Positions 1 to 64,000 of a DNA stretch of 64,000 nucleotides are shown here, one piece after another. The notes below the pieces were generated by a model. It did no database searches, was not told the DNA's origin, and worked only from the letters and a program-made list of their open reading frames with translations. Position 1 is the stretch's first letter; the number at the start of each line of letters is the position of its first letter. The DNA lies in assembly GCA_001692895.1 (NCBI GenBank), contig KV748204.1, forward strand, positions 310,001-374,000, given 5' to 3'. The position numbers and the translations under genes were made by a program. The stretch is from Cenococcum geophilum 1.58 (lineage: Eukaryota > Ascomycota > Dothideomycetes > Gloniales > Gloniaceae).

Positions 1-2100
1 GGCTTCTTTAGTACTACTTAGGTTTATTGGCTTTACGCCATACTATAGTTTCTAACTTAGCTTTGGTTATTACGCGCTCTACGCCTTATATAACTGTGAA
101 ACTCTATCCTAGCCTTTCTTAGCCTATTCCCTTTAGAAGATCCTATTATTAATCTTAATCGCTTAATTTATTAATTCCCTTAGGGTCCGCATCTTCCATT
201 AGAATAATTACGTCCTAGACTTTAGCCTTAAGTCCCTATTTATACTATACTATAAGCACCTTATTATTCCACTTAACTTATATTTATAGTGTTTAAAACT
301 GTATCGTGTACTTAATTGCTAAAGTTCGCTATATTAGGTCTAAAGCTTTCTTTTTACTATAGTTGTTACTTCCGGGTCCCTAAATATCTATATAATTGTT
401 TCGTAAATCCTACCTAGCTAGAAAATACAAATTATACCTCTTAATTGGCAGTAGTTATTCTATTAGTCTGTATTTTTGTTAGTAAGGTTAAACTATTTAA
501 GTGCCTAACCCGTTAGGAATAGTCCTGCGTAGGCTATCTAGTCTATTATTGTGGCTAACTTAGCCCCTTCTTATATAACTTTAAAATGCATCTGCGTTAG
601 AAATCCTTTAAGCTTTAATCTCTCTCCTAAGAATTGTTTAATTAATGGTAACTTACCTTTATTGCTCCGATTCTATTAAGTCTATTTTTAAGTACTATAT
701 TATTTTTATTAATTAATCCACTATTTCTTATAATTGTTCTACTGTTACAGGTTATTGCGAGTTAGTGTCCGCTATACTAGTATTACCCCCTAACCTTAAA
801 GTAGTTGCCGCCGTTAATGGCGTTATAGTAGCTGCTTTTAGTGGTATATTATTTAACTTTCTGTATTTAATACCGTAACTAGGTAGTAATTATATAACGG
901 AACCTTATAGTAGGAACTATAATGGGTTCTATTAATGGGCTAGGTGTATAGGAAATGTAAAGATAGTAGTTAATAACGTAATAATAACTAGTAGAGTGGT
1001 TACCTAATAGATTAACTCTAATTATATTCTAAGAATCACTATAAGGAAGGAACTATCTAGGTAGGGACTAAGGGTCCTTAAATATATAACCGTACTCCTA
1101 TGAAATCCTTCTTATACGTAATGTATGTGTTATATATAAGGTACGTAAGTTCCCTTTGTTCCTTACGTTCTTTACGTAGCACCTTATGTGACCTTGGCTA
1201 CTATTCTTCGTCACATGGTTCCACGGGTTCCATCCTGGACCGTGCTTGTATTAACTAACTAGCTTCTTCCGACTCTTCTCCAAGTAGTCGTAACATTGTA
1301 CTTAAAGCGTCCGTAACACTTAGTACTAAGCCTAGCGAGTATAGCTACCAATTTGGCCGTACTAGAAGATGCTATACCGCGGCGTAAGGTTAATACTAAG
1401 TTATAAATGCTATATACACTCGCCAGCTAGCGGGCTACGCGCTAACTAAGATTGCTAAGCCTACCTATAATAAGTACCACACCGTCCCACCGTAGGAGTG
1501 GCTGCTTCGCTGGCTACGGGACTAGGCTAATGCGCTATATCTATAGCACTAGCACTAGCTCCTAGCATACGGCGCATTCCGGCTTAGCTGCTAATATTAA
1601 CGCTAGGGCGAGGGCGAGGGCGAGGGCATTAGGTGCGGTCGTCTCTATATCTATATCTATTAACCACAGGCATAGTTCTAGATGTTCACTTTAGGCGGTG
1701 CGTATTAGGCCCCACAGCGGCCTAGCCCTAAGCCCCGTTACTAGGTCGCCCCTAGCGGCACCTACTATATAGCGGGTGACCTACACTAGCGGCGGCGCAA
1801 ACTAAGTCTGCGCTGCCGTTTACAGCTACGCCAGCGCTTTTGCGGCTAAGTTACGCGCTAGGCCTATAACGTTGTTAACGTCTAAGTTCTACAAATATAG
1901 TAGACCGTAAAGCTCCCTAGCCTCTTAAAGACTTCTAACCTTACGTACCTTAATACTAGCCTATGCTAAAGTTATCTTTACCGCGTAGGCTTATATTTTA
2001 GCCATATTCCTAGTAGGATATAGTAGACCCTATAAGCCGCCCAGGGCGATATTACTAATATTAGCTTCCTGCTAGCTAATCTTAAAGTAAAAGCGGTCTA
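1..2100. other. AT-rich degraded DNA, no gene recognised
   Basis: This stretch has dense stop codons in all frames and no ORF that reads like a protein. Base composition and TA-richness match RIP-mutated repeats. The part above about 1.4 kb probably continues the minus-strand megasynthase relic beyond its acyltransferase trace, but I could not recognise a ketoreductase, second carrier or release domain. A short (GGGCGA)3 run lies near 1609-1626. The less AT-rich 1190-1260 patch matches nothing I know. Confidence 0.5.
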
Positions 2101-4753
2101 TATTAGCTTAGGCTAGGTACTACTATTATATATAGCTAGCGCTATTAGTAGTAAGGCATACCACACCTATATTAGCTAATATAGGCTGCGGGCCTAGCTT
2201 AAGGAAGACGCTAACGCCCTATTAGTAAAGTATCTAAATGCTATTAGTAAAGCGAACAATCCTATATACCTAGCGGACCTAATAGTTAGCTTTTTTAAGC
2301 TCGCCTGTTATAGCTAGCTTACTAGTTAAGCTGCTAACTATAGGTAATTATAGTAGGTAAAATTGCACCATCTTAGCTACTGCCTAAAAAGCTCCTAGTA
2401 TATTATCTATATAGTGCGAGTAAAAGGCGTATAATATATTAAGTAACTTTATCTTATAGCCCTACGCAGTAAAATAGACCGCTACAGCCTTAATTGCATT
2501 AGAATTACTAGATATAACCATCTACATTAGCGTGTTATGGCCCGTAATATTAACCTTACTAATAAGGCCGAGTACCTAAATCGCTCTAGTTACCTCCTCT
2601 ATACCAGCTTCTAGCAAAATTATACTACCATAACTAGAAACGGCCTGCATTAGTCAGCCCTATACTATAATAAAATAATAAGTATTAGCGAGGTCTAGAA
2701 CGCTGGTTATATATACGGCAGCGAGCTCGCCTATATTATAGCCGAGCGCTAAATCTAGTTACACGCCCTAGCTCTTTTAGAGACGCCATAGGGCTACCTT
2801 TAAGGCGAAGAGCGCGGGCTATGCGAAGTTAGTATACTATAGTAGCGCGGCGGCGTTACTACTAGAAGCTGCCTATATTATATATATTAGCGGCGTCTCT
2901 AGTTTAGTAAAGTAGGACGTTATCTTGTCTAATATATTATAGAATATAGGGTAGACTTTATAAAGGTCCTTCCCTATACCCACGACTTAACTACCCTAGC
3001 CGGTAAACAGTATAGCTAGGCGTAGCTGCATAATATAGTTAGTGGCTGGTAGTGCGCTTAAAACTAAGCCTAGTCCCTCTAAAAGCGTAGCTTTATCCTT
3101 AGCTATAACTATAAGTTGCCGTTAAAAGTGGCTATAGGTGGTTACTAGCAAGTAGGCTATCTTACTAAGACAATCTTATCTAGGGCTGCTCGTGCTCTTA
3201 ATATACCATTAAAGCTTTTTAGCCTATTAGTATAGGGTAGCATTAGTATAGCCAGATAGGAGAAATGGAATCTTAGGCGGTAATAGGGTTAATAGCGGCG
3301 TGGAATCCACACTTAGTAATAACGGCTCCTCTATAATAGTATATACGTTAGTCCTACTAATACTAAATACGCTAATACCTGCCTGTTACGGCTGGCCGAC
3401 TATTAATAACTAGGGCTAGCTCTTCTATATAAGCGCTATATAGGCGCTATACTAGTTAATAGCTAACGTAGGTATTTCTATATATAACGTCCGAGGGAGC
3501 TTATTATTCTTTATTACTAGAATAACTTTAAGCATCCCTACTAGGCCGGCCGCCGCTTATATATATCTAAGGTTTAACTTCGCTAAGCTAACCTATAGCG
3601 GCCCTTCCGTAACGGGCCAGCTTCCACTAAAGACACCCGCTAGCGCTATACCCTTAATTAGATTGCCTAGCTTTATTCCTATACTATATACTTTAATATA
3701 GTTAATATTACCCAGCATCAGCCCTAATAGCGCTAGCGCCGTACGCACTAGCCGCTGCTATACTAGCCTACTTGGCACTATAAGTCCCGCAGCGCTCCTT
3801 CCCTATAGTTTATAGCGGTTTTACGTAGCACTATATATACCGCGTCGCCGTCACAGACGGCGTCGCTTAGCCGCTTTAGTACTACTGCTATATAGCCCTC
3901 GGCCCAGCCTATGCCCTATATATTAGCCGTAAACGCTTAATACTACCCGTCCGCTAATATACCCTAGAGCTAGCTAAACTAAATATATATACCTAGGGTA
4001 AGTAGGAGCGTTACGCCGCTAGACACTACTATATTACACTCACCCTAGTAGAGCGTATTATATACTAGGTATATTATTACTAGTAATAACAAGTATATAG
4101 TGTCTACTATTAAAGTCGGGCCCTTAAGGCCTAGCGTATATAAGATATGCCCGGACATAGTGCCTCCGGTAAAGCCTATTACTATATACCTATTAAGATC
4201 TACTAGTGCTAGCGTGTATAAGTGTGCTAAAATATTATATACGCCTATATAGACGCCTATCTAGCTACTATGCAGCTACTTGCCTATATAGCCTATACGC
4301 TTAAATCCCTCCTAGTACGTCTCTAAGATAACGCGCTAGGCTAAGTTTATAGCACGTGCCTTTCTTAGTAAGATACTAAAAAAGGATATATTAAAGTTAT
4401 TAACTAAGCTAAGGAACCCGCCCTATTAGTAGTATAACTTTCCCTTAGTATCTAGGTTATTATTATAAAGGCTTTTCGCGTCTTAGCGGTCCTCTAGTAC
4501 GTTACTAGTAACGTTAGCGCCGCGCTTAAGTAGCTCCTAGTACTCTTTTGGCGTAATTACATTACCGAGAAGCCGGTACGCCATAAAGACGATAGTAATG
4601 CCCTTATTATCTTATATACAAGGTTATAGAAGTATATATTTAGCCTTAGTCTTCTCCACCCCATCTAGGTATACCGCTAGTATCTTAATAATATAGTGCT
4701 TAAATAGCTAAGCTGCGGATAAAGGCTAGCCTAGGAGCTTTTCTACCTCCTTT

Positions 4754-4768
4754 TATACTTAAACTATA
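4754..4768. repeat. Target-site duplication, left copy
   Basis: TATACTTAAACTATA, identical to the copy at 5725-5739. Together they mark the insertion of the 4769-5724 element. Confidence 0.75.
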
Positions 4769-5724
4769 AAACCAACAACCCCAAAGTAGGGAAGAGATAT
4801 TAGAGAAACAGGTAAAGAAAGCAGAAGAAGAATAGTGCCGCTTTAGGGCCCAGGCCCATATAGAGGAGGAAGGGAGACGCGCAAGAGGTCAGCAAAGACA
4901 ACAGCAAGATAGAGAAAGGAGCTAAAGTAAAACACACAAGAACGCCGGGAAACCATCTACCGTAATACAATACTAGTTGGACTAACGCTAGAGAGGCAAA
5001 TGGGAGTCGAAGGTACAGAGGCTAACTTAGGCAAGACGAACCCAAGCTATAGCATAGTTAACGCCATAGGGGGTAAATACCCAAGGGCTCCGAGAAGGCC
5101 TAACAAAGGTAGAAAATATAATAGCAATACTCTTAAGAACAGGAATAATAGGACTAAAAGATTAGCTTTACTGGGTGGGTATTCTAGTAGGTAGCCTAAG
5201 ATATAAATATGGCTAGCTAAGACAGACACCAAAACACGTAATACTGCTATGCCCCCTACGCACCAATTAAGAAATAATGCTCTTAGCAGCTAGCACAGAG
5301 AACTATAATACACTACTCTTAACAAAAAAAGGCCTCAAGGCGGTTACCTAGTGGCTTATTAGTTAAAATATGCTAAATTAGTTCCGGGTTACAAGGGAAA
5401 TAATAATAGAAGGCAAGGGGGCAAGCAGCAGGTGCCCCCTAGTAACTCTACAGTAGTAGAGTAAAAGTTTATAATACTAGCGCGTCCGTAGGCTTATTAC
5501 GGCAGCAGTGGTTTCTAAGGAGGTCAAACAGTAAGGTAGTAGAGCACCACAGGCGACTCGCAGGCGCTAAGCAGGCAAGTCCCAAAAGGCGGGGAGATAG
5601 ATCACGGGGTTTTCTCATTTTTCTTAAATAGAGTTTTCTCCCCATATATAAATAAGGAGTAGTCCGCGTGGGCCCAGTAGGGATCCAAATCAGACGTTAA
5701 GCAATGAATTATTATTATTATTAT
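4769..5724 (+). mobile_element. Non-LTR-like retroelement fragment with 15-bp target duplication
   Basis: A 956-bp segment is bounded by perfect direct copies of TATACTTAAACTATA (4754-4768 and 5725-5739) and ends on the right in an (ATT)n tail (about 5707-5724). A simple-repeat tail next to a target duplication is typical of target-primed non-LTR retroposition, with the 3' end at the right. It is less AT-rich than its surroundings and has a short Arg/Gln/Glu-rich frame near 4790-4930 and a 64-codon ORF at 5000-5194. No reverse transcriptase is visible, so it would be a 5'-truncated copy or a non-autonomous element. It interrupts the carrier-to-ketosynthase linker of the megasynthase relic. 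Confidence 0.7.
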
Positions 5725-5739
5725 TATACTTAAACTATA
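5725..5739. repeat. Target-site duplication, right copy
   Basis: TATACTTAAACTATA, directly after the (ATT)n tail of the inserted element. The megasynthase carrier-domain trace resumes immediately to the right. Confidence 0.75.
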
Positions 5740-7544
5740 CATATAGAGTCGCCGCTAATCTTAAAGAAATTATTATAGATACTAATTTAGTTGTAGCCTA
5801 GGACGCTTAACTAAATAAGCTAAATACTATACTCTATCTTAATTATTAGCTAGCCTATAATAGGTAGCTTTGCCTTAGTTAGATCTAGAAGCGCCTTATA
5901 GTTAATCTTATTATTAAGTATTATAGGAAAGGTTGCTATCTTAACGAAGAACGCCGGCATTATATACTTTAGTAGCCGTTTAACTAGCTATAGACGCAGT
6001 ATACTTCTAAATATTAGCTTAAGCGCCTCTATAGGAACAAGTATACTTACATCCTATATATAGTACGCAATAAGCCTATTATCCCTGCTAATCGCGACTG
6101 CCTCCAATATATCGCTATAGTTGGTAATAGCGGCCTTAATATCGCCTAACTTAATCCTATAGCCACAGATCTTAACCTACCTATCCGCGCGACCTAATAT
6201 ACTTAGCCTCTCTATATCCTTAAAATAAGTAATGTCGCCTATATAGTATAGAAGGCCCTTATAGAAGGGATTATTAAGAAAGCGCAACTAAGTAATCTTA
6301 GGCTTATTATAGTAGCCCCTAGCTAGGCCGGCGCCGCCTATATATAGCTCGCCATCACTCCCTAGTAGCACTAGTAAAAGGTCCTTACCAAGTATATAGA
6401 GTCTATAGTTAGTAATAGGCCTACTAATAACTACCTCCTAACTCTAGCGCACCTTTTAGACGCTTGCCTATACTATTACCTTAGTTAGACTATATATATT
6501 CTACACTAACTCTATATAGGGGAGTAGTTATTTAGCCAGCCGCTAGGGCAGCGTATTACCACTATATAGGATTTTAGAGAGACGGAGATCTTTTTACTAG
6601 CCTATTTCTAGTAGCATCTGCTAAGTTAAGGGTGTACCCTATATTATAGTAATGCTATAGCGCTAAATTAGCCCAAGTAGTGCGCTTAGGTCTTTAATAT
6701 TATATATCTAGGCTATAACTGTTATTATACCGTAAAGCAGCGGCAGGAACAGCTCTAATAATATAATATTAAAATAGATGGTCGTTATAGTAAGTAGCTA
6801 GTCTATTTCGCTATATCCTAGCTCCCGCTATATTAAGTATAATAGGTTATATAAGGCCCTATAACTAATCTCTACCACCTTAGGCTTTCTGGTTAAGCTA
6901 GATATATATATTACATATATAAGGTCCTCTGCCCTTACGTCCGCTTTAAGGTTTCTTTACTTAATATTTAAGTTCGCCGTATTATTTTAAACCTCGTCTA
7001 TATTTAAGCACGCGCCTTTTTAAAATAATAATATATCTTATATACTAGCTTTAATAACAACGAGCTTTAATCTGGCATTATCTGTTATATATCTAATACG
7101 ATCTATAGGGAAGGCTAGGTTAATAGGTATAAACGCGGCACCCGTCTTTAATACGGCTAGTAGCACTATAATAAGGTTAATAAAGCGGTCTAAGGTAACG
7201 CTAATAAGGTTACTATACCTAATACCTTATTCCTCTAAGACGCGGGCAAAACAATTCGCGCGCGTATTAAGACCATAGTAGGTTAGTTCCCTATTACTAT
7301 ATATTAAGGCAGTCTTTTTTAAGTAGCTATCTGTAGCGTTTTAAAGAAGACGGTATAGACAGTATCCCAACTTCATAGTGTCGTTAGTGGCATTAAATTG
7401 CTTAATCGCTATCTAGTAGTCTATAGCCAAAATAGTACTTATCTTTCCTCTAGGTTAAAGGTTGTAGTTTACTTATACTATAAAGTTAATAAGAAGCCGC
7501 TTAAATATATCTTACTTATTCTCGCTTATAGCTAGTTAAGAATT

Positions 7545-8490
7545 CTATGCCCTAGTATAACAGTATAATATAATACGTATGCCTATGCATAGAGCAGTGG
7601 CTAGGGCGGGTTTGGATATACTACAGCTAATCCCTAGTATTAGTCCCGCTCTAATAGCCTATAGTCTATAAAATCTCTAGTGTTTCCCCCCTATATACGC
7701 GCGTAATATATAGCAATTTTAGTATTTACTAGACAAATGCACCATCTAGCGTAGATACTATGCGCTTGCTAAAAGAGCCATATACTAGTAAGAAAGGTAA
7801 AGCCTTTAATTCTTTAAGCTTAATTAGAAGAGTTAAACCTAAACTTCTCTAGTATATATAAAGCGAAATTACCGTATATTGCGCGCGTATACAAGGGAGG
7901 GAATACTAAAGGTCTTATAGACTATAAGTGAGATTTCTATACCTTCGACTTAGCAGTATAATCCAATCCGTGCATACCTACGTATAGAGCAGCCGGATTA
8001 TATGCTACGGCTAGTCATTAGTGCTAATCCCACTCTAATGGCCTAGGTGAGATTTCCATACCTTTACCTTAGTCGGAGCACTAGACCTATACGTACTACT
8101 ACTAATTATTAGTGCTAGTCCTACTCTAGTGACCTATATAAGATTTCTATGCCTTTAACCTAGTAGTATAATCTAATCCGTGCGTGCCTATATATAGAGT
8201 AGCTGGAGCGCTAGATCTGCATATACTGCGGCTAACTGTTAGTATAGGTGAAATCTCTATACTTTTAACTTAGTAGTATAATCTAATCTATACGTACCTA
8301 TATATATAGCAGCTAGAGTGCTAGGCCTGTATATACTATAACTAATTGTTAATGCTAGTCTTACTCTAATAGCCTAAGTAAGATTTCCATACCTCTAACT
8401 TAGCAGTATAATCCGATCTGTATATATCTACGCATAAAGCAGCCAAAGCGTTAGACTTATATATAGCTGCGGCTAATTATTAGTGCTCTT
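7545..8490. repeat. Degenerate tandem repeat, about 90-131 bp unit, 6 copies
   Basis: Successive blocks share the order GTGAGATTTC-TATACCTTTA-ACTTAGCAGTATAAT-CCTATATATAGAGCAG-TTAGTGCTAGTCC-CTCTAATGGCCTA. Copies start near 7545 (partial), 7920, 8045 (internally deleted), 8137, 8245 and 8376. Divergence between copies is mostly C/T and G/A, as expected for RIP on a duplicated sequence. No coding content is seen. It sits at the upstream end of the megasynthase relic, where further N-terminal sequence would be expected. Confidence 0.6.
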
Positions 8491-9430
8491 TTTATAGGGT
8501 ATAGGTATAGTATATAGGCATAGTATGTTAGACTCTTACTAGCACTACAGTTTGGATATTAGCTACTTATATAATAAAGCTAGGCATAATATAATAAGTT
8601 AGAGTAAAATTTTTATTTAATTTATATATTTTGTAGCTTATTACTATAGTGTTGGGATTTTTCCTATATTCTTTTGCCAGTATTATTAAAAGTATAATAT
8701 ATTATATTATCTACTTTTTAGATACTTAGTACTTATTTTATATATCTATATATAATTCTTTTGCTTTTTTCAATTAGCTTAACGGATATCCTACCTCTAT
8801 TCTAGTTATTGCGATTATTATAACCTATACCTATACTATCTACTCCTCTAGCCTTATAGATAGTGCATTATATATATATTTTATCCTATAATAGATCTAG
8901 TAATAGCTAGTATATAACTTATTATAGATAAGGTAGCTAGTATTTAAAGCCTAATAAGACTTCTAATAGATATATAGTCTATTACCTTAAAGAAGCCTTA
9001 ACACTTTAATTATTACTTAGCGTCTATCTACTTTAAGCCTAAGATTAATTAATATAACTTTAAGAAAACTAATGCCTATTAAGAAGTGTAAGGCTTTTCT
9101 AGTCTAGCGTGGTTATATACATCGGCAAAATATGGTACCCTTTCAATGGCCTCAATGGTTGGTGGTTGACGCAATTGGCGCGCAGTTGAGGGCATTTAGC
9201 AACTCGACCGACTAGCCTATGTCGTGTTTTTTTGACACGCAGCCTGCGCGCAGCCTGNNNGNAACCTGCGCGCAACCTGCCAGCAATCTACGCATTTGGC
9301 AACAATAATTATATTTACCTCTTTTATACTAATAATATATTTTAAATAAATAAAAGCTATTTTAAAGCTATTTATAAGGCTAGCAAAATAAATATTATTA
9401 TTTTAGATAATTTAATATAATATAGCGATG
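8491..9430. other. AT-rich intergenic DNA with assembly Ns
   Basis: No ORF or recognisable domain trace. A short GC-rich patch near 9235-9300 has repeated CAGCCTGCGCG / AACCTGCGCG units and contains undetermined bases at 9258-9260 and 9262, so the assembly may be collapsed there. Confidence 0.5.
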
Positions 9431-9870
9431 GTTCTCTTCTACCTATCTACCTATTGACTTACCTACCTGCCTACATCGCCTACCTATTTATATTACTTAC
9501 CTATCTATATCTACCTATCTGCTATATCTACTTACCTATCTATATCTACCTATCTGCATTTGCCTACCTATCTATATCTACCTACCTATTTATATTTACC
9601 TACCCGTTAGCATCTACTTACCTATTTATATCTGCTTACCTGTCTACATTTACCTACCTATTTATATCTACTTGTCTATATCTACCTACCTATCTATATC
9701 TACCTACCTGTTAGTATTTATCTACCTATCTATATCTGCTTGCCTATCTATATTTACTTACCTATCTATATCTACCTGCCTATTTATATCTGCTTACCTG
9801 TCTATATTTACCTACCTGTCTATATCTACCTACTCGTTAGTATCTACCTGTTTATGCCTACCTGTCTATG
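9430..9870. repeat. Minisatellite A: pyrimidine-rich CTAC/CTAT array
   Basis: About 440 bp of imperfect CTACCTACCTATCTATAT-type units, almost purely pyrimidine plus A on the plus strand. The two open frames across it (9454-9714 and 9672-9896) only translate the repeat into Tyr/Leu/Ser strings and are not credible genes. Confidence 0.85.
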
Positions 9871-9914
9871 CTACCTTAATTCAATTAATTGATTGAATTG
9901 TTTATAGTATTGGC

Positions 9915-10875
9915 TAGCTAGTCGTTGTTGTCTGGCTTTGGCGACGGTTGTCTGGTTCTGGTGACGGTCGTCTGGTTTTGGTGACGGTTGTCTGGCTCTG
10001 GCAACGGTCGTCTAGTTCTGGTAATAGTCGTCTAGTTTTGGCGACGGTTGTTTGGTTCTGGTAATGGTTGTCTGGCTAGCGACGGTCGTCTGGTTCTGGC
10101 GATGGTCGTCTGGTTCTGGCAACGGTCGTCTGGTTCTGGCAACGGTTGTTTGGTTCTGGTAATGGTCGTCTAGCTGGCGACGGTTGTCTAGTTCTGGCGA
10201 CGGTTGTCTAGTTCTGGCGACGGTTGTCTGGCTCTGGCAACGGTTGTCTAGTTCTGGTAACGGTTGTCTGGTTCTGGCGACGGTTGTCTGGTTCTGGCGA
10301 TGATCGTCTGGCTTTGGCAATAGTTGTCTAGTTCTGGTAATAGTCGTCTGGCTAGCGACGGTTGTCTAGTTCTGGCGACGATCGTCTAGCTCTAGCAACG
10401 GTTGTCTGGTTCTGGTAACGGTTGTCTGGTTCTAGCGACGGTCGTCTAGTTCTAGTGACAGTTGTCTGGTTCTAGCGACGGTCGTCTGGCTTTGGCAACG
10501 GTTATCTGGTTTTGGTAACGGTCGTCTGGCTAGCGACGGTTGTCTGGTTCTGGCGACGGTTGTCTAGTTCTGGTAACGGTCGTCTGGCTGGCGATGGTTG
10601 TCTGGTTCTGGCGACAGTCGTCTGGTTCTGGTAACGGTTGTCTGGCTGGCGACGGTTGTCTGGTTCTGGTAACGGTCGTCTGGCTGGCGACGGTTGTTTG
10701 GTTCTGGTAACGGTCGTCTGGCTGGCGACGGTTGTCTGGTTCTGGTGATGATCGTCTGGCTTTGGCAACGGTCGTCTGGTTCTGGCGACGGTCGTCTGGC
10801 TGGTGATAGTCGTCTGGTTCTGGTAACGGTCATCTGGTTCTGGCGACGGTCGTCTAGTTCTAGCAACGGTCCTCT
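9915..10875. repeat. Minisatellite B: 20-bp unit
   Basis: Nearly 1 kb of a 20-bp unit with consensus GGCGACGGTTGTCTGGTTCT. Variants carry T/C and A/G changes, and about 16-18-bp units have lost CT or GG. Minus-strand open frames here translate to TRQPSPELDNRRQ-like repeats; because the unit is not a multiple of three and frames switch, these are artefacts of the array. Confidence 0.9.
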
Positions 10876-10999
10876 GCTGGCTGCCGTTCTGGTGCCTCCC
10901 TAGGTAGGGAGGATATAAAGAAGGAAGAAAGGGTAAAAAATAAGGTGGCTATATAGGGTAGAGGCACGTGTAGAGGCTATTGGGAATATAGCGGGGACC

Positions 11000-11392
11000 C
11001 GATGCAGAGCTTTGTGTAGAGCCTCTGTACGTAGAGCTTCTCGTAGAGCCTTGTGCAGAGCCTCTATACGCAGAGCTTCGCGCAGACCCTCGCGCAGACC
11101 CTTGCGCAGACCCTCGTGCAGAGCTTCGTGCAGAGCTTCGTGCAGAGCCTCTGTACGCAGAGCTTTGTGTAGAGCCTCGTGTAGAGCCTTATGCGAAGCT
11201 TCGTGCAGAGCTTTGTGCAGAGCCTTTATGCGTAGAGCTTTGTGCAGAGCCTCTGTACGCAGAGCTTCGTGTAGAGCCTCTATACGCAGAGCTTCGTATA
11301 GAGCTTCGTGTAGAGCCTNTATGCGCAGAGCTTCGTGCAGAGCCTCTGTACGCAGAGCTTNGTGTAGAGCCTCGTGCAGAGCCTCCAAGTAA
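11000..11392. repeat. Minisatellite C: 12-bp unit
   Basis: About 30 copies of a 12-bp unit (GTGCAGAGCTTC and variants with CCTCTGTACGCA). The unit is a multiple of three, so both strands stay open and give EALHKALR-like or RASCRA-like products; no start context or flanking coding sequence supports a gene. Undetermined bases occur at 11319 and 11361. Confidence 0.88.
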
Positions 11393-11499
11393 TAAGACTA
11401 TAAGATTGTATGAGATTGTATAAGATTGTATAGGATTATATATAATAGTTAAATATATANTATATAACTTTACCTTAATCGCACGTTAAGAAATATATA

Positions 11500-11880
11500 G
11501 TTAGCTTTTAAAGTTGTTAAGTAGGTTAACTGCGTGTCAAAGGATATATAGTTAGCTTTTAAAGTTATTAAGTAGGTTAACTGCATATCGAGTTAGTTAA
11601 ATTGTATATTAAGTAGGTCAACTACGTGTTAAGTTAGTTAAATTGCATATTAAGTAGGTTAACTGCGTATCGAGTTGGTTAAATTATATGTTAAGTAGGT
11701 CAACTGCGTGTTAAGTTAGTTAAATTGCATGTTAAGTAGGTCAACTGCGTATTGAGTTAGTTAAATTGCATGTCAAGTAGGTCAACTGCGTATTAAGTTG
11801 GTTAAATTGCATGTTAAGTAGGTCAACTGCGTGTCAAGTTGGTCAATTGCGTGTTAAGTTGGTCAAATTGCATGTCAATT
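11500..11880. repeat. Minisatellite D: 41-bp unit
   Basis: The motif GTAGGTCAACTGCGT recurs every 41 bp (near 11613, 11654, 11695, 11736, 11777 and 11818), with a second half GTTAAGTTAGTTAAATTGCAT. Copies differ mainly by C/T and A/G. The array stops abruptly at about 11880, where a degraded coding-like stretch begins. Confidence 0.85.
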
Positions 11881-13110
11881 ACGCGAAACGCGAAAACCAA
11901 AGTCTACTTAAATCTCATCCTGCGAATATTTTCCCGATGTAGTAATAAATCCTTAAATGACTTCCGATTGGATTTTTTTACTAAGCCTACGCTGCCTATA
12001 CTAGAAGCCATTATTACTACATCCCTTAGAGATGGTAATATAGATAAAAACTAGATAATAAATTCCTTATAAACCTTTATTACTGGCTTAGTAGGCTATA
12101 AAGCCTCTCTTCTTATTGTCTTAGGTACTATAGGTAATTAAGTAGCTCTCCAATCCGCTTTTATAGCCCTACCTTACTTAATCCTTACCAACTATTATGC
12201 GCACATTACTATCCTTAAAGGTGGTAGCGTATCTAGCCTTTACGGTACCTTAATTAGAATAGTTATCCCGTTTAACGGCTACTACCTTACTTTAGATAAT
12301 GTTAAGAAACATGCCACTATTATAGAAAGTATCTATAACTGCCTAACCTGGGTTATCTCCTTAGAGAACACACTTTGGGGTACCCTTATACCCCTCTCTA
12401 ATATTCGCGCTATCTCCTAGTAGGCATATACTTAGAACCCCCTAATCTACATACATCTAAATAGAGCTCGCCTTTAGGAAGCGGTTGCCGCTAGGTTCTA
12501 TACCCTCTAAGAAATTAGCAAATGCTTTAGCAGCATCTAGCTGTATTTTATAAAGGGTTTTAGCGCGCCAATTAGTAGCATTATAACTAGGAGCTCCGTC
12601 TTTATTAAGCGGGTAAAATAAAGTTATAAGCTTCTTGGCGGTAGCATATGCGCTTTTAGGGTAATTGCCGCACCCGCATAAGCGGCCATTAACGACGTTT
12701 TCCTTAGTAGGAAGTTAAAGGCTATATAAAAGAAAGTAAAACGTGTATCCGTACTCTAAGAGTAACTTAGCAGAAAGCTTTAATTACCTATAGAAATAAA
12801 TATGATCTAGTTTAACCTTAAAGCGTTAGGCTTAACGCCTAATAAATTCTATCCTATAGCGAGCAAATTTAACTTAAAGGTAGGGGAACTAATTTTAGGA
12901 CGGATTGTTGTCCACTATTAGATTACCAATAAGGCATTTATAAGACTTTACGATTTCTTTAGGGTAGTCTTTAAAACTCGTGGCTCTTACACTGTTTGTA
13001 ACTAGCGTATAAACTAATAAGCTACTTTTTGGTCTGCACTCGCGGACTCTAAAGGCTTTAATGAGCTTCCTAGCTACAAAATAGACTCTACCGCAAAAAC
13101 CGGTAGACTC
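11880..13110 (+). pseudogene. RIP-degraded ORF of an unrecognised mobile element
   Basis: The plus strand keeps long protein-like stretches interrupted almost only by TAG. Examples: LTLDNVKKHATIIESIYN then CLTWVISLENTLWGTLIPL (about 12291-12390), and GLTPNKFYPIASKFNLKVG then ELILGRIVVHY (about 12835-12930), followed by ITNKAFIRLYDFFRVVFKTR and TFWSALADSKGFNELPSYK toward 13080. Where stops occur, Trp or Gln fits the context, as expected for CpA to TpA change. I do not recognise the family; a transposon gag-like or host-derived repeat gene are both possible. No catalytic motif was identified. Confidence 0.5.
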
Positions 13111-13214
13111 TGGTAAACAAACTGAGGTGCTTCACAAGACAGTACTACAAAGGGTAGAGGGGCTACCTGTAAATCCTGAATAATGCCTCACTGTCACAAT
13201 CTCCTGCGACCCCT

Positions 13215-14204
13215 CTATTTAACGTACCCCCAGAAAATTCCCGCCCAGCGCTCAAGTTCCGCTGCAGTGAAAACAACGTCGCCCTCTGGTGGTACAGGGG
13301 CTCGTAGAAAAACACCCCAAAATTCGAGAGTTAGAGCTCCAGTAGCGGTATATGATGGGGCGGGGCCCGGTTGAATGGTGCCACCTGGCTGAGCGGCAGG
13401 ATTTTGGGTGATAGTAATCTCTTGCACTCTTGTCGGAACTAGGGGATTGGGATTTGGGTGCGCTCTAGTAACCGGCCTCTGTGCAGGAGCCGGAAGAAGG
13501 CACCACTTTTCGATCCGTAGCCTCTTCACTGCTGGTGTTATCGAGATGACAACAACAATCTTTACATCCCCTCCAGAGTTAACGAGCCACCATTTTGCGT
13601 CGCGTCTTAGGCGAGCAAGCGATTCAGAGAGTCCAGACTCAAAAACAATTGTTGGCCAGTCAGTTTCCTGGGTTCGGGAGAGGGGTTTAAATGCTGAATC
13701 GGCCTCCTTAGAGGAACTAGGGCCATGGAACCTCGTCCCACCAAGAGGATATAAGCAGTCTTCCGGAAGGCCCATTCTTACAAGTGCGAATTCTAAACGT
13801 CTAGCCAGTAAAAGGTGTGCACTTTCGTGTTTCGCTGCGGGCATTAGTTTAATAACTAATAGATCGGCATCCGTATCATGGGACATCCGAGTATGCTTCC
13901 CTATGCTAGCGCGCTCATGGTCTATTTTGCCAAGGTGATCTTTTGTGACCCCCTCGAAAACAAGGTACTGCTGATTCGAGCGACCGGCCTGCAACTCGGC
14001 AGATTGTGCCCTAACACACCGCCGTAGATTTGGAATCCCTATGTACTGATGGATAGGGACGTCTTTCAGTCCCTCCATGAGCGAACTCTCCATTAATGAG
14101 CTCTTCGCTGGTGAGGTCTCTCTTGATACACCCGTGCTTGAAGATGACTTTAGCATGGGTGTATATGCATATAGAGTATCGCTGAATTCGGAAAGGGTAG
14201 TCAT
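13215..14204 (-). CDS. Hypothetical protein with PD-(D/E)XK nuclease-like core
   Basis: Intact 329-aa single-exon ORF with an ATG at 14204 and TAG at the other end. The N-terminal ~45 residues are Ser-rich. The central part (about residues 165-225) holds KEADSAFKP, then DWPTIVFESGLSES, then LRRDAKWWL and a hydrophobic strand VKIVVVISI. The spacing of an acidic residue, a second acidic residue on a strand (E in VFESG) and a following helix resembles the restriction-endonuclease-like core of Uma2-type and fungal PD-(D/E)XK proteins. This is similarity by eye; a canonical ExK is not obvious, so activity is doubtful. A Pro-rich linker follows (about 245-285), then a conserved-looking C-terminus. 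GC content is normal, in contrast to the RIP-mutated DNA ending about 100 bp downstream. Confidence 0.6.
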   Translation of the reverse strand: MTTLSEFSDTLYAYTPMLKSSSSTGVSRETSPAKSSLMESSLMEGLKDVPIHQYIGIPNLRRCVRAQSAELQAGRSNQQYLVFEGVTKDHLGKIDHERASIGKHTRMSHDTDADLLVIKLMPAAKHESAHLLLARRLEFALVRMGLPEDCLYPLGGTRFHGPSSSKEADSAFKPLSRTQETDWPTIVFESGLSESLARLRRDAKWWLVNSGGDVKIVVVISITPAVKRLRIEKWCLLPAPAQRPVTRAHPNPNPLVPTRVQEITITQNPAAQPGGTIQPGPAPSYTATGALTLEFWGVFLRAPVPPEGDVVFTAAELERWAGIFWGYVK

Positions 14205-15981
14205 GTTGAGGTTCGAAGGGTGAGAGTAGGGCGAGAGTAGGGCGGAACGCGTAGTGTTGACGGAATAGAGAAAGGTGCTTAAAGATTAGGCGTGCACTAG
14301 AGTGACCGCCTAGATCGTGCACGGTCACTCTAAGGCGAGGAGAAGTGATGAACGATTAAAGTAGCCCCTCAGTAGAGAGGCAATAGGTAGAAGCGGATAT
14401 TTGATTGAACTTTTAAGGAAAAACGTTGCTCTGCAGAGGCGGCGGCGATATAAGTATAAAATTTTAAGCTGGAGCTAGGGAGTTACATCATGGAGGCTTG
14501 GCAAAATCTTGGCAAAATCTTAATATTCAAATACTCCTTTAATAGTTCAATACCAATATTAATAAGCCTTTATATTAATATTAATTATTAATTAAAGTAT
14601 AAACCTTTTAATTAAAGGCATCTTTATCTTTATTATTCCGAAGTCGTTAAGTTTATTCTCCTACCTAGTTAATATTTATCTTATCTACTACTTCCTTTAA
14701 TTACGCTATTGTAACTACTTATAATGTCTGAGACCAAGGCATGTTGATTGCCGTCTGTAAATTATTTAGATTTAACGGCTGTCGACCATTTAAGTCTATC
14801 TCTGGATAATGTAACTTCGGCAAGAAGGCGGAGAAAGACTTTAATCCTGCTAAATGCCATAGACACCAATGAAATAGGTAGAATACCATTAAAAACTTAG
14901 ACTAGTGCTTTTATTAATATTTAATACTTATTAATAAGTATTAAATATTAATAAAGGCACTAACTTAGACTAGGTAATAATTTCTTATATTAGTCCAGAG
15001 TATAACATCCAATATTACGGTAAAACTAGGCTATAAAAAGGTACCCCTAGGGTTTTAGACTAAGTTAATAACGAACTATATCGCCTATCCTAATAATTAT
15101 AACGTATATATAGAATATAGCTTGCTAAGATTTAACTATAAGGTATTAAAGGAAAAGAAAAATAGAAGAGCAGAATTTTTAAAAAGAGTAGTACTCCTAT
15201 CCTAATCGAATATATAAGCTATACTTATTTAGCATCTGGCCAATAACTAAGAAGCCACTAATAGTAGAATAAGCCCTATTAATGTACCCAATTAGTGTGA
15301 GAAATAGGGACTATTACTTCCTAGCAAGTTTCTAATGCTTTCGGTCTCCTTACCCAGATCTCTATAATAGGATATATAAGAACCTAGAAACGACTCTAAG
15401 TATAAGCCAAACTATAGTCTATAATCACACCCCCTAAATGATACGCGTACACCCCCCAATTGGTGCTAACTATCCCTTAGCACGGTGGCGTCCACAAGGT
15501 AGGTGGTCCATGCGGAACACCAGAATCAAAAGTACGCGCATCACCTATATAGATTCAATCAATATATTATCATCAACCATACCTCCAATCGTACTTCTAA
15601 TGATATAGACTTTGTTCCGCTGACTCAGTATCCTGTTTCACCGACTTGAAAGGCCAAAGGACGTCCCCCGGAGCCCTGGCCGCTGCCCGCTTTCGAGCCT
15701 GCATATCACCGACCTCATTTCTGAGCACGCACCTTTGATCCTATCGATTCTATTGGCTAATCCTTATCGATAACGTGGACGAATTTCACCGTGCTATGTA
15801 AGGGATAGCAAATTCCCCTCTTATTCCATTTGTTAAAAATTGATCCCGACTAAATTTCTTCTTCAGGTTGTCACAATAACTTCAGGACTAACTTTCAGAC
15901 TCATTGCAGCCGCAATGCTGGTTACCTTTACGGCTCTTCAGCCTTGTCGCTCCTTACGATCATTCTCAACTTATCATAAAC
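14205..15981. other. Intergenic, partly AT-rich, with palindromic insertion
   Basis: 14450-15470 is strongly AT-rich with no gene. It contains the palindrome at 14904-14961 and a related AT-rich partial foldback near 14549-14619. From 15470 the composition becomes normal and should contain the promoter and leader of the HET gene. A 40-bp stretch at 15752-15791 resembles the reverse complement of 49049-49090. Confidence 0.5.
14894..14973. repeat. Near-perfect 58-bp palindrome flanked by 12-bp direct repeats
   Basis: 14904-14961 is an inverted repeat with 29-bp arms and no loop (28 of 29 pairs match). Direct copies of AACTTAGACTAG stand at 14894-14905 and 14962-14973. Removing 14906-14973 would leave one copy, which looks like the insertion of a ~56-bp foldback element with target duplication. 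Confidence 0.7.
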
Positions 15982-18030
15982 ATGGACTCAGATGCTACCA
16001 ACCAGCTCTCCTCATCCCAGCCAGCGTCCACATTTGAATATCGACTGCTCGAAGCTGCAAAGCACGAGATCCGGGTGCTTACACTTCTCCCGCCTCCCGA
16101 CGAACCTCTGTCCTCCCCGACTAACGCGGATATGCCAGAAGACACTGTCTGCTGCACTCTGGAGTATGTCTCGCTGGACGCTTTCACTCCTGCATACGAG
16201 GAATACTGGCGTGGAATGACCGGACAGTCCAGCAACGAAATACATTTTGAATGGCATTTCAAGTTTGATGAAAATGATAACGAGCATGATCCGGAGCGAT
16301 TACGGTTCGTCTGGGGAGATTATAGCGCTTTAAGTTATGTCTGGGGGTCGCCTGATGATACCCGAACCATCCTCTTGAACGAGAAAGAAGTGACGATCCG
16401 TGCGAACCTAGAGGCGGCCCTCAGATCTCTTCGGTGCGAACCTGAATTTAGGAATGGCTTGAAGCTATGGGCAGACGCCATATGCATCGATCAAGCCAAT
16501 ATAAACGAACGCAATCACGAGGTACAGCACATGGGCCGGATATACGGCCGCGCTGACACGGTGACTGTCTGGCTGGGGAGCGAGGTAAAATGCATACGTA
16601 GTGCCATTCAAGCTTTAAGAGAGTGTGGGAATACTCTGCACGACATGGACAACTTAACTCCTACAGGAATTCTACAGCTTAGTACTGCTCTATCGCCAGC
16701 TCTAATCCATATATCGAATCGGCCGTATTGGGAAAGGCTATGGATCATCCAAGAAATTGCAATAGGTACACCGTGTATGGCCTTATTCCTCGGGAGGGTC
16801 CGGGTCCCCTGGGACTATGCTGCGTTACTTGCGGCCTTCTATGAAATGGCTGGTAACCAATTGGATTGTATCCGGCCCGACACATATCCGGATTTGAGCG
16901 GTCAAATCTTAAAAGCATCCCATAGGCTAAGTAGGCTAATGCTCTATGTAGATGCTCGGCGAGGGCCTGTATCCGCCGCGTCCAATTATTTTGGAACCTT
17001 GAGTCGTTTGCTTGATATGGGATCTCTAACAACGGTATCCGATGATAGAGACCACGTATATGGGCTTCTGGCTCTTCTACCTCCGTCCGTCTCGACAAGA
17101 ATCACACCAGATTACTCTTTATCTGTCGGGCTGACGTTCTGTGATCTTGCCAGAGCAATCATTGAGGATGCCGGTACCTTCAACCTCCTTTTCTCTCATT
17201 CTAGCATTAAAGGTTCCATACCTTCCTGGTGTCCCGATTTTCGGGTTGAATCAAACTTCCTGCTGTATTCCTCCTATTGGGAGACCTGCGAAACCAGTGG
17301 GGATATCAAAATTGACTATAAATTTTCCGAAGACAAGACAATTCTGGTTTGCAAGGGTTGGAGAATGGATACGGTTGATAGCTGTGGTAGGGCGCCTCAA
17401 AATGCAGAGGATGACGTGACTTCTAAGGTATCGGACCGACTGGCTGTCCAGCCTCGCCGGGGTAAGCATGGATATGCTCTGGATACGTCGATTAAGACGC
17501 GTTTGTTACGAGCAATCCTCATGAGCACGCGTTATGAACCGCCTGAGGGAGCTACTTTATTCGATGTGCCTTGGCTTTGTGACGTTGAGCTTGATTCGGA
17601 GCTATTTCAGAAATTTGGGTGGCCCAAGTTCACTCAAAGCCAACTCATGTGCGACATAAGTACGCTTCAGAGGGCAAACGCAGGTTATCAGATATGGGGT
17701 CTTGAGTTCCGAGCTCTTTTCTCCTCGGAGATCAAACCTTACAATCCAGACGAGTTCCACGAGCTGTGGAATGATTTGATGGAGTATCCAGGTATTGGCC
17801 GAACCCTATTTACCACCTCCGGGGGCTTTTTAGGGTCAACACGATGCGATCTGAAGCAGGGCGACCTTATATATGCAATCGCTGGATGCAAGTTTCCCGT
17901 CCTCCTTCGCCTCAAGGGTGATTATTTCCAGATGGTTGGCGAGTGCTATGTTGAAGGACTAATGCTTGGGGAATCGCTTGAATGGCTCGAAAGCGGAGAA
18001 TGCAACATGGAGAATGTTTCAATTTGTTGA
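15982..18030 (+). CDS. HET-domain (heterokaryon incompatibility) protein
   Basis: Intronless 682-aa ORF. The first in-frame ATG with a good context (AAACATGG) is at 15982; upstream in-frame sequence to 15904 lacks an ATG. The HET domain starts near residue 114 with YSALSYVWGSP, then WADAICIDQANINERNHEV, RIYGRADTVTVWLG and, near residue 250, WERLWIIQEI. These are the conserved blocks of the Pfam HET family. HET proteins trigger programmed cell death on non-self recognition in filamentous fungi, and their N-terminal domain resembles TIR. The ~400-residue C-terminal half has the weakly conserved layout usual in stand-alone HET proteins (CPDFR-type and late GD.I..AG blocks) and no recognisable partner domain. 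The frame is intact with no RIP-type stops, unlike the second HET locus at 27.8 kb. Confidence 0.93.
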   Translation: MDSDATNQLSSSQPASTFEYRLLEAAKHEIRVLTLLPPPDEPLSSPTNADMPEDTVCCTLEYVSLDAFTPAYEEYWRGMTGQSSNEIHFEWHFKFDENDNEHDPERLRFVWGDYSALSYVWGSPDDTRTILLNEKEVTIRANLEAALRSLRCEPEFRNGLKLWADAICIDQANINERNHEVQHMGRIYGRADTVTVWLGSEVKCIRSAIQALRECGNTLHDMDNLTPTGILQLSTALSPALIHISNRPYWERLWIIQEIAIGTPCMALFLGRVRVPWDYAALLAAFYEMAGNQLDCIRPDTYPDLSGQILKASHRLSRLMLYVDARRGPVSAASNYFGTLSRLLDMGSLTTVSDDRDHVYGLLALLPPSVSTRITPDYSLSVGLTFCDLARAIIEDAGTFNLLFSHSSIKGSIPSWCPDFRVESNFLLYSSYWETCETSGDIKIDYKFSEDKTILVCKGWRMDTVDSCGRAPQNAEDDVTSKVSDRLAVQPRRGKHGYALDTSIKTRLLRAILMSTRYEPPEGATLFDVPWLCDVELDSELFQKFGWPKFTQSQLMCDISTLQRANAGYQIWGLEFRALFSSEIKPYNPDEFHELWNDLMEYPGIGRTLFTTSGGFLGSTRCDLKQGDLIYAIAGCKFPVLLRLKGDYFQMVGECYVEGLMLGESLEWLESGECNMENVSIC

Positions 18031-18592
18031 TGGACCCGAGCCTACTTTTTTTCATGCCGTACTCTCTTTCTTTTATACAATCACGTGCACGGTTTTCGTT
18101 ATTCCGCCCTCTTACTTTATCATGAATCGGATTAAACCATACCCCGTATCCTATCTCCGCGTACATATCAGTTACACCGAACGCGGACCGCTCTCCTACT
18201 ATCAAGTCATCTAACTCATCCATCACAAGCATACTGTTCCCCCCTCATAATATATTCCAATCCACATACCCATTCCCCTTGTAACCGCAAAAGAGCCATC
18301 CAACCCCCTATGTTAAGCCCAAGAAGATAGCGACGCCCTAGATGTTGCCGGGGGTATTCCAAGCCGTAAGAAGCGAAAGATCTGAAAAGCTCCGTCCAAG
18401 TGCCGGCCCTCTGACGAGGATGAGGCCAAGAGAAGAAAAAACAAAAGAACAAAGGACCAGATACTTACTCCACCGACCTAACTCCCAAGAACTCCAAATC
18501 GATGACACGAGAGAACGGCAGAAAAACCGCCCCGCATACTCATCGCCCGCACCACTTCTCCAGTCTCCCCCTCCCAACCCCACCACCGTCTT
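18031..18592. other. Convergent intergenic region
   Basis: Lies between the stop of the HET gene and the stop of the minus-strand phosphatase-like gene, so it should hold both 3' UTRs and terminators. Open frames here are short and overlap on both strands without domain content. Confidence 0.6.
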
Positions 18593-20536
18593 CTAAACCC
18601 GCTCATCAGGCTTCACCGGCCTCGCAAACGGACTAACCCCCTCCTCTTCCACCTCCAAACTCTCGCGCCGACTCAGCCCCTCCCCAAGATCTTTCCCAAG
18701 TCCCAAATCCTTCCCGAGATCCTGCTTCCGCAGCTCCCAGCTCCCAATGCGCTCCTTCCCCTCCTTCAAATCCCCGGGCGCCGCCGCGACGCCCGTCCCA
18801 ACACTCGTAATCCCCACCGCCGCCCCATTCTTCGGCAGCGCCAAATCCGCATCACTCGCCATCTTGGCCCCGCCCTTAAACCCGCCCTTAAACCCGCCCA
18901 GAACGCTCTTCCGGCTGATCGGCACGCGGCGGAAGCGCACGCCGCCGAGCCACATGGCGAGCGCGAGGATCGTCGCCAGCACGGCGAGGGTGACGGCGGC
19001 GCCGATGACGCCCGCGACGGCGAGGGACGTGTGCCCGCCGCTGGAGCCCGGCAGGTAGACGGTGATGTTGTTGGCGTTGGCGAAGGCGTCGCAGAAGAGG
19101 ATCTGCGAGTCGCACGCCGCGCACCAGTCCATGACGAGGCTAGTCATGGTGCGCGACATCATGTTCTCGAAGTCGAGCCAGGGCATGTCGGTCTGGGAGG
19201 GCCCGCGGCCGAAGAGCGGGAAGGCCTGGAGCGCGGCGCTGGCGGTGGTGTCGTTGGTGAGATCTGTGCCGTTGTGGAAGTGGAAGCGTACCCAGAAGTC
19301 GGACTCGGTGGCGGGGAAGTCGGAGCTGTTGCCGATGCTGAAGAGTTCGAAGGCCATGGCGCTGCCGTAGGCCGGCAGGCCGTAGAAGTTGGAGTTGAGG
19401 AACTCGAGCTCCGCGAGCGCGAAGAAGGAGATAAAGGGCTCGTGCTCGGTGAAGAGGAGGGAGAGCTTCGGGGTCTGCCTGACTGATGCGACGATTCCTT
19501 GGAATTGACCTAGGATACGTGCGGTGAGCGTCTTGCCGGCCATGGCGCGGATGCCGCCGTCGGCGGTCGTGTTGCCGAAGAGCGCCCATTGCTGCTGGTC
19601 TGAGTAGTAGCGGAGCTGGTCGTAGGCGCCAGCGAAGGAGATGTTGTCGGAGAGGAGGGCAAAGGTTGACGGGTCGTGGCTGTATTGGTAGTTTAGGTAG
19701 TCGTAGATTAGGTAGGCATTGTAGTAGTCCCTAGCTTTTGTGTAAGTCTAGGAGTTCTACGTAAAATATAGCAGATCTCCCAATAACAGCACTTCAAGTC
19801 TTAGAATTTCAGATTCCAGGTTAGGAGCAGGTGTCCACCAATTGCAACTGGGGTCTCCTTTGTTGGTAGAAATTCGGTATACTCACCATTGAGGCCGCTT
19901 AAGCACATCCTTCAGCATCGAATAGCCCACTGCCTGATACAGCCGCTCCGCAGTCGCCCGCGTATTCGCAAACTCCTGCGTGTCATAGTACTCGATCCCG
20001 GACAGCGTAGTATTGCGGCAGTTCTCGCTGCCCTGAACCCAAATGTTGGCCGGATCCAGATCCGACGCCGTGTGCACCTGCGCGTACTGATATCCGTCGA
20101 GCGGATAGTCCATGTAGGTGCCATTGGCGAGGATGTACGACGGGTTCAGCTTCAGCGCAGCGGTCCTGTTCAGCGTAAACGGCGGGTACAGGCCCTGTAA
20201 GAAAGCTTGCGCGGATGCAACGAGCCATGGCTTGTCGGGGGTGAGGACGTATGTCTGGCCGTTGTCAACGACGTTGGCTGAGAGGCCTATAATGGGTGCA
20301 GATCCCAGTGCCGTGCTCCCGCCGTTCAGGCTATTGATGTAGCGGCCCCGGAAGGCTTCACCGGCGGTGTAGAGCTGCTGGGCGCCGAGCGCTGTTAGTT
20401 GGCGACCTTCCGAGCCGTGGATCTCGGGAGTGCGCTCGCCAGTACGGCTGATCACCGCGGCAGCGTGTAGCTGGTAGGTATCATCGGCGTTGATCAGCCA
20501 GGTGGCGGCCATGATGGCTAGGAAGAGAGCGAGCAT
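18593..20536 (-). CDS. Membrane-anchored histidine-phosphatase-like protein, catalytic His absent
   Basis: Two exons by my model: 20536-19887 and 19730-18593, with a 156-bp intron (GTGAGT...CTAG) restoring frame across a Trp codon; 595 aa. The ATG at 20536 opens a signal peptide (LALFLAIMAATWLINA). The fold matches histidine phosphatase branch 2 (acid phosphatase/phytase type): SRTGERTP at residues 30-37 sits where active enzymes have RHGxRxP, so the nucleophilic His is Thr. A late FTEHEPF block (His313) is at the HD/HAE position, followed by YGSAMAFELF. Several N-glycosylation sequons are present. A transmembrane helix (residues about 452-478) and a ~115-residue cytosolic tail rich in Gly/Lys/Glu follow. 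This suggests a type I surface protein used for binding or sensing, not catalysis. The same substitution may be shared by a whole fungal subfamily; that needs an alignment. Confidence 0.82.
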
Positions 20537-21150
20537 TGTGAGCGGGGTGGAACCAGCCAAATGAAGCTATAGCAAAGGAAGCCGACCGAGGGGAGCAAGA
20601 CAGAAAGAAAGAGAGATTGGACAGACGGGAAAAATATGGAGAGGTGAGAGGGTGTACTTAATCCCGCAGCAGTCACCTCAGGCCTTAAGAGGACCTCTTA
20701 AGCAAGAGAGACGCAAATCAAGGCAGGGCAAGGCAGGGCGGGCTTATCATAAATAAGCAGCTTGGCAGCTTCACCCAGCAGCTGGGGCGTGATAGCTCTT
20801 GATAGCTTCGTCTTGGAGCTTGCAGCTCATGCGCGGGGTAGCTGCATAATGATGGCGGTTGGCCAGCTTCTTTAGCAGCATAACAACCCCCCCCCCCGGG
20901 CGTTGCCCGGCGTTTGGGGAAGCCGACAAGTACTATAGTGCAAACGTCTGTCCCATGTCTATGAGACACAGGCGGTGGAATAAAGAGCTGGGGCAAAGAG
21001 CTCGCATTCCTCGGCTTGCACGCCTCTGCACATGTTAGTTGCATCATGGGTTGCCGAAGTTGGGTGTCGTTGGCAGTGAGGCAGTTGGGGGCGGTAGTGG
21101 GGCGAAGAACTGGACTGTGGCTTTGACGGGCTTTAGTCGGGGTGCAGCTG
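20537..21150. other. Promoter region of the phosphatase-like gene
   Basis: Divergent side of the minus-strand gene. It contains an 11-C homopolymer at 20887-20897 followed by GGGCGTTGCCCGG. Open frames at 20718-21290 on both strands have no recognisable content. Confidence 0.5.
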
Positions 21151-21499
21151 ACCAAGGTCACGGAAAAGTTGAACAAGGTCACCGATGGGGTCGGCGAAAG
21201 TTGAACGGGGTCACCGATGGAACCACCGGCAAAAGGTCGGCGGGGTCACACTTTTACCCATATAGAACGCGCATCGGTAGCCACATTTAACTTAAGCGAC
21301 CGCACAAACTAAATACCTAGGGCATATGCTACGCATACGTACACAGACACGCAGACACGTAGACACACGGATATATAAATATACACATACACATACACGT
21401 ATATAGACGCGCATTTATATATGCCTCGCTATATTAATAACAACTGAAAACAATACTGAAGCAAATAAGAGTATAGCAGCGTGGCTAAACGGCTTACTA

Positions 21500-24400
21500 G
21501 TAAGTTTGCACTACTATATGCCACGCATATGCTAAGTATATACAGGTACTCTAGAGCGTACCTAACATCGAACACGAAGACGATAGTTCTTAAGATGATA
21601 TAATTAATAGAGAGAAAATTAAAGATAAAGAAGCTAAGGAGGGCGAGGGTTAAGATAGTATATAATAGCGGCTTTTATTTTATATGGGTCTCTCTAAGGT
21701 AAAACTATATATAATACCATACATAGGCTATATATATGCTTAGAATAGCCAAAGTATACTCTAAGACTATAGAGCACTTATTAGCTCCAACGGCAAGCAT
21801 TAAGTTATTATCTAAGAGGTAATAAACTATATTATAATGCTAGAATATCTAGCAATTAGAAAAAAAGGAATTGCATACTTTATTTATAAAGCAACACCTT
21901 TACTATTTATAGATATAGATAAAGAGATAGTACGCGATGTTATTAAGGAGTATATATCAAAGGTAAGCTATATACATACTAGGCATATGCTATATTTATA
22001 CCTCTAGTAGATTTAATTCTTATTCCATTAAACTGGTAACGCTAAGATTATACGACTAAAACTCCTTAGAGAAACCAATAATTAGGAGAATAGAAAAGCA
22101 TTCCACTAAGCATTTAAATATAGCGGCATTAGACACTACGAGTACGCCTATAAGGATATACTCCGCATATACTCGGCATATAATTAGGTTAAGCTTAAAT
22201 TAATTAACGACCTCTAAAAGCGTAGTAGTCATCTATACTAGGCAGTAGAGATTAATAAAAAGCTTAAGCAAAGCACAGAGAAGTAAGCGTCGTCTATATA
22301 TATTAGGCATATGCTTATAATATACAGCTACTACCACAGTATTCTATAATTATGGTGGTAGTATATCTACCCTAGTATATAAGAACGTGTATGTAGTAAA
22401 AGCAGACTAATGATATTTTTTCGGCATAGAGTACGCATATGGCCAGTATATGCATAATATATGCTTATTATATACAGGTAGAGTTTATCGGTTGTTCCAG
22501 CAGTAGTAATACTAAAGTATAGTATACTGCCTAGCCTTTATTACCGACAACTGCCCAGGTAGATATTTAATACCTTCATCTACTTATTAAATATGGAGTT
22601 TAGGAAATTAAACGAGAATGTACCTATATTAGATATGCAACATTAAAGCGAAAATATTGCGGTACGTAATGTATATATTTTGCATATACTATGCATATGC
22701 TAAGCATACACAGGATTTAACCACCCGTAAGGCTAAGGCAGGGTAGTAGGCCGCGCATACGGTGCATAGTTAGATTGTTATATTCCTGTTAATATAGCAC
22801 AATATCCTTATATTTGCCTTATTACACGGAATTCTTATATATATTATCCACTGTACCTAATAAAGCTACTAATTAACCTTGCTAATAACGTAGTTAAGGC
22901 AATAAGGCAGGTGGAAGTCCTAAGCCTTACTATACGTATGCCCTATATATGCATAGTATATATAAATAAAACTACTTACTATTATATAGGTCGATTTATC
23001 CTATTACCGTAGTACTATATTTTATATAGGAAGTATAGGGCGCAGACACTACGTGCAGTGTATAGTAGTCTTAATATTAAGAATCGAATTACTGCTCTAA
23101 TTAGAAAGGAGAGGATGGTACAATTCCCAGAGGGGACGGCATATATAGGTAAGTATAGGTTAGATATATGCTAAGCATATATAAAGACTAAGTAGAGCAG
23201 GTATACTACGCGAGTTCTCTATTAATTAATATAAAGAGAACACCGAGTAATAGATTCGGGTAATTTATAACTTTGATAATGAGCATTTCCTTATTATATA
23301 CTATATGTACGCACAAGCCAAGGCATTCCAACACGTAACATATATGGAAATGGACCTATTATTTAAGATGGTTTAAGGTAAAACAAATCTATTCTTAATT
23401 GTAGGATGGGATAAGAATTCTAAATATATATATGCCCTATGCTATATATATGCCATATATACGCTAATACCGATAATAGGAATCAAGGTATAGGTATACG
23501 CCTTTCTTAACCTAGAAATACGTGCTGCGTATATAAAGACGTTTAAGCTAGTATTTAAGGTTTTAGGTAATGCTGCTTAATCATCTATATAATTTACATA
23601 TATTTACGGAACCGGATTTTGTATAGCTATCGTTAATATATATAAGAAACAAGCTAGCGGTAAGTATACGTTTGGTATACGCTTTGCATACGCCTAATAT
23701 ATGCTTATAACATATAGGCTTTAGGGACTACCTATATATATTTAACCCATCCCATAAATAGGATAAACACCTTTAGTATATACTTATATTCTGCCTAGTA
23801 TATATTAAATAGAACTTTGCTAAGCGCTTTCTAACTTATAAAGCAAGATATATTATAGAGCAGATATAGGAAGCGGAGACAGAGTAGAAACTAATCGCGC
23901 GTATGCAAAGTATATGTACACTGTATCCGGAGCTTACGTCTTAGATAAACAATAAGAAGAAAATATAGATACTAGCCGGGCTTGCAAAGGAAAAGTTAAA
24001 GGTCCCTTATAAGTGGTGGGCATATGCACAGAAGCATACTAGAATTGGTAAAAGTAGTTACTTTTAAGATAATAACTTTACCGGTTGAAAGTTATGCGTG
24101 CTTGCCGTAGTGCTACAGTAAATGCATATACTCTGTATATGCACCGTATATTCTAATATTTTAGTAAAGGCTTAAACTCCGTATATAAGAAATGTTCGAT
24201 ATATAAGAGCTATATAAAGAGGCAGGAATAGATAATATATAGAAAAATTATTACAACTTAAAGTGGATAGTGGTATAGCTACGGAAACAATATATATATA
24301 TATAATGTAAATATAAAGTATATACTAAGCTTAGGCAGCGTAGAAATAGCGGAAAGCAGCTAAGCGGCAAGCTAGAAATCCTAGGCTAAATCTTCCCTAA

Positions 24401-26606
24401 AATCCTCGGAACCCATTTAACACCCCTAAACCTACTATATTTAGTAGACAGAATATATCGCAGATAAGTACAGTAGATAATAATATTGCATTAGTATCGG
24501 ATACGTCGCGTATATTTACCGCATATACAGCATATATGCCACCACTATCTTAAAGTTAAACCCCCCAGACTGCAGGTAAGAGGCATAGGTCTTACCTATC
24601 TATAAAGGAGCTAGAAAAGGAGGCATATACGCTATATATAGAAAATATGGAGCAACAAATTAATGAATTAAAATAGGCTAAAGACGTATATAATAAAGCA
24701 AAGGAACTAGCAGAGCTTAAAAAGTGGGCGTAGGAATATAGTGTTAGCATATAGGTGTATATGCAAGGTATATACATAATAAATATTACGTAGAGTTCTG
24801 TTACCATAAATAAAGAATTAATTAATATAGGCCTATCGGCCGGTGCCCTATATTAGGTATATGCCTAGCCTATCCGCCGAATAAACTCTACTAAAACTCC
24901 GACTATATATACTGCGCACTACGTATATAGTATATAGGCCTAGCGTATGCTAGAACTTAAAGATTAATACTAGCTTTTTATATAGTGCGGGAGAGGCGGG
25001 ATAACTAGTAGGTTCCGCCCGTGGCTTATATAAAGCATAAGCATAATATACGCAATAGAAGGAACTAGACTTACTAGAGCTCTTACTACTACTACAACAA
25101 CGGCCGGCTGGTTTTCTACCCCCTGCTGCTAAATATTAGTAGTGCATATATAGAGTATATGTAAGGAAAACTTGCCCCTTTAGCGGCGGGTAGACGGTAA
25201 GAGAGACTCCTTACGGTCGCCCGGGGGAGTCGGGCCACGCTATGTATATAGTTAGCATATGCCGAATATATGCAGGTAAAATACTAACCTTGCGCTTTAA
25301 GCCGGTTAAAGGAGTAGACGGGCCGATATACTGTTTCTCTTATATTAGCATACGCCTAGTATAAGCATATATTAATCTATAGTTAGTAGAAGACATTAGG
25401 GGTTTGTATATACGTAGTATATGCGCGTATAAGCTAGCAATATAACTAAGTGGTGGTGTTAGTGACGCATATGCAGGGCCTATATAAAGTCAGACTTTGC
25501 CAGTGTCCTAAATATAGAGATAAGTATTCGTTTCTGAATCGGGCAGTAGTCCTAGTAGTAGCTATAGTTATCCCTCGTATACGCTACCCTTAGGCCTACA
25601 AGTACTATTAGGTCTAAAATTAAACTTAGGGGGAATAAGTATATAGATATATAGATAGATAGACATATTAGGGTATGGTGCGTATATATAGAAGCGATAC
25701 TAGTGCTCTTACCTTGCGATAGAATTGCCTGCCAAATTAGGCAGTAAACCCCTAGTCTTAGGTACTATATCTAGTTAGTTTGGGCTAGGTATATACTGGG
25801 TATAGAGTAAGTATACGCGATTAAAGTATAGGCGTCTATATACTCCGCAATCCTTAACCCTAAAGGGCCACAGCTATATTTAGTATTAGTACTATATATA
25901 TATTGTATATATATAACCTACCTAGGCTTATATAGGTACCTAGTATCCCGCTAGCCGCCAGACAAAACAAAATACTTTAGGGCGCTATATTGTATTAGCG
26001 TTGTATATACATAGCATATACTAGGCATATACTTCTCTCCCGCAATCAGCTCTACGGCCAACATATTAGTAGTAGGAGGGTTTATCACTATATATGGTAA
26101 GCGTATACCTTAGCTGCTATTATACGGTAATACATATAGGCACCGCTGTGCTCGTTACGGATATGGCGGTAGTACTACAACTATATTAGTAGATAAAGCA
26201 GATGCTATGCGTATGCGGAATATACGCTTAGCTAGGCGGTAAAAACCTGGCCGCATATCTGCGTGCTATTTACTACAATATCGCAGCTATGTTTTTTGTT
26301 AGCATATGCTATATAGAAGGTATAGATATATAACCTATACTATGGAGTTAATAGCAGACAACACGGATGCGGGATTAGGTAGGTCTAGTTTACGCTTAGT
26401 ATATACACACTCTTTACGTTAAGCTCTTCTGGCACCTATTTACGTTGTTCTATACCGTCACAGCTAGGGCTGTATAAGGTTAGCATATGCTATAGATATA
26501 CGGCGCTTAGTTTACTTACGCCTTCCACCAGCTACTAATGCTGCGGCGCGTGCTTTGTCTATTGTGAGCATATACCTTATATATATATTCTCTATAACTA
26601 ACCTAG
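21500..26606 (+). other. Set of short intron-like segments sharing a GCATATGC/TATGCTAAG core
   Basis: Clear GT...AG intervals of 43-58 bp: 21500-21545, about 21974-22018, about 22282-22330, about 22669-22712, about 23152-23205, about 23652-23708, about 24119-24170 and 26564-26606 (GTGAGC...ACTAACCTAG). Most carry GCATATGC, TATATGC or ATGCTAAG close to the 3' end, where a branch point would lie. More than 20 further GCATA/TATGC clusters recur at roughly 150-250-bp spacing over the element, several with donor or acceptor already mutated. Splicing is inferred from sequence only. Confidence 0.5.
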
Positions 26607-26616
26607 TGTTACCTAA

Positions 26617-26634
26617 TTAGGGTTAGGGTTAGGG
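26617..26634 (+). repeat. Interstitial telomere-type repeat (TTAGGG)3
   Basis: Three perfect TTAGGG units inside the degraded element. TTAGGG is the telomere repeat of most filamentous ascomycetes. Three units may be chance or a scar of break repair or telomere-directed insertion. Confidence 0.6.
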
Positions 26635-27249
26635 ATCGGGCCTGTATACTTCTATTAGTATATGCTTCTTATAGGCATATATAAAGCATATACTTACTAT
26701 AGTAGTAGCCAAAGGTACTAGGGTTATTGGCGCCGGCCACCTGCGGATTATTAAAATTAATAATTAAGAGGCTTATGGTGAGCGTAAGCAGGGCATATAC
26801 GAGAATAAAGTTTAGTAGTTAAATTTAACTAGCACTATGTCAGCATATGTAACGCTTATGTGTAGGTTATATAGAATATACCCGTGGCGTGTGGTGTTAT
26901 GGAGAAGTTATGGTGTAACCGCTATTATTATGGATATGCGACGCGTATGCACGGGCCATGTTTTAATAACTTAGCTTGCGTATTTTATACTACAGCTAGG
27001 GGATGTATATACCCTACATATGCATATGAAGTGTTTTATTATATTCGTTATTTATTAAATACTTTAAATACTTTAAATTCTATATATTAATTTTTTTGGG
27101 TATATGCGCTACATATGCACAAACTCGGCGGGGTCGGAAGCTGAGCAGGGTCAGAAGTTAAGCAAGGTCACAAAGTCAAACTTAAAGTTCTGACCCCGTT
27201 GAACTTTGTGACCTCGCCGAGCTTTTCCATAACCTTGCCGAGCTGCGAC

Positions 27250-27788
27250 CCCGGCTTTAGTTGCGATAAGAAGGTTAGCAGCTTCTGGTTTTTTGGCTTT
27301 CGGGAAATTCTTAGCGCACGGTTTTCCTGAAGCTCTTGGCACGCACTTTAGCCAGGTCCCCAAAAAAATAAAGGATTTAAAGAATTACAGTCCCATCCAA
27401 TTCAGCCTATCTCTCCCGCGAGGTGTAACAATTAACCAGCTTAGACCTGCGCAATGTCGATGTATTCTTCAGACCAATTGTCTCTTCGTATCCTTGCAGT
27501 GCGCGCTTTAATATCTCCTCTGCCTCAGCGGGCTTGTACTGATTCACGTAGAGAAGGTCTAGCTTTAGTTATGTGAAAACTGACAGGCAACATGTCGCCC
27601 CACCATGATGGGCTCGGCCGCAGCCAGCATCGCGGCAGCCGTAACTTTCCCTGCTGGACTTTGTGGTGCCGCTGTTTTACCTTGTCTCACGACCCTCTAT
27701 CGATCCGCACAAAGAACTGCACACCCCTAGTTGTTCCGCACTCAACTATTTCACATCGGGTCTGGTCGGACTTACGCTTGAAGAGACT
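27250..27788. other. Upstream region of the broken HET gene
   Basis: Normal-composition DNA between the right end of the 21-27 kb element and the HET ATG. The HET frame is open from 27663 but lacks an ATG before 27789. No other feature seen. Confidence 0.5.
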
Positions 27789-30651
27789 ATGGATCCGTAC
27801 AGCTATTCTTCGCTTCTGCCGGGACATGACAGCACTCGCTTGCTTCGCCTAATGCCAAATAAAGACGAGACTGCCGTTATCAAATGCCAACTCTTCGACT
27901 ACACCCTTGAATCAGGCAAACAGACTCACCTGTACGAAGCTTTATCCTACGTATGGGGCGATCCAAACAAGACCGTGCCTATTTTTGTAGGCGAGTATTG
28001 CTTCAACATCACGGAAAACCTTCACACGGCGCTGCTACATCTTCGAAATCACTCTATCGAACGAATTATATGGGTAGATGCTGTTTGCATCGACCAAGCA
28101 AATGAGCAAGAGAAAGTGCACCAAATTCAGTATATGGCGAAGATCTATGGTCAAGCAAACCATGTAATCATTTGGCTTGGAGAGGCGGCAGACAATAGCG
28201 ATCAAGCGTTCGAAGACATACGTATTGCTGCAGAAGATGAGTTTACGAATTCGTTGATAGAAGAAACGAGCCAGAAAGCAATTCTCAAACTGCTTGAACG
28301 ACTGTGGTTTCGGCGCATCTAGGTAAGGGAGCAAATACTCGACAATATCCGCAAAGTACTAAAAGTCGATCTAGGTGCTTCAGGAAGTCGCTGCAGCGCG
28401 AAGCGTTCTGATCATGTGTGGTTCTGCAGAGATGAACGGATACGCCTTTTGCTCAGGTCTCAACAAATTGGGGCTTTCCTGTTTTCCAGGCTTACAGGGT
28501 CTGATCCGTTCAGCAGTCTATCTGATAAGGGGAGCAATATTCCGACCTAGACATGCAGTGAGTTTGCCAAGCAGAGTCTCTTTAGGCGAGCTGATAGATA
28601 TGTACCATAACCGCGAGGCTACTAGGCGCCACGACAAGATCTATGCCTTGCTCGGCATGAGCTCTGAAGGTCCCAGCGCAGCTGGTTTATCGCCTAATTA
28701 CCAGGTCTCTTGGAAAGAACTTTTGCTGCGACTTGTTGGATTCCTTCTTTACAAAGAAATCTCTGTAGAGACTTGGAATGAAAGAGAGATAGCAGTGATC
28801 AAAACCAAGGGCTTTATTCTCGGCCAGGTGTCCTCGGTAGAAAGTGACAGTGCTCGGTATGATAGACAGCACGTGACTATCAAATTTAAGAATACGTCTA
28901 GGTCGTCAGAGTATAGGAGGAAATGGGGCAATCGATGGACTCTCCAGGCCTCGGCAAAGCCCATCCGGAATGGTGACCCCGTCTGCCTTCTACAAGGGGC
29001 TTCAAAGCCAACCATCATTAGAACACGCAAGGACCATTTTACTGTTATCGTGATCGCAGTTACTCCTCGGCAGGGCGTACAAACAAAGAGTAGATATGTT
29101 GAGCGCCAGGGATCCTTGCCTTCAATGGAAAGCTTCTCGCGTGACTTTCTACTGGCCTGGAACTGGGACGAGTCCAACGAAGCTTTGGCAGAGATCAATA
29201 CTCTGGTATCGGAGTATTCGATGACAGCTTCGAATAAAATAACCAGCTTGTATAATGTAGCACTAATCTTACAAGACGCGGGAGAGTATGAAGAGACAGG
29301 AAAGAGGTTTCAAGAAATAATAGAGGCCTATGAGGGACCGTCTACGGAGGAGCACCCATACAAGCTAGCATGTATGGAGAACCCGGCGTTTATATACAAG
29401 AAAAAAAACCTATTAGAAAAGGCAGAAGACTTATTTTTGCAGGTAATACAGACAAGAAAACGGGTGCAAGGGGTGGATCATCCAGATACGCTGAGCAGCA
29501 TAGCCAACCTAGCGTCAATTTACGTGGATAAAGGCAGGTTAAGCGCAAAGGCACTAGAGATGATGGAAAATCTATTAAGTCGAGTAAAACACAATGTCCA
29601 GATCCTAGAAGAAGAGATGGTCCTTATTACAAAGTCATTCGGTAAAGAAATAGTAACACTTTTACTCGTTCTAAAAAGAGACAATGCCCAGATTACAGAA
29701 GAGATGCTTAAGGCAGCAGCAGGAAATCTAGAGTATGGAGATGAAGTAATGACACTACTACTTGACCGAGGAGGGGACAATATCCAGATTACAGAAAAGG
29801 TGCTTAAGGCAGCAGCAGGGAATTGGGACTATGGAGATGAAGTAATGACACTGCTACTCGACCGAGGAGGGGACGATATCCAGATCACAGAAGAGGTGCT
29901 TAAGGCAGCAGCAGGAAATCAGGGGTATGGACTTAAAATAATGGCACTACTACTCGACCGAGGAGGGGACGATATCCAGATCACGGAAGAGGTGCTTAAG
30001 GCAGCGGCAGGAAATCCGACGTATGGACTTAAAGTAATAGCACTGCTACTCGACCGAGGAGGGGACAATATCCAGATCACAGAAGAGGTGCTTAAGGAAG
30101 CAGCAGGAAATCCGTGGTATGGACATAAATTGATAGCTCTGCTACTTAACCGAGGAGGGGACGACATTCAGATTACAGAAGAAGTGCTTAAGGCAGCAGC
30201 AGGGAATTGGTATGGAGATAAAGTAATAACACTGCTACTTAACCGAGGAGGGGATAATATCCAGATCACAGAAGAGGTGCTTAAGGCAGCAGCAGGAAAT
30301 TGGTATTAAGATGAAAGAATAGTGCTGCTACTTAACCGAAGAGTGGACGATATCCAGATCACAGAAGAGGTGCTTAAGGCAGCAGCAGGGAATTCGACGT
30401 ATGGACTTAAAGTAATAGCACTGCTACTTAACCGAGGAGGGGATAATATCCAGATCACAGAAGAGGTGCTTAAGGCAGCAGCAGGAAGTCTGGGGTATGG
30501 AGAAAGAATAATGGCACTATTACTCGACCGAGGAGGGGACAATATCCAGATCACAGAAGAGGTGCTTAAGGCAGCAGCAGGGAATTTAACTTGTAGATAT
30601 AAAGTAATGGCGCTACTTGACCGAAGAGGGATACTTGAGGTAGCATTATAA
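27789..30651 (+). pseudogene. HET-TPR-repeat protein, interrupted by two stops
   Basis: ATG at 27789; exon 1 ends at 28322, intron 28323-28374 (GTAAGG...CTAG), exon 2 from 28375 in frame. HET blocks: YEALSYVWGDP, WVDAVCIDQANEQEKVH, IYGQANHVIIWLG, then LWFRRI before a TAG (28320-28322) where the family has Trp, and VLQEVAAARSVLIMCGS after the intron. TPR-like units follow (about 29250-29560: DAGEYEETGKRFQEI, EKAEDLFLQVIQTRKRVQG, HPDTLSSIANLASIY), then ten tandem 32-aa repeats from about 29690 to 30645. A second in-frame stop, TAA at 30307-30309, replaces a Gly codon in repeat 7; the frame stays open beyond it to 30651. The layout is that of non-self recognition proteins. The first stop leaves only a 177-aa HET fragment, so I call it a pseudogene in this strain; recoding or a sequencing error cannot be excluded. 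Confidence 0.82.
29690..30645 (+). repeat. Ten tandem ~96-bp repeats coding a 32-aa unit
   Basis: Each unit encodes ITEEVLKAAAGN, three variable residues (LEY, WDY, QGY, PTY, PWY, W-Y, STY, LGY, LTC), a short variable stretch, then LLLDRGGDDIQ. A degenerate unit precedes the array (LEEEMVLITKSFG). Copies are nearly identical apart from the variable positions. The unit resembles a repeat of unknown function seen in fungal HET, NACHT and patatin-type proteins. Confidence 0.85.
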
Positions 30652-31898
30652 GCTAAAGAGCCAAACTACCTCCCTACTCACCACCTCTTTAGGGTAAGCT
30701 TCCTTTTATATACTTCGCGGGAGGTAAATTGGCTTAGAAATTATTGGAGATTAGTAATATAACTTAGTAGCTTTAAAATCAACGAATATAACAATTTATC
30801 TTTAATATACTCTACCTCTATACCCTATATACCTTATATACAGCTTATAGATATATATATTAGGTAAAGTAAATAAGTATAACTAATATATTTTGGGCTT
30901 ATAATATATATAGAGTTGGTCACCACTTGCCACGACTATGCATAAAGTCTGTTCACAATGGATAGGCAATGTATTTAAGCCCTTAGACTGAGAAAACTAG
31001 AACTAGTGTCAACCTATAAAATATGTCCTATCTGGCTTCGTCAGAAGGACCGGTCTTTTTGAGCCAATTGGGCGTTCAACAACTAGGAAGAAAGAGAAAG
31101 GAAGGAATACTTATGCCTAGCCGGGTTGCCCGTTCATCGATGACGCGATCAGTTTCCCGGCGGAAGTTCGGCGAGGTATCATGGCAATACCTAACATGGA
31201 AAGAGGTTGGAAGCTGGAGATGTTGACAATGGAAATCGAGATGGAGTTGGGAACGAGGAAGAGCTATGTGTAAAAATTTCGATTCATCCTCGAGTCATCT
31301 TTTACGTGTTAGTTACATACACACTATGCAAATAAATCAAAAATCCAATTCCTAGGTAAAGTGCGTGCCAAGAACTATCTCGAATGCAAGAAGCGGAAGC
31401 CGATTATCAGCTTGGCGCCGATCCCGCCTGCCAACCCACTGAGTAAGGCTAGCACAGAAACACCAACACGAGCGAACGATAGTGAACCGGCACCGCACTG
31501 TCTGACATGCTAGGATGGGACCTGGCACGCCTGATCTTCCGGCTATAACACAATCGCGCCTGTTCCTAGATAGAAAAAGAACACCGACGCCTCCAAGTTA
31601 GCAGCGTTGCTCTAGCTTTTGCTAGCAGTGGCACGGCGCCGGCCTGATCACAACCCTGTATCCACTGATCGTCAGGTCCTAGTCGTTCATACGGGGCAAT
31701 TCATAAAGCAACCAAGGTGAATTCATCAGATGATATTAACTCTACCCAGACGTCCCGAGTCGTATGCTACACTGCTAAAACTCTAATGAACACCCAAGCC
31801 GCAGTAACCGCAGCAACTCCCTCCCAGATCCGGAGAAAAAATATTCATCCTTAAACTCGTCCCTCTCTTTTCAATCATTCCCGTTCCGTTCCGTTCTT
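30652..31898. other. Intergenic region
   Basis: AT-rich to about 30930, then mixed composition. The 67-codon plus-strand ORF at 31023-31226 has no recognisable domain and is probably spurious. The right end should include the 3' UTR of acl1. Confidence 0.5.
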
Positions 31899-34151
31899 TT
31901 ACAAACTGACCTCTACTCTGCCCTCGTTTCCAGGCGCACCGCCACCAAGGTTTGGTAGCAGGTAGGTGATGTCGTCCCATGGATGCCTGTACAGACCAGT
32001 CCTCAACCTCTTCTGGTCGAGGAAATGGGCAATCAGACCGATACTCCTGCCGAGCACGAACAGACCGTTGAGCACACCCATCTTCAGGTAGTCCTCGGCC
32101 TCCTCGGCGCTGAAGGCACCGCAGTTGCGCATCAAATCAACGAAGCAGACTGCCACGCATCCGTCCACATTCAAGATCAGGTTGTCCTTCTTGGACGTTG
32201 TCACCGTCTCGACCGCAAGCGCATAGTCTAGCATCTTGCAGCTAGGGAAGTTCTTCTTGACGAACTCCTTCACGAGCTCCACACGGAGATCGGGGTTGTT
32301 ACGTGACTTAACCCTGTGGCCGATACCAGGAACTAGGACATGTTAGGACATGATTTATCAAAGCACTTACAAGGACGCTTACTGAGCTTGTTCTCCTTTC
32401 TCATCGTGTCCACAAAGTCACGTGGACTCAGGCCCTTATCATAGGCCTTAGTGAACTCCTCTGCGGCGCCATCGAGAGCGCCACCGAACCGCGAGCCAAT
32501 GGTCAAAAGACCGCTGACCAACGCGCTGATGAGATCCTTACCAGCTCTCGTGGTGATGATAGTGTTCATAGCACCAGACACGGCTGGACCGTGATCGGCA
32601 GTCAACATGAGGACCATCTCTAGGAAGCGACTGGCGTAGTCGGGAAGACGACGACGGAACCAAAGCAACGACATGACACCACCAATACCAATGTTGTCCT
32701 TGAACACATCGGAAATAGGCATACCAGCGTAGAGGAGTTCTTGGCCACGGTCATCAGAGATGGTAGAGATGAAAGCAGCAGGCTTCCGGATTAGACCAAG
32801 CTCTTGTGCCCAAGAGTAGTCAATGGGAATCTTGGGGACAACAGGCTCAGCCTTAGGCTTAATGGTGCCATCTTTGACCAATTTCTGGTAGACCTGAGCC
32901 AGCATGCCGGGCATGTCCTCGAATGTCTCCGGGATGTAGATGCCGGCTTCCTTCATCATCTTGTTCTTCATCGCAGCAGTCTCAAGTTGAGAGTTTGCGA
33001 AAGAACCAGCGTGACCGAATTGGACCTCGGTCTTCAGCATGCTAGCAACAGTACCGATGGCCCACGCGACGACGGGCTTGTTTACTTGACCCGATTTAAC
33101 AGCCTCAATGACACGGTATTCCTCAACACCACCAACCTCACCGAGCAGGACGATGATCTTGCAGTCGGGGTCGGCCTGGTAGCGGAGAACGTGGTCAATG
33201 AAGGTCGTTCCGGGGTACCTGTCACCACCAATGGCGACACCCTCCAACACACCATCGGTTGTGTTTGCGATGATGTTGTTAAGCTCGTTGGACATACCAC
33301 CAGACTTGGAGACGTATGCGACGGAACCAGGGCGGTACAACTTAGAAGCAACGATGTTGTCCATCATACCACCAGTGTTACCAATCTTGAATGCGCCAGG
33401 CTTAATTCCACCAACGGTGGCCGGGCCAATGATGGTGATGCCCTTCTTCTTGGCAACATGGAGAATTTCACGGGCACGCTAGAAATCCATGTTAAACTTT
33501 ATTTCCATATGTAGAAAACATGTAAAATGTGTTAGGTAAACTTACTCGCTCGGGAACGCCTTCGGCAATGATGGCAATTGACCTGATCTGGGGGAACTCC
33601 ATCAATTCCATAGTGGAGCTGTACACACTGCGGGACGAGGCGAAGTTGACGACGGTATCGACGTCGGAGTGCTTGGCCATGGCTTTCTCCACGGATTGGT
33701 AGACTGGCAGCAGAGTCTCGCTTGTCCCCCAGTACCTGCAGAAAGTAGATTAGTAACGCGCAATCCGAGATATCTCATAGGGCAAGCTCCAATAGGCTAA
33801 ACGCACATTTTGCTAACGAATTGACCTCCGAACGTATAAATAATACCAGCTACAGAAGGCGTCTTGCGCTTGCAAATGAAGTCGAAATCGAGCATGCCCT
33901 GCACAGCACGAGGCTGGAGACCGCTGTATTAAAATTCCAATTAGTCTCTTTTTCCGATTATCTCCACTCAATTCGAGGCGGGAAGCTCACTAGACGAAGC
34001 ATCGCGTCTTTGGATGGAAGAGAGTGTGCTCGGCCGGGGGGCTCAGCGGCCTGCTAGGAGCTGCGAAACGGCGAATGTTGTCGTTTGCAGACAGACCGCC
34101 CTCAGTAGAGGTTGTGGGTGCGCTGTTTGTGGCAGGCACGGCGGAAGGCAT
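31899..34151 (-). CDS. acl1: ATP-citrate lyase subunit 1 (C-terminal-type subunit)
   Basis: Five exons on the minus strand: 34151-33991, 33923-33807, 33735-33546, 33478-32383 and 32332-31899, with introns of 67, 71, 67 and 50 bp; total 665 aa, the expected size. The start is [10 protein letters not shown]. With acl2 it forms the cytosolic complex that makes acetyl-CoA and oxaloacetate from citrate, CoA and ATP, supplying lipid synthesis and histone acetylation. In fungi the animal enzyme is split; this subunit has the CoA-ligase alpha part and the citrate-synthase-like lyase part. Visible motifs: [10 protein letters not shown], carrying the phosphohistidine; [36 protein letters not shown]; and [15 protein letters not shown] in the lyase part. 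The gene is divergent from acl2 across 1.1 kb, the usual arrangement in Sordariomycetes. No abnormal codons or stops. Confidence 0.97.
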
Positions 34152-35266
34152 TGCGAGAGATGTTGACAACAGTCAGGGTAAAAAAGAGAGGTGATATTAT
34201 CTGAGTTTAGAACACTAGTCAGTAATCGAGATCGCAGCGGATTTTGATAGCCTCGTCGGATTCTGGAGCTTGAGCTGACGTGAGAGGATTGGAGCCGAGC
34301 ATACGAGAAAAAAAATATGGTAGGTGATGGGGGCGGTGTAAACGGACGGAGTAGAATGGGGAGAAAACAGGAAGCACAACTGACCTTTTGGGTTTTGTTG
34401 TCCCAGAGAAAGCTTCTCGAAAATCAGTGGAAGGGTGGAGCTTTGTGATGAGATGGATGATGAAGATGACGCTCTCCGAAATTCTGGTCCGACTCTTTTG
34501 GTTTTCGGTGTTGGGTTGTTGGGGTTGAGCCGATAATCTCCCACTTGCCGGGGCGGGGCGGGGCGGTATTATGGGGATCCGTGTACTCTGCGAAATGCCT
34601 AACGACTAGCTGGCTGACTTCGGGCTTATCGTAGAAAATAGTCGCACCTTGGGTTTTGCGGCTTGTCGTCGAGCGCAAAGCCTTCCGGACTGGAGGCGTC
34701 GTTTTGAGCTCAGTCAAACTGCGGTCCAGCTCAGGTCTCGGTGTCCGTTTCCCAAGTTTTCCCAACGAAGTGAGGGCCTTCGGGTGTTTAGCGCGATCCC
34801 AAAGAAAGCTGCGGTCAACCCACCAGAAAACAATTTGGAGTGCCATCCCTAAACTGTGCCTGACTACCAGAAACTCAATTGTCAGACACCCCCCGACCCT
34901 GCCTTTCTCACCCCAAACCGTCTCTTCGCTTTTCCCCCCTCCCTCTGCAGTCCTGCAGTTCAACAGTGACTAGGTAAGTGCTCAGCGCTTTTTTTTTCGG
35001 GTTGCAATGTGCGGCCGGGATTCCACCAGCACCTCCGAGTAGCCTCTTCGGACTTTCATAAGCCTGCCTTCCAAGTCCAATAATTTCCCGTCCTCTTCGG
35101 GTACAATCATCGTTGCAGCTGTCAATCCTCTCAGACACTATTGTTTTGTGGATATTCCCATTCCCTTCGAGCCTTACCTTTTCATCAGCTGTCGAGCCCA
35201 TTTTCGATAGAAGGTAGAACTCACAAATCTTTCTAGATTTCTCCCCCTCAGTAAAACTCACTCACA
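34152..35266. promoter_or_regulatory. Bidirectional promoter of acl1 and acl2
   Basis: A 1,115-bp region between the two divergent start codons. It contains a (GGGGC)3-type GC box at about 34549-34566, CT-rich stretches near 34907-34950 and a C/T-rich leader with the acl2 start context TCACAATG. Overlapping open frames of up to 179 codons on both strands (34424-34963) look like chance. Shared control would keep the two subunits in balance. Confidence 0.65.
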
Positions 35267-37227
35267 ATGTCTGCCAAATCCATCCTCGAAGCCGATGGCA
35301 AGGCCATCCTCAACTACCACCTCACACGCGCTCCCGTCATCAAGCCCACTCCTCTCCCTCCCTCTGCCACACACAACCCAGCTCCTAGACTCGCATCTCT
35401 GCACTTCCCCGCGGATGCCGCCGTCAAGGACGTCCTAGACCAGGCCGAGGCCACATATCCGTGGTTGCTCACCAAAGACTCGAAGTTCGTCGCAAAGCCC
35501 GATCAATTGATCAAGAGGCGAGGCAAGAGCGGTCTTCTTGCTTTGAACAAGACATGGCCAGAGGCACGCGAGTGGATCGAGGCGAGAGCAGGAAAGGTTC
35601 AAAAGGTCGAGACTGTCGAGGGTGTCCTAAGGCAGTTCTTGGTCGAGCCATTCGTGCCGCACTCTCAGGATACCGAATATTACATCAACATTAACTCGGT
35701 GCGAGAGGTATGTCGAAATACTCATTTCCGCATTTTCTTCGAATTGCAACCATTTCCATTTTGGCTTCGCAAAACAGACAATTATTTGTTGTATTGGTTG
35801 GAGAAATAGTGCTGTGAAGTTTTGGAGGCTGGCGTAAAGCAGGCTTCGCGGCGGCGGGAGTTCACCAGGGTTTTGTTTCCCACGGGCGAAGGGAAAAGTT
35901 ATCCAGACCCATCACAGAGCACACACCTACAGCCACCCAGACATGTCTCGTGCTTTGCATTGCTTATTATCTATTATCGGTCCCTTTTGTCTGCCGCAGA
36001 TCGTTTTTGTTCCCTAGAATATGTTGCGACTCTTTCGCGGCATCGCTTCAAGGCTCGGTTCGCAACGGCCCTATCACGTAATCATGCTAACATTCCCTTT
36101 TTTAGGGTGACTGGATCCTCTTCACCCACGAAGGTGGTGTTGACGTTGGTGATGTCGATGAGAAGGCTGAGAAGCTTCTCATTCCTGTCGACCTCACTCA
36201 ATATCCTTCAAATGAGGAAATCGCCGCGACCCTCTTGAAGAAGGTCCCCAAGGGTGTGCACAATGTCCTCGTTGACTTCATCTCGAGGTTATATGCCGTT
36301 TATGTCGACTGCCAGTTCACGTAAGTCCCGCTGCCACCTTTATAACCATCAGTTGCTCATAACTCTTCCAGCTACCTCGAAATCAACCCTCTCGTTGTTA
36401 TCCCCAACGCCGATGCCACCTCCGCTGAAGTCCACTTCCTGGATCTTGCTGCTAAACTTGACCAGACCGCCGAGTTCGAGTGCGGTGTGAAGTGGGCTAT
36501 CGCTCGCAGTGCAACCGCCCTCGGCCTGCCTCAGCTTGCCTCTAAGGACACCAAGGTCACCATCGACGCCGGCCCACCAATGGAGTTCCCCGCTCCTTTC
36601 GGTCGTGAGATGAGCAAGGAAGAGGCATACATCGCCGAGATGGATGCTAAGACTGGTGCTTCCCTCAAGCTTACCATTCTCAATGCCACCGGTCGCGTGT
36701 GGACTCTCGTTGCTGGTGGTGGTGCTTCCGTCGTGTACGCCGATGCTATCGCCTCCGCCGGATTCGCCAGCGAGCTCGCCAACTACGGTGAATACTCCGG
36801 TGCGCCCAGTGAGACTCAGACCTTCCACTACGCTCGCACTGTCCTTGACCTCATGCTTCGGGCCCCGATCCACCCTGAAGGCAAGGTTCTCTTCATCGGT
36901 GGTGGTATTGCCAACTTCACCAACGTAAGTCTTACAACTATATAACTTTTTGGATGAATGCCTGCTGACATCGCACAGGTTGCCTCCACATTCAAAGGTG
37001 TCATCCGCGCTCTGCGTGAGGTCGCTCCCATCCTCAACGAGCACAACGTCCAGATCTGGATCCGTCGTGCAGGCCCCAACTACCAGGAAGGTCTCAAGAA
37101 CATCAAGAGCGTAGGTCAGGAGCTCGGACTCAACATGCACGTGTATGGCCCAGAGATGCACGTCAGCGGCATCGTGCCGCTTGCTCTCTCAGGCAAGCAG
37201 ATTGACATCAAGGAGTTCAGCGGTTAA
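35267..37227 (+). CDS. acl2: ATP-citrate lyase subunit 2 (N-terminal-type subunit)
   Basis: Four exons: 35267-35707, 36106-36320, 36372-36924 and 36979-37227; total 485 aa. The introns are 398, 51 and 54 bp; the first is unusually long for this genome and AT-poor. The start [15 protein letters not shown] is preceded by CTCACA. The N-terminal ATP-grasp part includes [15 protein letters not shown]; the CoA-ligase beta-like part includes [19 protein letters not shown] (across an intron) and [20 protein letters not shown]; the C-terminal citrate-binding part includes [18 protein letters not shown] and [14 protein letters not shown]. It pairs with the acl1 product in the cytosolic hetero-oligomer. 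The 3' end ([12 protein letters not shown]) is complete. Ordinary housekeeping gene. Confidence 0.97.
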
Positions 37228-37859
37228 GTTTGTATTATATTGCGCGTACGTTCTCTTGTTCATGAGTCCCTTTTCTGTCTAAGTCATGTCGAGACGGGTT
37301 AGGGTAAAATGATGTTGCCGCTGGTTGCTGGAGTTGTCGCTGATCCCCATCTAGAGCTGGTGCATTTGGGCCTTCGCTACTTCTTGGGTGTGGATGGACT
37401 GGTCATGTTATGGGGGAATACACGTGCTCTAATATATTTCTGGGCGTAGAAATAGAGAACTGCATTTCCGCTTTAGAGCCATGATGATATCAATTTATGA
37501 GTTGAACTAATTGCAATATTGACCCACAATATTGCCTGCTGGAGTATGTGTTGGTTGTGTCTAATTGATCATCAAAATACAGTGCTGTGCCATAACGAAC
37601 CTTTCCAACATACCACGCTTCAACAAGAATGGTACTGCACTGCACTGCGTCTCATATCGAGTTTCCATCTTAGATCCCTCCATTGCTTAATTGGCAGGTC
37701 ACTTATTGGTTGATCGCTAGATGAGATTGCGCCTCGCTAGATTTCGGAGATGTGTATATCCTGCTTAGCTAAGATTCGCTAATGATCATCCACTCGGCTA
37801 GTAACAAAAAATAACACCACAAAAAATGTGGTCATTTGTCTCCGCTCCCTATTTGAACT

Positions 37860-38045
37860 TGTTAGTATTTGTTGAAATTCCTAAAGAAGCCTAGGTATTA
37901 CCAGAATCGAACTAGGGACCTTTCGATGGCAAGAATACAATTACAGTCGAACGTCTATGAATATTAGACTTGAACTCGAATTTGATTCGAGGCTGAGTTG
38001 ACTTACGATAAGCCAACTACACCAAGCGGAGTCTCTTATGTAAGC
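37860..38045 (-). other. tRNA-like relic (uncertain)
   Basis: The minus strand has a T-arm-like CTAGTTCGATTCTGG near 37888-37905 preceded by GAAAGGTCC, and a D-arm-like GTGTAGTTGG near 38015-38030. The arms do not close: T-stem pairs are mismatched and no acceptor stem matches. At best this is a decayed tRNA or a tRNA-derived SINE. Confidence 0.25.
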
Positions 38046-38289
38046 CGTAGAAAAATGCAATTCTTATTCCTGAAGCTTCTGCTGACTGCTTCGAAGGAGA
38101 AGACTAACCAGTGCATCTCTTAACCACCGAAGCCATAGAAGTTTCACAGAGAAGTATAGTCATGTCCTTATATAGATATTCTCGTATAACATAAGGCTAT
38201 CCCGACTCTTAAGTCACAAAACCCGACGATCGCCTCGCACACCCTACCGCACCACCAACCAGACCGCATCCACACTACAACCGCCTACC

Positions 38290-38990
38290 CATCTCTCCCA
38301 ACCCTAAACCCCTTCACCACCACCACCTCCTCCTCCTCCTCCACCCACACATATCTCGCCTCCTCCCTCCCGCCCCTAACCCACCTCAGCCTCCTCGCAA
38401 TCCCAAACCGCGCCTCCTTCAGCCGCGCGCAGGCCGAGGCAGGTGAGGAAGGAGAGGAAGCGCGTCAAGTCCGGGGTCCAGGGGGAGGGCACGGAGCAGC
38501 TTGCGCGGGAGGGTGCAGGCGCGGAGGTGCGAGAGGTACGCGAAGATGGTGGTGCGGATTTCTGCGCAGGGCGAGGCGGGTATGGTGGCTAGGCCGGGTC
38601 GTTGAGGAAGACGGCGACGGCGGATGCACCTGGGGGCTTTTTTTTCCTGCGGCCGCGGGGCACAGGCCGGCTTCGATGCTGGCTTTGAAGCGTGGCCAGG
38701 TGAGGAGACGGGTGTTGAGGAGGTCGTAGGCGGGGGGTGGGGGGGAGAGGGCGCGCTCGCGAATGTTGCGAGGGGGCTTTGGAGCTTTTGAGGATGCCGC
38801 GGATGGAGTTGCGCGTTTTGCTTTTCGCCGGCTAGAGGAGCTCTTCGGGTGTTTTGCTTTTCCGCGGGGAATAGGACCTGCGTGCTGTATTTCTAGAAGA
38901 TGTGCTCAGAGGTTAGCTTCGCGGCGATCGCGGGACCGCTACGTGGAAGCTGAACGCTCATAGCCAGGGAGAATGTCTGCTAGAGAAGCT
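38290..38990 (-). pseudogene. GC-rich frameshifted gene relic
   Basis: The minus strand reads like protein but moves between frames: SPRKSKTPEELL (near 38850), YDLLNTRLLTWPRFKASIEA (near 38700), EIRTTIFAYLSHLRACTLP (near 38530), and RYVWVEEEEEVVVVKGFRVG ending near 38295. No single frame joins them and no start is evident. Either several frameshifts inactivated it or the GC-rich sequence contains errors. Family not recognised. Confidence 0.4.
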
Positions 38991-39508
38991 CTGAGGGGAG
39001 GTTCTCTAGAGGAGAGAGAGGGCAGGCCATGCTTGCTGTGGATTGCGGAGAGAAGCTAGGAGAAGAAGAGCGATCAGGTATATTGATTTAGCTGCCTGAC
39101 GGCCACGAGTTATTATTGATCGATGTGGCTGAGGCGGGGGTCAATCATCGCTAAGAGTGGAGTTTATAACGGCTGTAACGTTGCCGACCACATCAATAAA
39201 ATGGACTGCCAAATCGGAATTATAAATCTTTGATGCTGTATCCTAGGTTTCTTATGGGTGTCTCTAACACTCATGCCATAGTTACAAAAGCTTTTCACAG
39301 CCTGGCTTTCTTCCTTGAATGGTATTAAATTCAGACTTTTGTATACGTATACTTATAAAGCTCAAGCTTTCCTCTACGGGGCTAAAAGCCATATTGTTCG
39401 ATCGAGATAGTAGAAGCAGCAGACCACGTCCAAGCCGTCTCCGCACAGGCCACGATAGAACCCAGCCTTTGCCAGCTATTGCGGCGCGATGTTTGTGAGA
39501 GGCTATTA

Positions 39509-39646
39509 CTACACCCTCTCATCAATTCCGGTGGTTAGCGCAGCCACGTCTGCACGGCCTTTTTGTAGGGGAAGTTTTGGTATTTTTGCTGTTTAAGGGA
39601 AAGTTAATAAAACACGCTAACCACCGGAATTGACGAGAGGGTGTAG
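39509..39646. mobile_element. MITE-like element with 32-bp terminal inverted repeats
   Basis: 39509-39540 and the reverse complement of 39615-39646 match at 31 of 32 positions (outer end CTACACCCTCTC, inner end GGTGGTTAGCG). The 74-bp centre has no coding capacity. No clear target duplication is visible. Probably a non-autonomous DNA transposon. Confidence 0.75.
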
Positions 39647-40050
39647 AAGGATTTTAATCGGGCGGGATCAGGGCAACAACGAACCAGCCAGCCGAGGCCC
39701 AAAAGTGGCATTTTTTTGGGGGGGCGGGGACAAACAAACCTAGAATCTTCCATCAGGTTGCTATTCTCGATACCTCCATATTGTAATTTCTGAATTCAAG
39801 AAATAGTCTCCGCAGACTGCCTTATATATCCGTTAACGCTAACAGCTCCACTAGATGTAGTAGTCATGGCTTAAAAGAAGATCTCATCTGCGTCGGTCAA
39901 AACGTTTTACGTTTATGCTATATCTCTGTACTAGGTATTCTTCTGATCAAGAGTACGAGAGGACTGTCTAACTAAAATCAGATGAGCATATTAAGAAAGA
40001 AAAAAAAAACGTAAGAAATTGGAAGAGTGCGAAACAGTACAAACATCTCC

Positions 40051-43000
40051 CTACTCGCATATTTCATCCTTAGCACCGTTCTGCAGTAATGCGTTCGCAG
40101 CCCTGCTCAGTCCCTTCTTCCTCGCAGCCTTAAGAGGACTTCCAAACTTTCCACCCGACGCATTCGGATCTGCTCCGTGTTCCAGCAGGATTTCAACGAA
40201 TTTTGGGTTATGGTAAGCCGCGGCCTGCAAAGCCGTACCGTACTTACCACCTTGTGCGTTGACATCCGCACCTTTCTCCAACAACAGCTCTAGGGTCTTG
40301 GAACCATCATTCGAACTGATCCGGTCCATGGTCGTGTCGCATGCCGCAGCTTGCAGGGGGAAGCCATATTTCCCACCTGGTAAATCCACGTCCGCACCAT
40401 TCTCCAGGAGAAGCCTGGCGGTTTCCAGATTTCCTCCCTTCACGGCGGCTTGGAGGGGGCTACCGTATTTACCGACACTCGTGTTGACCTTGGCGCCCCG
40501 GGTGAGAAATAGCTGGACGTGACGCATAACGCCTGTGCTTGAGGACGCTTGGAGCGGAGAACCGTGATATCCTCCTTCAATGTTGACGTCGGCACCAGCT
40601 TCAAGGAGCATATTGATGAGAGCACCGGAGTATTGGACTGCCGCCGCTTGCAGAGCTGTGTAATAATCGCCTCCCACAGCGTTGACATTAGCTCCTTCGT
40701 CCACCAATAGTTTCACTACTACGTTCTGCCTGCTCATGACGGCTACTTGCAGGACATTACCGTAAGTACCTCCTTGGGCATTGATATCGGCTCCTAATTC
40801 GAGCAACAAGCGAATAATATGATCTTTTCCAGCATAAGCGGCTGCTCCGAGCGGGTTCAAGAGCACCGTACTCGCACTGAACTCTGTGTATTCAGGGCGT
40901 TTTTGGTCAAATGCGTTTAGATCGGTTCCCATTGGCACAAGGCGCTTTATTAGCTCGAGTTGACCAGCCTTTCCCCATCCACATGCTGCAATCAAGGCTG
41001 TCGAATGTCTCCCTTGGGCATTTGGATTTGCGCCTCGGTCCAGCAGCTCGTGGGCCATATCGTAGTATTTCCCCGTAATAGCGACTTGGAGTGCGTTGCC
41101 ATAGCGCCCATGCTGGATGTTGACGTCCGCACCGCGGTCCAGCAAGGTGTGGAACAAGTCCTCGTCACCTTTATATGCCGCTTGCATCAGGGAGGTTCCC
41201 CAGTAGCCAGCCTTTGCATTCACATCGGCTCCTCTCTCGAGAAGGTCCATAGCAGTCTCTTTTGACCCGCGTTCGATAGCCGCTTGCAACGCAGTGCCCC
41301 ACTGGCCACATTGTAGGTTGATATCCGCGCCTGCGGCCAGCAGCGTGTGCATGAGATCCCATCGACCCCGCTCAATGCTGGCCTGCAAGGCGCAACCAGG
41401 ACTTGTGATGTTGGAAGAATAATTGCTATTCACAAAATTCACATCAGCGCCATGCCGAAGTAACAAGTCAAGGTGTTCCGGGTGATGTCTTTCCACGGCC
41501 CCACGGATCGCATTTCCTCCGTGTCTCTTTATGTCTGCTCCATTTGCGATCAGGAACTTAAGCATAGCCGTGTCAGAGCAGACCGCAGCATTCCAGAGAG
41601 CAGAGGCACATGCCTCGCCGTCCGCGTTGATTTCAACGCCATGATCCAGCAAGAGCTGAATCAGCCCCGGCTTCTCCGACCCGGCGGCCGCTGCAATTGC
41701 GGAGGAGTATTCTTCCATCGAATTCGACTCCGTGGCCTTTGCGAGCTTCGCGGAAACTTGCTCCTCGATATCGGCTTGGTGTTCAAGAAGTAACCTGGCA
41801 ATGTCCCCGTGTCCGCTCGTAAGAGCTGCGCAAAGAGCTGTTCCAAACCGGCCACCTACAGCATTAACATCGGCGTCCTTCTCAAGAAATAGTTGTACCA
41901 AAGATTTCTTTCCGCTATTAGCAGCAGCTTGTAGAGCTGTTTCGTATCTCCCTCCTCTTGCGTTGACATCAGCGCCACGGTTGAGAAGTAACTGGACGAC
42001 CGACTCGTTTCCCCCTTCCACAGCGGCTTGTGAAGCATTCCCATAGTTGCCGCAAGCTGGCATATTGACATGAGCTCCATAATCCAACAGCAGATGCACT
42101 CCGCTCTTGCTTCCTAGGTAACAAGCAGCTTGCAGTGCGGTTCCATACTCGCCTTCAACGGCGTTGACATCTGCGCCTGCCTCGAGAAGCCATCGCACTG
42201 CGTCTTCGGAACTCGACACCACGGCAAATTGGAGTACGTTGCCTTGGTTCTTATGTTCCGCATTTGGGTTTGCCCCAAGGTCCAGGAGTCTCTTGGCCAG
42301 GTATTCTTTGCTATGATAATCCAAAGCCTCGAGGAGAGCATCGTCACCAAATTGCGCTCCCAAATCCAAGAGTTTGTCCGCTGCAGCGAGATTGCCACCG
42401 AAGATAGCCTGATCGACCGGGAATTTCGATGTGCTACCCTGCGCGTTGATATCTGCGCCGCTGTCCAACATGAATTGGAAAGACTCAGGTTCGCGGGATT
42501 GGATCGAAGCCTTAAGAGGAGTGCCATACGTCCCGCCACTTCCGTCAACATCTGCACCTCTGGCAATAAGTAGGCGCATAATTTCCAGGTCGGCTCGTTC
42601 CGCCGCACTGTGAAGCGGGGTCTCCGACGAACGCAGTGTGTTGACTTCAGCACCGGCATCCAGGAGGATCCTCACAGAATCTGCGCTGCCACGTTCACAG
42701 GCGGTGGTCAGTGCCGAGAAGTAACGCCCAGAATATGCGTTCACGTCAGCGCCGTTGCGCACCAGAGCCGCTAGAGCCTCGCTGTTCGCGTGCCGAGCAG
42801 CCAGACAAAGGGGATTTCCCATTCTCAAAGCCCGGACGTCCATCTCATGTCCAGCATCAACGAGCAACTGAACCACCTCAGGATTGCCTTGCTTCGCCGC
42901 AAGATGGAGTGCAGTGACGCCCTCCCCATCCTGAGCTTTGACCTCGGCGCCGACTGCGAGAAGCAGCTTCACTATGCTTACATGTCCGCCTTCTGCGGCC

Positions 43001-45394
43001 GCATGCAAAGGGCGGTGGTATACGGCACAGTAAGGCGTATTGGGATCCGCTCCTTCGTTTAATAATATCTGCACAATATCAGGATGACCCTCAACGGCAG
43101 CTGCACCGAGAGCTGATCCCAGTTCCTCTTTCTTTAGTCCAGTGTCAGAGCCCTTTAGTAACCATGTTGCAATGGGAAGAAGTCCGTAGTAGCAGGCGTA
43201 ATACAAGGGGGTTTCGAAGTCTTGCCTGTTGCGTTTCAAGTTAAACCCCATCGAAACGATCTTTCCGTCGTCATATAGGCTCCAGACTGATGCAGGGTCG
43301 TAGAGGTTGAGGAAGTTCATGAGACTCTCGGGATGATCAGGGTCGAATAACCGGACGAGCAGACCTTCAACAGAATTTCTCCCACTCGCAGGCACTGCGC
43401 GCATATGCGTGATCCAATGTAGGGAGGAATAAGCGAGCAAAGGGAACTCGTCATGGTCGAAATTGCTCGCTCTTTGACTGCCGTTAAAGTCAAGCAGGTA
43501 TATCAAGCACATCTCGGTGATCTGCCGCTGACAGACAGACTCTTCGATATGCAATTTTGCGGCCATAGCCTTTTGGGCCCGCTCTGAAAGGATGTATTCT
43601 TTGACTGAAAAGTGCGCAAATTGGAGCATCTTGACATCAGGTGCCCACGGGATGCTTGAAAAGCCTCTTTCTTTTTTCAAGTCTGACGTTGGGTCCGAGC
43701 TGGGCTCTGACAAGGACACAAGACTTGAACAAAGCTCCAGGATATCGTAAGGGTCAGGAAATCTTTCCTCGACGGAGAACTTCTGGGCTTCGAGGTCCAC
43801 AGCAGTCGCCTCTGCGACTTCCTGGATTGTCATTGGCCTAGTGGAGAATGCCAAAAGCATAAGAATGGTTCGCATCTCCCTTTCGTAATCGGGTGGCATA
43901 TCTTTGAAGATCCTTTCGTAGGTACCTTCCAAGGTTCTTGGAAGGTCATCCAGTTTCTGTTTTATAGTTGGTAGCTTTGGTTTGAGACAGGTTCGGAGAG
44001 AATCTAGCTGACATACAGCCCATCGAAACCTTAGCAGAATTAGCTTTTGTCCTTTACAGGTTACGAAATACTTACATCCCGTTTGCTTTGTCCGTGAGAG
44101 CATCTACAACCTCTTCTTTCACATTTGCTGGCCATTTTTTCATTCGGGCATCTTTCGCTAGATACGCTTTGACATGCAATCGGATATCTTCATTCACTAA
44201 GGTCCCTAACACCTCCAAGACCATATCTCCAAGTACCATCATTTCGCGTCGAATGTCCAGTTCCGGGCGACTCGTAACGAAGATGCAGTAAGACCCCGTT
44301 GCCAACGTTTTGATACTAGCCAAAGCTTCGAAAAAGGCCTCTCGCTCTCGTTCCCCTTCCTCTTCTTTACATTCATCCAGAGCATCAATGACGATGAAAT
44401 CTCTTGATGAGGTACTCAGCATGGATGTCAACGCATCAGTCAGCTGTGCAGAGCTAGGATCACTCCCTTTACACTCTTCGTAGAGCGACAATAAAGGTTC
44501 GGGAACGCTATCCGACTGCGCGCAGAGCTGTTGAACAAGAGACTTCAGACAGCCGGTGACGGTTTGCTTTCTGGGGTCATTGAAGTCGAAGTAGTAATAG
44601 GCGACACGGCAGCCTGGACGCTTATCATATTGAGCGGTAAGGTGACGGATCACCGTTGAGCTTGATAGAAATTAGACTCGTCCTGGTGCCTTGGGCTGCG
44701 ACAGGGAAACGGACCTTAATATCGTCTTTCCCGCTCCAGGTATCCCGTAAAGCCACATAAATTGGCCGTCTCCTACCTCCCAAGATTGAAATTGTTCTGA
44801 ATGAAGTAGCCAATCACTAGTACCACTTTCGTGCTTCTTACGCGCAGCGTTGTAGTTGGTGGAAGGATCAGCTCCTCTTAACCAACCGATAACCTTATTC
44901 CGCTGCTCAGTGACCTTCATATCCTCCAACATTATCTTGACTTTGCCAACTTCAGCCGCATTTGCATCGTCCGAGAAGGCGTGATCTCCAACGAGAGCGA
45001 AAAGGAATGTCTGTTTCTGTTCCCCTAACTTGTTCAAGATTTCGGCAATTTTGCTTTGTTCAAGGGGCCACGTCAGTCTCCTCCGAGCATTGGAAGCTTC
45101 AGTAAGTGATTTCAGCCTCTTCTGCAGTTCCTTCAACGCCTGGGAGGATGCTTGAAAAGCACCATTTGGCCCCTCAAGAGACTTTAATAGAGCATGACGT
45201 TCATCTTCAGGATCTGAGGTGAGCGATTGTAGGCGCTTGAGGATGCCCTCAAGCCCGCTGATATCATTGATGACGTTCTGTATATCACCAGGAGCATTCT
45301 TGGCCTTCCTAATATAGTCGTAACAACTTGAGAGGACAGTCCCGCTGAACTGGACAAGTTGAATGATAGTGGCTGCTGCGGCAATTTCGGCCAT
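40051..45394 (-). CDS. NLR-type protein: fungal N-domain, NACHT, about 28 ankyrin repeats
   Basis: Three exons by my model: 45394-44715, 44660-44076 and 44029-40051, with 54- and 46-bp introns that restore frame exactly; 1,747 aa. The ATG at 45394 opens MAEIAAAATIIQLVQFSGTV, typical of the N-terminal helical domain of fungal NLRs (SesA/NACHT-N-like). The P-loop GIPGAGKT (residues 217-224) lies in exon 1 just before the first intron; Walker B DFIVIDALDE is at 314-323, then TSRPELDIRRE. A winged-helix-like part follows (RIFKDMPPDYEREMRTILML, MTIQEVAEA). From about residue 690 to the end run ankyrin repeats, many ending GADVNAxGGxYGTALQAA. Such STAND proteins act as intracellular recognition switches in heterokaryon incompatibility or defence. 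The frame is fully intact. The repeats are diverse in sequence, unlike the near-identical ones at 29.7 kb. Target and effector arm are unknown. Confidence 0.93.
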
Positions 45395-46211
45395 GGCTTT
45401 GATTAATGTGCTTTGGAATACAGTACCCCAATTAGGGCAAAGTACCGATATGAAAATGGAAGTGTGATCGTCCAGTTTCTTTTCGGAGAGAGATACTATG
45501 AAATCACAAGCGACATGCACAACTGAAAGAAAGTTCGAGCATAGGCCCTTTCATCAAGGAAAAGTCGACCTACCACGCACTGCAACCGCCGCCTAGGCTC
45601 TCCTGTTCAGCCACATCTGTATGTGCGCTCAAAGCGAGCCAGTAACGCCCGCCAAGAACGCCCCCTAGTCTTCGGCCTCCTGAGGGTTGGAAGGCTGAAA
45701 TCAGAGGCACTGCCGCCCTTCTAGGCCTCGATGTATGACCTGAATAGAGGATGGTTGTCACTGGATGGTCTCCAGAGCATGAGCGAGATGAAAATGAGAG
45801 GAATGCAGTCGGGAATTCGATGATGTGGCCCCGGGAGTGGTCAAACACGCTAACTACAGTGGTGCGCTAAACTCAGAGGCAGCGTACCTACACGTAGTTT
45901 ACTAGAATGTTAAACGCTACAATACAAGTCTACATAGTTCTTTTGCATCAGACTTTACATGATATCACATGACTTAAACTGGATGTTGGTGTAATAGCCG
46001 AAGCCGCCTTTTCTAGTTAAATATCAATAGTGATATCCACGGGAAAATTTGTATAGCTGATTTAGTAGCTTAGCAGCAAGCCGAATACCAGCGCGAGCGT
46101 TGATTGGAGCTAGGTGAGGCATTCAATACCATACAAAGCACCTTACTGTCTGCTGAGTACATAGAAAACTAGGTTCAACCCGTAACATGCCTATCTCCCA
46201 TCCCGTCTGTC
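45395..46211. other. Promoter side of the NLR gene and intergenic DNA
   Basis: About 0.8 kb. The open frame continuing upstream of the NLR ATG (to 45520) begins with an ATG in poor context and encodes no conserved N-terminus, so I did not use it. The minus-strand ORF at 45570-45848 has no recognisable content. 45880-46150 is AT-rich. Confidence 0.5.
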
Positions 46212-47271
46212 TCAAGGGGACATTAGACCTTTTAGAATTAATCGGCCCTCCTCGCAATCATCGTCATCATAGAACTTTAGTCCATAGCTATACAGGAAGT
46301 TCATAGAGTTACCATACCCTTTCTCAATGTATTCCAGTTCAGCGTCCGTGAAGTGGTAGTCGGCCATATGTCCTTCAAGGCTGGATTCGATATCTTCGTC
46401 CTCATCCTCGTCCTCGTCCTCGTCCTCGTCCTCGAGTTCCTCTTCCTCTTCACTTCGCATTAAGGAACGCAGAATCGCGCGGCCCTCTTCACGATCCTCG
46501 TCCTTGTAAATGCTCAAACCAAAGTCCCGAAGGAACTGGAACTCGCTACGGTAGTTCTCCTTTAGCCATCCTTTCTCCTTTTCTGTATAGATAGGCCCGG
46601 GATGATGGGCGGTACGGCCTTGATGAGCTTCCCACTTCTGCCTCTCAGAATCAGGCCAAATGGCATTGATCACGTAATCCTGCCCATCCTTTAGGACGTT
46701 CGATCCAATTGGATGACCGCGAAGCTTGACTTGTAGCAGAGGGCGGCGGCTATCGAAGTACGCGACCGAACGGCCTTTCCGATCCTTGATCGAGCCTAGG
46801 GAAGCTTTCCCAGCGGGACCGGCGGTTACCTTGTGGTCTTCTAGGATTGGGCCGCCAATGATATTGCAGAGAGCGGAAGGCACATGGTTACCTTGTGGTC
46901 TTCTAGGATTGGGCCGCCAATGATATTGCAGAGAGCGGAAGGCACATGGTTACCTTGTGGTCTTCTAGGATTGGGCCGCCAATGATATTGCAGAGAGCGG
47001 AAGGCACATGGAGCACGTTCGTGAGGCATAGAATGCCGTGGGAGTCTCGTCCGGAGCGATTTGGTGATCGCTTAGTTGGTAGCTCGACGGTACCTATACC
47101 TTCAACACCGAGACTCTCCTTGACCATTCCGTAGAGGTCGCCGACAACGGATTCGTACGGCGTGTAGTCTCTGAACCATGCTCTATCCTTAGCGATGCTG
47201 TAACAGTTAGCGGGTTTTGGCTTTGAGGTAACGAGTGCGTCAAGATGAGGAAAGCGATACTCACTGGACAT
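46212..47271 (-). CDS. Copia-Pol-derived beta-barrel-like protein, interrupted by a 62-bp triplication
   Basis: The first part, from ATG 47271, reads MSSEYRFPHLDALV..., including AWFRDYTPYESVVGDL and GIGTVELPTKRSP...LTNVLHVPSALCNI. This resembles the beta-barrel/retropepsin-like segment of Copia Pol (WILDSGAS...GIGTV.L..LHNVLYVP), but the DSGA catalytic site is absent. The second part continues KVTAGPAGKASLG and ends with two related units (FLRDFGLSIYKDEDREEGR; FLYSYGLKFYDDDDCEEGR) separated by an acidic run. The two parts are in different frames because three 62-bp tandem copies lie between them. Removing 46830-46953 (124 bp, starting GTAACC and ending CACAAG) joins them exactly: exons 47271-46954 and 46829-46212, 311 aa. 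I model it as a spliced gene; if that segment is not an intron, this is a pseudogene. A retained single-copy protein suggests domestication. Confidence 0.6.
46824..47011. repeat. 62-bp tandem repeat, three identical copies, containing AG|GT
   Basis: Units at 46824-46885, 46886-46947 and 46948-47009 (plus 2 bp) are identical. On the coding (minus) strand each unit contains ...CCACAAG|GTAACC. The unit is not a multiple of three and 124 extra bases shift frame, so the copies either break the gene or are spliced out. Confidence 0.95.
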
Positions 47272-47383
47272 TGGAAGTATTCGAAAACACCCAGTTCGTA
47301 CAAAGAGGAATAGATTGTGGATTAGATGCCATACCGGGAGGCTCGACTTGAGGGGTTATAGGTAGAAGTTGGTGTTCATGGCT

Positions 47384-47545
47384 TATCTCATAAATCCGAC
47401 GCTCCGCAGAAGATTCGGGCGACACGGGGTGATGCACGGACTCTGAAAAACTCCTGCGGACTCCTGAGCCAATTAGAACGGTGCACTAACTTCAGCCCCC
47501 TGCACACCCCCTGTCACCCACAAATCTTCTGCGGAGCGTCTGAGA
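47384..47545. mobile_element. MITE-like element 1 (long imperfect TIRs)
   Basis: GACGCTCCGCAGAAGATT at 47398-47415 is perfectly inverted at 47523-47540, and similarity continues inward (GACA.GGGGTG..GCA). Outer ends are CTCATAAATCC on the left and, reverse-complemented, CTCTCA on the right. CTTAT occurs directly outside both ends, a candidate 5-bp target duplication. No coding capacity. Confidence 0.7.
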
Positions 47546-48300
47546 GCTTATGGGCGTCGCTTTGGTGGTAATTGAATGTTTTAGAAATCGAATTTTGTGT
47601 ATTTCTACGAGCTATGTCTTAACCACGATAGTTATATTATATATATTTAATGTAATGGATTCTTTAGGTAATTATATCTTTATAAATATATACTATAGCC
47701 CTATATCTAGAATATTAAGGGGCGAGATACATCGTCGTAGAACGTAAGTTAGGATTCTCAAATGCATCTTCGTAGATTTTGAACTAAAATCGATCGACTA
47801 CCTACGTCCAACTTCTTATAGAATAGAGCCACGATATCGCCACAACGTAGAGGCGATAGAGAAGATAAAGAGCTTTTACCTTATAGTATTTTAGAGATAA
47901 TTAGACGTAGAGAAGTACGTAAGTTTTGGCAGTAAGGCAAGATTATAATAAAATACACTAAAACGACTAACTACCTATGTCTAACTTCTCGTAAAATAGA
48001 GCTATGATATTGCTATAATATAGAGGTAATAAAGAAGATAAAGGGCTTTTACCTCGTAGTATTTTAGGGATAATTAGATGTAGAGAAGCATATAAGGTAT
48101 AGCAGTAAGGCAAGATTGCGATGAAAAATGCGACCGACGAGAAAACGCGACTGACGAGAAAACGCGACCGACTGCCCCTATCTAACACCCTATATAATAT
48201 CGTTATTTAATACAATAAATAGAGAATCTAAAGAGCTCCTACCTCGTAGTATTTTTATAATAATTAGACGTTATAAAAGGGTTGAGATACAGCGTTGTAA
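47546..48300. repeat. AT-rich degenerate tandem repeat, about 175 bp unit
   Basis: The block AAAGAGCTTTTACCTYRTAG followed by TATTTTAG.GATAATTAGAYG recurs near 47868, 48042 and 48230. Between copies lies TCTAACTTCTCGTAAAATAG-like sequence. Differences are mostly transitions, consistent with RIP. Short ORFs here have no domain content. The first 200 bp (47546-47780) are AT-rich unique DNA. Confidence 0.55.
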
Positions 48301-48354
48301 TAGATGAGCTATCGCCTAACAAGAAACTTTGAGTTTGTATACAAAGGGCGCCCA

Positions 48355-48505
48355 TTTGCTCTCAGACCCTCGGGGAGAAATTCCTCTCGGTGTGATCTGA
48401 TTGGTCTAGGAGTTAGCAGGACTTGGCAGGAGTTAGTGCGCTTGTCTGATTGGCGCAGGTAACCGTGGCGCAATTTCTCCCCGGGGGTCTGATTTATGAG
48501 ATAAT
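48355..48505. mobile_element. MITE-like element 2, related to element 1
   Basis: CTCTCAGACCCTCGGGGAGAAATT near 48359-48382 is inverted as AATTTCTCCCCGGGGGTCTG near 48473-48492, followed by ATTTATGAG. Its ends (CTCTCAGAC on one side, CTCATAAATCAGAC on the other after reverse complement) match the asymmetric ends of element 1, pointing to one family. Confidence 0.6.
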
Positions 48506-48539
48506 TCATGGCTCGGCTGAGTCGCTGAGCCGCACGTGA

Positions 48540-49070
48540 CGCCGTCCACGGCCAAGCCTGCGGCCAAGCCGTGGACATATTTGGATACCCCCCGCTGATC
48601 GAGCCGCTGATGCGCGCGTACTATTGGCCCATTGGGCCAGCCGTGCGCCCATGTATTTACCCTATACGGCAAGGTTACCTATCCGCTCGCTAAGCGGCTA
48701 GTAGGTAGGCATACTTTCTTTACCTCTCCTCCTTAGTCTATGTCTGCGTGTATATAAAAAAATGGAAACCCCCCCTAGGGCGCCGCATCTCTAGCAATGT
48801 CCTATTTTAAAAATGGCGTTAATTAGTCGCATAGAGATTAATGTTGCGAATAATGCTAAACTACGCGCTAATACGTAGAGCATTCTCACCCTTATGCGTG
48901 CCGAAAGGCCTAAAAATATATCTTTAAATTATAAGCTAAAGCAGAAGGAGTTTAAGGTAGGTAGGTACTTTATAGAGTAGTATACTTATAGCTAACGCGC
49001 GCCTCTACTTAGGCCTTTTATAAGAAGAAGCAGCACTATCCCTTAACCCGCCAAAATTCGTCCACGCGTT
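48540..49070 (+). pseudogene. Degraded Crypton-like (tyrosine-recombinase) N-terminal fragment
   Basis: A GTCCACGG...CCGTGGAC hairpin lies near 48544-48577. From about 48895 the plus strand reads LMRAERPKNISLNYKLKQKE, resembling the RPKNT.xAYxPKQKEF motif near the N-terminus of fungal proteins with Ndc10/GCR1_C-type domains derived from Crypton recombinases. Stops appear within 40 codons and no catalytic part is present. Assignment rests on this single motif. Confidence 0.35.
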
Positions 49071-49099
49071 ACCGATAAGGATTTACCAATTAAATCAAT

Positions 49100-52002
49100 G
49101 CATTAAAATCGCCGTGCCTAGGAATATACAGCTGATGTCGAGAGGTTCAAAATCGGGCAATAGCCAAGACCCCGGGGGAGGCTTTTTTGAGACACGATTT
49201 GGTTAAACGTTATATTAAGTCGGCTGAACAAGGTCTACATCATTGGAAGTACAATTGGAAGGTATAGTTAATAGTTTGTATTGATCCAAATCTATACAGC
49301 CCATACGCGTTGTTCTGATCCTAGTGTTCCGCACTGACCACTTGATTTGTGGACGTTGGCGGGTTAAGGGATAATAGCGATACCATTATAGAGGAGAGTA
49401 AGGAAAGCCTCCAGAACTGTCGACCTCGGAACTCAGAGCTGATTTGGGCCAGATCGTATCGTGGCATTAAATGCCAATTTGTGTCCAACTCATCATCAGC
49501 ATGACGGTAACAGTACCGAGTGCCGAACCATCTTGCCATTCTTGGCGCAGGTGCTCTGTTGATCTTCTGCACTGGCAAAGAGTTGTCGAGTTGCCAACAT
49601 ATCTGTCATCACTATAATCAATACGATCAATCAAAATCAATACCTGCAAGTTTACAAAAATCCTTATCTGGTGGGCGATTATAGTTTCATTGGTTATATG
49701 CATCCCTGGGTTGAGCTAAAGGTAAAAGTTTCTTGCTTAATAGCGTTGTCGTCTAACAACGCCTTAATTGGATAGTCGCTCCAACGACAAGCCTTTGAGC
49801 TCCTTAGTGGTCTACAGGTCGAAAGCTTCAAAGAGCAGCTCTGATAAGCTTTGCAGCCCACTGGAAGCAATTACGTCAAATCCACCAAGCCATATCCAAT
49901 GGAAACCCCTGATTCAGATGGCACTACGGCCTGCATTTCCATAAACGCAACTGAGGCGCAAGCTATTCCTGATATCGTTTGGTCATACTAACTAACTCTC
50001 CAGCAATAGGTGCTGCTGAAGGCGGGTGGTTACACAAGTCAAACGGTTGGCTGTAGATAGTGCGCATTCCGCCGCAGGCCCCCCCGGAATGATCGGCAGG
50101 ACGCAACCGATCCCTAAGCTGGTTGCGACAGGCATGCCAGACAGTGGCCATGGTGTCTATTTCACCTATCATAATTTGATTGGCGGCTACTCTGAAGATG
50201 CCTATACGATGGAGGTGTCCAGTGCACATGAGATTTTCAACGTGAGCACATGCAAACGAGATGCGAGAAAAGGAGGTTTATGGTCGAGCGTGGAGCTTAG
50301 ATCTTAATCCTCCTCCAGTCATCAGANACATGAATTAACTAGTCTCCCATCGTGACACTCCGCCAGTCTTGGATATGGTCTCTCCGTGGGACCTGTAAAT
50401 TCAGCGACCTAGATTTAGATGTGTTGGCGATCCTTGCACGTTCCCGTGAGACAGTGAGTTGTTGTTAGTGATTTGCCATTCAAACTACGCAAAGAGATGG
50501 TTCCGGCGATAAACCCTTGTCAGTTGTAAAGTGCTGACCTGCTCGCAATGCGGCTACCCGCTGTAAGATTCGCACCAGCCACGCTGAGCCGCCAACATCC
50601 ATGGTAACCAGCAGGAAATTTCTGTTCCACTTGAATTGTTTCTAGCATGAAACCATGGTGTTCTCGTCTGCCCCTGCTGGGTTATGAAGTGTGGGTGCTG
50701 GAGACGGGTATTGGCGAGCGGAATGTGAGCGTTGTGTGCTTGTGTCACAGTAGTCCGCTCTCTCAGGCCCACACTTAACGGCCGCTGGTTGAAGGGAACC
50801 CTGCGACTGGCGCCTACGGGCACTCGAGTCGCATGACATCTGCAGCTCATTGAGCGACGAACTGGTGGAACTGAAAATCGAATCTCATGCATATTTTTGA
50901 AGTCCATAGGTGGTGCGCTGACGGTGGTAAGAAAATTTCGTGATAGTCAACTTAGGCAGGGCCAGATCCACTGGCGGGTCGTGAGGTGGTAGGCTAATAC
51001 CCCAGAATAGATAGATCATATGGCCGCATTTAGCCCCATCGAGCTTCAACAATATCTGGTATACTAGAGCAAGCAAAATCTCATCGCTAGGAGTATTTGT
51101 TCTTCGTTTTGCGCTCATCTGTTGTCGTTCAGAAAGCGCCTCGTCCAAAAGCAGCCGCTGGCAGCCAAATGTGGTAACCCTTAAGTATATCACGGATCCG
51201 GTGCACTTGTCCGTCTTCAGCATCCAGATAGCCCGCGCTCTACGTAAGCAGTCGACCTCGAGGCCCTTAAATCGGTGCAAATACCTGTCTGGGTACTCCA
51301 TCGGATTAAACAAAGAATTACTGCCAGGCAATTTGCCTCCTCACATTTGTCCGACCGACTGCTTCGACAAAGAAACTCCCCCGAGACCACAACAATACAG
51401 AAACACCACGTTCTGGTAGCCGGGACCTTGCTCAGTCAAAACTCCCAGGCTGATTGCTTGAACGGTCAAAGAAGCGCTGTAGCGAGAAACGGGTATCTGC
51501 AACAGGTTGGTTCCCAAGCTCTTTCTGACCTACTGCATCAAAGCGTGGAAGGCAAACCCCTTCTCTGCGACATTGCGAATTCGCCTTACCGCTGACACAC
51601 TAGTTCAGATGAATTCCTGGTAATTTAGAAGCCAGCTTGACCCACAAAGTCTTTCCAGAAGCCTGATAGAAGGAAACCTTTTGTACGCTCACGGCAGAGC
51701 ACGGCCTCTCGGTGAGACGACGTCATTTGATCAAGAGCAGCACAGCCTTGAAGGAATAGGATTATCGAAATCCAACCGTGAAGCGTCTTAGGAAATCCAA
51801 GACCGCAATCGGAGTTGACGAAGTAGTCTCCGTAGACAGCGTACGGTTATCGACCACCCTCCACAAAATCCTAGATCCATCTTATGAGCATCAACATCAT
51901 CTTAAAAAACAATTACGAGAACATATTTCGCTTTCAAATCGCCTGCCAGAGGACGTTAAGAAGAGTTGGGTGCCTTGTACTGAACCTTGAGGATTTGCTG
52001 TT
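49100..52002. other. Long intergenic or 5' leader region of the HMG-box gene
   Basis: 2.9 kb of normal composition from about 49.3 kb with only short overlapping ORFs on both strands (the largest, 148 codons at 50885-51331 on the minus strand, has no recognisable domain). An undetermined base occurs at 50327. Regulators of sexual development often have long 5' leaders or promoters, so part may be transcribed leader. I see no gene I can support. Confidence 0.45.
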
Positions 52003-53787
52003 ATGAAAGCTGTCACCATGGTGCAGCAACACCCACCCATGCCGCCCAGTAGCAACATTGAGCTTCAGTATGGCCTCCATCATCTCGTCAACCACAACAC
52101 AGGCCACCATTACCACCATGACTACCGAGAAGCACAATACCTTAGCAGGCAAGGCTCAGCCTATGGGTCGCCTTGCCCAATGATGCAGGAAGTAGGGTCA
52201 CAGCAATCTGGTGAACATTTTCAAACCCAGCAGTTCGAACCAGGGCCTTATCCAGACCCTCACGGTGGCGAATTTGGCCTAGGAATTCAATATGTAAGGC
52301 CTGGATGAAGAAACTATGGCAGAAGGGTACTAATGAATTGCGTAGGATGGGTATGGAGCGCCTCCAAATTATTTCCAACATGATAGTCATGATATTGGAT
52401 TACCGGTAAGTGGATTATCCAGGACATTAGATCGAGATTTTGGGTGATAAGGACTAACTGGCAAAACTGCTAGTATGCACACCGAGGCACACTATCAGGT
52501 TCGCCACCCACTCCAATGTCGGCTACCGACAATAGCGAAATCGGCCGACGAACCAGAAGTGGGAGATCGATTGCGCGGTCCGGTTCGCCTCAGACCAGTA
52601 AAGCCCGAGTGGTGAAAACCACCAAAACAAAAAAGGCGAAGGCCAATAAGGCGGACAAACCAAAAACTCCGAAACTTACGGCCCCTTTGAGCGTCTTGAC
52701 GAAAAATTTTGCCAATATTCCGGTTCGAAACATGGAGGAGTGGGTCAATAGACCACCAGAGGTGAGACGAACAGAAGTGGAGAAACGAAACGGATATGTG
52801 ACGAGGCCTATGAATTCCTTTATGCTCTACCGCTCCGCATATGCCGATAGGACCAAACAGTGGTGCTTACAGAACAACCACCAAGTTGTGTCATCTGTGT
52901 CTGGAGAAAGCTGGCCGATGGAACCGCCCGAGGTACGCGAACTATACAATGACTATGCGAAAATCGAAAGGATAAATCACCAAAATGCGCACCCTACCTA
53001 CAAGTTCTCCCCAAGTAAGGCATTGAGTGCAACCCGAAAACGAAAGGGTGAATATTCGGAAGAGGAAGATGAAATGAGTGAACTGGATGATCCTGATGCA
53101 GAGTGGGGGCCACCAGGCCAACGAAGGTCGAGGGGAAAATCCACTAGACGGCAGGGCAAAGGGGCAGGCTATCCATCAAATAACAGCATGACAACGGGGT
53201 TTGACGGTCAGTATTTCGGACCAAATAACGGCATGAACAAGTCAACCTGGGAAGCGAGCAACGAAGGAAAGCCTCTTCCTATTCCAATGGGTCAAGTAGA
53301 CTTGTACAACCAATATTACCAGATGACCATACAACCAAACATGTCAGTACCGGGAATGGAGGATGTAAGGATGCGGAGAATGGACACTCCGGGCATAGTT
53401 ATGCAATTTCCTCAAGGCCACTCACTCCTAGGGCTGCCAGGCGTTCGCCATCCCGAATTGCTTCAGATGCATACACATATGGGCACCCCAATACCGCATG
53501 AATTCCAGGTCGATCCGATGTTGTTGGCCTTTGACGATCAGTTTGGAGGACAGCCTAGCCAGACTAGTGACGTAATAATAGGTATGGAACACCGCACTGA
53601 ATTTGGAAATGGTCACATGGGAATGATGAAACGAGAACTTGATCAGGAGAGTGTGCACAGCTTTCTCGGAAGCGGTGCTGCTCATGAGGAATATCGTCCT
53701 GAGGCTTGGCAAGTCGACACAACGGTCGTACCGATGGAGCCTGGATCCGAGTTCGATAAGTGGATGGATGATCACCCTGCCAGTTAG
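52003..53787 (+). CDS. HMG-box transcription factor, Ste11/FMF-1 type
   Basis: Three exons by my model: 52003-52293, 52346-52405 and 52474-53787; introns of 52 and 68 bp with TACTAATG and GACTAAC branch sites; 554 aa. A second in-frame ATG at 52018 (CACCATGG) has a better context and may be the true start. The N-terminal ~115 residues are His/Gln/Pro-rich. A basic region is followed by the HMG box at about residues 225-300 (VTRPMNSFMLYRSAYADRTK then WCLQNNHQVVS, SWPMEPPEVRELYNDYAKIE, HPTYKFSPSK). This variant matches the fungal Ste11 / Neurospora FMF-1 / Podospora PaHMG5 group, which controls mating-type gene expression and fruiting-body development; the assignment is from recalled motif similarity. 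The C-terminal half is low-complexity with Met-rich stretches and probably an activation region. Confidence 0.85.
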
Positions 53788-54602
53788 CAAATACATTGGT
53801 TTACGTTCTCGTTAAAACGGTGGTATTTGGGACATGGCGTTCAACCGGAGAGAGGAGAGGAGAAATGTATAATTTGAGTATGAAATGTACCTCTTATCCT
53901 TTTAATGGTACAAAAATTCTGTGTCATACACATGAGTTCCATGATTTTTGTAACTTTTCTATTCCTAGAGTTGAGGTTGGAGTTCGAGGATTTTATAGAT
54001 GGGAAATGCACGCTGTTTTTGCATTTTGTCTAATTTGAGAAATTAACCTGTCCTCACCTTTGATACGACTGCTTAAGAATTCAATTTCTCTGAGGTTAGA
54101 AGGATTGATTGGAGGGAAGTTGAGATTATGAATATTTCTGATGTGGCTCTTCGCTACCATTTCGTTTAGGGGTACAACGGCATTGTTCCACGGCTAGTCG
54201 TTTGGCAGGTGTGGAGAGGCTAGCATGTGTGGTTGTGGGGTCTAAAATTATCAGGTTTATAGCCAGTGTCCACCATTTTCGCAAAGCAGGTCTGACAGAA
54301 TTATTGGGTTGCTGATGTGAAAGAGGTTGTCGAGGATTCTGACTCGGCTTCCAAGCTGCCAAGGATCTCTAATTCCGGGTTCAACAATCCCGGACTTCTT
54401 CCGACGCGGCACGACATTGGGAGAGAAAGCCTCCCCCCTGTCAGGAATTGGAACATTGGAGATTTCAGCTGTTCGATCTGAATCTCGCTTCGAGTGCTTC
54501 AGATTGATAGATCTCGACTTCATCGGCTACTGACGCCATACTCAGGGTATATTGTTTATTAGTCCGAGCGCCAAAAACCTCGCGGCCCTCAACTCCCCGG
54601 CC
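53788..54602. other. Intergenic region between HMG-box gene and psf1
   Basis: Holds the HMG-box 3' UTR and the psf1 promoter. Several short ORFs overlap on both strands at 54126-54533 with no domain content. Confidence 0.5.
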
Positions 54603-55354
54603 ATGTATGGGGAATTGGGAAATAAGCTGGTAAATGGTCTCGCCATCTACCTCTAGAATGATCTAATATTGCTCAGGTTCAGCATGCGAAGCGCACGCAA
54701 TCTCTCGCCCACCTTCCGCCATATCAAGCAGAGATTGTCCGTGCTGTAACGCGAGAGGTTCGCGATCTGGACAAGGACGTTTCCGCCATACTGGAGCCGT
54801 TCGCTGGGTCATTCAACCCCTCTGCAGAGCCTGCGACGGCATGTGCACTCCTAGTCAATCACCTTTGCATGAGACGGAACAAGCGATGTCTATTGGCCTA
54901 CCACCGTGTCAGGTCCGACAAGCTCGAGGAAATGTGCTGGAGTGGAATTGACGTGCTTGAGAGACAGCAGCAGCAACAGTCTGGGAAAAATGGAGGAGAA
55001 GGTGGCACCTCTCTTGGCGCAGAAGTAGGCAACACGAGCAGCCTAAGCCCCGAGGAGGAAGAATACGTGAGACAATACAGTGATCTACTAGCAGCATACA
55101 AAGGTCAATGGACAGACATTGACCTCACTGGGAGTTTAGAGCCTCCGAGGGATCTTTTCATTGATGTGCGAGTACTCAAAGATGCAGGGGAGATCCAAAC
55201 GGAATATGGGTGCGTAGTTTAAATGATAACCGGCAATGGCTGGGGCTAACTAGCATTCAGAGCTATCACTTTGACCAAGAACAGCCAATTCTATGTTCGG
55301 CAAGGCGATGTTGAACGCCTCATTGCACAAGGCTATCTTCAGCGACTCAGCTGA
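54603..55354 (+). CDS. psf1: GINS complex subunit Psf1
   Basis: Three exons: 54603-54629 (only 9 codons, MYGELGNKL), 54677-55209 and 55261-55354; introns of 47 and 51 bp; 217 aa, the normal Psf1 size. Psf1 is one of four GINS subunits; GINS joins Cdc45 and MCM2-7 in the replicative CMG helicase and is essential for initiation and elongation of nuclear DNA replication. Recognised blocks: VQHAKRTQSLAHLPPYQAE, REVRDLDKDVSAILEPFAGS, MRRNKRCLLAYHRVRSDKL, WTDIDLTGSLEPPRDLFIDV, and the C-terminal B-domain strand LTKNSQFYVRQGDVERLIAQ followed by GYLQRLS. A Gln/Gly-rich insertion (about residues 119-140) lies in the central linker, where fungal orthologues vary. Intact. Confidence 0.96.
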
Positions 55355-55398
55355 TTAGCCTATAAGTGGAAAAGGCCTCGGAGACTATATTCTCTATA

Positions 55399-55629
55399 CG
55401 GGGGACGGAGCAAAAGGAGATTTCCCCCTCCTTTTTGGGACTAGTGGTTTTCTCCCCATAAGGTGCCCATAAGGTTGCTGAGGTTTTGGGCCTCTTTGGG
55501 GGGCCTTTGGCGGGTCTAGGGGCATAAAATCTTGTTACTCAGGCGACAGAGCCCCCATAACTTTGGCGACCTTATGGGGGTAGCCACTAGTCACAAAAAG
55601 GAAGTAGAAATATCTTTTTGCTCCGTCCG
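55399..55629. mobile_element. MITE-like element with ~65-bp TIRs and TA target site
   Basis: The left end (CGGGGGACGGAGCAAAAGG...) and the reverse complement of the right end (CGGACGGAGCAAAAAG...) stay similar for about 65 bp, through GACTAGTGG and CCCATAAGG. TA flanks both sides (55397-55398 and 55630-55631), the target duplication of Tc1/mariner-type elements. It is 231 bp, has no transposase, and lies 45 bp past the psf1 stop. Confidence 0.75.
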
Positions 55630-55631
55630 TA

Positions 55632-56454
55632 TATTCCTGGGGTGCTTGAAGAAGAGGTCGGATTACCATTATAGGCAATGCGCATGGAGTGGGCGGTCCC
55701 GACATCGCTCTGGTTGACCTTAATCGCATCACATGAGCGGAAGGGAGGCGGTTATGTAGGATCATGACTCTGTCCGTGCAGCCGTGGGCACGTCCGCCGC
55801 TAGTTCCCCTAGAGTGCGGAGAAGAACACCGGTGGAGTGGATTCAGGGCTTCCAAGGCTTTTTCTGGGCTAGAGTAAAAAAAAGCAATTATGCTCCTGCG
55901 GGCGCGTTAGGAACGGACGCTCGCGAAAATAAATTTGCTGAGACTTGAGGCGCCGGCTTGCGGCTCGCTAAGCCTACTGTAACAACGGCCGACCGATATA
56001 GCCTAGCTGCCGTGCGGGATGCCTGTCTCGCCGGCTTTCTGACCTTGAAGCAATGGCGTGCACCGGTGGTGTGATGGAGAGGCTCTTTGATGCCACTGGG
56101 TGCGACGCGTCTTTCAGCAGATAGCCTTTCAGCCATGTCAGTATTTTATCATAGTAGGGTTGTACGTCCCGCAGTGGCGGCGAATAGAGACTCACGCTGC
56201 TTAAGCCCGAGTGGGGAAATTTCTACCCCTACCTGACGCCTGCCGTCATTCGGTCTCGAAGAACCTTCGCAACCATGTTTAGCTCTCTCGATGCGTTCAC
56301 AAACTGATTAGGGTGTGAGTGCAGTCAATTGCTGGACTAAGCCATTGCGCCAGCTGAACTGCCGCCTTCAACTAGCTCGCCCTTTGCCTGCCATTGAGGT
56401 CGTAAGGACCTTGGATGTTCCATCGTTTGCGTAAGAAGAACTCTAGCTCTTGCG
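55632..56454. other. Intergenic region upstream of the SulP-type gene
   Basis: Mixed sequence with degraded-repeat character near 55870-56050. No gene supported; ORFs on both strands lack domains. The right end should contain the promoter of the transporter gene. Confidence 0.45.
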
Positions 56455-59400
56455 ATGCCTACACGCCTCATAAGACGGTCTGGGGAGTCCTCAGCTTCGG
56501 CCCAGCAGCAGCTTCCCTTCACCAGTCACACTGTAGAAGACGGGGATTTCACCAGAGACCAAGCAGGACAAGCCCGTCTGGGTACTGCAAGATCTCCATC
56601 TTCCACTTCCGGCTCCATTCTTTCGTCCTCATTCACGCAGAGAACACCCGCGAGATCCTTCTTCCACCAGGCATCCCATGGATCTTCAGGTACTGGTGCT
56701 CCAAAACCTAAGGATCCGTCTTGATTCTTACTTACCTCTCAAGTAGACACGCCTCAGTACTCGTCACATGGCGTCCGCGAGAAGACACAAGAACTAGCTT
56801 CGTATGCCCTGGATTCCGATTCCTTCCACGGTGGTCGAAGCTTCACAGACTCCGATGGAAACTCTACGCGCCGCGCACCTCATTTATCCCACGATACAGA
56901 TCAGAGCGAAGGGAGTCTATCCGTTGAATCTATTGGCCCAAGCGTTATCGAGGAAGTTTCCGAACCCGTCTCTCCAGAAACCATTGGCCCCGAAACCTAC
57001 CGGGGTCGTCAAAGTCCTTTCATACCACCGTCGCAGCACCCAGACCTCAATAACTATGCGTATAACTCTTTGGGAAGGAGACGGGGGGATCTTGGTAGAG
57101 CTGCCGTGGCAGTGGAAGATGTAGACATATCCGAGGACGGTGAAGACGCACTACTTTTGCCTAGAAATCGACTCTCACAGCCTAGTTCCAAGCATCCATA
57201 TGGTGCTATCGGACGGTCGTGGTCAGAAAGACCAGCCTCGTCTGAAGTCAGGACACGATTCAGACAAACGCTATCGATTGGTCGCGATTATGTGCGTGCC
57301 GCAATAAATCCAAAGAATTATACCAAAGAAGCGGTGGCCCACAATGCAGTCGCTGGTGTTCAGGTACTCTCCGCCGTGTTCTTGGGATTGCTTTTGAATG
57401 TCTTGGACGGGCTGTCTTACGGTATTGTCATTCCACTCATGATACTAGACGGTGAACTCACAACAAGCAGGGTTAATTCTGTTTCCACTGGGCGAGGAGA
57501 TCTTCTCAAAGACAGGACCTGATGGAATTTCAATCTTCTTTGTCAGCTGCATCGTATCCCAGCTTTGCTACTCCCTTGGGCTTTCAATTTTCAGGGGGGG
57601 AGTGGGTTCTGAGATGGTGAGAAGCCTACGATCCGCTAGCGAGTGTCAAAGTTAACAAGAACAGATTGAGGTCGTACCATTCTTCCATAAGATGGCCTAT
57701 TCAATCATGCAGCGCATGGTTGGAAAAAGCCCGCAAGCGATAATTGCTACCGTCATTGTATCGTACTGTCTTAGTTCAATTGTCACTGGAGTAATATTTC
57801 TGGCTCTTGGCTTGTTCAAGTTGGGCAACCTCGTCAGCTTCTTCCCACGCAGCATTCTTACCGGCTGTATTGGAGGTGTTGGATTCTTCCTCGTCGTAAC
57901 TGGCGTAGAGGTTTCCGCGCGAATCGATGGGAATTTGGAGTATAATTATGCTACGCTCCAAAAGCTTTTCGACCGCGATACTGTCATGCTTTGGATGCTT
58001 CCACTGATACTTTCTATCCTGATACTGCTACTACGGAGATTCGTGAAAAGCCCATTCGTCCTCCCTGGATTCTTTATATCCGTAACCGCGATTTTCTATA
58101 TAGTCGCGAAAGGAATCCTCAAGCATGATCTGGAAGATGTCCGAAATGCAGGATGGATTTTTCCACGGCCTGATTCGGGAGTACCCTTTTATCACTTCTA
58201 CTCGTATTTTGGTACGGTCTAAATCCCTTCAGGTCCGAGATCACATGATGCTAACGTCCATAGATTTTCGTCTCGTTGATGGGATGGCGCTTGCAAGTAC
58301 GATACCCAGCATGTTTGCATTATCATTTTTTGGTATCATCCATGTTCCGATTAATGTTCCGGCGCTTGGAGTTGCCGTTAAGGAGGATAATGTCAACGTC
58401 AATCGGGAATTAATTGCTCATGGCATTTCTAACACACTTTCGGGATGTTTGGGAAGTATACAAGTAAGCAATACTTCGCCTTCCTGGGCTTGTGCAGTAC
58501 TAATTTCAGCAGAATTATTTAGTTTATGCGAACAGCATCCTCTTCATTGACAATGGCGGTGACAGCAGGGCAGCAGGAATATTATTAGCCATAGCAACTA
58601 CTGCAGTCTGGATGGCAGGGCCTGCGATGATAGGATTTATTCCGGTGTGTATGGTTGGTGCATTAATCTTCATGCTTGGATTTGAGCTGTTACAGGAAGC
58701 AGTCTGGGATCCACTTGGAAAGTTACACATATTAGAGTATTTAACGGTATGCTTTACGTCGAACCGCTTGAACAGCAGAAATACTAAACTACACCTAGAT
58801 TATTGCAATCGTATTAATTATGGGAGTCTATGACTTCGTGGTTGGTATAGTTGTTGGCATTGTTTTGGCATGCCTCAACTATGTCGTTCAAACTTCCCGC
58901 ACTCCTCCCATCCGAGCTTCCTACAGCGGAGAGGTGGCTGAGTCAACAGTGCGTCGGCCTCGAGCTGACCGTCGGTATCTGCACCAAGTGCGCCGTCAGA
59001 TCTGGGTACAAAAGCTCTCCGGATACCTCTTCTTCGGAACAATTGTTGCAGTGGAAGGCGGTATTCGTGCATTGATTCAGGACGAGGCTTTCAAGAAACA
59101 GCCAATTAGCTTCATCGTTGTTGACTTCTCCCACGTCACCGGCCTTGATTTCTCCGCCGCTGAAGGATTCCAGCGTATAAACCGAATACTGTGTCGAAAG
59201 AATGTCAGACTACTGCTTTCCGGGGTCTCGTTTACTAACCCTGTCGGTAAAAGTCTTGATATGGTTGGGTTGTTGGATGCAGAAAAGGGTGACACAGAAT
59301 GCCCGCCTCCTAGGGTGTTCGAAGATCTCAACATGNCACTGGAGTCGTGCGAAAATGAACTCCTCGACTCTTTCTACAAGCATCGGAGCAGATTAGGGCG

Positions 59401-60198
59401 AAAGAAGACACCTCCGATGTCTATCTGTAAGTAATTGTGATGATAGTCTTAGTTGTTTGCTAACATAATGCAGCTACTGGAATGGAACCGCAAGACTCCA
59501 TGCTGCAGAATTCATTCGGCAGCTCTCTGAAGCCAGGTCCTTTTAACGAACCCTCTATAGATCCCGCTTTCCAGTCTCCGAGGCGCGAGGCGCAAATGCA
59601 AGCAGCTGCGACTACATTGAATGAACAAGGTGATGGAGTAGTCAACGGAAACGACACAATCATTCCGTCGAAGTGGAAGCACTTCGCTCAACCAATCAAA
59701 ATCATGCTCCAGACTTTCGAGGACGTCAGCGACCGGAACGAAGACTTTTGGCATCGTGCGGCCCCGTATTTCCAACGCCGAGAATATTCCGCCGGCACTG
59801 TTCTCTACTCACGCGGCGATGAGCCGGACGGATTCTACATACTCGAGAAAGGGCGGTTCAGAGCGGAGTATGACCTCGAGCAAGGCAACTACTACGAAGT
59901 GATTCTACCTGGAACCACATGCGGCGAGCTGCCGTTCTTCTCCGAAACCGATCGGACCGGCACAGTAGCCGCGGAGAACGACTCGGTGGCATGGCTGCTC
60001 ACTCGCGAGAAGTACAAAGAATTGGAGCGGAAGCAGCCGGACGTGGCATCTGAGCTGCTCAAAGTCGGTCTGAGGCTGACCAGTGAGCGCATGAACGCCA
60101 TCACCTCGTAAGTTTCCGACCCCCCTCTCCCCGCACGAGCGCGTCCGAGACAATTTGCTAACGCTCCGGTCAGATACGTCCTCGTCACGGCTTCCTGA
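56455..60198 (+). CDS. SLC26/SulP-family vacuolar transporter with STAS and cNMP-binding-like domains (Vsb1-like)
   Basis: Nine exons by my model: 56455-56689, 56744-57421, 57471-57616, 57665-58211, 58264-58463, 58513-58746, 58799-59426, 59474-60107 and 60174-60198; 3,327 nt, 1,108 aa. Intron 1 may instead end at 56746. A ~270-residue Ser-rich N-terminus precedes a SulP core: [92 protein letters not shown] domain follows ([20 protein letters not shown]), then a cyclic-nucleotide-binding-like fold ([38 protein letters not shown]), whose phosphate-binding cassette departs from the consensus. The layout matches yeast YGR125W/Vsb1, reported to load basic amino acids into the vacuole, and S. pombe SPAC24H6.11c. 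An undetermined base at 59336 makes one residue unknown. Confidence 0.9.
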
Positions 60199-63100
60199 TT
60201 GAATGAACGAGCCCCGCCACGTCTCAACGACTAGATTGACCACACATTTCGCCCCCCCGGCACATGCTGTTGTAACTATACGCAAACTGAATCGCTTGCC
60301 GCACATATATCGAACATCTCAATTCCCTTGCGTGTGTATTCTGACATGGCTTGAACAAATAATGGAAAGGCTGCGCGAATGGAGGAAAGCATCTGGGTGG
60401 TGTTAAAGCCTGAGGGATTTTTTAGTACGATAGTGGAAAAGGGAAAGGAACAAAAAACTGTTTGCTACTCTTAGAGTTCTGGAGATTTGTGTTAGCGATA
60501 TTCCACTTCAGCCGTTCGCGTTCGATGGCTTGGCATATGACATTCGCAATCTCAAATTGAGTTTTCATGGGCAGACAACAATTGGCGGCGGTGGTGAGAG
60601 ATAAATTGTAATTTGCATGTGGATTAACGTTGTGGAGCCAATTGAAACAGATAAGCATGTGTAATGAGATCTCTAACGCGATAAGTTTCTAGGATCGTAT
60701 CGGAGCGGTGAGATGATGGGCAGGCAACCAAGTAGGAGGGGGTTGATGCGGGAAGGCAGCTCTGCTCTGCCAAAGGGATTTGTCGGAGCATGTGGCGATG
60801 AGGGGATTTTCGTCTTGAACGAAAACGCGCAGAGATTTGAGGACAGGCCTGGGGGCCTCACACTTTATGTGTTGCTGTGCTGACGACGGCGCCCTGGACG
60901 GTGATCGTGAAGCAAGTGATTTTCCCCAGGGCTGGCTGCGGTTAAATGCGGTGCGGTGCTTTGCTTTTCCCTCCAACGCTGGTATCACCCCCTCCTCGAG
61001 ACATGACACGGAGTTGCACCGTTTGCCCTTTCATTGGGAGAAACCACATCACCACCGCCTGCGCCATCGAGATCTAACGTGTACCCCACCCATCTCGACA
61101 TCCGTCCAGCAACGGCCTCGATGGCCGCTCCCCCTACGATACTCTACAGTTTCCGCTTTCGTGCACACTCATGCATAAGGTAGTTCTCAACGTCTGGTTT
61201 GTGTGCTACTCGCTAGCGTGGGCCCCACTGAGTTCTACACTACGCAGAGCAGCGCGCTGGCTCCTGCTTTCCGCTGAGCGTAGAAAATAAATTCTCCTAT
61301 GAATGGCGGTCAAGGCGCGGTCTCACGGTCTTTAGTCATGGCGCGGCCAATCAGCGCATGACAGCGACCCGAATGAGTGAGCATAGTAGTAGGTTCCGGC
61401 CATGCTTTGACCGGTGGGAGACCCAGAGGGTTTCTCTCATTTAGCGTGGCTGTGCCCCTAGGCGGACGAGGCGACGAGAGGTAAGCGCGAGGGCGTCTAT
61501 GGCGATAGTTTGGGGGGTACTTGTCACCGTATGGCTGGTACGCTGGTTTGTATATTTTGCTAGATTTTCAATGGCTTCGTTTTTCAGCACCCACGGAGTT
61601 GAGGTACCGGGTATTTTCTTTTTCGGCAGTTTGTTATTAGCTTGGTTGGACCTCCCAGCTCACAGTGCCTTGGACTCGGGAGGTTTCTTGGGAAAAGCAT
61701 ACGGGGCATCGCTTGTGGAGATATTCTTCCGCGAAGGGCACGGCTACCGGTCTAAGATGTACGCGTACTCTGAACATATTGGAGCATTGCATTGGATACA
61801 GATAAGAAACTCCGAAAGCTCAGACAGATTCTCCAATATTCCTATTGGATACGACAGGCTCGGGAATGCATACTCGAAAGACATAGACGGTGGCTGTACC
61901 ATTTAAAATCGGACTATGGCATCCTTTCTTACTAAGGGTTTCCGAGTTCTGAAGTGAATAGCTAGAGTACATTGTACGCTTCAAAAGGAAGATGGAAAGT
62001 CGTGAAAAAGACATAAGTATAGTTGTCGAAAGCAGCCTAGTGGCTATACGGAGATAATAGAAGTGATTATCACTGGCCCGGTCTCACGTAGATTGGCAGA
62101 AAGTATCATCGCAGGATATAAGCGGTCAGGATAGAGACCCGTGCTTGCGGTTCCCTATCTTTCGTATAACCACTCATTACGTTTTCCGAAGTCGATGCCA
62201 AGAGTAGTAAGGGTGCTGAAACGGGCCATGGATTGCATTGCACCACCAAAAGAGCCAACGTCCATTTTGCGTCAACGCTAAAAGTCAGGATTGCTTTATG
62301 CTTGACCCACCAGCCACCAGAGCCATATCTGGCAAAAACGGCATCGAATCAAGAGCCGGCTGCACACGCCGCTCCCTCGGCTACCGAGCTCCACCTCGCC
62401 CGCAATGGCTGTCAGGCCAGCAGGACTAGGTGGATTCGAAACGGGGATCAGCGTGCGAAACAGGTCACGATTCGCTCGATGAGCATGGAGGGCGCAATTT
62501 GCCTCGAAGCCGTCTAGCCCTGGGCGCTTTGGCCGCAGCCTGGCCGTTCATCGAAATTAAATTTGTTTGTGCTTGCCACACAGCATTGGCCCGTCTTTGT
62601 GCATCTCTGTCCTCAATGAATCGAGAGCATGCAGTGGACAAAGTGGACAGAGTTGGATGGGAGAAGCCTGGCAGCGCTGAGCATTGTCGGCAGCGGGTGG
62701 ACTGGGCGCAGTGAGCAGTGGCGGCAGCGTGCGAAAGGGGTGCAGATGGGCTTGGCCATTCTTCAGTGTTTGCCAGAGTACCAGTGAAAAGGATCCTGGG
62801 CTGATGATGTGAATCAACCATGTGACGGCACTGATGGGCAGAGCACGTAAATGGACGCTCATTGCAAGACCCACCGTTTTTCTTGCATCTTCCAACAGGC
62901 TGGGCAACGGCTGCGACGACTGCGACGGCCTCGACTTCCCTTGCTCTCGTGAGGCAGGCTTGGGTGGGACGATCGCGTTAGGTGCGATTCGCGGGTCATG
63001 CGACCAGCAACACGGTGAGAGATCAGACAGATAGAGCAGGCTTTTTTGGCTATGGTGCTCTCTGGGAGCAGCTGGAATACCTGCCTACCCTTCTGCGTCT

Positions 63101-63676
63101 TGGCAGAAGATGCAGAGGTGCCAGACGCTGGGTTGCGCCGTTCATAAAATTGACTTGCTGCAGGCAGCGCAGCATCTGAGGCTTTGTGTTTTTGTGTTTG
63201 GCGTGGTAGTGGCTTGGTAGCTAGCGGGTGCATAACTCTCGCGCTTGGTCGTGTGTATCACGTTTTATTGCCCGTTGGTCAAGCGGGGCCGGTCAGCCAC
63301 CCAGTCGTTTCCTCCAAGCCGGCAGTTTGCGATCCCTTCACAAACCACCGCAATTTCGCGAGCCCAGGTATTGACTTAGCGCCCGAATCCCTCCCCAGGC
63401 AACCCGACTCGGTCAGACGCCAGACTACTTACTGAAAAGCTTCCCCCTGTGCTCCAGCTCTTCTTTTGTTTCTCCCTCCGTCACACCACTTGCTCTTGCC
63501 TCTTCAAGGTCGAGCTCTTTCAATACCTGCCACCTGCCGGCACAGTCGTCTTCGCCTTTCACACTGTTTCTTAAGCTTTGACTCACTCCACCCCTTATCT
63601 TCCACAGTCGCCACAATCTTCATCCGTCCTTCTTCACTCAAAACGCAAAGAACATCCACCCACACCAACAATAGCA
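60199..63676. other. Long intergenic region, 3.5 kb
   Basis: No supported gene. A 135-codon plus-strand ORF at 61499-61906 starts with ATG and has two hydrophobic stretches, but no recognisable family and no intron context; I treat it as unconfirmed. ORFs at 62230-63230 overlap on both strands. The last ~250 bp are CT-rich and look like the promoter and leader of the PH-domain gene. Confidence 0.5.
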
Positions 63677-64000
63677 ATGGCGGAGGAACAGAAACCAGCC
63701 GCTACTGAGACTCCGGCCGTCGATCCTACGCCTGCTGTCATTGAGACTCCTGCCGCTGAGCCCGCCGCTGAGGTAGCTCCAGCAGCTACAACTGAAACTC
63801 CCGCCGAGGCTCCGGCTGAGGAGATTGCAGTAGCTCCGGCTAAGGAGAAGATCACAAAGACCAAGAAGCCAGTTGAACCCATTCATTCCGGTGCCTTAGG
63901 CTACAAGGCTCCAGGATTGGTCAAGTGAGTTCTCTGGAGAATTTCAATTTTCATGATACGAGCATCGACTAAACTGGTTTGGCATCTACAGCTTCCGCTT
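63677..64000 (+). CDS. PH-domain protein (Meu6-like), 5' part only
   Basis: ATG at 63677 (AGCAATGG), preceded by a CT-rich leader; the upstream in-frame ATG at 63578 encodes nothing conserved and is less likely. Exon 1 (63677-63924) encodes MAEEQKPAATETPA..., a ~65-residue Ala/Pro/Glu/Thr-rich segment, then IHSGALGYKAPGLV. An intron at 63925-63991 (GTGAGT, CTAAAC branch, ACAG) leads to exon 2, which runs off the window after NFR. The SGALGYKAPGLV segment directly before FRF is characteristic of small ascomycete PH-domain proteins annotated as meiotic expression up-regulated protein 6; the PH fold itself lies outside this window. Function is unclear; a membrane or cortex role is inferred from the domain. 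Confidence 0.75.

Follow-up and report, generated by a model that had tools for sequence, protein, structure and literature searches.

A gene on the minus strand of the 64-kb window (the whole 64,000-nucleotide stretch of Cenococcum geophilum 1.58 DNA that was analysed) carries three identical, head-to-tail copies of a 62-bp stretch of its own coding sequence. We consider it probable that this array is a recent intragenic tandem triplication and that the result is a truncated protein, predicted to retain the Pol_BBD match of the gene. The array, the reading frames, the position of the stop codon and the comparison of splice signals are direct observations. In the favored model, a 62-bp stretch at one genomic place would have been triplicated in tandem very recently, presumably by replication slippage or misaligned repair. 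Most transcripts would then read into the second copy and stop after 122 codons, giving a product that keeps the Pol_BBD match and lacks the C-terminal part, including the acidic run and the two modules that resemble each other. Alternatively, the frameshifted transcripts may be degraded. The frameshifted allele would be expected to have lost or changed its function.

Structure of the array and its effect on the reading frame

Tandem Repeats Finder places the array at 46824–47011 with a period of 62, 3.0 copies, 100% match, and 0 indels. Extraction of the sequence resolves these 188 bp into three identical 62-mers (46824–47009) followed by GG up to 47011; the trailing GG equals the first two bases of the unit, so the array has 2 bp of edge homology. 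In coding order on the minus strand, extraction gives copy 1 at 46948–47009, copy 2 at 46886–46947, and copy 3 at 46824–46885, and every unit contains AAG/GTAACC on that strand. Both the exact triplication within a coding sequence and the presence of AG/GT in each of its identical units, as set out in a preliminary description of this DNA, are borne out by these coordinates, and the identity of the copies points to a recent event. The array contains no N letters. Among the arrays listed for the window it is the only one with a period of at least 20 and 100% match, which argues against a chance repeat. Searched as DNA against the whole assembly (177,193,698 bases in 162 contigs) by a method that passes over very common words, the array stretch was matched once. 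An introner-like element, which would be present as near-identical copies in many genes, was rejected on the basis of this single match.

The two extra units add 124 bp, which is 1 mod 3, and thereby shift the frame. The stretch between the ATG at 47271 and the end of the stop at 46212 measures 1060 nt; subtracting 124 leaves 936 nt, or 311 codons plus a stop, and this arithmetic agrees with the 311-codon frame that had been described. The first open frame (46903–47271, minus strand) starts at the ATG at 47271 and encodes 122 amino acids with Pol_BBD at residues 26–102; 14 out-of-frame residues precede its TAG stop at 46905–46903 in copy 2. The second open frame (46212–46883, minus strand; 223 amino acids in a stop-to-stop frame of 46212–46949) encodes the residues of the 62-bp unit again and then the rest of the protein up to the stop ending at 46212. 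Its earliest in-frame ATG, with ATG starts considered, is at 46460, so separate translation of the C-terminal half is unlikely. Both halves of the gene are open apart from the array, which is therefore the only lesion seen. An otherwise undamaged gene would also be compatible with splicing that has kept it functional. To judge from the frames, the long protein would require either a single copy of the unit or an RNA from which both extra units had been taken out. Since the stop sits in copy 2, alleles with two, three, or four copies would share the same predicted 122-residue product. As this product retains the Pol_BBD match, truncation need not amount to an "off" state.

Among the repeats of this genome, fresh tandem arrays are not unusual, as the retroelement loci L008–L037 contain 37 listed arrays with a period of at least 20 and at least 90% match, mostly with units of 24–28 bp. 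No such array was found in loci L038–L067 or in loci L070–L094, the latter comprising 59,165 bases around conserved genes. Within the window, a 173-bp tandem duplication at 47797–48117 (1.9 copies, 82% match) is situated roughly 500 bp upstream of the ATG of the gene, and a 96-bp repeat array at 29680–30585 (9.5 copies, 85% match) lies mostly inside an ORF at 28375–30309 that has TPR and DUF7104 matches. Nine N letters occur at seven places in the window (9258–11460, 50327, and 59336), those at 11319 and 11361 within a minisatellite.

The host gene and its surroundings

The first half of the protein matches PF22936 (Pol_BBD) over residues 26–102 with an E-value of 4.2e-7 and 30.6 bits against a Pfam cut-off of 27. 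The second half has no Pfam match above cut-off, and neither half had a hit in the PDB or NCBIfam with an E-value of 0.1 or lower. Read by eye, the second half contains a pair of similar modules, each about 45 residues long and beginning GPIYTEKEKGWLKENYRSEFQFLRDFGLSIYKDEDREEGR and YHFTDAELEYIEKGYGNSMNFLYSYGLKFYDDDDCEEGR respectively, around an acidic run that is encoded by a 6-bp repeat at 46396–46434 (minus strand), which was listed by Tandem Repeats Finder and interpreted by eye. When the same genome was searched with the first half, and with the sequence that follows the array, only this locus was matched; a paralogue with a single-copy unit, considered as a possible ancestor, was thus not found in this genome. 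The second half gave short partial matches in its C-terminal modules at C54:58048 (62 residues, 47% identity, 1.9e-7) and C20:38744 (46 residues, 2.2e-4). A literature search for Pol_BBD in fungi gave nothing relevant, the one paper returned being an unrelated one on a plant genome.

The DSGA motif is the catalytic motif of the Copia-type protease. Of seven retroelement copies tried from the same genome, six stop-free ones, read by eye, have FVLDSGA (2/6) or FVLDLGA (4/6), and the gene has CYSIAKDRAWF at about this place; no DSGA-type motif was found by eye at the start of its Pol_BBD domain. Domain scanning covered 20 of the 27 stop-to-stop ORFs with at least 180 codons, segments of another three, and the gene's first half. 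In this set no integrase, reverse transcriptase, or other retroelement domain besides Pol_BBD was found, and the gene therefore looks like a stand-alone gene instead of a live element. An active Copia element was rejected on these two grounds, the absent motif and Pol_BBD as the only retroelement domain in the scanned ORFs. The gene looks fungal, with a Pol_BBD domain that lacks the usual protease motif. The list of the 30 best Pol_BBD matches in the genome has 22 on contigs C4, C17, C37, and C65, and 23 with an internal stop. Other domains in the window are HET, NACHT/NPHP3_N with ankyrin repeats, and ATP-citrate lyase; together with introns that carry YTNAY, they point to a filamentous ascomycete. 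At 44072–45520, an NPHP3_N/NACHT match is split at the P-loop over two open stretches in one frame (profile positions 1–41 and 43–164); the stop between them perhaps marks a short intron, and a long ankyrin ORF follows.

Splice signals of the candidate intron

The triplication had been proposed to create an intron running from the GT of the first copy to the AG of the last. The coordinates uphold the existence of this pair: the segment that opens with the GT at 46953 and closes with the AG at 46830 spans exactly 124 nt, 1 mod 3, and its removal restores the frame. The restored frame and the same residues at the joint had been offered as support for an intron and are correct as described, but they carry no weight for splicing, because both follow automatically when whole units leave a once-intact frame.

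The splice signals were compared with those of 20 reference introns from the same genome, inferred from protein continuity with no motif required beyond GT and AG. Twelve came from nine of 20 mitochondrial-carrier loci, where lengths of 42–150 nt were allowed; the 14 spliced candidates at these loci were reduced to 12 by dropping two that were stop-free and a multiple of three, and two of the 12 were included with a margin of less than 1 bit over the next choice. The remaining eight came from chaperonin genes, in which 10 junctions were tested in five stretches and two were dropped, one having no option in register and the other three equal options. In this small set, taken from conserved genes, in which introns may be more sharply defined than newly arisen ones, lengths are 47–116 nt, and a YTNAY motif lies 6–70 nt before the acceptor in 18/20 introns (19/20 with NTNAC allowed). 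The acceptors are CAG in eight, TAG in eight, and AAG in four, making AAG frequent in this genome, and one intron has the donor AAG/GTAAAC.

Against this reference, the candidate donor in copy 1 (AAG/GTAACC, GT at 46952–46953, minus strand) is fair, with a score of 5.39 that lies above 3/20 reference introns in a leave-one-out comparison. In contrast, the candidate acceptor in copy 3 (CCACAAG/G, AG at 46830–46831, minus strand) is weak, with a score of 1.91 that lies above 1/20. The candidate is longer than 20/20 reference introns, and YTNAY is absent throughout its 124 nt. The sole NTNAC located 6–70 nt before its acceptor is GTAAC, 58 nt away with two other AGs in between. The GC content (0.52, reference 0.30–0.60) and the pyrimidine content before the acceptor (0.50, reference 0.32–0.64) are ordinary. 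A competing acceptor, the CCTAG in copy 2 (46903–46904, minus strand), is the first after the donor and lies 51 nt from it, a usual intron length here; with a score of 4.2 it outscores the candidate acceptor. Its use would leave the frame broken, because 51 nt is 0 mod 3, and the frame also stays broken after a 62-nt join from the same donor. When the 80 frame-restoring GT–AG pairs of 42–400 nt were ranked by donor plus acceptor score, with matrices from the first 12 reference introns, the 124-nt pair came 16th. The 15 pairs ahead of it are all at least 169 nt long and would take coding sequence beyond the array. As such, the intron proposal keeps a fair donor and is set back by the missing YTNAY, the weak acceptor, the competing AGs, and the unusual length.

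The AG/GT sequence itself is common in long ORFs. Across the 27 stop-free ORFs of at least 180 codons, which include overlapping ones on both strands and are not all genes, AGGT occurs in 4565 of 24372 62-nt windows and AGGTA, as in the array, in 1007; within the gene itself, the corresponding AGGT counts for its unique parts are 16/551 and 65/199 windows. Donors scoring as high as AAG/GTAACC make up 481 of the 6770 GTs of the 64-kb window. Among 82 exonic AGGTs, a donor as good is found in 8, an acceptor as good in 43, YTNAY in the preceding 62 nt in 37, and all three signals in 1. By these counts the donor genuinely favors an intron, while the other signals are ordinary or worse.

Weighing the explanations and comparison with known systems

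Until RNA is examined, truncation is likelier than an intron because the usual internal splicing signal is absent. Truncation is supported by the identical copies with their edge homology, by the array as the only lesion, and by the stop in copy 2. It gains further from the missing YTNAY, the low-ranking acceptor, a length of 124 nt against 47–116 nt, the failure of the CCTAG and 62-nt joins to restore the frame, and the commonness of AGGT. It is weakened by a donor that is good for an exonic site, by the lower frequency of AGGTA, by the AAG acceptors of four reference introns and the lack of YTNAY in two, by ordinary GC and pyrimidine contents, and by the length of the better-scoring frame-restoring pairs. 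A newborn spliceosomal intron, in which the copy 1 donor is joined to the copy 3 acceptor so that 124 nt are taken out and the protein is unchanged, is unlikely. It would account for an exact GT–AG pair in the correct phase, with a donor within the range of real introns and an AAG acceptor of a kind used here, and a tandem-duplication route of this kind is documented (PMC3629103, PMC3443670). However, the branch motif, the acceptor, and the length stand against it, as do nearer and stronger AGs that leave the frame broken; the rank among frame-restoring pairs also counts against it, though every pair ahead is longer, and the restored frame is automatic. We regard as doubtful the more specific picture of an intron caught at birth, in which an undiverged three-copy AG/GT array loses 124 nt in a single splicing step despite having no canonical branch motif, and the gene survives its frameshift.

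An assembly or polishing artefact, with a gene that is in truth single-copy, is improbable. The otherwise intact gene fits such an error, and the isolated N letters at seven places mark unresolved positions elsewhere in the window, but the array is free of N and an exact 62-bp triplication without mismatch would be an unusual error. Quite improbable is a contingency switch in which contraction and expansion of the array toggle the C-terminal half within the population. Perfect direct repeats can recombine, and the window also contains HET and NACHT-ankyrin genes, which are frequently variable. The frame, however, returns only at exactly one copy, as the stop is in copy 2. The earlier suggestion of a slippage-reversible off switch is accordingly weaker than claimed: two to four copies are equivalent, nothing short of contraction to one copy would reopen the frame, and the Pol_BBD match is retained throughout.

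With a predicted truncation thus preferred, the fate of the 124 nt in RNA sets the significance of the locus. If they stay, the array is an everyday truncation mutation; if they are removed, it is an intron gain whose copies have not yet diverged, and it would be a test of whether an exonic duplicate that lacks a canonical branch motif is accepted by a fungal spliceosome. Only a few recent intron gains are said to have a known source sequence (PMC4974935). Intron gain by tandem duplication of exonic AG/GT is a known route (PMC4974935, PMC3443670), with 188 events under tandem duplication in a review table (PMC3443670). The present array resembles this route in that an exonic AG/GT segment is repeated, and the first GT and the last AG could bound a silent intron (PMC4974935, PMC3443670). 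The vertebrate ATP2A1 duplicate, as cited via PMC4974935, was reported with a branch point and a polypyrimidine tract, whereas the 62-bp unit has no YTNAY and is known from genomic sequence alone.

In fission yeast, two genes have new introns built of 24-nt tandem repeats (PMC3629103), and here too an exonic unit of a fungal gene is repeated in tandem within a candidate intron. The fission-yeast units are 24 nt and not fully identical, while those of the array are 62 bp and identical (PMC3629103). The proto-splice site in fission yeast is given as AGGC (PMC3629103) and as AGGT when retold in PMC4974935; that of the array is AGGT. The fission-yeast introns have EST support, in which one EST removes more than the annotated intron and the other agrees with the annotation with little of the 5′ exon covered (PMC3629103). 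The array is also like an ordinary intragenic tandem duplication in its identical head-to-tail copies, 2-bp edge homology, broken frame, and early stop, and unlike one in having three copies instead of two and a unit that contains a fair donor site.
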